Below, one piece after another: positions 1-41,969 of a stretch of 41,969 nucleotides of DNA. The translations under genes and the position numbers were made by a program. The stretch is taken from IMG/VR virus record IMGVR_UViG_3300032236_000430, positions 1 through 41,969 of that record; one strand, 5' to 3'. Source of the DNA: a virus. The notes under the pieces were generated by a model that was not told the DNA's origin, searched no databases, and worked only from the letters and a program-made list of their open reading frames with translations. Numbering within the stretch: the first letter of the stretch is position 1; each line of letters starts with the position of its first letter.

Positions 1-109
1 CTGCTCGGGTGTTGCTACGTCGCTCGGAATGAACTTAGCGATTTTGCTAGGTACACCCTTCGAGTCCAGCACGTCCTTGACGGTACGCTCACGGAGCATC
101 GAGTCGCGC
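1..109. repeat. Terminal direct repeat (left copy), sign of a circular map
   Basis: These 109 bases are identical to 41861-41969. The scaffolding reading frame continues without a break from one end to the other, so the two copies are the same locus read twice. This is how a circularly permuted or circular genome appears after assembly. A true short terminal repeat would be less likely to lie inside a gene. The unique genome length is then 41860 bp. Confidence 0.95.
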
Positions 110-243
110 AACGCGTTGGCTTCCCGTAGTTCCTGGTTCTCTTTTTCGAGACGCTTAAGCGCCTTACGAAGCCCAGCTGGGATCTGTTGATCGTTCACAG
201 TGGTCTCTTCGTCTTCGTCGTCGTAGTCGTATTGGTTCGCCAT
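1..243 (-). CDS. Capsid scaffolding protein, N-terminal part (cut by window edge)
   Basis: The frame starts at ATG 243 with a GGGAG ribosome site seven bases upstream and runs off the left edge. Because the ends overlap, it continues at the right edge and stops at 41606, giving a 165-residue protein. The N-terminus is very acidic (about ten Asp/Glu in the first 14 residues). It is followed by a predicted coiled coil rich in Leu, Lys and Glu at about residues 23-50. Small, acidic, helical proteins encoded immediately before the major capsid gene are typical scaffolding proteins, which direct procapsid assembly inside the shell and then leave. No family signature was recognised with certainty, so the call rests on position and composition. 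Confidence 0.75.
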   Translation of the reverse strand, partial: MANQYDYDDEDEETTVNDQQIPAGLRKALKRLEKENQELREANALRDSMLRERTVKDVLDSKGVPSKIAKFIPSDVATPEQ

Positions 244-258
244 TTAGGCACTCCCTTT

Positions 259-287
259 TCTATAGTTAACGCAGGCCACATCAATAA
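259..287 (-). promoter_or_regulatory. Possible sigma70-type promoter before scaffolding and capsid genes
   Basis: On the minus strand TTATTG (287-282) and TATAGA (264-259) are separated by 17 bases, and the scaffolding ATG follows about 15 bases later. The -10 box matches 5 of 6 consensus bases, but the -35 box is poor. The surrounding 244-362 gap also holds two weak hairpins (CCCGA/TCGGG and ACTAC/GTAGT on the minus strand). It is the largest gap in this part of the late block, so a booster promoter for capsid genes is plausible. Confidence 0.35.
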
Positions 288-362
288 TCAGGGGAGAGAA
301 TTGATGGCTCCTACTACCAGTCGTAGTACTAGATCCCGATGCTGGTCAGTCGGGCAAGCTTG

Positions 363-1634
363 TTAGAAGGCTCCTGAGGTTGAGCCGTAGAGTGAGTTCT
401 TATCCACTCCAGATGAGCCTGAGAAGGCGTTTACTTCTTGCTGTTGAAGCTTCTTGAGTTGCTGCTCTGCAGAGGCTCCACCTGGGCCACCAAAGGTAGC
501 TGCGGTGAGGTTAGCCTGCTGGTCAGCAGATGAGCCAAACTGAGTTCCTGTACCACCATAGATAGCGGCTAACTTCTGCTCAGTAGGCAAAGCTGATGCT
601 ATGTTCTGGAAGCCTTGCTCAGCTTGATTCTGAGTAATTCCAAGAACTGCATACTGGTTGGCTGTAGCCTGATCTACGTTAACGTTCTGACGAGCACCTG
701 CTGCACCAAAGGTAGCTGCTGCTGCTTGACGCTGTAGTAGAGGCAATGCTGCATTAGGATCAAGAGCGTGAGCAATCATGTCACCAGGGTTGAGTCCATA
801 GTAGTTCTGAAGAGTCTGGGTATAGAATGGGTCTTGATTGCTGATAGACTTAGCAGCCACGTTGACACGATCCTGAAGTTCTGTAGGGGCAATGTCGTTA
901 CCGATAAGGTTACCGAACTTAATCTTGTTATCCAAGAAGCCAGCTGGTAAACCAGCAGCCTTAGCAATAGTGGCGTATGAGTTCTCTGTAGCAATGTACT
1001 CTGCTGGAGAGAGTGGGGATAGACCCTTGGCGATGCGACCGTCTGGTCCGTAGTTGCCCGAGAAGCGAGTCTGCCAAGCGGTAGCTAGTGCCACAACTTC
1101 TGGCTTGTCCGACTTGATAGAGCCTGGGTCTTCAACCAACGCTTGAATTGTAGGAGCATCGTAGTTCTTTTGAACCATGCCAATGATAGCGTTGCTGATA
1201 CTCATGCCAGTGTCAGAGCTATCTACGCCATAACCAGCTAAGGTAGACTGTAGGAGTTGCTGAGCGTTTTGGTTATTAATAGCTTTAGCTGCTGCGTCTG
1301 CTGCAGTCTTAGCATCTGCTGCTGCCTTGTCAGCGGCCGCTTTCTGTGCGGCGGTATCAGCTGCAGACTTGGCTGCATCTGTCGTAGCCTTGGCTGTGGC
1401 CAATCCTGCTACATAGGTAGCAAATGCGTTCTGATCTGTAAAGACAGTACCATCTGAAGCGGTATATCTAGGGGCACTCTCACCTTCGGGCACTTTGGCT
1501 GCAGTTGTTGTCGATGCCGCAGGTGAGGTAGCTGCTGGTGGAGTAACTACAGGAGCTTGTCCTGTCATGGTTGGGGAAGGTGTCTGAGCAGCTTGGGCTG
1601 CTGCTATCGCTCTATCTACGTTTTGATCTTTCAT
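363..1634 (-). CDS. Virion-associated protein with Ala/Lys/Asp coiled coil
   Basis: This 423-residue protein has a Pro/Ala/Thr-rich N-terminus. A long Ala-, Lys- and Asp-rich heptad-like stretch at about residues 80-118 is a strong coiled-coil candidate, and the C-terminus is Gln-rich and contains Gly-Gly-Pro. Its ATG overlaps the stop of the upstream gene (TAATG), so translation is probably coupled. It is the last of several proteins lying between portal and scaffolding. In podovirus-like genomes that interval usually encodes internal or ejected virion proteins. No conserved family was recognised; the function is inferred from position only. Confidence 0.6.
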   Translation of the reverse strand: MKDQNVDRAIAAAQAAQTPSPTMTGQAPVVTPPAATSPAASTTTAAKVPEGESAPRYTASDGTVFTDQNAFATYVAGLATAKATTDAAKSAADTAAQKAAADKAAADAKTAADAAAKAINNQNAQQLLQSTLAGYGVDSSDTGMSISNAIIGMVQKNYDAPTIQALVEDPGSIKSDKPEVVALATAWQTRFSGNYGPDGRIAKGLSPLSPAEYIATENSYATIAKAAGLPAGFLDNKIKFGNLIGNDIAPTELQDRVNVAAKSISNQDPFYTQTLQNYYGLNPGDMIAHALDPNAALPLLQRQAAAATFGAAGARQNVNVDQATANQYAVLGITQNQAEQGFQNIASALPTEQKLAAIYGGTGTQFGSSADQQANLTAATFGGPGGASAEQQLKKLQQQEVNAFSGSSGVDKNSLYGSTSGAF

Positions 1635-3385
1635 TATCCACCCGTTACCATTCCAAGATTGCGCAAGAAGGTAGTCGCTGTATCCATAACGCTGTTACGA
1701 GCGTTGCTTGTCTGCAACCATTCTGGACGTTGTTTGATTTGAGTCATAAACTGATCTAGTGACATTGAGTTAGTGCCGTCACCCTGCAGTGCCTTGGTGA
1801 TGTCATAGCCCAGGCCTGTTGAAGCGCCAAGGTCAATCTTGTCTGCGCTTGTTTCAAGGAGGTTAGAAGCAGCATTGATGTAAGGGCTAGCAAGCGCCTG
1901 TACTGTCATGCCTTCATTAATGCGGTTAGCAAATGGCTTATAGGTTGCCATAGCAACTTGCTTAAGGTCATTCTTAGCCTGCTCGGCTGTATAGCCTGGA
2001 ACAACTGTACCGTCTGGGTTAGTTGTATTACCCTGCTGAATGCGAAGAGCTGTCTGGGCATACCAGTCACCAGCGCCACCCTGAGTCTTAGCCGAAGGTA
2101 GATAGTATGAGCTAATTCCCATGCTGTTGGCGTAGCTCTTAAGATCGTCAATTGTCTGGCCAATAACGCCGCCATAGACGTTGTTATCAGTCTTGGCTAG
2201 AGAAGAGTGGTTAGCAACATAGTTATCAATAAGACCCTGATCGGGTGTGTTATTGTAGTAGGTGCTGAAGTAGGTTCCCATTGGGCTGTGTTGATCTTTG
2301 TAGGCAGCGTCAATGGCTGCTACATCGTTAAGATCTAATGCCTTGCCAAATGCGCTAGGATCTAGGCCTTGAGTTACGGCTGACTTCTGAAGGATAGCAA
2401 GCTTGTCGTTATACTGCTGTGCCCATGCCTGCTTATTGTCATAATAAGCAATGCTAGAGTCGCGGTATGCCTGAGCAATATGATCCCAAGGCTTTTGACC
2501 TGTAGAGTCAGTATAGTTCTTAACTTCATTGGTAAACTTGGTAGCAGACCAACCGCCTACTGAAGCCTTGGCTAGGAGGTCCTTCATCCATGGAATAGTC
2601 ATTGCCATGGCGCCGATACCGCCGTATTGCTTTGCCCATGTGGCAGACTTGAGATCCTGAGGAACGTTAGGTCCAGCTACGGTGTAATCGCGCTGATCTT
2701 GCTGAGCCTGAGTAAGTGAGGTAAATGCATTAGTTGCGTCAGGTGTAGATGAAGTAGAGCTAGATCCTCCACCTTTGTTGTTACTAGATGGTTGCCCGCC
2801 AGTTGCAGGAGCTGTAGCTCCAACTTGCGTCTTGTAAGATCCGTCAGGATTCTTAACAGGCTTGCCGTCTGGTCCAAATACAATTGTAGGGGCTACGCCA
2901 TTGACGTTGCCATTCTCATCTACAACTTGAGTCTTGTAGGAACCGTCAGAATTCTTCTCTGGCTTTCCATCAGGACCAAATACAAGAGTAGGAGCAATGC
3001 CAGAGTCTGTGCCACTACCAGTTGTTGCAGCTGGCGTCTTCATGCTTGGGAAATAAACTTGATTAATTTTTTGCGCTGAAGGCGCATCCATTGTGTAAAG
3101 CTTATCCTGTGCGGTCTGATAGGTAATAAAGATTTTATTAAGTTGGTCTTTACCTAATGCGCCCATCTTGAATTCACCAACAGCCATCTGCAACGCCTTT
3201 GCAGCATCATCAGAATTTTGGCGGGCTTGGATAAGTTCGCGAGTAGCTTCTTGATCTTGATAAAGTTGTTCGGCAGTCTTGCCTGGCTTAGCCTTAGATT
3301 TTGGCTGGGGCGCTGGTTCAGAGTAGCCCGTTCCAGACAAAAACGCATCAAGACCCGAGTAGTCCGTTGTTGGTTTATTAGCCAT
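1634..3385 (-). CDS. Virion-associated protein with a tandem repeat
   Basis: A 583-residue protein. After a charged N-terminal segment there are two adjacent copies of a 25-residue unit containing VFGPDGKP and DGSYKTQV (about residues 130-190). A Gly/Ser/Thr-rich linker follows, then a mostly helical C-terminal region with many Gln, Tyr and Ala. The C-terminus (SLDQFMTQIKQRPEW and following) looks like a compact helical module. The start overlaps the upstream gene by eight bases and is preceded by AAAGGGAAG. Together with the flanking genes it forms a portal-to-scaffold block of probable internal virion or ejection proteins. The exact role is unknown. Confidence 0.6.
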   Translation of the reverse strand: MANKPTTDYSGLDAFLSGTGYSEPAPQPKSKAKPGKTAEQLYQDQEATRELIQARQNSDDAAKALQMAVGEFKMGALGKDQLNKIFITYQTAQDKLYTMDAPSAQKINQVYFPSMKTPAATTGSGTDSGIAPTLVFGPDGKPEKNSDGSYKTQVVDENGNVNGVAPTIVFGPDGKPVKNPDGSYKTQVGATAPATGGQPSSNNKGGGSSSTSSTPDATNAFTSLTQAQQDQRDYTVAGPNVPQDLKSATWAKQYGGIGAMAMTIPWMKDLLAKASVGGWSATKFTNEVKNYTDSTGQKPWDHIAQAYRDSSIAYYDNKQAWAQQYNDKLAILQKSAVTQGLDPSAFGKALDLNDVAAIDAAYKDQHSPMGTYFSTYYNNTPDQGLIDNYVANHSSLAKTDNNVYGGVIGQTIDDLKSYANSMGISSYYLPSAKTQGGAGDWYAQTALRIQQGNTTNPDGTVVPGYTAEQAKNDLKQVAMATYKPFANRINEGMTVQALASPYINAASNLLETSADKIDLGASTGLGYDITKALQGDGTNSMSLDQFMTQIKQRPEWLQTSNARNSVMDTATTFLRNLGMVTGG

Positions 3386-3806
3386 TGAAACTTCCCTTTG
3401 ATGAGTCTGCCATGCCCTTTAGGGCGTCCATGTATGTTCCAGTAATACGATACTGGCTAGCCTCTGCTGTACCTGCAAGTAGGCTCGCAAAGAAAGCATC
3501 TGGGTTTACGCTGGTAGATACTGTTGAGTTGCTGCCAGTTAAAGGCTTTCCTGTATTGGGATCGTAGACAAGGTTCTGGCTACCGCGAGTAGGGTTAGCC
3601 TTCTGAGCGGCAAGGAGCTCTGCTCCATACTTGCCCACTTCATCAGCGGTCGCAAGGCGACCAAACAAAGACATCATTACGCTATTAAGGGAAGCAACAA
3701 TGTCCTGTTGGGACGCTTGTTGCGTATCTGTAATAGTTGTTGTCTTGGGCGAGAAGATAGGCTGCTGAGCCTGCTGTTGCTGCGAGGAGGAGAAAGCCGA
3801 TGCCAT
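3378..3806 (-). CDS. Small Gln/Ser-rich virion-associated protein
   Basis: A 142-residue protein with a low-complexity Ser/Gln N-terminus (about residues 5-33) followed by a helical region with the segment LNSVMMSLFGRLATADEVG. Its ATG shares an A with the stop codon of the 1619-residue gene (TAATG), and it overlaps the next gene by eight bases, so the set is translated as a coupled group. No family was recognised. Its position between the giant protein and two other large proteins suggests it is a structural or ejection component. Confidence 0.55.
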   Translation of the reverse strand: MASAFSSSQQQQAQQPIFSPKTTTITDTQQASQQDIVASLNSVMMSLFGRLATADEVGKYGAELLAAQKANPTRGSQNLVYDPNTGKPLTGSNSTVSTSVNPDAFFASLLAGTAEASQYRITGTYMDALKGMADSSKGSFNG

Positions 3807-6800
3807 TATACCACTCTCTTAAATACTCCGCTAACAACGTTAGCAAGGTTAGGATCTTTGATGACTAAGTTATTGAGGTAATCGTTCCAGGCGTTTACTG
3901 TCTGGGAATAACCTACTGTACGACGCTGACCATTGTCATAGGTGCTAGCTGCAAGCTGGGCATGGTAATCTGCATAGGAAGCAAGGAGATCTTTGATGCC
4001 TGCTACAGTATTTGAGTTGCCTAGCTGACCCTTTTTTTCCAAGTCAATGAGCTGGCCAAGGGCCTGTTGCGCACTGGTGTTTTTGGTAGGGTTCTGATAG
4101 TCTGCATACCAGATAGGGTTGCTTAGACCATAGTTGGTAGTAAAGGTTTTCCACTGCGCGTGAAGGTTAGCTACTTCTACGCGGTTACCAGACTTCTGAG
4201 CCTTGGATAGCTGATCTTGGTAATCCTTAAGAGAAGGCTGTAGTTCGGTCCAACCCTTGGTAACGTACACGGCATTTAAGAACTCTGCTGGTGTACGCTG
4301 CTCGCGTAGGTGCATTGCAAGCAATGTCTTTTCTACCTTAAGAGCATCTGGAGTAGCTGGGCCTTGTGGAACAAGGTAAGCTGCTGCATATGGGTGCGAG
4401 GCAAGCAATCCCTTGTTGGCGTCTAGCCAGCCAAGTACCTGATCGGACAATGGCATTGAAGAGCCACCGCTACCAGACACGGTACGAGACACGGTGTATG
4501 AGGAGGCGTCTAGGCCTTCCTTACCGTGCTCTTCCATGAACTTCTGAGTAGCTTCTGGGAGCGTTAGTCCAAGACCGCCTTGGTTCTTTGGTAGGGTCAT
4601 CTGCAAGAACTCAGAGCGGAATGTCTGTAGGTTCTTGGTGTAGTAATCGTTGGTCACGTTAGGTGACAAAGGAAGGAAGAATGCAAGCAAGCCCTTAACC
4701 AACAAGTTGGTCTGAGCATTGTGCTGAATACGATCAAGGACTGCCTGCTGTTCTGAAGGCGTCATTGAAGCAAACTTTTCCTTGTCAAGCTGACCGCTTG
4801 TGTATGCTGCAGCAATGGCTGAAAGCATGGAGTTGTGAACCATAGACTCACGCTGATCTGGGTGCAACGCATTAAAGAAATCGCGGATAGATGAGTTAGG
4901 AATCAATGTATCCAAGAAGTTGGTCGATGTGTGACCAGCTGAGTTTGGATCAAAAGGAGAAGCACCCGTAGCTAAGTTGGCCACACGATCGGCAACCTTG
5001 CCAAGTCCCATGAAGTTAGGGAAACGCGATGCTAGTTGTGACACTGCAGTGTTGGCAAATGGGTTAACGGAAGGCATCTTAGTTTCAGGAAGTACTGAAA
5101 GCAAAGACTGTGTGCTACCAGTCACAGAGGTAGGTAAGCCTACATATTGACTAAAGCCAAGGGCGTTCATACCTCGAGCTACAGCATCGCCAAAGTGTCC
5201 AAGGACTGGATACACAATGTACTGCTGACCACTAGCATCGGTATGAACAAAGCCAGGATTATTCATACCCTGCTGGATCATCTGGAAGTCACGGAATGCA
5301 GCTGGATTGGTAAGCACTAGGCGACCAACACGCTTCATTGCCTGCTCTTGAGCAAAGTAGAATGGTGCAAAGTTACGGTGCAACATAGCCATTTGAGAAC
5401 GCAACGCAGGGTTGTGAATCAAAGGAATGATGTTGGCTGTAGCAGCCTGACCCGATAGACGGAGAGCTTCGTCCTCGCTAAGGAGACCAGCATCAATTGC
5501 TGGCTGATAAGCGCGGTAGTTCTCATATAGGTAGTGCCCAAAAATTGGCTCACGAGAAATGTGGTCAATTACTGGACCAATGATATTGCGGTGTCCCGCT
5601 TCAATGATCTTGTTAAACATGCTAGTGGTGTCTGGACGAGTACGACCAAGAACCTTGGCAACGCTTTGCTCAATAGGCTTTTCTTTTAAAGCATCAGCAG
5701 TAATATGCTTGCCATTGGCAATGTTTTGAATAAGATCTTCATGAGTGGTGCCATCTACGCCTTCAACAACGCCACGCACAGATTGAGTTTGGTTAGCGGC
5801 AAACGAGCCTGGCTCTCCAAAGCGAAGTCCAACCATGCGACCTTCAAGGTCCTTGTAACGTTGTGGCATATCGACAAGACGCTGTTCATGAAGTTGTTGA
5901 ACTTTCAACCACTTTGCTTCATTGTCTAGCTGAGCAAACTTGGCATTCTGGTTTAAGCGTAGGTAGTCAGCTGCAATATCTTTACCAAATACGCTGTCAG
6001 CCCAGTTGTTAAGAGTGACTGCCCAATGTCCATGGTAGGAGGGGTGAACGTAATCAAAGAAGGCAAGTGGGTCCTGGCCAGCGCTGACGGACTTACGCAT
6101 GAGCTGAGCAAGGGTTCCGACCTCATCTTCAGCAGCAGTGCTTAGCTTGGCTAAGTGAGTTGCTGTCATGGAAGAAGGCAGGATAACACCAGTAAGTTGC
6201 TGGTAGCGATTGATAACATCAATCTTATCAGCAGCAACATAGGGAGCTAGCTTGCGAGAGACATAACCTACAGGGCGTGGAAGACCAACGCGATCCCAAA
6301 GCTTTTCCTTATCATTGAGGTACTTTGTCATTTCGTTTTCTTTGACAACACCATCTGGAAGGGCAGCTAGATCTTCTGAAGTGGTAGCATCTACAACAGC
6401 GTTAGCGCGATGCTTGTTGACTGCAGCAACCATCTCAGGGCTGGTCATCAAGTCTTTGTCATAGCGAAGAGCATTCTTAGCCACAATAGTGGTTAGGTAA
6501 TTCTTAAGGCCGTTACGCATGACTTCGTGCATAGCTTCACCTGCTGCTACGCGGAGACCAAAGCCTGTGGTAAAAAGGGTAAGAGGCGCAAAGGCACGCT
6601 CGGTATACCAAGTAAAAAAGTCATCTGCCTTGGAGTAGAAGCGGTTATAAGCGTTAGCTTCTTTAACAGCCTTACGCAATTCCTTGAAATCAATGATACC
6701 AGCGCCACCAATTTGGCTCTCATTAACAGCAACCATTGCGGCATCTTGTGGCACAATATTGCCGTTAGCGTCTACTGTGTCGCGCATCTTTGTGGCTGGA

Positions 6801-8665
6801 ATTGGATTGCCATTTACAGCTAAGCTGTATGCGCGAAGTTCATTGTGACCCGATGAGTGAGCACGCTGAGCCTGAGACATGACGTTACGAATAACGTTAG
6901 AGTCATCGCTAATACCAGCAGCCTTAGCCACTTCCTTAAGAAGCACCGAGTACTGAGTATTGAATGCAGCGTCATCGCCTACATGCTTCATGACATTAGC
7001 TGTGGTTTCAAGAGCAGCGCTCTTGCCCATGGCATAACGAGCCATGTTGTAGATAGCTACGCCAAGATCAGGGCTGGTTAGATCCAGCTTCTTGGCAGAT
7101 TGCTCCATTAAAGTACGGTTAAGATTGAGTGAGCGGTAGCCCGTAAAGGTTCTTACCTTACCTGCAGCAGCGTTCCAGACACTGTAAGTGCCGTCCGCTT
7201 CCTTGCTATAAAGGCCACCAGGCATATACTTATAAGCTTGTTCTGCACCTGTACTGGACTGAATCTCACCATTGACATCAAGGAAGTTACCCTTGTTATC
7301 CTTAACTGCAACCTTCTTTGGCATCAAGAGGTTCTTGGTAGAATCAAGCGAAGGATCGCCTGCCTTCTGAAGAATAGTGTCAATTCCCTTGCCATACCAC
7401 GAGCGAGCAAGAGTTTGAGTGGGAAGAACTAGGCGATTAGCCATACCCTGCAAGTCGCCCTGCACATTAAGTTCTCTCATGTAGAGGGAGTCGCCAATTA
7501 CGCTGGCAACCTTCTCTGGAGTATCGGCTTTAGCTAAGTCCTTAGCAACAGAATATGAGAAGTCTGATCCTGGGAACAATGCTTGAATTGCAACTGGGTT
7601 CTTCATGTCAGCAATTGTCTGCGCAGCACGATAGAAGTTCTTAGCATTGGAAGTAAACGGATTGAAGGTATTGCCTACCTTACCAAGCAGGCCAGCATTT
7701 TCAATGCCTTTGCCTTGCTCAAGAGCCATTTGCACACCTTCAGAGCTGTACTGTACGCCTGAGTTGCGGAAGATAAAGTTGGTAAATGCATCAGAAGAGT
7801 TAGCTAGCTTAGATGTTACAACAACACCCATTTGCTTGCCATCTGCTGTAGCTACGCCTTTGAGGAATTCTCCACGCTTAAGAGCTGAAGTGAACTTACC
7901 AAGACCCATAAGCGGATCCATAGTAAAATCAAAGCCCATATCAGTTAAACCAGAAATGGTTTGTCCCCAGCCATGGTTAGTATCAGATAGGCTGTTGAGA
8001 CCAGGAAGCTTAGAAAGTGCATCGGCCACAATGTGGCCTGGGTTCATGATAAACTTAGGATCGCTAGACTGAGTAAAAGGCTTCTTCCAGTCAGGAATAA
8101 CACGGCCAAGAACTTGGCGCTCGCCCATTCCTGCTAAATCTGCTCCAAGCGTGGCACCGATAATAGTACCTTCTGGACCAATAGCTGAGCCAAGAACGGC
8201 ACCAGCTACAACACCTGCAGTAGCAAGAAGTCCCTCGCCAATGCCGCGATCTTTATAAATAGCACCGATAAATTTAAAATCTTTTTGCACTTCCTGAAGA
8301 GGTTTATTTGCCCAAGAAGCAAGAGTTGTAAAGCCTGGCACAATATGGCCAAGTCCATGTACAACGCTAGAAGCTAGATTGGTTACGCCACCCAAAGCGT
8401 CTGCCCAAATAGAATGTGTATTGTAAAGGTTTTGATTTTGCGTAATTGCATTGCCTACAACAGAACCACGAGAAACGTGGTCTACAGTATTTACAGTGGC
8501 AGGATCTGCCCCACCTTGAATTAAACCTGCTGTAATTTCTGGAGCTTGTTGCGCCATCCAAGGATGGTTGTTAACAATGTTGTTAGCTGTGGTAGTCGAA
8601 GCCTGAGCAGGCCCTTGTACTGGTGGCTGAACAGGTGGCTGTATAGGCGTATTAGCCTCGGCCAT
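3806..8665 (-). CDS. Giant virion protein, probable DNA-ejection/internal protein
   Basis: This 1619-residue protein is the largest in the genome, starting at ATG 8665 behind a perfect AGGAGG seven bases upstream. The N-terminal 25 residues are Pro/Gln-rich. A Gly/Ala/Val-rich hydrophobic stretch lies at about residues 145-185 (AGVVAGAVLGSAIG and following) and could insert in or cross a membrane. The remainder is a long mixed helical protein with a few hydrophobic segments. In podovirus-like genomes a protein of this size after the portal is usually an internal core protein ejected with the DNA. N4-type capsid phages carry a virion RNA polymerase in a comparable slot, but I see no recognisable T7-like polymerase motifs and the protein is too short for the N4 enzyme. 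It could also be a tape-measure-like protein. Confidence 0.6.
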   Translation of the reverse strand: MAEANTPIQPPVQPPVQGPAQASTTTANNIVNNHPWMAQQAPEITAGLIQGGADPATVNTVDHVSRGSVVGNAITQNQNLYNTHSIWADALGGVTNLASSVVHGLGHIVPGFTTLASWANKPLQEVQKDFKFIGAIYKDRGIGEGLLATAGVVAGAVLGSAIGPEGTIIGATLGADLAGMGERQVLGRVIPDWKKPFTQSSDPKFIMNPGHIVADALSKLPGLNSLSDTNHGWGQTISGLTDMGFDFTMDPLMGLGKFTSALKRGEFLKGVATADGKQMGVVVTSKLANSSDAFTNFIFRNSGVQYSSEGVQMALEQGKGIENAGLLGKVGNTFNPFTSNAKNFYRAAQTIADMKNPVAIQALFPGSDFSYSVAKDLAKADTPEKVASVIGDSLYMRELNVQGDLQGMANRLVLPTQTLARSWYGKGIDTILQKAGDPSLDSTKNLLMPKKVAVKDNKGNFLDVNGEIQSSTGAEQAYKYMPGGLYSKEADGTYSVWNAAAGKVRTFTGYRSLNLNRTLMEQSAKKLDLTSPDLGVAIYNMARYAMGKSAALETTANVMKHVGDDAAFNTQYSVLLKEVAKAAGISDDSNVIRNVMSQAQRAHSSGHNELRAYSLAVNGNPIPATKMRDTVDANGNIVPQDAAMVAVNESQIGGAGIIDFKELRKAVKEANAYNRFYSKADDFFTWYTERAFAPLTLFTTGFGLRVAAGEAMHEVMRNGLKNYLTTIVAKNALRYDKDLMTSPEMVAAVNKHRANAVVDATTSEDLAALPDGVVKENEMTKYLNDKEKLWDRVGLPRPVGYVSRKLAPYVAADKIDVINRYQQLTGVILPSSMTATHLAKLSTAAEDEVGTLAQLMRKSVSAGQDPLAFFDYVHPSYHGHWAVTLNNWADSVFGKDIAADYLRLNQNAKFAQLDNEAKWLKVQQLHEQRLVDMPQRYKDLEGRMVGLRFGEPGSFAANQTQSVRGVVEGVDGTTHEDLIQNIANGKHITADALKEKPIEQSVAKVLGRTRPDTTSMFNKIIEAGHRNIIGPVIDHISREPIFGHYLYENYRAYQPAIDAGLLSEDEALRLSGQAATANIIPLIHNPALRSQMAMLHRNFAPFYFAQEQAMKRVGRLVLTNPAAFRDFQMIQQGMNNPGFVHTDASGQQYIVYPVLGHFGDAVARGMNALGFSQYVGLPTSVTGSTQSLLSVLPETKMPSVNPFANTAVSQLASRFPNFMGLGKVADRVANLATGASPFDPNSAGHTSTNFLDTLIPNSSIRDFFNALHPDQRESMVHNSMLSAIAAAYTSGQLDKEKFASMTPSEQQAVLDRIQHNAQTNLLVKGLLAFFLPLSPNVTNDYYTKNLQTFRSEFLQMTLPKNQGGLGLTLPEATQKFMEEHGKEGLDASSYTVSRTVSGSGGSSMPLSDQVLGWLDANKGLLASHPYAAAYLVPQGPATPDALKVEKTLLAMHLREQRTPAEFLNAVYVTKGWTELQPSLKDYQDQLSKAQKSGNRVEVANLHAQWKTFTTNYGLSNPIWYADYQNPTKNTSAQQALGQLIDLEKKGQLGNSNTVAGIKDLLASYADYHAQLAASTYDNGQRRTVGYSQTVNAWNDYLNNLVIKDPNLANVVSGVFKRVV

Positions 8666-8668
8666 GTG

Positions 8669-9127
8669 TTAACCTCCTAGTTGAGCAGCAATTTGCTTAA
8701 GTTGTGGTGATGCATCTGGTCGTGTAGCAAGGTTCTGGACTAGCGCTTGCGCTGTCGCTCCGCCTTGTGCTACTGCAGGGAGGCGTAAAGCCTCTGGACC
8801 TGGACCCGCACCTAGCGCGGCACCTGATGTAACAGGTTCATTGGGACGCTGTGTTGGCTCAGTAAGTGGAATAACTGGCTGATTTAAATCTTGTTCCTGC
8901 TGAGCTCCGCCTTGCGTTGCTTGTACAGGTTGTGGTGCGGGCATATTGGTAGCTGCCATTGGTGCGCCCTGTTGAATAGGAAGCAATCCAGCATCTCCGT
9001 AGTCTCCACCAGCAATGTATCGGGCGGTCTGCTTGGAAGCAGGCCCGCCGTCAACACGTTGCGATAATGGACCAGGGCCTGATTGCACTGCGGGTTTACT
9101 TGGTTCTCGATATCCGCCAGATGACAT
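8669..9127 (-). CDS. Pro/Gln/Gly-rich hypothetical virion-region protein
   Basis: A 152-residue, largely disordered protein starting MSSGGYREPSKPA and including SGPGPLSQRVDGGPA. From memory, similar short Pro/Gly-rich proteins sit just after the portal in other actinophages. The only probable structured part is a short helix at the C-terminus (PQLKQIAAQLGG). A ribosome site AAAGGGA precedes the ATG. Its stop codon lies inside the ribosome site of the giant gene, linking their expression. It may be a small head or portal accessory protein. Confidence 0.6.
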   Translation of the reverse strand: MSSGGYREPSKPAVQSGPGPLSQRVDGGPASKQTARYIAGGDYGDAGLLPIQQGAPMAATNMPAPQPVQATQGGAQQEQDLNQPVIPLTEPTQRPNEPVTSGAALGAGPGPEALRLPAVAQGGATAQALVQNLATRPDASPQLKQIAAQLGG

Positions 9128-9146
9128 CAGTTTCCCTTTCTCTTAA

Positions 9147-9314
9147 TTACGCTTTTTTAGATCCGCCGAAGCCCTTTGGGCTGGCGTTGTAAAGAATCTT
9201 AGCTGGCATTGGATCTGCAGCACCCTTCTTAGCCTGCATTGAAGCTGGCTGAGTGTTAGCAGATGCGTGTCCACCTTGATTCTTTGGCTTTGGTACGTTT
9301 GTTCCGTATGCCAT
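9147..9314 (-). CDS. Small basic hypothetical protein (55 aa)
   Basis: ATG 9314 opens a 55-residue frame that ends at TAA 9147. The protein is Lys-, Ala- and Gly-rich (MAYGTNVPKPKNQGGHAS, then a GFGGSKKA end) with no hydrophobic segment. It fits neatly between the portal stop (17 bases upstream) and the next start, and a GGAG-like ribosome site precedes it. Small basic proteins of this kind recur in head-gene clusters. No function can be assigned. Confidence 0.6.
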   Translation of the reverse strand: MAYGTNVPKPKNQGGHASANTQPASMQAKKGAADPMPAKILYNASPKGFGGSKKA

Positions 9315-9330
9315 TGTATCTCCTATAGGT

Positions 9331-11106
9331 TTATACTCGAGTTTGCCGACTGACGCCAGCGCTTAGCCGTGGATTACCTGATTGGTTCATCCCAGCTAAT
9401 AATTGTTCCATCGCTGGAGGCTGCCCTGGAGGTAGGGCCCCTGGTGGAGCAGATGTGGGTCCTGGCGCGCCTTGAGGCGTCTGCCCAGGTTGTGGCTCAA
9501 CACCAGGGGGAGCTGGAGGTGGAGGGGTAGGCGCGAACGCTTCCTGCACCAATTCTTCGATTTCTTTGCCTTCTTGACGGCCTTTAATAACTTGAGCCAT
9601 AGAGGAAAGAATCTTAGAAGGGTCTTGACCCTGCATAACCATTTGAGGAAGAGCGCCTGCGAGCGCACCGAGCATAGCTACGGTTGCGTCTCGAAGTTCT
9701 TCTACCTGGATCTGTTGAGTTTCTTCTGTAATGTTAAGTTCCCACGGGAGGTTGCGTTGTAGGAAGTCGCGCGAGATGAGTTTATCTCCACGTGCCTGAA
9801 GCCCGAAGACTAGCGCACGGTTAGGATCAAGGCCTGCCATGAGACCGTAGGTAGCGTCGCAGTGGTAGTTGCCGTTGATATCCTTGGAAGGAATGTAGGT
9901 AATCTCGTATGGTGCGCCAGCATTGATGCCGCGAACTTGCTTAACGGAGTTAGGCCAGTAGGTTTCATCCATCTTAAAGCAGACAAACATGACCTTACGG
10001 AATGTATCTGCCAATACAGCCTGAGCTGTCTTGATCTGGGTATCGAACCCACCCATTAAGGACTGAACGCCCTTGCCTGTGACAATAGAGCCTGATTGCT
10101 GACCTAGGCGACCCTGTGGGTAGCGAGATCCAACCATAAGCTCGTGATCGAGCTCTTGGCCTTCTTGGAAGATGCCATTAGGGATATTAAGCTCAACGCG
10201 ACGGATCTTCTCTGGGTTAGCGGAGCGGATAGTGGCGTCTGGGCCAATCTCTACAGTATTAACATCGTTAGGCAAAGCAAATGGTGCTTGAACTGACTTT
10301 TGGGCTGCCTCAAGTGTGAGGTTAGCAAAACGACCGCGGGCAACCTGTACCCACATGATGTCGTCAAACTGACCACGCTGGGTCTCGTCGTCTACGCCAG
10401 GGCGTACTGCAAGTACGACTGGGATCTCATCAAGGAGATTTTCTACATGGACAAGAACAAGGTTATTGCGCTCTGGCAAGAAAAGGAAAGTCTGGTCTTT
10501 GTCCTGGTAGCGGTACATCTCGAGCTGACGCTCGGAGGTGCGCTTCTCGTACTTGTTACGAATGAGCGCTTCGTGCTCAGGGAACTGGTTGATAAGATCG
10601 CGGACGGTCTTAAAATAACGCTTGGTGTATGAGATCAGCTTACCGAAACGGTCGAACTCTGGGTATGCGCCGAGAGGTGACTCAATACGAATAAGCGGGC
10701 GCTTGCCCTTCTCGTCTGGTTCGATGATGAAAGGAAGCATACCAAAGGTTACGTAGTAATCTGCACCTGAGTACATCTTGGTCTGCAGATCTGCTGCGTC
10801 GCGGTAACCAGCTGCAATCATGGTGCGCTTGTCGGCATTGCGACGGGCGCGGTCATTATTGACATTGTTGGTCATGCATGAAAAAGTTGGCAGTGGGGCT
10901 ATGACTTCTGCAATGTCCCGAGCTGCCACATCGATGAAGTTCGAAACCATAGGTTTCGGATAGTCATCGGAGAAGAGTTGTGGAAATACGTTCTGGATGT
11001 CACCCTGACGGATAGACATGAGATCCTGCCAGCGGGCATCGCGGCGATGATTGTGAGTACGGATCTTGCGAACCTTCTCACTCACCTCATCAATGGTTAA
11101 TGCCAT
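9331..11106 (-). CDS. Portal protein
   Basis: A 591-residue protein encoded directly after the large terminase, with the ATG sharing a base with the terminase stop (TAATG). It has the usual portal layout: an N-terminal charged helical part, a central alpha/beta region with an aromatic-rich wing (YVTFGMLPFIIEP, SPLGAYPEFD), a long helical segment (FDTQIKTAQAVLADTFRKVM) and a Pro/Gln-rich disordered tail after about residue 520. Portals form the dodecameric ring at one capsid vertex that passes DNA in and out. Size, position and fold pattern agree. The Pro-rich tail (PTPPPPAPPG) is a low-complexity addition common in actinophage portals. Confidence 0.85.
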   Translation of the reverse strand: MALTIDEVSEKVRKIRTHNHRRDARWQDLMSIRQGDIQNVFPQLFSDDYPKPMVSNFIDVAARDIAEVIAPLPTFSCMTNNVNNDRARRNADKRTMIAAGYRDAADLQTKMYSGADYYVTFGMLPFIIEPDEKGKRPLIRIESPLGAYPEFDRFGKLISYTKRYFKTVRDLINQFPEHEALIRNKYEKRTSERQLEMYRYQDKDQTFLFLPERNNLVLVHVENLLDEIPVVLAVRPGVDDETQRGQFDDIMWVQVARGRFANLTLEAAQKSVQAPFALPNDVNTVEIGPDATIRSANPEKIRRVELNIPNGIFQEGQELDHELMVGSRYPQGRLGQQSGSIVTGKGVQSLMGGFDTQIKTAQAVLADTFRKVMFVCFKMDETYWPNSVKQVRGINAGAPYEITYIPSKDINGNYHCDATYGLMAGLDPNRALVFGLQARGDKLISRDFLQRNLPWELNITEETQQIQVEELRDATVAMLGALAGALPQMVMQGQDPSKILSSMAQVIKGRQEGKEIEELVQEAFAPTPPPPAPPGVEPQPGQTPQGAPGPTSAPPGALPPGQPPAMEQLLAGMNQSGNPRLSAGVSRQTRV

Positions 11107-13007
11107 TATCGATATCCTCCGTTAGCAGCAATTCTATGCTTCATTGATTCCCATTCGTCCAATTGAACGACTTGGCGTTTAGACATTTCGCCACGTGTGG
11201 CAAATGGGTTTTTGATCCAGGTATCCTGGTAGGCGCCCATTTGGTTGATGAACTGGCGCATCTGCGTCTCAGCAAACCACAAGGCCATGGGGCCGTCTTG
11301 CTTGTTCTTAGTTCCAGGCGACCAGGTGACTAGCTGCTCCACCAAAGCTTTCATGGATTCATCGGTAGTTCTTGGCAGGTCAATGAGGTTATCCCCCATG
11401 TGCTGGTTCTTCTCATCCATGTGGCCAAAGAGGCCAGCCATAGATGCCACACCATACTCGCCATCCATCTTGTTGGCACCAGTGTAGTGGTGAACAAGTC
11501 GAATACCGCGGCTAGCGAGGAAGGCGTTAATCTCTTCGTCTTGAGTAAGGAAGAGCTGGAACGCGTTCTTCTCGATAACCCAGACCTTTGGGTTGTATTT
11601 GAAGGTCCACTCACGGATTAGTTCGCGGATCTTTGCTGGAGTTGGTGCGGTCATCTTGGAGGCTTCAAGAATAAAGCGCTTCTTGGTTTCCGTATCGCCA
11701 GCGTAGGCAATGCTAAAGGTATCACCAGACATGGCTGGGTCCATAGAGCAAATAATGTAAGGTGGGCGTGTTAGGTGTGGGTGACCTGGAGCACCTTCGA
11801 TAAGCGGGCCAGGGGCGCGCATACCTGAGATAGATGCCTGAACAGCTTCGCGGTTGAAGACCGCATCGGATGAGACATCCTGCTGCTGGTAAACCATTGC
11901 CCACGTACGTGGATCTAAGATCGCACGACGTTTCTTAAGATGCGGGCCATCCCAACGAGGGAATAGGCCGTTCTCATCAGCTGGGGTTGGATCCTTAAGC
12001 CATGGTCGGTCAGACTTAGGCCACAAGGTTACCCACTTCTCTGGATCCTCATCGGACTCGAGAATGGCTGGCATAGCCAGATAGGTCCAAGGTGACTCAC
12101 CCTCTGGGTAGCGGGTTGGGTCGCGTAGGACTTTATACAAGTCGATGGGATCCACACGGGTTCCTACGACAAGAAGCTTAGAGAATGGGCCAAGACGGGT
12201 GACGCAGTCCTGCTGAATCCAGCGAAGATGCTTCTCGTACTCATTGGCGTTAGACAAGACGACGCAGTCGTCAAGAATAATCAGATCTGAACGAGCACCG
12301 TAGATATGACCACCGATACCCAGAGCCTGGATCGTAGGATCCTTTTCGGCCGAGTTGCGGGCTAGGTAGATTTCTGTGGATGTCCACTTGTCAGCGGTAG
12401 CTTTCCAGCCTTCGACTGGCGCAAAGCGACGTTGTAGGTCTGCCCATGTAGGGTTAGTCAGACGCTGCTTGACAGCGTAAAGAAATTCTGAGGCCATGGT
12501 CTGGGTCTTAGACACGATTTTGATACGGATATTAGGATCGGTACAGACGCGGTAGGTCACATAATCAATTGAGACGGTCATGGACTTGGCATGATCTGGT
12601 GGAACATTGACCAAGACGTACTGGGGTTCGCCAGGTTCGTAGGTCATATTAGGATGGATCCACCGTGGCTCTTTACCGTCCAGTAGATCGGTGATGTTGA
12701 GCTGGTGAGCAAAGGTCTGGGACATGAGGTACTTGCTACGGAATTCCTCAAAGCTGATATTGGCGTCCTCGCCGAGAGTGACGCCGTCCCGCTTTTGGAT
12801 GTCACGGACTAGGTCGATGGCTTCTTTAAACTGGGGGTCTGTGGATCGGTAGTACTCGTAGGACTTGACCGACTTACCTGCTGCCTTACAGGCTGACTCG
12901 ACCGTTTCGCCTGCCTGGATGAGATCAATGATGATCTGCTTGGCTTCCTTGGAAGACCGCTTGGCTCCCTGGGCTACGGTATATTTATGGCTGGATGTGG
13001 ACGCCAC
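11106..13007 (-). CDS. Large terminase subunit with N-terminal HTH-like domain
   Basis: A 633-residue packaging ATPase-nuclease. Residues about 15-75 form a helix-turn-helix-like module (TVESACKAAGKSVKSYEYYR), as found in small terminase subunits. The ATPase has a degenerate Walker A at about 136-143 (PPDHAKSM) and Walker B at 242-247 (LIILDD). The RNase H-like nuclease opens with Asp 423 in the SMDPAMSGD segment. These motifs identify the motor that cuts and pumps phage DNA into the procapsid through the portal. No separate small terminase gene is visible, so the N-terminal module may supply DNA recognition. ATG 13007 has no strong ribosome site; GAGG lies rather far upstream. It is the first gene of the late block. 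Confidence 0.92.
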   Translation of the reverse strand: MASTSSHKYTVAQGAKRSSKEAKQIIIDLIQAGETVESACKAAGKSVKSYEYYRSTDPQFKEAIDLVRDIQKRDGVTLGEDANISFEEFRSKYLMSQTFAHQLNITDLLDGKEPRWIHPNMTYEPGEPQYVLVNVPPDHAKSMTVSIDYVTYRVCTDPNIRIKIVSKTQTMASEFLYAVKQRLTNPTWADLQRRFAPVEGWKATADKWTSTEIYLARNSAEKDPTIQALGIGGHIYGARSDLIILDDCVVLSNANEYEKHLRWIQQDCVTRLGPFSKLLVVGTRVDPIDLYKVLRDPTRYPEGESPWTYLAMPAILESDEDPEKWVTLWPKSDRPWLKDPTPADENGLFPRWDGPHLKKRRAILDPRTWAMVYQQQDVSSDAVFNREAVQASISGMRAPGPLIEGAPGHPHLTRPPYIICSMDPAMSGDTFSIAYAGDTETKKRFILEASKMTAPTPAKIRELIREWTFKYNPKVWVIEKNAFQLFLTQDEEINAFLASRGIRLVHHYTGANKMDGEYGVASMAGLFGHMDEKNQHMGDNLIDLPRTTDESMKALVEQLVTWSPGTKNKQDGPMALWFAETQMRQFINQMGAYQDTWIKNPFATRGEMSKRQVVQLDEWESMKHRIAANGGYR

Positions 13008-13103
13008 TGGGATACCTCACTTAGGGGCTGGGTTTGGGTAAAAGGTTAGGGTATTGATTTTGGGCATAGCCCTGGTTATATGTATATATATTATATGATA
13101 TAT

Positions 13104-13152
13104 CTGATTGATTGAGGAGCGTGTAGCTTCAAGCGAAACGCTCTGATTGATT
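13104..13152. repeat. CTGATTGATT direct repeats flanking an inverted repeat
   Basis: CTGATTGATT occurs at 13104-13113 and 13143-13152. Between the copies lie GAGCGT (13117-13122) and its complement ACGCTC (13138-13143), which can form a stem with a 15-base loop that itself contains GCTTCAAGC. TATATA tracts flank the unit on both sides. The layout suggests a protein-binding site or an origin element. Confidence 0.6.
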
Positions 13153-13220
13153 TATATATACATATAAGATAACCTGTATATTTGATATAAAACCGACTTT
13201 TATTTTGAAATATTTTTACA

Positions 13221-13238
13221 ATGTGACTGAAGTCACAT
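13221..13238. promoter_or_regulatory. Perfect CRP/GlxR-type operator
   Basis: The palindrome ATGTGAC-TGAA-GTCACAT contains TGTGA-N6-TCACA, the classic binding site of cAMP receptor protein family regulators, including actinobacterial GlxR/Crp. No CRP-like gene is visible in the phage, so a host regulator would be the reader. Confidence 0.6.
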
Positions 13239-13361
13239 GATTATTGTCCTAGTATGTCCTATTTTGTATATATTATAGGGGGGCTATATTTATAAAAATT
13301 ATTTTGGGTGATACTCAATCAATCTTACACTCATAATTAAAACTCCCCAGGTCAAATATAA

Positions 13362-13388
13362 TTGAAAGTTCAACTATTGAATATTCAA
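13362..13388. promoter_or_regulatory. Two adjacent TTGAA-N2-TTCAA palindromes
   Basis: TTGAAAGTTCAA (13362-13373) and TTGAATATTCAA (13377-13388) have centres 15 bp apart. The second is a perfect 12-bp palindrome. Paired palindromes are typical of cooperative repressor binding, but the ligand is unknown. Confidence 0.45.
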
Positions 13389-13408
13389 CTACCTAGCCTT
13401 GAACATAT

Positions 13409-13426
13409 TGCGCCCATTGGGGCGCA
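13409..13426. repeat. G/C-rich inverted repeat TGCGCCC-ATTG-GGGCGCA
   Basis: A perfect 7-bp stem with a four-base loop. A run of five T begins about 11 bases downstream on the plus strand, too far for a standard intrinsic terminator. It may still be an operator or an RNA stem. Confidence 0.4.
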
Positions 13427-13512
13427 TATTCCTAGTGTTTTTCGGGTGTCTTGGTGTTTTCTGGTGAACTATCAAAGGCACACCATTAGGGGGCAAGGAA
13501 TAGAAGCTCTTT

Positions 13513-13536
13513 CGCCGGACATGATCGCCGGACATG
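13513..13536 (+). repeat. Tandem direct repeat CGCCGGACATG x2
   Basis: CGCCGGACATG lies at 13513-13523 and 13526-13536, a 13-bp period. It opens the G-rich part of the control hub. Confidence 0.6.
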
Positions 13537-13585
13537 GTGGAAAGTGGGGGCATGAGATCACGCCATGAGTCGGGGTGAGTGATGA

Positions 13586-13675
13586 GTGAGAGAGATCGGC
13601 AGACCTATCCCAGACCGCCCCAAAGGTCGGCAGGGTGGCAGGAGATCGGCAGGGAGATCGGGGCAGGGTGGCAAG
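13586..13675 (+). repeat. GATCGGCAG / CAGGGTGGCA iteron-like cluster
   Basis: Variants of GAGATCGGCAG occur near 13589, 13642 and 13654 (the last as GAGATCGGGGCAG), with a GGTCGGCAG variant near 13626. CAGGGTGGCA appears near 13631 and 13664. The spacing is irregular, so this is iteron-like rather than a regular array. Confidence 0.45.
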
Positions 13676-13677
13676 GT

Positions 13678-13693
13678 GTACGGGATACCGTAC
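13678..13693 (+). promoter_or_regulatory. 16-bp early palindrome, copy 1
   Basis: GTACGGGATACCGTAC, with half-sites GTACGG/CCGTAC around GATA. It lies about 45 bp upstream of the possible promoter for the first early gene and is identical to the copies at 14556 and 14716. Confidence 0.8.
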
Positions 13694-13737
13694 GGGGCAG
13701 GGGTTTACGCTCAGCCCAGACACGAAGCAGGGGAGAG

Positions 13738-13765
13738 TTGCGCTACCCGCCAAAGGTGGTACTAT
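13738..13765 (+). promoter_or_regulatory. Possible promoter for first early gene
   Basis: TTGCGC (13738-13743) and TACTAT (13760-13765) are 16 bases apart and lie about 45 bp before the chosen start codon. Both boxes are imperfect, so this is only a candidate. Confidence 0.35.
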
Positions 13766-13809
13766 TTTCCTAGTGGGCAACACCGCCCGCCAAAATGAAA
13801 GGTAAAAAA

Positions 13810-14424
13810 ATGACCGCAAAGCCAAAGACAGCAACACCAGCAAAGACCGCAAAGACCACAGAAGTTTCAGAGGAATTGGTATCGGCGTACCTCGCTCTCG
13901 CGACGGGTCGCAATTCTTCAACATGGGAATTCTTCGCGGAAGCATTGAAGTATTCTGTGCGTGTTCGCAAGGACTCAATCGCAAAGGCTCAGAAGGACAC
14001 AGGGTTCAGCCTTTCAGATGTGACCCCTACCAAGAGCCAGTATTTTGAGACTCTCGCCCGCATGGAGAAGAAATTTCACCTATCCCAGTCCATGCCGTTT
14101 GCCAAAGCGATCTCCCTCGCTGGCAAAGCAGACGTGACCTTGAAGGCTGAAGGAGCGCGCGCGCTGGTCACCAAGTCAAAGACCGTCGAAGCGTTTGCCG
14201 AAGCCCTACCAAAGACCACCCGCAAAGCCCGCCCCGCTTCTGAGAAGTCAGAGGGAGAATTTTCGGGAGAGGTTTCAGATATTCTCGCCCTCTCCATTGA
14301 AGAGATCTTGGAGAGTGTGGTCGATCTCGCTCAGCGCGAGACTTCCGAAGAGCGCGAAGAGATCGCCAAGCGTTTAACCGCCGTCGCGAAGTTAGTCCGC
14401 GCCATGAATACGGTCAGCGCATAG
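13810..14424 (+). CDS. Early hydrophilic protein, unknown, possibly DNA-binding
   Basis: A 204-residue, charged, soluble protein with a Lys/Thr/Ala-rich N-terminus (PKTATPAKTAK). The helical middle is followed by a helical acidic C-terminus (EEILESVVDLAQRETSEEREE). I chose ATG 13810 because AAAGG lies at the right distance, whereas an in-frame ATG at 13795 has no ribosome site. The segment around residues 58-90 could be a helix-turn-helix, but this is not clear. The gene stands alone between the control hub and a strong terminator, so it is probably expressed early and abundantly. It could be a transcription or replication regulator, possibly the reader of the 16-bp palindrome; that is conjecture. 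Confidence 0.7.
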   Translation: MTAKPKTATPAKTAKTTEVSEELVSAYLALATGRNSSTWEFFAEALKYSVRVRKDSIAKAQKDTGFSLSDVTPTKSQYFETLARMEKKFHLSQSMPFAKAISLAGKADVTLKAEGARALVTKSKTVEAFAEALPKTTRKARPASEKSEGEFSGEVSDILALSIEEILESVVDLAQRETSEEREEIAKRLTAVAKLVRAMNTVSA

Positions 14425-14440
14425 TCTGACCCGATCAGAT

Positions 14441-14477
14441 AACCCTCGCGCCTTCGGGCGCGGGGGTTATTTTTTTG
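14441..14477 (+). terminator. Strong intrinsic terminator after first early gene
   Basis: A 12-bp stem (AACCCTCGCGCC / GGCGCGGGGGTT, one T-G pair) with a TTCG tetraloop is followed by TA and a run of seven T, beginning 16 bases after the stop codon. It isolates the first early gene from the downstream operon. Confidence 0.92.
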
Positions 14478-14490
14478 TCCAAAAATTCGG

Positions 14491-14511
14491 CCAACACAAA
14501 CCAACACAAAC
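14491..14511 (+). repeat. Tandem CCAACACAAA repeat (11-mer copies 1 and 2)
   Basis: CCAACACAAAC occurs at 14491-14501 and 14501-14511, overlapping by one base so the period is 10 bp. A third copy is at 14597-14607. Further single copies lie in coding DNA at 15907, 18323, 20564 and 26642, all on the plus strand. Confidence 0.8.
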
Positions 14512-14519
14512 TCTCGGCT

Positions 14520-14549
14520 GGCGTATGACGGCGTATGATGGAGTCTGAT
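14520..14549 (+). repeat. Three tandem 10-bp repeats (GGCGTATGAY type)
   Basis: GGCGTATGAC, GGCGTATGAT and GGAGTCTGAT follow one another with exact 10-bp spacing, so equivalent faces repeat once per helical turn. The array ends six bases before palindrome copy 2. Confidence 0.55.
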
Positions 14550-14555
14550 CGCGCC

Positions 14556-14571
14556 GTACGGGATACCGTAC
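14556..14571 (+). promoter_or_regulatory. 16-bp early palindrome, copy 2
   Basis: GTACGGGATACCGTAC, identical to copies 1 and 3, in the 325-bp gap between the terminator and the next gene. No good promoter was found at the distance seen for copies 3 and 4. Confidence 0.8.
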
Positions 14572-14649
14572 AGGCTATTTAGCCCGTCTAAAATTTCCAA
14601 CACAAACTATTGACGATTACTGATGACGGCTGATTAAGGATTTGGTCGC

Positions 14650-14678
14650 TTGACCTAACATGTGATCTAGGTTATACT
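14650..14678 (+). promoter_or_regulatory. Near-consensus sigma70 promoter of early operon
   Basis: TTGACC (14650-14655), a 17-base spacer and TATACT (14673-14678) match the vegetative sigma consensus at 5 of 6 bases in each box. Transcription would start near 14685, so the palindrome at 14716 falls in the early transcribed leader. Confidence 0.75.
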
Positions 14679-14715
14679 TGAGGTACTGGTCAGGGAACTA
14701 GCCCGAGCCACAAGT

Positions 14716-14731
14716 GTACGGGATACCGTAC
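14716..14731 (+). promoter_or_regulatory. 16-bp early palindrome, copy 3 (leader operator)
   Basis: GTACGGGATACCGTAC, beginning 43 bp after the start of the -10 box of the 14650 promoter and 19 bp before the GTG start of the next gene. The position suits a roadblock or operator acting just after initiation. Confidence 0.8.
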
Positions 14732-14749
14732 AGATAACGGAGTAGAAAA

Positions 14750-15043
14750 GTGAGCATTATCCAAAATCGCTCAGTAGTCAAAGCAAGTCCTAGCAAGTTA
14801 GGAACATCAGGAGCGCGTCTCTCAGATACGCCTCATGGTCGCCCAGTACCAGCACCAAAGACTCACGCAAAGAGTGAGCGCACAGTTCTTCAAGGGTTAA
14901 AGCAAGTTATCTATCGCGACCTCAACGCTGAGCGCGAAGCCCTAGAAGAGTGGTCTGATGAATACTCAACTAACCGAGCAAAGATTGAGAGCAACCTACG
15001 CCGTCAGCGTGAGGCTCTCGCGACACTAGCAGATTGGGAATAA
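14750..15043 (+). CDS. Small early protein with C-terminal helical region
   Basis: A 97-residue protein starting at GTG 14750, seven bases after GGAG. The first 45 residues are Ser/Pro/Lys-rich and probably disordered. The rest (GLKQVIYRDLNAEREALEEW and on) is an amphipathic helical segment with coiled-coil potential. It is the first gene after the 14650 promoter and its operator-like palindrome. No family was recognised. Confidence 0.7.
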   Translation: MSIIQNRSVVKASPSKLGTSGARLSDTPHGRPVPAPKTHAKSERTVLQGLKQVIYRDLNAEREALEEWSDEYSTNRAKIESNLRRQREALATLADWE

Positions 15044-15045
15044 TC

Positions 15046-15207
15046 ATGAAACTCACAAAGCGTGGCGAGATCGTGTTCGCCGTATCCCTAGTCATCTCAG
15101 CCTTCACCATCATGTTCGGCTTCATGTGGCTAATTGACCATATCAACTGGGTCGGAGATCACTACTGCTTCCACTCATCTCTCGTCTGCTATGGATTGGA
15201 TAAGTAA
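15046..15207 (+). CDS. Single-pass membrane miniprotein (53 aa)
   Basis: ATG 15046 gives 53 residues. After a basic start (MKLTKRGE) residues 9-31 form one hydrophobic transmembrane helix (FAVSLVISAFTIMFGFMWLI). The short C-terminal part contains two Cys and two His (HYCFHSSLVC). The positive N-terminus suggests an N-inside orientation with the Cys/His part outside. GGGA precedes the start. Small early membrane proteins are often host-takeover or superinfection-exclusion factors, but nothing here proves that. Confidence 0.65.
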   Translation: MKLTKRGEIVFAVSLVISAFTIMFGFMWLIDHINWVGDHYCFHSSLVCYGLDK

Positions 15208-15311
15208 TGCGCAATCTATACCTCGTCATCAAGTGGCGCCTCGCACTACGCAAGGTCAAAGCCTCAGACTTCGGATCTCCTGAGTCTCCCGTAAGTGTTA
15301 CGGTCGTTTGA
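15207..15311 (+). CDS. Possible 34-aa basic peptide
   Basis: The ATG shares a base with the preceding stop (TAATG) and the 34-residue frame (MRNLYLVIKWRLALRKVKAS and on) is amphipathic and basic. Its TGA stop lies inside the -35 box of the next promoter. The start geometry supports translation, but a peptide this short cannot be confirmed by sequence alone. Confidence 0.4.
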   Translation: MRNLYLVIKWRLALRKVKASDFGSPESPVSVTVV

Positions 15312-15336
15312 CATAACACCCAAAATAGTCTAAGAT
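15308..15336 (+). promoter_or_regulatory. Near-consensus sigma70 promoter before amidoligase operon
   Basis: Perfect TTGACA (15308-15313), a 17-base spacer and TAAGAT (15331-15336). The leader to the amidoligase ATG is about 75 bases and contains palindrome copy 4. Confidence 0.8.
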
Positions 15337-15372
15337 TATCTCATAATTAAATATAGATTTCAGTTCTAGACC

Positions 15373-15388
15373 GTACGGTATTCCGTAC
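15373..15388 (+). promoter_or_regulatory. 16-bp early palindrome, copy 4 (leader operator)
   Basis: GTACGGTATTCCGTAC has perfect half-sites and differs from copies 5 and 6 at one central base. It starts 42 bp after the start of the -10 box, nearly the same geometry as copy 3 at the 14650 promoter. Confidence 0.8.
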
Positions 15389-15416
15389 AGTCGCTATCTA
15401 CTAGAAAGGATACAAA

Positions 15417-22327: not shown

Positions 22328-22674
22328 TAGTCCGCCTCCTTAAGAAGCCACTCTAGTATTCCTTGATTGTCCTTCAGCATGTCCACAATATGGAAACCCA
22401 CAATGTCGCACACTTCCTCTACATCAAATCGCTTACGACCAGCCATAGTTGACTCATCGATGATAGCGTGTGTCACTTCGTGCATGAGCACTCGTGCCAT
22501 TTTGTCTGACTGCATATCATTGCGCAGACGAATGAGGTTGGCCGTTGATAGAGTCAAACCGTAGGTTTCCTGCTCATCGGGATCGGTGTGCAGGTCATAC
22601 ACCACGCGATATTTTTGCCCAAAAATTTTCAGGGAAGTTGGGCGTTTAATCACTCGGCCACGCTCCCCGCTCAA
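22327..22674 (-). CDS. HExxH metalloprotease-like protein
   Basis: A 115-residue protein with VLMHEVTHAI at about residues 62-71, the zinc-binding HExxH signature, placed as in small SprT/ImmA-like proteins. A strand-rich N-terminus (KIFGQKYRVVYD) precedes it and a helical C-terminus follows. A third zinc ligand is not obvious, so proteolytic activity is uncertain. ImmA-like proteins cleave repressors, which makes a regulatory role conceivable. Confidence 0.65.
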   Translation of the reverse strand: MSGERGRVIKRPTSLKIFGQKYRVVYDLHTDPDEQETYGLTLSTANLIRLRNDMQSDKMARVLMHEVTHAIIDESTMAGRKRFDVEEVCDIVGFHIVDMLKDNQGILEWLLKEAD

Positions 22675-22939
22675 CCAGCAAGGCTATGACGGAGTAATTT
22701 GCCATGTCCTTAAAAGAGTCAGCAAGCGGTTCATTTCTAGCCTCGGATTGGCTGTCGATGAGATGGTTAATACGAGCGAACTTGTCCCACATTCGCACAC
22801 GTAGTCCGTTAAGTGGCCCGCCTGGGCTATGCGATATGTTCTTTGGACCGTAGTCGTGGTGCTTTCGCAAGAGCAACGCTTCGAGTTCGGAGAATACTTC
22901 ATGAACTTCTTCCTCAAATGTCTTCATTAAGTAATTCAT
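22646..22939 (-). CDS. DUF1599-type nucleotide-modification-associated protein
   Basis: A 97-residue helical protein. HHDYGPKNI, then GLRVRMWDKFARINHLI and DMANYSVIALLV match the DUF1599 family, also called nucleotide modification associated domain 1. Family members occur near DNA-modification genes in phages, but their chemistry is unproven. Two starts are possible, ATG 22939 and ATG 22927, neither with a clear ribosome site; both overlap the upstream gene. No obvious thymidylate-synthase-like or base-modifying partner was seen. Confidence 0.75.
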   Translation of the reverse strand: MNYLMKTFEEEVHEVFSELEALLLRKHHDYGPKNISHSPGGPLNGLRVRMWDKFARINHLIDSQSEARNEPLADSFKDMANYSVIALLVERGAWPSD

Positions 22940-23255
22940 CCAATTCGCTAGACAACTTGTGAGGGTGGAATTCTGCTACCAGAAGAATGGAGTAGATTTC
23001 TTCTGATAGTTCACGGATCATGTCAGGGTCGTCAGCGTTGTCGTAGAAGGTACGCATGAGGTTACCCATACGGATAGCCGATGATTCGCCTAGTGGGTAG
23101 TACGGATCAAATGGTTCGCCGTCCATCTCGTCGAGGAGGTGATCTGCCTCATCAAAAATGGTGGAAAAAATTTCGCCACAATAGTCACATTGCTTAACGG
23201 CAACGTAGGCTAATGACGCGCCTAGGGCGCTAGGTAGTTCTGCGTACTCAGTCAT
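22914..23255 (-). CDS. Acidic unknown protein with one CxxC
   Basis: A 113-residue protein with 30 or so acidic residues, a single CDYC pair at about residues 23-26 and a helical C-terminus (IRELSEEIYSILLVAEFH). Its ATG overlaps the stop of the primase gene (AATGACTGAG). No family was recognised. Confidence 0.65.
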   Translation of the reverse strand: MTEYAELPSALGASLAYVAVKQCDYCGEIFSTIFDEADHLLDEMDGEPFDPYYPLGESSAIRMGNLMRTFYDNADDPDMIRELSEEIYSILLVAEFHPHKLSSELDELLNEDI

Positions 23256-23871
23256 TCAGTCCTGCTTTCTCTAGTAGATAATCTTTGCCGTACTTAACAT
23301 AACAACTATTCACATCTTCTCCGTCGGGAAGTCCGACGATGGTGACGGGTAGATCTTTCGAGAGACCTTTAGCAAACTCAAGTCCAGGCTGGTCTCCGTC
23401 TGCGAAGATGAAGACTCGCTCGAAGTCTTGGAGGAGTCGGGTGTAGTGTGGCTTCCACGAGTTCGCTCCAGGGACACCCACGCTCGGTATGCCCACAGAC
23501 TTAGAAAGAGTAATGGTATCCAGTTCACCTTCACACAATCCAATCCAATCGCCTGCGCGATCAATGTCCTTCACGTTATACAACTTGGTAACCGCACCAG
23601 TCATGCCCATGTACTTAGGCTCAACGGCTGGGTTAAGCGAGCGGAAACGGATATCAACTACGCCAGTCTTGGTAACATAAGGGATTGCTAGTCGTCCTTG
23701 GAAAGCCTCGTGGCCTACCTCAGGATGCTCGACTACGCCTAACTGAGCCGATAAGGCTACTTCCTTTGTTATGCCCCGACTTCGAAGGTAGTCGGCTGCC
23801 ATATCTATGCTCGCCGCGTACTTCGCTGTAGCTCTTTCCAGTAATTCTCTCTGCGAATGTCCTTGCTTCAC
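23248..23871 (-). CDS. Primase TOPRIM subunit
   Basis: GTG 23871, about ten bases after GAGGGG, gives 207 residues. Residues 10-47 resemble the linker of DnaG-type primases (AADYLRSRGITKEVALSAQLG), followed by RGRLAIPY-like QGRLAIPY. The TOPRIM core has CEGELD at 113-118 and ADGDQPG at 157-163, giving the conserved Glu and Asp-x-Asp that bind metal. With the overlapping CHC2 protein it forms a complete primase. Upstream of the GTG this frame is closed by TAA two codons earlier, so a single protein would require a +1 shift within the 152-base overlap. Confidence 0.85.
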   Translation of the reverse strand: MKQGHSQRELLERATAKYAASIDMAADYLRSRGITKEVALSAQLGVVEHPEVGHEAFQGRLAIPYVTKTGVVDIRFRSLNPAVEPKYMGMTGAVTKLYNVKDIDRAGDWIGLCEGELDTITLSKSVGIPSVGVPGANSWKPHYTRLLQDFERVFIFADGDQPGLEFAKGLSKDLPVTIVGLPDGEDVNSCYVKYGKDYLLEKAGLND

Positions 23872-24088
23872 GAATGGTTATCCCCTCTTGCTTGGCAATG
23901 ATCTGTAGTGAGTTGCCACCGACACCACAAGTAAAACAATTGAATAAATTCTTGCTAAAGTTAATGCCCGCACTGGCGTGACGGTCGTCATGGAACGGGC
24001 ATTTGATACTTCCTGAGCCTGAGGTGCGGTAGGTAACGCCCCCGTAATGCTTGATGACTTCTCCGATATCAGGTAGTTCGTCGCTCAT
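23720..24088 (-). CDS. Primase CHC2 zinc-binding subunit
   Basis: A 122-residue protein. Residues 24-60 carry the CHC2 zinc site: Cys 30, His 33, Cys 51 and Cys 54 (KCPFHDD and NCFTCGVGG). This is the DNA-recognition module of DnaG-type primases. After about residue 70 the frame continues as low-complexity Ser/Arg/Gly sequence that coincides with the TOPRIM start in another frame. The 152-base overlap and unnatural C-terminus suggest that the useful protein ends early or shifts into the TOPRIM frame. Confidence 0.85.
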   Translation of the reverse strand: MSDELPDIGEVIKHYGGVTYRTSGSGSIKCPFHDDRHASAGINFSKNLFNCFTCGVGGNSLQIIAKQEGITIREARTFAERITGKSYSEVRGEHRYGSRLPSKSGHNKGSSLIGSVRRSRAS

Positions 24089-24444
24089 AAAACGTCTCCC
24101 AATCTGATAACTAAGTAAGCATCTTCTATGCTTTTTCCTCGGGCTTTGATGAGCGCGACCCCGAGTGTACCTGTAGATAGATTTCGCGCATCAGCGAAGT
24201 GACTGCGTTCAAGCCTTGCCTCTCTAATCCATCCAGATAGGTCAATACTTCCATCTCGTCCAGGTGCTTTACACTCGACAACCACGTGCTTATGTCCGAG
24301 CCACTCCCGAACGACAACGTCACCTTCATCTTTGGCGCCTGTACGGGCCAATCGTTCGGCCTCGTACCCTTTGCTTCTGAATAGATCTTTAGTGTCCGTT
24401 TCAAAGGTCGCTCCCCGAGCCTTGTGGCTCGCTCTCGTCACCAT
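24085..24444 (-). CDS. PD-(D/E)XK nuclease, resolvase-like
   Basis: A 119-residue protein with the restriction-endonuclease-like core: Glu 16 or so in the first helix, GDVVV at 41-45 and VVVECKAP at 54-61 (Glu-x-Lys), then a helix SGWIREARLER. The layout resembles archaeal-type Holliday junction resolvases and related actinophage proteins. It would resolve branched replication or recombination products. It overlaps the CHC2 gene (ATGA). Confidence 0.72.
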   Translation of the reverse strand: MVTRASHKARGATFETDTKDLFRSKGYEAERLARTGAKDEGDVVVREWLGHKHVVVECKAPGRDGSIDLSGWIREARLERSHFADARNLSTGTLGVALIKARGKSIEDAYLVIRLGDVL

Positions 24445-24682
24445 CTACAACCACACTATCAGCATGAATATCAAGAGAAGCCACATCTTCTAGAGTCCCC
24501 GTTCTAATAAGTTTGATAGCAATCTTGTACGCCAATCTGGCGTCAATCTGCGTCTCTTTGTCTAAGCGATCTTGTACTAACTTGACTATATTCTCTCGCA
24601 TTACGCGCTCAGTTTCAACAAATACCTGCTTGAAGGTATCGAAGTCTGCTACTTGCTTCTCTGCTTTACGCTTATTACTCAT
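24401..24682 (-). CDS. Small unknown protein, helical with acidic tail
   Basis: A 93-residue protein. It starts with a basic MSNKRKAEKQ segment, has a long helix (FKQVFVETERVMRENIVKLV) and ends with an acidic tail (DGDESEPQGSGSDL). Its end overlaps the resolvase-like gene by 44 bases. It could be an accessory protein of the adjacent helicase-like ATPase. No family was recognised. Confidence 0.6.
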   Translation of the reverse strand: MSNKRKAEKQVADFDTFKQVFVETERVMRENIVKLVQDRLDKETQIDARLAYKIAIKLIRTGTLEDVASLDIHADSVVVDGDESEPQGSGSDL

Positions 24683-24690
24683 GTATGCTC

Positions 24691-25476
24691 CTAAGCATTC
24701 TCTGGGATATCATCTACATAGCAGTACTCACCTGAGAAAGCAAGCCATGTCATTACAGAATTTCCATTGGCGTCAGCCTTGCCATAGCGATTTTTAACCA
24801 CCGCACAGGCAAGGGACGAACCAACCAACCCAAGGGTAAGGATTAGTGCGGGTAGCTGGGCTACCTTTCCCTGTAGTGCGGAGCGTGGCTGACAAGGTGT
24901 ACCCTGTATTCCTTCACTGGTGTGGTGAAGAACTAACACCGCAGCATTTGTTGCTCTTGCTAGGTACTTTAACTCTTTCATAATGGCACGCATAGAAGCG
25001 AACTCCTCGCCACCATCGGTGGCTACGTCCATCAAGTTATCTACAACAATCAACTCAGGGGCTTGGCCCCATAGTTCTTCGAAAGCCTTGACTTCTTCAG
25101 CAATGTCCTCTAGCGTAGGGCTAGACTCGAAAGACCAAACAATGTGCGCACCACGAGATAGGACGGCACGAGTCCAACCTACGTCGTTGGTGAGCAAGTG
25201 CTCAACGTCCCCCTGCGATTTCCCCGAAATCATAGACGCCAAGCGCATAGCCATTGTGTGTGCGTTTGTATCCGCGGAAATGTACAGGGTTGGGACGTTG
25301 GTCTTTAAAGCAATAGCGAGAGCAAGCATAGACTTACCAGCGCCTGGGACTGCTGCGATCATCGTTAGTTCAGAACGGCGTACCGCAATCTGAGCACTAT
25401 GGAATGCTCGGAATGGGACTGGAAGGGGCTCTCCACCAATAGACGCCTTGCCGACAGACCGTGCTAAAGTTCTCAT
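24691..25476 (-). CDS. DnaB/RecA-like ATPase, probable replicative helicase
   Basis: A 261-residue protein with Walker A AAVPGAGKSM at about 41-50, Walker B LIVVDNLMD at about 141-149 and the RecA-fold motif VLVLHHTSEG. The fold is that of DnaB-like helicases or RecA-family ATPases (KaiC/RadA group). It lacks the DnaB N-terminal domain. It would unwind DNA together with the adjacent primase; a recombinase role is the alternative. Confidence 0.8.
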   Translation of the reverse strand: MRTLARSVGKASIGGEPLPVPFRAFHSAQIAVRRSELTMIAAVPGAGKSMLALAIALKTNVPTLYISADTNAHTMAMRLASMISGKSQGDVEHLLTNDVGWTRAVLSRGAHIVWSFESSPTLEDIAEEVKAFEELWGQAPELIVVDNLMDVATDGGEEFASMRAIMKELKYLARATNAAVLVLHHTSEGIQGTPCQPRSALQGKVAQLPALILTLGLVGSSLACAVVKNRYGKADANGNSVMTWLAFSGEYCYVDDIPENA

Positions 25477-25514
25477 GTGTTACCCCTTCCCATTCTAAAA
25501 TAGTGGTTGATCGA

Positions 25515-25898
25515 TTAGTTGACTGGCTTGCATTGGTCGGCTCCCTGCGGTTGGGTGCATACCCACATCGCGTAAGGCTTGCCCGTCTTCGAGGAGATTC
25601 CCGATTTGTGAAGTCGAGGTCCGTGAATACATGTCGGTCCTGTAGCGGACGCTGTCTGCACCGACGCGGGAGGCGAGAAGCTGGGAGGCGGAGTGCTTGC
25701 GGTGAAACTCGATGTCGATAAAGGGGCTACCGTAAAGGCACCTGCAATCTTAGCCTGCGTGGCTGCGATCTGAGTGGCGTAGTCGCCAACTGCCTCGAGG
25801 TTTACCGAGAGTTCCTCTGCCGTGTTAGCACGGATATTGATAAGATCACCTGCTGGTGTCTTGTAGGAGACTTGCATCTTCCAGTCGTCATTACCCAT
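25515..25898 (-). CDS. Replication-region protein with C-terminal zinc-like motif
   Basis: A 127-residue protein. The N-terminal half is a small folded region (WKMQVSYKTPAGDLINIRAN and a helix). A Ser/Thr/Pro-rich linker follows at about 50-87, then a Cys/His motif at 89-125 (CIHGPRLHKSG, MWVC, ADQC). Similar Cys-rich tails occur in small actinophage proteins placed beside the helicase. It may bind single-stranded DNA, but this is inference. It overlaps the upstream gene by eight bases. Confidence 0.65.
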   Translation of the reverse strand: MGNDDWKMQVSYKTPAGDLINIRANTAEELSVNLEAVGDYATQIAATQAKIAGAFTVAPLSTSSFTASTPPPSFSPPASVQTASATGPTCIHGPRLHKSGISSKTGKPYAMWVCTQPQGADQCKPVN

Positions 25899-26076
25899 TG
25901 TTTAGTCCTTCGTTCGTTGGAGCCTGTACAAAGATACCTTCCGCACCTACTGGTGGGACGAGAGCGTCATCCGCTGGTACGTTCTCGAAACCGAGACGCT
26001 CACGCGCTTCTGCTGCAGTGATGATGCGTAGTTGGAATGCGCCGAGTACCTCGGTCGCTGTTAGTTCGAGTGCCAT
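25891..26076 (-). CDS. Small unknown protein (61 aa)
   Basis: A 61-residue protein with a helix pair (LTATEVLGAFQLRIITAAEARERLGF) and a Pro-rich end. The segment ITAAEARERLG resembles a short motif seen near the C-terminus of some portal proteins, but alone that is not evidence of function. It starts directly after the exonuclease gene. Confidence 0.55.
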   Translation of the reverse strand: MALELTATEVLGAFQLRIITAAEARERLGFENVPADDALVPPVGAEGIFVQAPTNEGLNNG

Positions 26077-26691
26077 CTATCCTTCTTTCTTAGTTGAGAA
26101 TGTACATTCCTTGCTAAAGCCACACAGTTTACAACTTGAGGCATTGGGGATAAAGATACCCTGCTTGCGTGCCTTGTCAAATTGATTCACTAAGTACTCC
26201 AGTTTTTCGTAGGTGTAATCGCTGAGATCCACCCACTCCGACATGGACGCTTTACGTGCCATGTAGAAGTTACCAAACTTAATCTCTACGCCGTAGGCTA
26301 CTTCGATAGCCACCTTGTAGAAACCAAGTTGCAATGTTGAGAGGTACTGCTCGCTAGAAGAAGTCTTGAGGTCGATGATAACCAACTGGCCATCCACCTC
26401 GAAGATACGATCGATACCAACCTTGATAGGTATGTTACCGATAGGTACTTCCAACTCTAGTTCTACTGCCTTGACCCCTGTAGGGGTAGTCCAAATCTTC
26501 CAATTTGGATTAGCCTTACGCCATGTGATGTAGTCCTCCACGAAGGTAACACCCTGCTTTTGCCATTGCGTGACGTCTTCCTTGTTGGGATTAGCCTTGG
26601 TAGCACGACCCGATACTCGGGCGTTCGTTAAATCCTTATCTCCAACACAAACTTTCCACGCTTCTGCCCATAACTCATTCGCCAGTGCCAC
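26077..26691 (-). CDS. Cas4/RecB-like exonuclease, C-terminal half of a split gene
   Basis: GTG 26691 lies six bases after GGAG and gives 204 residues; a TTG at 26703 is the alternative. The PD-(D/E)XK core has Asp 94 (VGIDRIF), Asp 107 and Lys 109 (VIIDLKT) and a Gln in LQLGFY. The C-terminus has Cys 187, Cys 190 and Cys 196 (C-x2-C-x5-C), the three C-terminal ligands of the 4Fe-4S cluster in Cas4/AddB-type nucleases. The fourth Cys and the conserved His of this family are in the N-terminal half, encoded separately at 26877-27077. Both halves must associate for a complete enzyme. It would resect or recombine DNA ends. Confidence 0.85.
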   Translation of the reverse strand: MALANELWAEAWKVCVGDKDLTNARVSGRATKANPNKEDVTQWQKQGVTFVEDYITWRKANPNWKIWTTPTGVKAVELELEVPIGNIPIKVGIDRIFEVDGQLVIIDLKTSSSEQYLSTLQLGFYKVAIEVAYGVEIKFGNFYMARKASMSEWVDLSDYTYEKLEYLVNQFDKARKQGIFIPNASSCKLCGFSKECTFSTKKEG

Positions 26692-26884
26692 AGAATACTC
26701 CAATGTACTTGACGCCCTTTTGGGGCTTCTTGTCGGGCATGTCGGATGCTAGGAAGATGTCGTACTTGGCACCTTCTAGGCTTAGTTTGCTAGGACGACG
26801 GGTGTGTCCGTACTCGTCTTTGGTAACTGGCATATCCATAAGAGCACCGTCTTTTGGTCCCCAGTAAAGTTCAAGGTTATTCAT
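26675..26884 (-). CDS. Small gene nested between the exonuclease halves (69 aa)
   Basis: ATG 26884 follows a perfect AGGAGG six bases upstream. The 69-residue product (MNNLELYWGPKDGALMDMPV then KLSLEGAKYDIFLASD) looks like a small beta-rich domain and is unlike either exonuclease half. It overlaps the N-half by eight bases and the C-half by 17, so all three are translated as a coupled series. Its function is unknown; it might bridge the nuclease halves or be an inserted gene. Confidence 0.75.
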   Translation of the reverse strand: MNNLELYWGPKDGALMDMPVTKDEYGHTRRPSKLSLEGAKYDIFLASDMPDKKPQKGVKYIGVFCGTGE

Positions 26885-27077
26885 GTGAGTCCTCCTGTAA
26901 ATCGTACATCTCAGCAGCAAGGTGAAACGCAGAGCCACCGACTGACCATACCGACTCGGCTTCCTTCATCTGAAGGACTCGTCCAAGATAGTACTGCCAG
27001 CCACAGGCTAGATAGGTTGATATGCTAGAATAGCTAGCATGTACGGGTAGTGTATGTTCTTCGATTGTGATTGCCAT
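26877..27077 (-). CDS. Cas4/RecB-like exonuclease, N-terminal half
   Basis: ATG 27077 gives 66 residues; a GTG at 27095 lies inside a palindrome and is less likely. ASYSSISTYLACGWQYYLGR contains Cys 25, the expected N-terminal Fe-S ligand, and VGGSAFHLAAEMYD carries the conserved His of the Cas4/RecB-like nuclease family. The frame closes at TAA 26877 just where the family continues into the second half. This is the first gene of the minus-strand replication block. Confidence 0.8.
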   Translation of the reverse strand: MAITIEEHTLPVHASYSSISTYLACGWQYYLGRVLQMKEAESVWSVGGSAFHLAAEMYDLQEDSHE

Positions 27078-27091
27078 GTCCGTACAATGGC

Positions 27092-27113
27092 ACACCCGCT
27101 AGGGTGTTGTCAA
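27092..27113 (-). promoter_or_regulatory. Possible promoter with palindromic operator for replication block
   Basis: On the minus strand TTGACA (27113-27108) is followed at once by the perfect palindrome ACACCC-TAGC-GGGTGT (27107-27092). The -10 box is weak (CATTGT at 27089-27084). A 6-4-6 palindrome between -35 and -10 is a classic repressor position. Its sequence differs from the 16-bp early palindrome although the geometry is the same. Confidence 0.5.
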
Positions 27114-27127
27114 CTTGAATCTTTGGG

Positions 27128-27155
27128 TTGACACTGGTTTAGAGTCTGCTATAAT
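27128..27155 (+). promoter_or_regulatory. Consensus sigma70 promoter, plus strand
   Basis: TTGACA (27128-27133) and TATAAT (27150-27155) are both perfect, 16 bases apart. The leader to the ATG at 27261 is about 100 bases and very AT-rich, with a stable hairpin at 27187-27207. Confidence 0.85.
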
Positions 27156-27186
27156 TATATATGTTATATATTATAACTACTATATA

Positions 27187-27207
27187 ACAACCGCTTTAGG
27201 CGGTTGT
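27187..27207 (+). other. Stable hairpin in the AT-rich leader
   Basis: ACAACCGC-TTTAG-GCGGTTGT is an 8-bp perfect stem. With one bulged A, flanking TATATA sequences extend the pairing. It lies about 25 bases into the predicted transcript. It may be an attenuator, an RNA-protection stem or a protein-binding site; there is no T run. Confidence 0.65.
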
Positions 27208-27260
27208 ATATATTATATATATATATAATATTATATATCAACTAAAGAGAGAAGAACTAT

Positions 27261-27614
27261 ATGAAAGTAGTAATAACAGTCTTAGACTATGTTGCTGGCT
27301 TTGGTATTGGCTTCTGGATCGCGTGGGAATGGCGAGGCAAGATCGCAACCGAAAGGTACAACTTGCTCAAAGCACTATACCACAACTACCGAAACCATGA
27401 AGGCAATCGGTATCTAGGCAAGGGTTACGAACTAGGTTTTCAAGACGGCTACACCATCCTCGAAAAGGAAGATGCCGAGACTGACGAACTAACCGAGGCT
27501 GAGATAGCAACAGATCAGGATCTCCTAGCCCTATCCATTCAGGCTTGGAAAGACAACGAGGACTCAACCCTTAAGATCTACCCATTCTTGGGTCGCAAGT
27601 GGGGTAGAGACTGA
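27261..27614 (+). CDS. Membrane-anchored acidic protein (117 aa)
   Basis: A 117-residue protein. Residues 3-22 are a transmembrane helix (VVITVLDYVAGFGIGFWIAW), followed by a basic RGK patch, so the C-terminal acidic, helical part should face the cytoplasm. It is the first gene after the strong 27128 promoter and is separate from both main early blocks. No family was recognised. A role in host membrane takeover or exclusion is possible. Confidence 0.7.
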   Translation: MKVVITVLDYVAGFGIGFWIAWEWRGKIATERYNLLKALYHNYRNHEGNRYLGKGYELGFQDGYTILEKEDAETDELTEAEIATDQDLLALSIQAWKDNEDSTLKIYPFLGRKWGRD

Positions 27615-27715
27615 TGTGGCTCTGTAAGATCCTTGGGCATAACTACTGGAGTTCCCTGACGGGAGCAGGTATCTACTGCGTAAGGTGTGGCAAGCCACCA
27701 AAGAACATGCTTTAG
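27614..27715 (+). CDS. Tiny Cys-containing protein (33 aa)
   Basis: The ATG overlaps the upstream stop (TGATG). The 33-residue product MWLCKILGHNYWSS and on has Cys 4, His 9 and a CVRC pair near residue 22, enough for one zinc knuckle. Similar tiny CxxC proteins are common in phages. It ends just before the bidirectional terminator. Confidence 0.55.
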   Translation: MWLCKILGHNYWSSLTGAGIYCVRCGKPPKNML

Positions 27716-27725
27716 AAACGACAAA

Positions 27726-27766
27726 AGACCCCCTGACCTAGGTGATTATACCTAAGCAGGGGGTTT
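27726..27766. terminator. Bidirectional intrinsic terminator between converging transcripts
   Basis: AGACCCCCTG and CAGGGGGTTT pair around an inner stem (CCTAGGT / ACCTAAG, one mismatch, with an A bulge) and a six-base loop. Short T runs occur on the plus strand (TTTCGT) and, from the AAAAGA flank, on the minus strand. It lies between the plus-strand pair at 27261-27715 and the end of the late block. Confidence 0.85.
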
Positions 27767-27801
27767 CGTGTCTCTAAAGGGCCTTAGAAGCCGTTTTTGG
27801 A

Positions 27802-28104
27802 CTAGATTTTGGCTGGTGCAACCTTAGCATTATCAGCCTCAGCCTGAGAGTTGAAGCTCTCTAGGTCTGATAGAACGATACCTAGAGCAGGATACTGCTT
27901 CTTAAGGTAGGCGTTGATGAGGGGTTCAGCCCCAAAGCGGAGTTGCGGTAGGATAGCAAGCCATACAGCGTTAGCAATGGTGAGAACATCCGCCTTTGTG
28001 AGGTGAGCCAAACCAACGTGCTGGGTCTGGACGATAGCGATAACCACACCAACAGCCGTAACGGCTAGGTGGCGTAGGTATGAGAATAGGACTTGCTTGT
28101 TCAT
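27802..28104 (-). CDS. Holin-like membrane protein (100 aa)
   Basis: A 100-residue protein. Residues 9-26 are hydrophobic (YLRHLAVTAVGVVIAIVQ) and a second hydrophobic segment lies at about 42-56 (ANAVWLAILPQLRF). The C-terminal half is soluble. It is encoded directly after the endolysin, with AAGGAG upstream, the usual place for a holin that permeabilises the membrane at lysis. It is the last late gene before the terminator. Confidence 0.7.
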   Translation of the reverse strand: MNKQVLFSYLRHLAVTAVGVVIAIVQTQHVGLAHLTKADVLTIANAVWLAILPQLRFGAEPLINAYLKKQYPALGIVLSDLESFNSQAEADNAKVAPAKI

Positions 28105-28640
28105 ACTGTCTCCTTAACTAGGTTGAGATACTGGGTCCAAGGGAAGTTGGCTCCAGGATCAGAGTGTCCGCCAGAGATCTTCTTAGCGAGGGTAATATCG
28201 TTGTGGCCTACAAAGCCAGACTTGCCAGCAAGTACATCGGCAGGGGTTAACTTAACCGCAGGGATGTTATTGCGCTTAGCAATGTCTGCCGCTAGAGCGG
28301 CTGATACTTTAAGTTCGGCTAGGCTATAGCCATCTGCCCACTGGGCTACAGACTGAGATGCTGAGCCAGCATGCTCGATAGAGATAGACTGCTCGTTAAG
28401 AGCAAAGTCATCTACCGCCCAAGCGGTGTCTGCTTCTGATACGGACTGGATAACTGCCTTGTCATCACACATGTAGTGTGCGCTAGCCTGAGGGGCTGTC
28501 TTACCAGCGAACCAAGCAGCGACCTGCTTAGCGCGTCCCTCTGTCTCGGGAGTCTCCATAGTATGGATAACGATAAGGCGTGGCTTATTGCCACCGCGTC
28601 CCTTGGTGTAATGGGTTGCCTGTACAAATGGATATGTCAT
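28101..28640 (-). CDS. Endolysin, N-acetylmuramoyl-L-alanine amidase
   Basis: A 179-residue protein with the amidase_2/PGRP fold. The zinc ligands His 26 (VIHTMET), a His in SAHYMCDD and the C-terminal His of GGHSDPGANFPW are in order; HAGSASQSVAQWA lies between. It cuts the amide bond between muramic acid and the stem peptide to release progeny. No cell-wall-binding domain or signal peptide is present, so it needs a holin to reach the wall. It overlaps the holin-like genes on both sides by four bases. Confidence 0.93.
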   Translation of the reverse strand: MTYPFVQATHYTKGRGGNKPRLIVIHTMETPETEGRAKQVAAWFAGKTAPQASAHYMCDDKAVIQSVSEADTAWAVDDFALNEQSISIEHAGSASQSVAQWADGYSLAELKVSAALAADIAKRNNIPAVKLTPADVLAGKSGFVGHNDITLAKKISGGHSDPGANFPWTQYLNLVKETV

Positions 28641-28837
28641 CGGACTTCCTCGTCTGGGAATCGATCGCTAGGGGTAGCCCAACGAATTAGTACTGGAATA
28701 AAGGCTGCGATACAGACCTGCCAAAGCAGGCGACCATCGAGGAGATCCTTGATATGCATAGCCACTTCAATGGAGAGGAAGGACTGGAACCATACTCGTA
28801 TGATAGAGATAATTTTCCAAAAAAATTTTCGGTTCAT
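28637..28837 (-). CDS. Small membrane protein of lysis cassette (66 aa)
   Basis: A 66-residue protein with a basic, amphipathic N-terminus (MNRKFFWKIISIIRVWFQ) and one clear hydrophobic helix (LWQVCIAAFIPVLIRW). It overlaps the endolysin and the upstream gene by four bases each. It is a second holin or a holin regulator candidate. Confidence 0.6.
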   Translation of the reverse strand: MNRKFFWKIISIIRVWFQSFLSIEVAMHIKDLLDGRLLWQVCIAAFIPVLIRWATPSDRFPDEEVR

Positions 28838-29091
28838 TCTGCTTTGGATTTTAACACCTCGACATCGATCTTGATAGTCTGCTGGTTTTCAAGGAGCTCT
28901 TCTACCTTGTTGATGAGACCAGTCTTGCCGTCGTTGTAGAGGGCGTAGGTGATCTTGGTCAACTGATCCTTTAGTTCTTCGGTGTGCTTTGTGATGGTGT
29001 GCTTAGCGACAATGCTTAAGCCAGCCAGTAAAGCGGCGAAGACGAAGAAGTAGGAATAGATAATAGTTGCAGCATCAACATTGGTAAACAT
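28834..29091 (-). CDS. Membrane protein with coiled-coil tail (85 aa)
   Basis: An 85-residue protein with one transmembrane segment at about 9-29 (IIYSYFFVFAALLAGLSIVA), followed by a coiled coil (EELKDQLTKITYALYNDGK ... VEELLENQQTIK). Such single-span proteins with coiled tails occur in lysis cassettes as antiholins or spanin-like partners. The exact role is not determined. Confidence 0.6.
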   Translation of the reverse strand: MFTNVDAATIIYSYFFVFAALLAGLSIVAKHTITKHTEELKDQLTKITYALYNDGKTGLINKVEELLENQQTIKIDVEVLKSKAE

Positions 29092-29101
29092 GTTTATCCT
29101 T

Positions 29102-31297
29102 TTATGAGATGGTTCGAATGGTGCAGTAGATCATTCCGCCATCGCCATTAAAGGCTCTGTCTGGAGCGACTATACGAATGAATTGTTGTTCTTCAATAAC
29201 GCCACGGAAGGTTTCTCCGCTGGTAAAGTCCTGTACGGTAACCACGTCACCATTGGACTCAATGCCTTCAAGGGTAGCGAGCGCCTCACTAGCACGGCCG
29301 ATGTAGCCAGTAGCCATGTTGTTGCGATCTTCCATAAAGTCGAAGTTCATAAGAGGATAGGTAATCAAGCGCTGACGCTTAGCAGCAGGCAAGGCCTTTA
29401 GCTGGTAGCCAACGAAGACATCCTCTGCTCCTACCGACTGTCCGCTAGCGGCAGTGAGGACGAACTTGAGAGCCATAGACTGGCTAGCCTGTGCGTCATA
29501 ACTATCGATAGAGGTAAGGTCTTGGGTGTAATCGAAACCAGGCCCTGTAGTCAATAGAGGGATTTCGGTGAAGTCTTCATTGATCTTAAGCGAGGTAAGC
29601 GTGCCCTGTTGGCTGGCAAGCATACGAACCTTAAGCATTTCAAAGTGCTTTTCTTCAAGGGTGAAGTAGCGGATCTGACCAGTCTGTAGGTAACCTGATG
29701 ATACCAAGGTTGTAGCCTGCTGGTATATGCCTACGCCTGTAATGCCAAAGAGCAGAGTATTGCTTGCTCCAAGGTTAGCTACAGATACACAAGCAGCAGT
29801 ACTGGTAGGCACGCGCAAGTTAGTAGCATAAGCAAACTGATTAGGTGCTACTTCTCTAGATAGGTCAATCTTGACTAAACCTGAACTGAGGGTAGCGTCA
29901 CCGTTGTCGATATAGTTAGTTACTGTGCAGTAGGCAAAGCGATCTTGGAACGCTACGCCAGTAACGGCAGAGCCAGTAAGAACTTTCGCGGAGACAGGGT
30001 CGAAGCCATTAGTCACAAAGGACAAAGGACCGTAGGTGATATAGCCAGATGATAGCCAACCTGAGGTATCGATCTGTCCTACGCGGACACCCTTGTTGGT
30101 GCCGATGATAAGGTACTTGCCAAGGTATGAGCCAAGGGCAGTAACATATTCGCCTGCTGGCATCTCGGCTGCAGTAAGAGCCTTGTTAAGCAAAGGCACT
30201 GCGCCTGATACATCTAGGGCAAGACGGAAAATAGAACCCATTACGCCAGCGTAGCCTGCTACATAGATAGCGTTAGGGCCATCGCAGATGCCTGTCCACT
30301 TCCATGTGCTGGAAGGGTGGGTGTAGATAGGGAGGTTGTTGTTGCTAGCTAGAGTAACCGTACCACCAACTGACGTGGAGTACTGTTGATCTGAATAGTT
30401 ATGAGCATAGCTAAATTCTGTAGCAGAAGGAATTGCCGTAATTACAAACGTTCCATTGAACGGAGAACCTGCTCCAGCGATTGTGACTTGATAGCCAATG
30501 TTGTAGTTGTGTGCCACGGAGGTCTTAAGAGTAACTACGTTATTTGCTAAATTGCCCGCTGCAATGTTAAGCGTAGAAATTGGCACTACTTCGTAGACCG
30601 AGTTGTTGATACCAGCAATGACGCGCTGCTTGGCATAGCCTAGCTTTGCGCTTGTAGCGGTGGCAGGGTTAGTAAAGATGAGTGTGCCTGTGCCACCAGC
30701 AAGGGTGCCTCGGTAAATACCTGTAGCGTTAACGGCATAGTAGTACTGACCATCTTGGGTCAAGTCTAGGATATTACCTGAACCACCCCATGTAACAGAG
30801 GTAGGTGCTCCGCCGTCCTTGCGATAGAGGTTAGCTCCATCAGTAAAGAAGACAACATCGGTGCCGTTATCCACGGCTGAAATCATGATAGGTGCGTTGG
30901 TAACTGTCTGCACCTTGGTAACGTCTGGGAGTAAAGTTACTCGACCAACGTTAAACACCTCCACACCAGCGGACTTATGAAACATGTTAGTAACATGCTC
31001 GCCCATAACTGGCTCTTGGTAGCGCACGCCTGCGCCATAGTGGAATGAAGACTGGGAACGTAGCCACCAACCAGTAATGGTCTGCTCGCCTGGCTCCTTC
31101 TGAACGTCAAGCTGTTGCTTGCGATATTCAGCGGTTGTGCGCTTGTAAGGGTACTTGTCGCTAGTGCCTAGGAAGAATGGAGTTCCAGCAATTGCGACAT
31201 CGAAGTTAACATTGGTGTTAACCCAAGAGGCTCCAGAGAGACTGGGCTGACCTACTGGAATAACGGGACGTTCTTCAATGTGCGTAATTATAGGCAT
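29102..31297 (-). CDS. Large tail protein, probable nozzle/beta-propeller type
   Basis: A 731-residue protein, rich in Gly, Thr, Ser and Tyr with repeated short strand motifs (GVRVGQIDTSGW, NGTDVVFFTDGANLYRKDGG), which suggests a beta-propeller. In podovirus-like phages such a protein forms the tail tube nozzle. Residues about 235-317 (STLNIAAGNLANNVVTLKTS through VGGTVTLAS) look like a separate small beta domain inserted between propeller strands. The C-terminal 130 residues form a mixed domain. It could also be a receptor-binding or baseplate-like protein. Confidence 0.65.
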   Translation of the reverse strand: MPIITHIEERPVIPVGQPSLSGASWVNTNVNFDVAIAGTPFFLGTSDKYPYKRTTAEYRKQQLDVQKEPGEQTITGWWLRSQSSFHYGAGVRYQEPVMGEHVTNMFHKSAGVEVFNVGRVTLLPDVTKVQTVTNAPIMISAVDNGTDVVFFTDGANLYRKDGGAPTSVTWGGSGNILDLTQDGQYYYAVNATGIYRGTLAGGTGTLIFTNPATATSAKLGYAKQRVIAGINNSVYEVVPISTLNIAAGNLANNVVTLKTSVAHNYNIGYQVTIAGAGSPFNGTFVITAIPSATEFSYAHNYSDQQYSTSVGGTVTLASNNNLPIYTHPSSTWKWTGICDGPNAIYVAGYAGVMGSIFRLALDVSGAVPLLNKALTAAEMPAGEYVTALGSYLGKYLIIGTNKGVRVGQIDTSGWLSSGYITYGPLSFVTNGFDPVSAKVLTGSAVTGVAFQDRFAYCTVTNYIDNGDATLSSGLVKIDLSREVAPNQFAYATNLRVPTSTAACVSVANLGASNTLLFGITGVGIYQQATTLVSSGYLQTGQIRYFTLEEKHFEMLKVRMLASQQGTLTSLKINEDFTEIPLLTTGPGFDYTQDLTSIDSYDAQASQSMALKFVLTAASGQSVGAEDVFVGYQLKALPAAKRQRLITYPLMNFDFMEDRNNMATGYIGRASEALATLEGIESNGDVVTVQDFTSGETFRGVIEEQQFIRIVAPDRAFNGDGGMIYCTIRTIS

Positions 31298-31323
31298 CTA
31301 TGCTCCCCTGCTCGCGGGTGGAT

Positions 31324-31404
31324 TCACCCAAACAACAATTCTTGTTCTGCTTCATCTACACCCTCGAGTATTCCCCGAGGGCTGTCAGATGTTTCGTACA
31401 ACAT
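31324..31404 (-). CDS. Possible 26-aa acidic peptide containing a stem-loop
   Basis: The ATG overlaps the upstream stop (TAATG), giving MLYETSDSPRGILEG and an acidic end. There is no ribosome site. The frame also contains an inverted repeat (CCCTCG at 31361-31366, CGAGGG at 31376-31381) that may act as an attenuator after the upstream gene. I cannot tell whether it is translated. Confidence 0.25.
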   Translation of the reverse strand: MLYETSDSPRGILEGVDEAEQELLFG

Positions 31405-31637
31405 TACTTGGTTAGTGCTGCGATCTCGTCTGCAGTTAGTCCAAGTGTTGCTAGCTTTGCAGTTGCTGATTCCTTGGCTGCTGCTACTGCTGCCTCAGCT
31501 GCTGCTCTTTCTTGAGCTGCAGTAGCTGCTGCGATAGAGTCTAGCTGCTGCTGCTGAATTTCAGCCTCTGTTAGAGGGATCTCTTTGACCTCACCAGTGG
31601 TGCAGTCAACTTCGATGCGTGTAGGTGTATCAGACAT
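31404..31637 (-). CDS. Small tail-region protein (77 aa)
   Basis: ATG 31637 overlaps the upstream stop by eight bases. The N-terminal half is a short strand region (RIEVDCTTGEVKEIPLTEAE). The C-terminal half is Ala-rich and strongly helical (AATAAQERAAAEAAVAAAKE), probably a coiled coil. Ala-rich helical proteins with this N-terminus are common beside tail fibres and may be chaperones or trimerisation modules. Confidence 0.6.
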   Translation of the reverse strand: MSDTPTRIEVDCTTGEVKEIPLTEAEIQQQQLDSIAAATAAQERAAAEAAVAAAKESATAKLATLGLTADEIAALTK

Positions 31638-31905
31638 TTGGTGTCTCCAATGGTGTAATCGTATGGTCTGCGTTAGTGCAGTCCCATAGGTAAGTTGTCT
31701 TATTAAGTACTGCTTCTGGATGGCACTGTGGTGGGAAGAACCCTGTGCCGTCCCAGCCATATCCGATGCCAGCATAGTTGTAATGCTTGCCGCCATCCAT
31801 GAATGTCTCAACCCATGTACCGCCGAGAGAATCCACAAAGGATTGATCTGCAACGATAACTTGGGTTACTTTGTTATCTTCTAGTTGTGCGAAGTAAGTT
31901 GCCAT
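31630..31905 (-). CDS. Small tail protein of a widespread phage family (91 aa)
   Basis: A 91-residue protein starting MATYFAQLEDNKVTQVIVA, then GTWVETFMDGGKHYNYAGIG and YGWDGTGFFPPQ. This combination is widespread in marine and freshwater phages, where it lies near tail fibres. It is rich in Gly, Tyr and Trp. Its precise role, perhaps a fibre chaperone or cap, is not settled. Confidence 0.7.
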   Translation of the reverse strand: MATYFAQLEDNKVTQVIVADQSFVDSLGGTWVETFMDGGKHYNYAGIGYGWDGTGFFPPQCHPEAVLNKTTYLWDCTNADHTITPLETPNV

Positions 31906-31914
31906 AATTTCTCC

Positions 31915-33246
31915 TTAGACTGCGTATCTTACAATAACAACACCTGAGCCACCCGCAAAAGCAGGAACGCCCGCTCCTTGCGAACCACCTCCACCGCCTC
32001 CGCCGCCTGTATTTGGCGTACCAGCAGATCCGACAACGCTAGCGCTAGAATTGTTTGAATTACCACCACCGCCGTACCCTGGAGTTCCCGCAGTGTTTCC
32101 ACCTGGAGCACCGCCACCAGCGATGTAATAAGTTCCTGAAACATTTTGTCCTAAATTAGTAACGGAAAGCCATGAAGAATAAGCCAACGATCCATTACCA
32201 CCTGCACCTGAACTGCCCGCGGCACTCGCTCCACCACCGCCACCGCCTTGATATGGTGCGGCTCCGTTAGTCGTTCCACCTGCGCTACCTTGACTTGGGG
32301 TTCCGTTTGCTCCGGCAGTATAAGAACCAGTGAAAGCACCGCCACCGCCTGAGCCGCCAGTTAGAGCGGCTTGACTATTATTTCCGCCACGACCGCCACC
32401 TATGGCAATATTAGAACTAAATGATGAATTAGTGCCAGAAACGTCTGCTGCCCCACCCGCGCCAATGCTAACTATTTGTTGCGTGTTTGCTGTTAAATTT
32501 TGTGAAGTTAAAGCAACTAAACCACCCGCGCCTCCACCGCCACCATTATTAAGAGCCTGAGCACCCGAACCACCGCCACCGCCACCTGCTACTACTAACA
32601 CATCGCAAGACAATGCCTTGTTAGGTGTGAAGTAGCCAGAGCCAAGGAAGGCGTGGTACCAGTAGGTACCGTCTGTCTGGATAATGTCTCCACCGCTAGC
32701 GTAAGGTGCAACGGTAGGAGTTGTGGTTGTGTTAACTAAGCCATAAAGTGAAAAGGTTGAGTATTGCACAAATGTAGTAGCAGATTCAGGCGCAATGTAA
32801 ATTTTATTTACTGGAGAGGTAAGCGATGAAATCATTGCTTCAATTCCAGGATAAGCCGCAGTTGCTGCTGTTTCGTTTGTTCCGTCTATGGCAATAGATT
32901 TAGCAGTGCTTGATGTATAGTTTGGTATATAGGCTTCGCCTTGACCAAAAGTATTTGCAGTATTTGCTGACCCACAAATAAATATTCCGCGTGCAGTGGT
33001 ATCTGAAGTGGCAGATGAACCATTACCAAATAAACATACAGCAGTATTTGTTCCTATTGTGGAGTTATTGTACAAATATATACGCGCGCTATCAATAGTG
33101 TTGCTATTGAAACCACCAGTTGTTCTTGCTGACACTACAACTTTTAAATCAGTGTATCCTGTCTGTGGAATACCACTGAAAGTTACCGAGGATGCACTAG
33201 TAGATAGAGATATGCGCTGGATGAGTACATAGTTTGCCGTTGCCAT
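31915..33246 (-). CDS. Glycine-rich tail-tip protein, paralogue 3
   Basis: A 443-residue protein. The N-terminal 175 residues resemble the same region of the two genes that follow it on the chromosome (VTFSGIPQTGYTDLKVVV near the start, FSLYGL near the end). A short joining region (YWYHAFLGSGYFTPNK) leads to ALSCDVLVVAGGGGGG and a Gly-rich C-terminal domain of about 220 residues with GGGGAGG motifs and GVVIVRYAV at the end. Such Gly-rich domains can form compact glycine-helix lattices at receptor-binding tips. It is the last of three related tail-tip genes. Confidence 0.75.
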   Translation of the reverse strand: MATANYVLIQRISLSTSASSVTFSGIPQTGYTDLKVVVSARTTGGFNSNTIDSARIYLYNNSTIGTNTAVCLFGNGSSATSDTTARGIFICGSANTANTFGQGEAYIPNYTSSTAKSIAIDGTNETAATAAYPGIEAMISSLTSPVNKIYIAPESATTFVQYSTFSLYGLVNTTTTPTVAPYASGGDIIQTDGTYWYHAFLGSGYFTPNKALSCDVLVVAGGGGGGSGAQALNNGGGGGAGGLVALTSQNLTANTQQIVSIGAGGAADVSGTNSSFSSNIAIGGGRGGNNSQAALTGGSGGGGAFTGSYTAGANGTPSQGSAGGTTNGAAPYQGGGGGGASAAGSSGAGGNGSLAYSSWLSVTNLGQNVSGTYYIAGGGAPGGNTAGTPGYGGGGNSNNSSASVVGSAGTPNTGGGGGGGGSQGAGVPAFAGGSGVVIVRYAV

Positions 33247-33258
33247 TTTTATTCTCCC

Positions 33259-34650
33259 TTATTTCGCATATCGAATAACAATAATGCCAGAGCCACCGTT
33301 GCCACCGTATTCACCCGTACCACCGTTGCCACCGCCACCACCGCCGCCGCCTGTGGCAATTAAGCCAGCAATACCATTGGTGTCGGGGGAACCAGTACCA
33401 AAGCCACCACGACCGCCGCCGCCTTTACCACCAGCACCAGCAAGATTTACTGTTCCCTGATAATAAACGCCCCCGCCGCCGCCTCCAGCGAAGTAGTAGT
33501 TAGATGAAACTAATTGACCGTAACCAGTGGCTGCACCAATGGCGTTGATGAAAGTAGAAGTTGCTCCATCGCCACCAGCGCCAGCAGCAGAACTAGTACC
33601 AGCAGTACCTGAGGTGCTTGCACCTCCACCGCCGCCTGTTCCGTAATAATTGGCTGCATAAGTTCCATTACCACCAGAATATCCTTGACTGGACACACTA
33701 GTTCCTGCCCCCGTGTAACCAGTTGATGAAGGTCCACGAGAACCTCCACCACCTGAACCGCCAGTTGTTGCAGGATAATAAGTTGAACCATTATCAGCAG
33801 CACCTCCGCCACCGCCACCTTTAACAAGAGTTAAAGCGGCGAACTGTGAGTCAGAACCATTGCTGCCCGCTGCGCGTGTAATTGCTCCAGTTCCACCAGC
33901 ACCAACAGTGCAAGTATAAGCAGTTCCGCTTGCTAATGATTGAGATGAAAATGTAAGAAGTCCACCCGCTCCTCCTCCACCACCATCGAATCCACCACCA
34001 CCGCCACCAGCGACAACAAGAATATCTGCTGTCAGTGCTTGCTTAGGTGTAAATGTTCCCGACATAGGGAAAGCGTGATACCAATAGGTAGCATCTGATG
34101 TTACATAACCACCAGTCGCATAAGCAGGAATATCAGATGAGGCTATTCCGTAAAGGGTAAAGGTAGATCCGACCGCAAAGTTCATGCTACTTGTTGAAAA
34201 ACTAATAGTATCAATAGCATTAGTATTAGCCCAAAGACCAACTATTGCTTCAACTCCTGCGCCAGAACTTAATGAAATATTTGTTCTGTTTAGCATTGTT
34301 TTGTAAGTTGTGGTGTTTGAGTAATTCATAATGTTCAGTTCATAAAGACCAAACTGATCTGATGAAATACCAGAAACACGGTTAAGCAACCAACTGCTAT
34401 AAGAAGTTACTTTGTTTGAAGATGCCGCACTACCATTACCTGCTACATAGGTTTCGCTATATCCAGTTGTGGTTACTGAACCATTACCAACTTGAACAAT
34501 AAGGTTTCCATAAGATGTTGTTGTTCCAGCAGCATTGATAGAAATAAATAAATCTGTATAACTTTGTGGAATAGCAGAAAATGTAATTGAGTTAGTTGGC
34601 GAACCTGTAACAGTTTGTGTCCGCAATGCAACCATTGTATTAGTAGCCAT
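33259..34650 (-). CDS. Glycine-rich tail-tip protein, paralogue 2
   Basis: A 463-residue protein with the same plan as its neighbour at 31915: an N-terminal domain containing NSITFSAIPQSYTDLFISIN and FTLYGIAS, a YWYHAFPMSGTFTPKQ joint, then ADILVVAGGGGGG and a Gly-rich C-terminal domain ending GIIVIRYAK. The two C-terminal regions are alike in composition but differ in detail, as expected if they bind different receptors. Its ATG overlaps the stop of the upstream gene (TAATG). Confidence 0.75.
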   Translation of the reverse strand: MATNTMVALRTQTVTGSPTNSITFSAIPQSYTDLFISINAAGTTTSYGNLIVQVGNGSVTTTGYSETYVAGNGSAASSNKVTSYSSWLLNRVSGISSDQFGLYELNIMNYSNTTTYKTMLNRTNISLSSGAGVEAIVGLWANTNAIDTISFSTSSMNFAVGSTFTLYGIASSDIPAYATGGYVTSDATYWYHAFPMSGTFTPKQALTADILVVAGGGGGGFDGGGGGAGGLLTFSSQSLASGTAYTCTVGAGGTGAITRAAGSNGSDSQFAALTLVKGGGGGGAADNGSTYYPATTGGSGGGGSRGPSSTGYTGAGTSVSSQGYSGGNGTYAANYYGTGGGGGASTSGTAGTSSAAGAGGDGATSTFINAIGAATGYGQLVSSNYYFAGGGGGGVYYQGTVNLAGAGGKGGGGRGGFGTGSPDTNGIAGLIATGGGGGGGGNGGTGEYGGNGGSGIIVIRYAK

Positions 34651-35195
34651 TAGCGCACTCCGTAAAGACTAAATGTTGAGTATTGAGAAAAAGTTGATGT
34701 GCTTGAAGTAATTGTTATTGAATTAATAGCATTAGTATTTATCCATACCCCAGAAGTCATAGAAATGTAGCCAGAACCATTCGCATCATAACCACCCAAA
34801 GTTCGAGCGGTTTTATTTTTGTTTATATTTGTATAATCTAAAATATCAATAATTCCAGAGCCAACAGTTGTGTTGTGCAAGAACGATTGATAAGCACTTG
34901 CGGGAGCAACTTGATTTGCTGATGCAGTAGAACCATCTCCACGCAATTCATGGAAAGAATAGTTGCTTCCTGAATCTCCATTAAAACGAAGAGTTACCCA
35001 GCCTAATGTTCCCGTAATAACATCGCCGCGTAATTGCAAATGTTTGTAGGTAGTTGGAAGACCGCTAAAAGTAATAGTAGAAGTTCCACCACTAGGTACA
35101 GTTACAGTAGCCAATGCATCATACGACCCTTGAATAGGTACGCTTAAATGCCCTGTCTTACCCGAGGCAACTACGCCTGAGAGAATAGAGGTCAT
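34650..35195 (-). CDS. Tail-tip protein without Gly-rich domain, paralogue 1
   Basis: A 181-residue protein. After about 30 unique residues it matches the N-terminal domain of the two following genes (TSTITFSGLPTTYKHLQLRG, and the end TFSLYGVR), then stops, so it lacks the joint and Gly-rich tip. It may be a shortened fibre or a foundation piece on which the tips sit. It overlaps its upstream neighbour (TAATG). Confidence 0.7.
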   Translation of the reverse strand: MTSILSGVVASGKTGHLSVPIQGSYDALATVTVPSGGTSTITFSGLPTTYKHLQLRGDVITGTLGWVTLRFNGDSGSNYSFHELRGDGSTASANQVAPASAYQSFLHNTTVGSGIIDILDYTNINKNKTARTLGGYDANGSGYISMTSGVWINTNAINSITITSSTSTFSQYSTFSLYGVR

Positions 35196-35665
35196 TAGGC
35201 AATGTCTCCTATGATGGTGAATACTGGGTTAGCTGATGTTCCGCCAGTACAGATAGCCTGAGCTGCTGCGTACTGAACGCGAACCTTAGGAGCTGTAGCG
35301 GTAGCACCAGTAGAGTTGATTGTAACTCCGCCTGCTGCAGTAAAGGTAACTTGACCAGCACCATTCTGGATAACAGTAATAACGTCGCCTACTGAGAATA
35401 CAGAGGCAGGCACAGTTACAGTTACGGCAGAGCCGCTAGTTGTAATTACACTATTGTCAGCATCTGTTAGGGCAAGGGTATAGCTAGTCGCTGATGTTGA
35501 GGTGAAGGCAGCACGCTGGCGCGACAACGGGAATCCACCTGCGGTGGAGCCATCATGAACTACGACGGTATTCTTAGTTGTATCAACGGTAAGTTCACCA
35601 GCAAGTCCAGTAAAGGATGCATGGTTAGCAGTTGTACCTCTGCGGCGTTGGTAGGCGAAACTCAT
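35195..35665 (-). CDS. Protein with major-tropism-determinant-like N-terminus
   Basis: I chose ATG 35665, which overlaps the upstream stop (ATGA), over an earlier Met. The 156-residue protein starts SFAYQRRRGTTANHASFTGL, then GELTVDTTKNTVVVHDGSTA, the pattern of the N-terminal domain of phage major tropism determinant proteins, which attaches receptor-binding proteins to the virion. The remaining 100 residues are a beta-rich Thr/Ala/Val domain (SVITTSGSAVTVTVPASVF). The C-terminal lectin-like domain of true tropism determinants is absent, as is a reverse transcriptase. Confidence 0.75.
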   Translation of the reverse strand: MSFAYQRRRGTTANHASFTGLAGELTVDTTKNTVVVHDGSTAGGFPLSRQRAAFTSTSATSYTLALTDADNSVITTSGSAVTVTVPASVFSVGDVITVIQNGAGQVTFTAAGGVTINSTGATATAPKVRVQYAAAQAICTGGTSANPVFTIIGDIA

Positions 35666-36954
35666 GGTACTGTACCCCAATCAGGTGAGACGGTTGCATA
35701 TTGTGTCCACGAAGTGGCTGTTCCATTCGTGGTTAGGTAATAGCCACTTTTACCCGTTTGGGACGGGGTATAGCTCGCTGCTGTCGTGGCAGAGTTAGCA
35801 GCGTTAGTTGCGGATGTAGCGGCATTCGTAGCTGATGTTGCAGCTGCAGATGCTGAGTTAGATGCGTTCGTCGCATAGGTGCTAGCCGATGTAGCAGAAG
35901 ATGCCGCATTGGTAGCTGATGTGCTAGCGCTTGTAGCAGAGCCTGCTGCAGCCGTAGCCGAGTTGCCTGCGTTGATTTCAGAAGTTGTTGCCTGAGACTG
36001 AACTGTAGCAATGTTGATATATGTGCTAGAGGTTGTGTCAGGGTCTGTGATCGCACCCATGTCGCGGACAAGGCCAGAGCCTGTCATGCCAGTGATGCTT
36101 GTAACTGAGTTGGTAGCTGAGGTAGCTGAACCAGCTGCAGATGTAGCGGAAGTAGAAGCCGATGACGCCGATGTTGCTGCGTTCGTTGCTGAAGTAGCCG
36201 CTGCGCTTGCAGAGTTTGAAGCATTGGTAGCCTGAGTGGTAGCAATGCCAGCCTGAGTAGTCGCTGTTGTAGCAGATGTTGTTGCTGACGTTGCTGAGCT
36301 TGCTGCGTTAGTGGCAGAAGTGCTTGCCGAAGAAGCAGAACCTGTAGCCGAGGTAGCAGAGTTACCAGCGTTTGTAGCGGCAGTAGAAGCGGTAGTAGCG
36401 CTGTTTGCAGCGTTAGTAGCACTTGTCGCTGCGTTAGTCGCTGACGCGGCAGCAGCCGTTGCTGAGGAAGCAGCCGATGTGGCTGATCCTAAGATGCTAT
36501 CAACATAGGTCTTGTTAGCTGCGTCACCCGAATTGGTAGGGTTGCTAAGGCCTGTAATCGTTGGACCAGTCAAGGTCTTGTTGGTAAGTGTCTGAGTATC
36601 GCTATCGCCAACTACGTTGCCTGTCAAGCCGTGAACACCTGAAGAAGCTCCAATGTGCTGTGAGGCTTCACGCATGTCTCGAGCTGTAACTACGTGGCGG
36701 ATAAGCGCACCCAAGGCGTGAGCCTGTGGAGATGTGCTATCAATACCACGGTTGATGTAAATAGTTGAACCAACAACATTGGTTACATCTACTAGCTCTT
36801 CAACACCAGTTCCGTAGTCTAGGACTACTGTGAACGGATACTGGGTAGGCCAGCCTGTGGTGGCGCCTACGGTCATAGTAGTCGATGATCCAGTGATAGG
36901 GGCAGATAATGTCGTATCTTGGGCTATACTTGAATAATAACGATTTACGGCCAT
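35662..36954 (-). CDS. Ala/Ser/Thr-repeat tail fibre
   Basis: A 430-residue protein. The N-terminal 130 residues are a virion-attachment region (YYSSIAQDTTLSAPITGSST, then LVDVTNVVGSTIYINRGI). From about 155 to 405 the sequence consists of heptad-like repeats of Ala, Ser, Thr and Asn (SATNAANSATTASTAATNAG), as in phage tail-fibre repeat families that form long trimeric coiled coils. A short break near residues 285-325 lacks the repeat. The C-terminus (YYLTTNGTATSWTQYA) is a small compact end. The plus strand of this repeat gives spurious open frames. Confidence 0.85.
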   Translation of the reverse strand: MAVNRYYSSIAQDTTLSAPITGSSTTMTVGATTGWPTQYPFTVVLDYGTGVEELVDVTNVVGSTIYINRGIDSTSPQAHALGALIRHVVTARDMREASQHIGASSGVHGLTGNVVGDSDTQTLTNKTLTGPTITGLSNPTNSGDAANKTYVDSILGSATSAASSATAAAASATNAATSATNAANSATTASTAATNAGNSATSATGSASSASTSATNAASSATSATTSATTATTQAGIATTQATNASNSASAAATSATNAATSASSASTSATSAAGSATSATNSVTSITGMTGSGLVRDMGAITDPDTTSSTYINIATVQSQATTSEINAGNSATAAAGSATSASTSATNAASSATSASTYATNASNSASAAATSATNAATSATNAANSATTAASYTPSQTGKSGYYLTTNGTATSWTQYATVSPDWGTVP

Positions 36955-36963
36955 TATTTATCC

Positions 36964-37857
36964 TTATCTTGTGATATGAACGCGAGGAGGGAACTGCTCT
37001 TGCTGGCGACGTACTTCAACAAGAAGTCTGTCGTTGTACATCTGCTTCAGCATACGAGAAAGGTTGGCTGCGCTTCCGATAGGATTTGCAGTACCCTGAG
37101 CAGCTGCTTCAGCTGTTGTTGCTGGGACACGACCAAGATCAAGATATACAGCCATACGATAGGCAGCACCTAGGACAATAACTTCACGAGCAGATGAAGG
37201 CAAGCCTGTCACTGTTTCGAAGTTGTCTGTGGTGTTAGACATCGTAGGTGGCTTGTTGCTATAACGAATAGTTACAGTACGTCCTGGAATAATACCGTCA
37301 GAGATGCTGATAGTTTTTCCTGTTGACCATGTGGCTGGATCAGCGGTACGGTCTACACGGTAGTGTCGGATTGGTAGCCATTCTTTAGATGGGCCAATCG
37401 TCTGCCATGAGATGCCGAGAATATCAATACAGTCCGCTGGAAGCGGATAGGTGGTACGAGCAGCTGAGAACGAGAATGTCGTTGTGGCTGTACCATAAAG
37501 GTCTGGATAGACAGCATCGACAGCAGAGTTAATATTGCGTTCGATAGCGAATCGAGGGAACGTAGGAGCGATGGTTACTCTAGTTCCAGCAGTATGCGAT
37601 ACCGCAGTGGTACCACGATACCCACGACCATAAGGAGCAACGATAGCAGTATTAGATGTTTTATCAAAACTGTCTATCCAGATAAGTTCATCATCAATTT
37701 CGACCAACCCACGAGAAAGGGTCGATCCGTTCTGGACCACGAAGGAAAGGTCAGAGGCTCCAAGGTTGTTTATCAAGGAGGTGGCTTGATCCTGACGCTG
37801 GGTGTAGCCAGAGAGCAAAAGGTGCGTCTCGTTTACAAGGTCAATTAGTGTTGTCAT
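36964..37857 (-). CDS. Head-to-tail adaptor-like protein
   Basis: A 297-residue protein, TTLIDLVNETHLLLSGYT at the N-terminus, then a beta-rich middle (TNTAIVAPYGRGYRGTTAV) and a helical C-terminal part (SAANLSRMLKQMYNDRLLVE). The size and pattern resemble adaptor proteins that connect portal and tail in actinophages. Its ATG overlaps the upstream stop (TAATG). The role is inferred from position and pattern. Confidence 0.6.
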   Translation of the reverse strand: MTTLIDLVNETHLLLSGYTQRQDQATSLINNLGASDLSFVVQNGSTLSRGLVEIDDELIWIDSFDKTSNTAIVAPYGRGYRGTTAVSHTAGTRVTIAPTFPRFAIERNINSAVDAVYPDLYGTATTTFSFSAARTTYPLPADCIDILGISWQTIGPSKEWLPIRHYRVDRTADPATWSTGKTISISDGIIPGRTVTIRYSNKPPTMSNTTDNFETVTGLPSSAREVIVLGAAYRMAVYLDLGRVPATTAEAAAQGTANPIGSAANLSRMLKQMYNDRLLVEVRRQQEQFPPRVHITR

Positions 37858-38144
37858 TAGGATACAATTCTCCGCGCTGCTTCATCTTCGCCAAGTCCAG
37901 TTTTGCCAATAGCAAGCATGCTTAAGATGCCAGGCGTATCGCTGTAATAATTTTTGTTACCATTGCGAGATGCATAGATTAAGTTAAGCACATCGATGCC
38001 ACGGGTGGCGTTATGTGAGCCTAAAACTACTGTACCCCATTTAAGGCAAGCACCATCAAAATCGTATTGGGGTACACCTTTGACAATGGTACCCGCTAAA
38101 CGGTTCATGTGATATGTTGCTGTTAAGCCATCACCAATAGCCAT
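37857..38144 (-). CDS. Small structural-region protein (95 aa)
   Basis: A 95-residue protein, MAIGDGLTATYHMNRLAGTI and on. The last third (GILSMLAIGKTGLGEDEAARRI) is a helical end typical of short head-tail connector region proteins. No family was recognised. It is close to its neighbours on both sides. Confidence 0.6.
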   Translation of the reverse strand: MAIGDGLTATYHMNRLAGTIVKGVPQYDFDGACLKWGTVVLGSHNATRGIDVLNLIYASRNGNKNYYSDTPGILSMLAIGKTGLGEDEAARRIVS

Positions 38145-38165
38145 GATATACCCCTTTACTTAAAT

Positions 38166-38291
38166 TTACTTAGTGCCTTTGTTGGTTCCACCAACGCCTT
38201 TATAGTCGCCATACGCGCCGCTTGGGCGTCCCGACAAATGACTTGAAACATCACCGATAATTGTGTCGCTGCATCCGCATTCTTTGCACAT
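38166..38291 (-). CDS. Tiny Cys/Gly protein (41 aa)
   Basis: ATG 38291 lies one base after the upstream stop, with AAGAAGG nine bases back. The 41-residue product begins MCKECGCSDTIIG, with three Cys in CKECGC, and ends in a Gly/Lys-rich tail. It could hold one metal ion with partner ligands. Its function is unknown. Confidence 0.6.
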   Translation of the reverse strand: MCKECGCSDTIIGDVSSHLSGRPSGAYGDYKGVGGTNKGTK

Positions 38292-38292
38292 G

Positions 38293-38448
38293 TTATTTTA
38301 CCTTCTTTAGGTTAGGGTTAGCTTTCTTAGCAGCAGGAGATGTCTTACGGGTAGCAGATGCTAAGATAGCTCCAGCTGCCTTCTGTGACACTCCTTCTTT
38401 CTTTGCAATAGATGCTTGCACCTTTGCAAAACCTGTCTTCTTTTTCAC
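38293..38448 (-). CDS. Small Lys-rich protein (51 aa)
   Basis: GTG 38448 overlaps the upstream stop (GTGA). The 51-residue product (MKKKTGFAKVQASIAKKEGV and on) is a helical, strongly basic protein with a Pro/Lys tail, like small DNA-condensing or capsid-interior proteins. No family was recognised. Confidence 0.6.
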   Translation of the reverse strand: MKKKTGFAKVQASIAKKEGVSQKAAGAILASATRKTSPAAKKANPNLKKVK

Positions 38449-38618
38449 TTCTTGCCTGCCTTGATCTTGGCAATAAGTGCCTTGTCCATCTTGGCATCAG
38501 CTTTAGCTGTAGGTTTCTTAGCATCCATCTTGGCATCTGCCTTCTTGAATGCAGCCTTCTGAGCTGGCTTAAGATTCTTGGTGAGCTTAGCGTCTTGCTT
38601 CTTGTCTGACATTGCCAT
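38445..38618 (-). CDS. Small Lys/Asp/Ala-rich protein (57 aa)
   Basis: ATG 38618, six bases after AGGAGT, gives a 57-residue protein with repeats of KADAKMD (two close copies) and a KIKAGKK end. It is basic and probably disordered or helical. With its two small neighbours it forms a run of tiny proteins in the structural block. Confidence 0.65.
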   Translation of the reverse strand: MAMSDKKQDAKLTKNLKPAQKAAFKKADAKMDAKKPTAKADAKMDKALIAKIKAGKK

Positions 38619-38622
38619 GTGG

Positions 38623-39054
38623 TTACTCCTTAGGCGTGGTTGGGTTAAGTATCTTGTCTGTACTTGGCATATAATCTGCGTTGTAAGCCGTACCCATTTT
38701 TTCACTAGCAGCGTGGGCTGCTTGGATCTGGCTAGCGGAAGTACCAGCGGGCTGTAAGCCCTGACGCTTGGCATCTCGATAATCGGAAAGTTCTTTGTCC
38801 CACTTCTTAGCCGACATAGATTCAGGTCGACCAGAGTCTCCCGTGCCTAATTGGAGCGTGTGGATTTTACAAGCGAAGCAGCCTTCGACAAACTCTTGGT
38901 GGTCGTGAACATACTTTGGCTTATCTTCGGGCTTGTTCTGATAGTCCCAGGTTCCGTCACATTTGCTGCAACTATATTCCAGAGGGACAGTAACGTGTTG
39001 CTTGAGATCTGTGAACCCCCATTTCAAAACTCTAAGTGCGTGATCGCATTCCAT
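38623..39054 (-). CDS. Conserved actinophage protein with CxxC pairs (143 aa)
   Basis: A 143-residue protein. MECDHALRVLKWGFTDLKQH, CSKCDGTW, then CFACKIHTLQLGTGDSGRP and NADYMPSTDKI resemble proteins I recall from head-tail regions of other actinophages. Two CxxC pairs probably hold a zinc ion. It overlaps the glycosyltransferase gene by 23 bases. Its exact role is unknown. Confidence 0.7.
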   Translation of the reverse strand: MECDHALRVLKWGFTDLKQHVTVPLEYSCSKCDGTWDYQNKPEDKPKYVHDHQEFVEGCFACKIHTLQLGTGDSGRPESMSAKKWDKELSDYRDAKRQGLQPAGTSASQIQAAHAASEKMGTAYNADYMPSTDKILNPTTPKE

Positions 39055-40117
39055 TTTTGATTCCCATCATCATCTCAATGTTACGCTTAATTCTGTCAGT
39101 CTCAGGGCCTTTGCCCCTATGAGCTTCCTGAGCAAATGCGATAGCCGCATCCAACTCCTTCAGCTTAAAAGCAGCCTGGGCTGCAATGTCGTAGGCCTTC
39201 CAACTCCAGGCACTTGGCTCGTGGAGGTAGTGGATAACCTTAGGTAATTCGAAGCATGTGATAGCTGCGCTCAGAGCGAGCTCGTTATCACCCCTTCTAA
39301 GGGCGTCAGCGGCCATTCCTAGCCACGATTCCCCCTGATCGGGGCAGAACTCCACACCTTTGATGAACCAGGCCTCAGAAGGCCGTTCAAGGGCTCTTGC
39401 TGCATCGCCTGCCCAACGGCAGACAGCGGCCAATTCATGAGCCATTCCGTCCAAAGTAGTGACTTTTTCGGCACATCGTATGACATCCTCCCACTTGTGG
39501 TGGAAGTAATACTCTCGGGCGAGGTATGTCCACATACGGGCATCCTCTGGCATTTCCTTAACTGCGTCTTCTAGCATGGTCTCGTACTGGCCACGGGATT
39601 TAGTAACATCAGGCTGGTGCTTGATGACCGTCGTCGTGTCGCAGTAGGTGAACTCTTCGTTACCGTCTGCTCGGACTAAAGCTTCGTGGCAAGGCCACTT
39701 CCAGATCCAACCATGACGGCTGTGAAGCCGATCGACCTTCCATGCAAATCCTGTATCTAGAGAGACCCACCCTCTATCCGCTCCGCGCACCCACTGGTTC
39801 TGCACTTTGCGATAAAAATTCTTTTCAGGCATTTCGTCCATGTCCAAGATGAGGCACACATCTGCGTCCTCTGGGACTAGGGCTAGCGCTTGGTTCCGTG
39901 CTTCGTCGAATCTCCAAGGTGATACAACGGTTCTCCCGACAATGAGATTAGTTGCCTCACTGAGTAATTCCAAGGTATTATCCGTCGAGCCTGTGTCGAG
40001 GATGATACGGTAGTCTGATTCTCTTGTGGCTTCAAGCCACCGCTTGACATGCTTTCCTTCGTTTTTACAGATTGCATATGTCGCTATCTTTATCCTACTC
40101 TGGTGCTTCGCTTTCAT
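39032..40117 (-). CDS. Family 2 glycosyltransferase with helical-repeat tail
   Basis: A 361-residue protein. IKIATYAICKNE at the start and DTGSTDNT at 41-48 are the nucleotide-sugar site of GT2 enzymes; LILDMDEMP near residue 92 supplies the DxD metal motif. After about residue 190 the sequence becomes TPR-like helical pairs (WTYLAREYYFHHKWEDVIRC, WLGMAADALRRGDNELALSA). It would transfer a sugar from an activated donor; the acceptor is unknown. Its place between capsid and tail genes suggests a virion protein as acceptor. Similar GT2-TPR proteins occur in other phages. Confidence 0.85.
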   Translation of the reverse strand: MKAKHQSRIKIATYAICKNEGKHVKRWLEATRESDYRIILDTGSTDNTLELLSEATNLIVGRTVVSPWRFDEARNQALALVPEDADVCLILDMDEMPEKNFYRKVQNQWVRGADRGWVSLDTGFAWKVDRLHSRHGWIWKWPCHEALVRADGNEEFTYCDTTTVIKHQPDVTKSRGQYETMLEDAVKEMPEDARMWTYLAREYYFHHKWEDVIRCAEKVTTLDGMAHELAAVCRWAGDAARALERPSEAWFIKGVEFCPDQGESWLGMAADALRRGDNELALSAAITCFELPKVIHYLHEPSAWSWKAYDIAAQAAFKLKELDAAIAFAQEAHRGKGPETDRIKRNIEMMMGIKNGMRSRT

Positions 40118-40184
40118 TTAGTAAGTCCATTTCCATCAAAATGACTCGCTTGCGTATAAGCTCTTCTGGGGTTTCTTCTGTCAT
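40095..40184 (-). CDS. Tiny acidic peptide (29 aa) bridging two genes
   Basis: ATG 40184 overlaps the upstream stop (ATGA) and the 29-residue frame (MTEETPEELIRKRVILMEMD) ends 23 bases inside the glycosyltransferase gene. It may exist mainly to couple translation. It could instead be an accidental open frame. Confidence 0.4.
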   Translation of the reverse strand: MTEETPEELIRKRVILMEMDLLNESEAPE

Positions 40185-40444
40185 GTTATCGGGGTAATCG
40201 TTGCACCATATCCCGCTGCGACCAACTGGTCACGCTCCTGTTGAGTAATGGTGTAAATATGTCCGCCAATATAGGCGTGTTCTGCTGCTGTTACTTCTGA
40301 TACTTCAAAGGTGCGATTGCGTGTTACTACACCGTTAGTCATAAGCAGAGTGTCTGCGCGGTCAATCCGATAACGCCAAAATAGCGCACCGAAGCCAGCA
40401 GGACCTTCTGATGTGACTGGTGGTGTAAATTTGTAATTAGCCAT
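40181..40444 (-). CDS. Small protein after the capsid gene (87 aa)
   Basis: An 87-residue protein, MANYKFTPPVTSEGPAGFGA, then a beta-rich middle and TITQQERDQLVAAGYGATI. A protein of this size directly after the major capsid gene is often a decoration or head-completion protein. No family was recognised. Its ATG has GGAAGAG upstream. Confidence 0.65.
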   Translation of the reverse strand: MANYKFTPPVTSEGPAGFGALFWRYRIDRADTLLMTNGVVTRNRTFEVSEVTAAEHAYIGGHIYTITQQERDQLVAAGYGATITPIT

Positions 40445-40467
40445 GCTCTTCCTTTGTTAAGAGGAGA

Positions 40468-40485
40468 CTCCCCCCGAAGGGGGAG
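40468..40485 (-). other. GC hairpin after capsid gene, possible attenuator
   Basis: CTCCCCC-TTCG-GGGGGAG on the minus strand is a 7-bp stem with a TTCG tetraloop, placed between the capsid stop and the next start. It lacks a T run (TCTCCTCTT follows). It could weaken readthrough so that capsid protein is made in excess, or stabilise the capsid mRNA end. Confidence 0.65.
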
Positions 40486-40505
40486 CCGCCCGACCTAATT
40501 AGTTA

Positions 40506-41570
40506 TTAGGAGCTGTGGATCGAAGATGTTGATTCGATACGGATCAATGCAGGATCACGGTAGCGCTTGAAGCCAAGTACGCCGTACCATCCAATTGGAC
40601 GGAAGCGGAGCAACTTGTCAACGATTGGACCGAAGACCACATGTGGCTCTTCAGCAACCGCTTCAGCAAGAGCTTGCTTACCAGCAACGAGAGTACGGAA
40701 CACACGAACACCACCTGTACCATAGGTATAAGAGGTTGTTCCAAATGTACCTGAGTACGATGTGTTAGCTGCTGTTCCGATAGCACCGTCTGTGGTGTTG
40801 AACATACGTGGAGACTCGACGAACATCGCGCCTTCGTAGGTTCCGATAGTACCTGGCCAGAATTCAGATGAACCTGTCTCTGAGTACTTGTGATCGTCAC
40901 GCCATCCGCCTGAGCCAGTTTCGGCACGGAGATCGTGTGAAACTTCTGGGTGGATACCGACATAGTAGTAATCTCCCTGACGTGGAACTACCTTGTTAGC
41001 ACGAAGCTTAGCAACAGCCATACGGATGTCGCGAGACTTGATTGTGTCTGGTGTTGAACCAGCACGGATAAGTCCCTGGGTTACACCAGCGGTGTAAGAA
41101 CCATCGAAGGTTGAAACGAGAGATCCGTTGACCTCAGCGATAGCCTGTGGGCCACCGACGAGCTCAGCGAGCGCAACTGCATCGAGAGAGTCGAGCATGT
41201 TGTATGAGATGATGTCGACAAGAGCTGGATCGATATCTGAGAATGAGAACAACTCGAGCTTACGAGTAACGAGTGAAGCGTTACCGTATTCGTTGAGTGT
41301 TACTGTGATAGGTGTTGTTGAACCTAGTGCAATTGCGTCTGGATCTGTTGTCTCAGAGAGCGCAGTTGTAACTGGAGCCATATCTGAGTAGATGTTGAAG
41401 ACGATGGATGAACCAGGCATTGCCTGCTGTACTGGCTTCTTGTCCGCGAGATCGCGAACCATAGGCACAGCACGAAGTGCGAGTTCGATATAACGGTCAT
41501 ACGCTGTCTGTACAACTGATGTACCGACTGCAGAGCCTGTGTTATTCGTTCCTGTATAGGAAGTCGCCAT
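40506..41570 (-). CDS. Major capsid protein, N4-gp56 type
   Basis: A 354-residue protein resembling the N4-gp56 family of HK97-fold capsid proteins: YDRYIELALRAVPMVRDLAD near the N-terminus, PGSSIVFNIYSDM, then VTLNEYGNASLVTRKLELF in the core and a C-terminal region with GPIVDKLLRFRPIGWYGVLG. It builds the icosahedral shell around the scaffolding protein encoded just upstream. AAAGGGG precedes the ATG. A hairpin follows the stop codon. Confidence 0.9.
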   Translation of the reverse strand: MATSYTGTNNTGSAVGTSVVQTAYDRYIELALRAVPMVRDLADKKPVQQAMPGSSIVFNIYSDMAPVTTALSETTDPDAIALGSTTPITVTLNEYGNASLVTRKLELFSFSDIDPALVDIISYNMLDSLDAVALAELVGGPQAIAEVNGSLVSTFDGSYTAGVTQGLIRAGSTPDTIKSRDIRMAVAKLRANKVVPRQGDYYYVGIHPEVSHDLRAETGSGGWRDDHKYSETGSSEFWPGTIGTYEGAMFVESPRMFNTTDGAIGTAANTSYSGTFGTTSYTYGTGGVRVFRTLVAGKQALAEAVAEEPHVVFGPIVDKLLRFRPIGWYGVLGFKRYRDPALIRIESTSSIHSS

Positions 41571-41605
41571 GATGCGTTACCCCTTTCTAAGGGTTAGTGG
41601 ATAGA

Positions 41606-41969
41606 TTAAAATGCTCGACGGCCAGAGCCGCTGTAACCGTTGATACCTGTAATTGCGTCTAGATCCGCCTTTGTGAGGTTAGGATTGTTGATGCGGGCTG
41701 TCAGGTCAGCAACGTTTGTAGCTGGAATAGCTGACTCAGTCGCAGCGTTAATACGCTGGAACTGTGAGGCTTGCTCCAATCTCTGTTCGTCTACTGCGTC
41801 AGTTTGCTGCGCGGTCTGAAAGCCGAATACATCAGCGTTATCAGAAAGCCACGATTCAACCTGCTCGGGTGTTGCTACGTCGCTCGGAATGAACTTAGCG
41901 ATTTTGCTAGGTACACCCTTCGAGTCCAGCACGTCCTTGACGGTACGCTCACGGAGCATCGAGTCGCGC
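41606..41969 (-). CDS. Capsid scaffolding protein, C-terminal part (cut by window edge)
   Basis: This is the remainder of the frame that begins at 243. Through the terminal overlap the whole protein is 165 residues. The visible part includes VKDVLDSKGVPSKIAKFIPS, an acidic helical segment (WLSDNADVFG) and a C-terminal helix plus a Gly/Ser/Arg end (NGYSGSGRRAF). The basic C-terminus is typical of scaffolds that touch the inner capsid surface. A Met at 41959 is internal, not the true start. Confidence 0.75.
   Translation of the reverse strand, partial: RDSMLRERTVKDVLDSKGVPSKIAKFIPSDVATPEQVESWLSDNADVFGFQTAQQTDAVDEQRLEQASQFQRINAATESAIPATNVADLTARINNPNLTKADLDAITGINGYSGSGRRAF
41861..41969. repeat. 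Terminal direct repeat (right copy)
   Basis: Identical to bases 1-109. See the left copy: the gene structure crosses the join without interruption. Confidence 0.95.

Follow-up and report, generated by a model that had tools for sequence, protein, structure and literature searches.

A short asymmetric sequence that recurs along one strand of a phage genome, whatever the direction of the genes around it, raises the question of what reads it and what is done to the DNA there. The window analyzed here is the whole 41,969-base virus record of a freshwater phage whose gene set is of the actinophage type (WhiB, a sigma-like factor, a DnaB-like helicase, a TOPRIM protein and a PD-(D/E)XK/Cas4-like nuclease); its late genes lie on the minus strand, an early plus-strand operon spans 13.8–20.0 kb and minus-strand early genes follow at 20.3–26.9 kb. 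The exact 11-mer CCAACACAAAC occurs in this window seven times on the plus strand (starting at 14491, 14501, 14597, 15907, 18323, 20564 and 26642) and not once on the minus strand. As 100 dinucleotide shuffles of the window yielded no copy, the claim of the initial annotation that there are seven plus-strand copies beyond chance holds, coordinates included. Single-mismatch versions of the motif are absent from the window, against a mean of 0.89 in the shuffles.

Location of the copies in the window

Three copies are intergenic, two lie in plus-strand genes and two, as had also been annotated initially, in minus-strand genes. The first two form a tandem pair (14491–14511) with a one-base overlap and a period of 10, right behind the intrinsic terminator (14440–14478, plus strand, recognized from its sequence and conserved in relatives) of o209, a fast-evolving orphan protein gene (13795–14424, plus strand) whose product is a possible accessory factor. 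The third member of this intergenic cluster (14597–14607) stands 5′ of a sigma-70-like promoter. The plus-strand genes concerned encode an amidoligase (15417–16628, copy at 15907–15917) and a transglycosylase-like protein (18245–18637, copy at 18323–18333); the amidoligase copy is missing at the same place in four relatives (G025–G027 and G003). Antisense to their genes are the copies in the sigma-factor-like gene (20323–21003, copy at 20564–20574) and near the start of the Cas4/RecB-like nuclease gene (26077–26703, copy at 26642–26652).

Other features of the window are recorded here in their own right. The region between the divergent terL and o209 genes (13008–13470) is AT-rich and holds 15-nt inverted repeats (TTATATGTATATATA / TATATATACATATAA). 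The palindrome GTACGGKATMCCGTAC has eight copies (13678, 14556, 14716, 15373, 15742, 16529, 17923 and 20299), several of them just 5′ of early genes; because related phages carry other palindromes in the same places (TGTATTAAATTAATACA, GTTCGGCTAACCGAAC and TGTAAGATAATCTTACG), this suggests a repressor whose operator varies between phages. The DnaB-like helicase (24691–25476) matches 1451 phage records, mostly of Mycobacterium and Streptomyces phages. Adjacent genes for the amidoligase and a glutamine amidotransferase (15417–17606) are a pair that is also found in the nick-bearing phage tf.

Strictness and polarity of the motif in related phages

The tandem pair, with a period of 10 or 11, is present in 50 viral contigs, and a search of 84,980 bacterial and archaeal genomes returned three matches only. 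About 43 of the 50 contigs are relatives of the window phage, in which the pair lies between terL and the amidoligase gene, usually immediately 3′ of an intrinsic terminator, so that the initial proposal of the pair as the core of the system is borne out by its conservation and its position. Across 54 non-redundant early regions of related phages, four of them inverted-cluster records that were first turned to match, there are 153 forward copies of the exact 11-mer and no reverse copy. Among the 33 possible single substitutions only four are found forward, namely A3G (49 forward, 0 reverse), C1T (18/0), C11T (6/0) and C11A (1/0), which together give 74 forward and 0 reverse copies, and the remaining 29 account for no forward and two reverse copies. 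The working consensus for the family, YCRACACAAAY, does not rise above background where relatives lack the motif: six full genomes hold no match, and 1.16 Mb of loci hold three. Neither a balance of plus and minus copies nor fast decay of the motif with no positional conservation, which the initial annotation had named as outcomes that would speak against it, is seen in the relatives.

At the scale of whole genomes the strand changes with position. The 150 exact copies in cluster orientation in 44 canonical genomes all fall between about −1.2 and +12.2 kb from the cluster, and the opposite copies (33, in 27 of the 44) all lie at +10.3 kb or farther or beyond −7 kb; the sites therefore point away from each other around terL/o209 and toward each other around the Cas4-like gene. 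Polarity is strong, not absolute, since two lineages (L164/L340 and L341/L356) have the cluster, together with all its companions, turned around with respect to the genes, in L240 the reversal affects just the pair, and the degenerate consensus adds one forward site in the far region of G041. Contig ends near sites were not significantly enriched (5 versus 2.2 expected, P = 0.08), and a literature search for the 11-mer gave no phage paper among the matches listed.

The copies inside genes are selected as DNA

If the copies inside genes were by-products of the encoded proteins, they should be no better conserved than their surroundings and no more frequent than the codons allow. Across five close relatives, the longest invariant run of the sigma gene (15 nt, the next being 8) is the one at the motif copy, and the same holds for the Cas4-like nuclease gene (12 nt). 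In the transglycosylase-like gene, whose mean identity among five relatives is 43%, the invariant run at the copy is exactly 11 nt. All three copies occupy equal positions in five phages. Twelve motif-bearing phages hold 26 sense and 16 antisense copies within genes, against 0.7 and 1.3 expected when codons are reshuffled with the amino acids fixed, counts that rest on simple gene calls and may include a few intergenic copies. Codon-preserving shuffles also rule out a coding coincidence for the opposite copies in late genes. The PNTN peptide of the Cas4-like gene is encoded by the exact motif in 7/9 haplotypes with the HNH gene described below and in 0/4 without it (P = 0.02). The motif is therefore selected at the DNA level, and it is polar, strict and positionally conserved.

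A small HNH endonuclease gene accompanies the motif

A full-genome screen, queried with gene families from the proteins of the window and of the relative G047, left only two families that are present in all motif-bearing phages and in no motif-less phage: o209 (cut by the contig end in G052 and detected by the family profile in G058) and hnh97, a small HNH_3-type endonuclease gene (21731–22024, minus strand in the window). In counts over loci, which include redundant loci and some loci picked by the motif, o209 occurs in 66/66 with the motif and 0/61 without it, and hnh97 in 56/57 and 6/51, respectively. The one motif-bearing locus in which hnh97 was not seen is a fragment (L349), and all six motif-less loci with hnh97 are contig fragments of 4.6–10.4 kb. 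Loci found via the sigma protein alone divide in the same way, 13 having both o209 and the motif and 11 neither. Mapped onto a tree built from three early proteins, the HNH gene shows three changes of state, among them two separate losses with support of 1.0 and 0.97; these two clades lack motif and HNH gene alike.

The primase, DnaB, the Cas4-like nuclease, the sigma factor and the terminase were rejected as readers of the motif because these genes are present with and without it. This separates the two halves of the initial interpretation: a polar role at the DNA level is supported, as the conservation of the copies within genes exceeds what their codons require, and a CHC2/TOPRIM primase or Cas4/RecB-like nuclease as the reader is not, as motif-less relatives retain both genes; what the motif tracks is an HNH endonuclease that the initial annotation did not mention.

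The assignment of hnh97 as an endonuclease draws on a PF13392 (HNH_3) match in 8 of 12 members, all in relatives (best E = 2e-6, the window protein itself falling below the Pfam threshold), and on its PHROG assignment (HNH endonuclease). Members are 60–92% identical to the window protein and share 41 invariant residues, and H59, N76 and N85 are invariant in the 12 aligned members, forming a conserved His/Asn core. The mean pairwise identity of o209 is 23%, and profile and PDB searches with it returned nothing useful. As an invariant site fits an invariant protein, hnh97 is better suited than o209 to be the reader, and the case for o209 is further weakened by its absence from the unrelated motif-bearing phages considered below.

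This divergence also bears on the idea that the copies are iteron-like sites of a replication origin, with the tandem pair as core, the dispersed copies acting in cis and either o209 or a host initiator binding them. Such an origin would account for the intergenic direct repeats with helical phasing of about 10–11 bp in some 43 related contigs, for an o209 gene that always adjoins the repeats in the window family, and for a polarity that switches twice, close to the terL/o209 divergence and again close to cas4. We nevertheless consider it unlikely, as o209 evolves too fast for an invariant site, many of the copies are within genes at distances of up to 12 kb, and GC skew follows the gene strand and gives no origin signal at the motif site.

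Motif and hnh97 occur together in unrelated phages

Searching with hnh97 only, we found 79 loci that had not previously been collected; 56 of 71 further records carry the motif, against almost none for the reversed control. Six motif-bearing records of 26–90 kb that have no match to the window-type terL, DnaB or sigma proteins hold 4 to 11 copies, and o209 is absent from these six, which were read whole. In the opposite direction, a search with a longer form of the motif, its composite with the G-rich companion given below, yielded 13 new records of which 10 encode hnh97, the other three being two fragments below 32 kb and one record of 44 kb. The unrelated phages in which hnh97 and the motif occur together range up to about 97 kb in size, and we conclude that the motif is tied to hnh97 across such phages. 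An hnh97 gene is no guarantee of sites, since four unrelated records of 27–47 kb (G121, G136, G160 and G163) encode it and lack the motif.

In three of the six motif-bearing records without o209 (G111, G117 and G129) the copies are spaced about 0.5–1.5 kb apart within repeated intergenic elements that also contain a G-rich companion, GGGAGGGTGGG. A set of phages of about 90–97 kb and fragments of such phages (L495–L511, G137, G169, G170 and G176) has the 11-mer in repeated intergenic elements, sometimes as inverted pairs 50–130 nt apart; a spacing of about 70–130 nt applies to inverted pairs in some of the phages unrelated to the window family.

Elements of this kind, standing 5′ of genes in the ~90-kb phages, are what one would expect if the motif were a transcriptional or RNA-level regulatory element, such as an operator or a promoter part read by a phage or host factor, and the main cluster of the window family likewise sits between a terminator and an early promoter. 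We regard such a role as improbable, because copies under selection are found far inside genes, both along and against the direction of transcription, and because the cluster is inverted in some lineages in which the genes are not.

The presence of the same motif in unrelated phages would also follow if it were a host-determined signal, Chi-like or a site for some other host factor, with hnh97 being merely common in phages of the same hosts; that the sites point from terL/o209 toward cas4 on both arms resembles host motifs skewed from ori to ter. The scarcity of the tandem pair in bacterial and archaeal genomes (the three matches given above) and the coincidence of motif loss with hnh97 loss in the window family make this explanation very improbable.

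A proposed nick site of hnh97

The co-occurrence of hnh97 and motif, the reciprocal searches, the joint loss and a strand pattern like that of tf together point to hnh97 as the reader. The variants of the motif are few, of transition type and confined to its own strand, which is how the nick sites of tf are described (PMC3517423). We propose that the 11-mer is the recognition site of hnh97 and probably a strand-specific nick site, a reading that we judge to have about an even chance of being correct. hnh97 would read the 11-mer as an asymmetric recognition site and most likely cut a single strand at it, leaving localized single-chain interruptions such as those of tf, phiKMV and T5. In this scheme the tandem cluster 3′ of o209 would serve as the principal site, o209 may assist hnh97 in the window phage family, and the nicks might serve replication start, packaging or DNA flexibility. 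Against nicking it can be said that nickases usually read shorter sites, that a tandem pair is not obviously useful for it, and that the repeated intergenic elements of the ~90-kb phages, with their occasional inverted pairs, look regulatory; against hnh97 as the reader, four records encode it without the motif, the motif-bearing fragment L349 shows no hnh97, and host range could drive gene and motif alike. The main alternative is an origin or regulatory element, possibly read by a host factor.

More tentatively, and with considerable doubt on our part, the HNH protein and its 11-bp polar site may be a portable two-part module that has spread among unrelated phages and whose many strand-specific nicks act as programmed points of entry, at which replication might start or ordered packaging begin, with the site occurring in single, tandem and inverted-pair forms. 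If the motif is a nick site, these phages provide a widespread group in which site, candidate enzyme and lineages with natural loss can be compared.

Comparison with known systems

Iterons, as in R6K, P1 and the ori/crr of phage P4, combine helically spaced direct repeats with copies farther off. The window motif resembles them in each of these respects, and differs in that its copies are spread over more than 12 kb within genes, track an endonuclease and have no conserved initiator encoded nearby, o209 being divergent and absent from the unrelated phages. The stoperators and SAS of mycobacteriophages are short asymmetric sites repeated along the genome, as here; they are intergenic and oriented with transcription, whereas in the window some copies lie within genes and some run antisense.

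Nicks, or localized single-chain interruptions, have been described in phages since the 1960s, and their function is still called unclear (PMC3517423). Those of the phiKMV-like phages and T5 share with the window motif the restriction to one strand, a conserved consensus and several sites per genome (as described in PMC3517423), and differ in consensus sequence; in addition, phiKMV and phikF77 have no match to the hnh97 profile. The closer likeness is to phage tf, in which 14 single-strand nicks, all on one strand, were mapped within TACTRTGMC, with such sites on one strand at similar positions in LUZ24-like phages and single-substitution variants on the same strand only (PMC3517423). We count 14/0 sites per strand in tf, 9/0 in LUZ24 and 0/9 in PaP3. 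Both systems combine a strict asymmetric consensus with few tolerated substitutions, one strand whatever the gene direction, and positions that are similar between relatives and mostly in the early half of the genome. They differ in sequence, tf and its relatives have no tandem cluster, and the tf sites were mapped whereas those of the window are deduced from sequence.

The nickase of tf is not identified in PMC3517423. Among six phage genomes searched with the hnh97 profile, tf, LUZ24 and PaP3 each have one small HNH ORF of the same layout as hnh97, and phiKMV, phikF77 and ct2KA10 have no match; a reversed-sequence control was empty. In tf (L377, 16126–16413) and LUZ24 (L378, 15622–15933) the ORF overlaps, in a different reading frame, a gene that is annotated there. 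Its identity between tf and LUZ24 is 84%, compared with 39% for the frame of the annotation, and it has relatives in 264 phage records. Because small HNH genes are common in phages, we take this ORF as a lead to a candidate nickase of the tf/LUZ24 phages and not as proof. If the window motif is such a nick site, a concrete and partly unannotated HNH gene can be proposed as the enzyme behind the tf/LUZ24 nicks.
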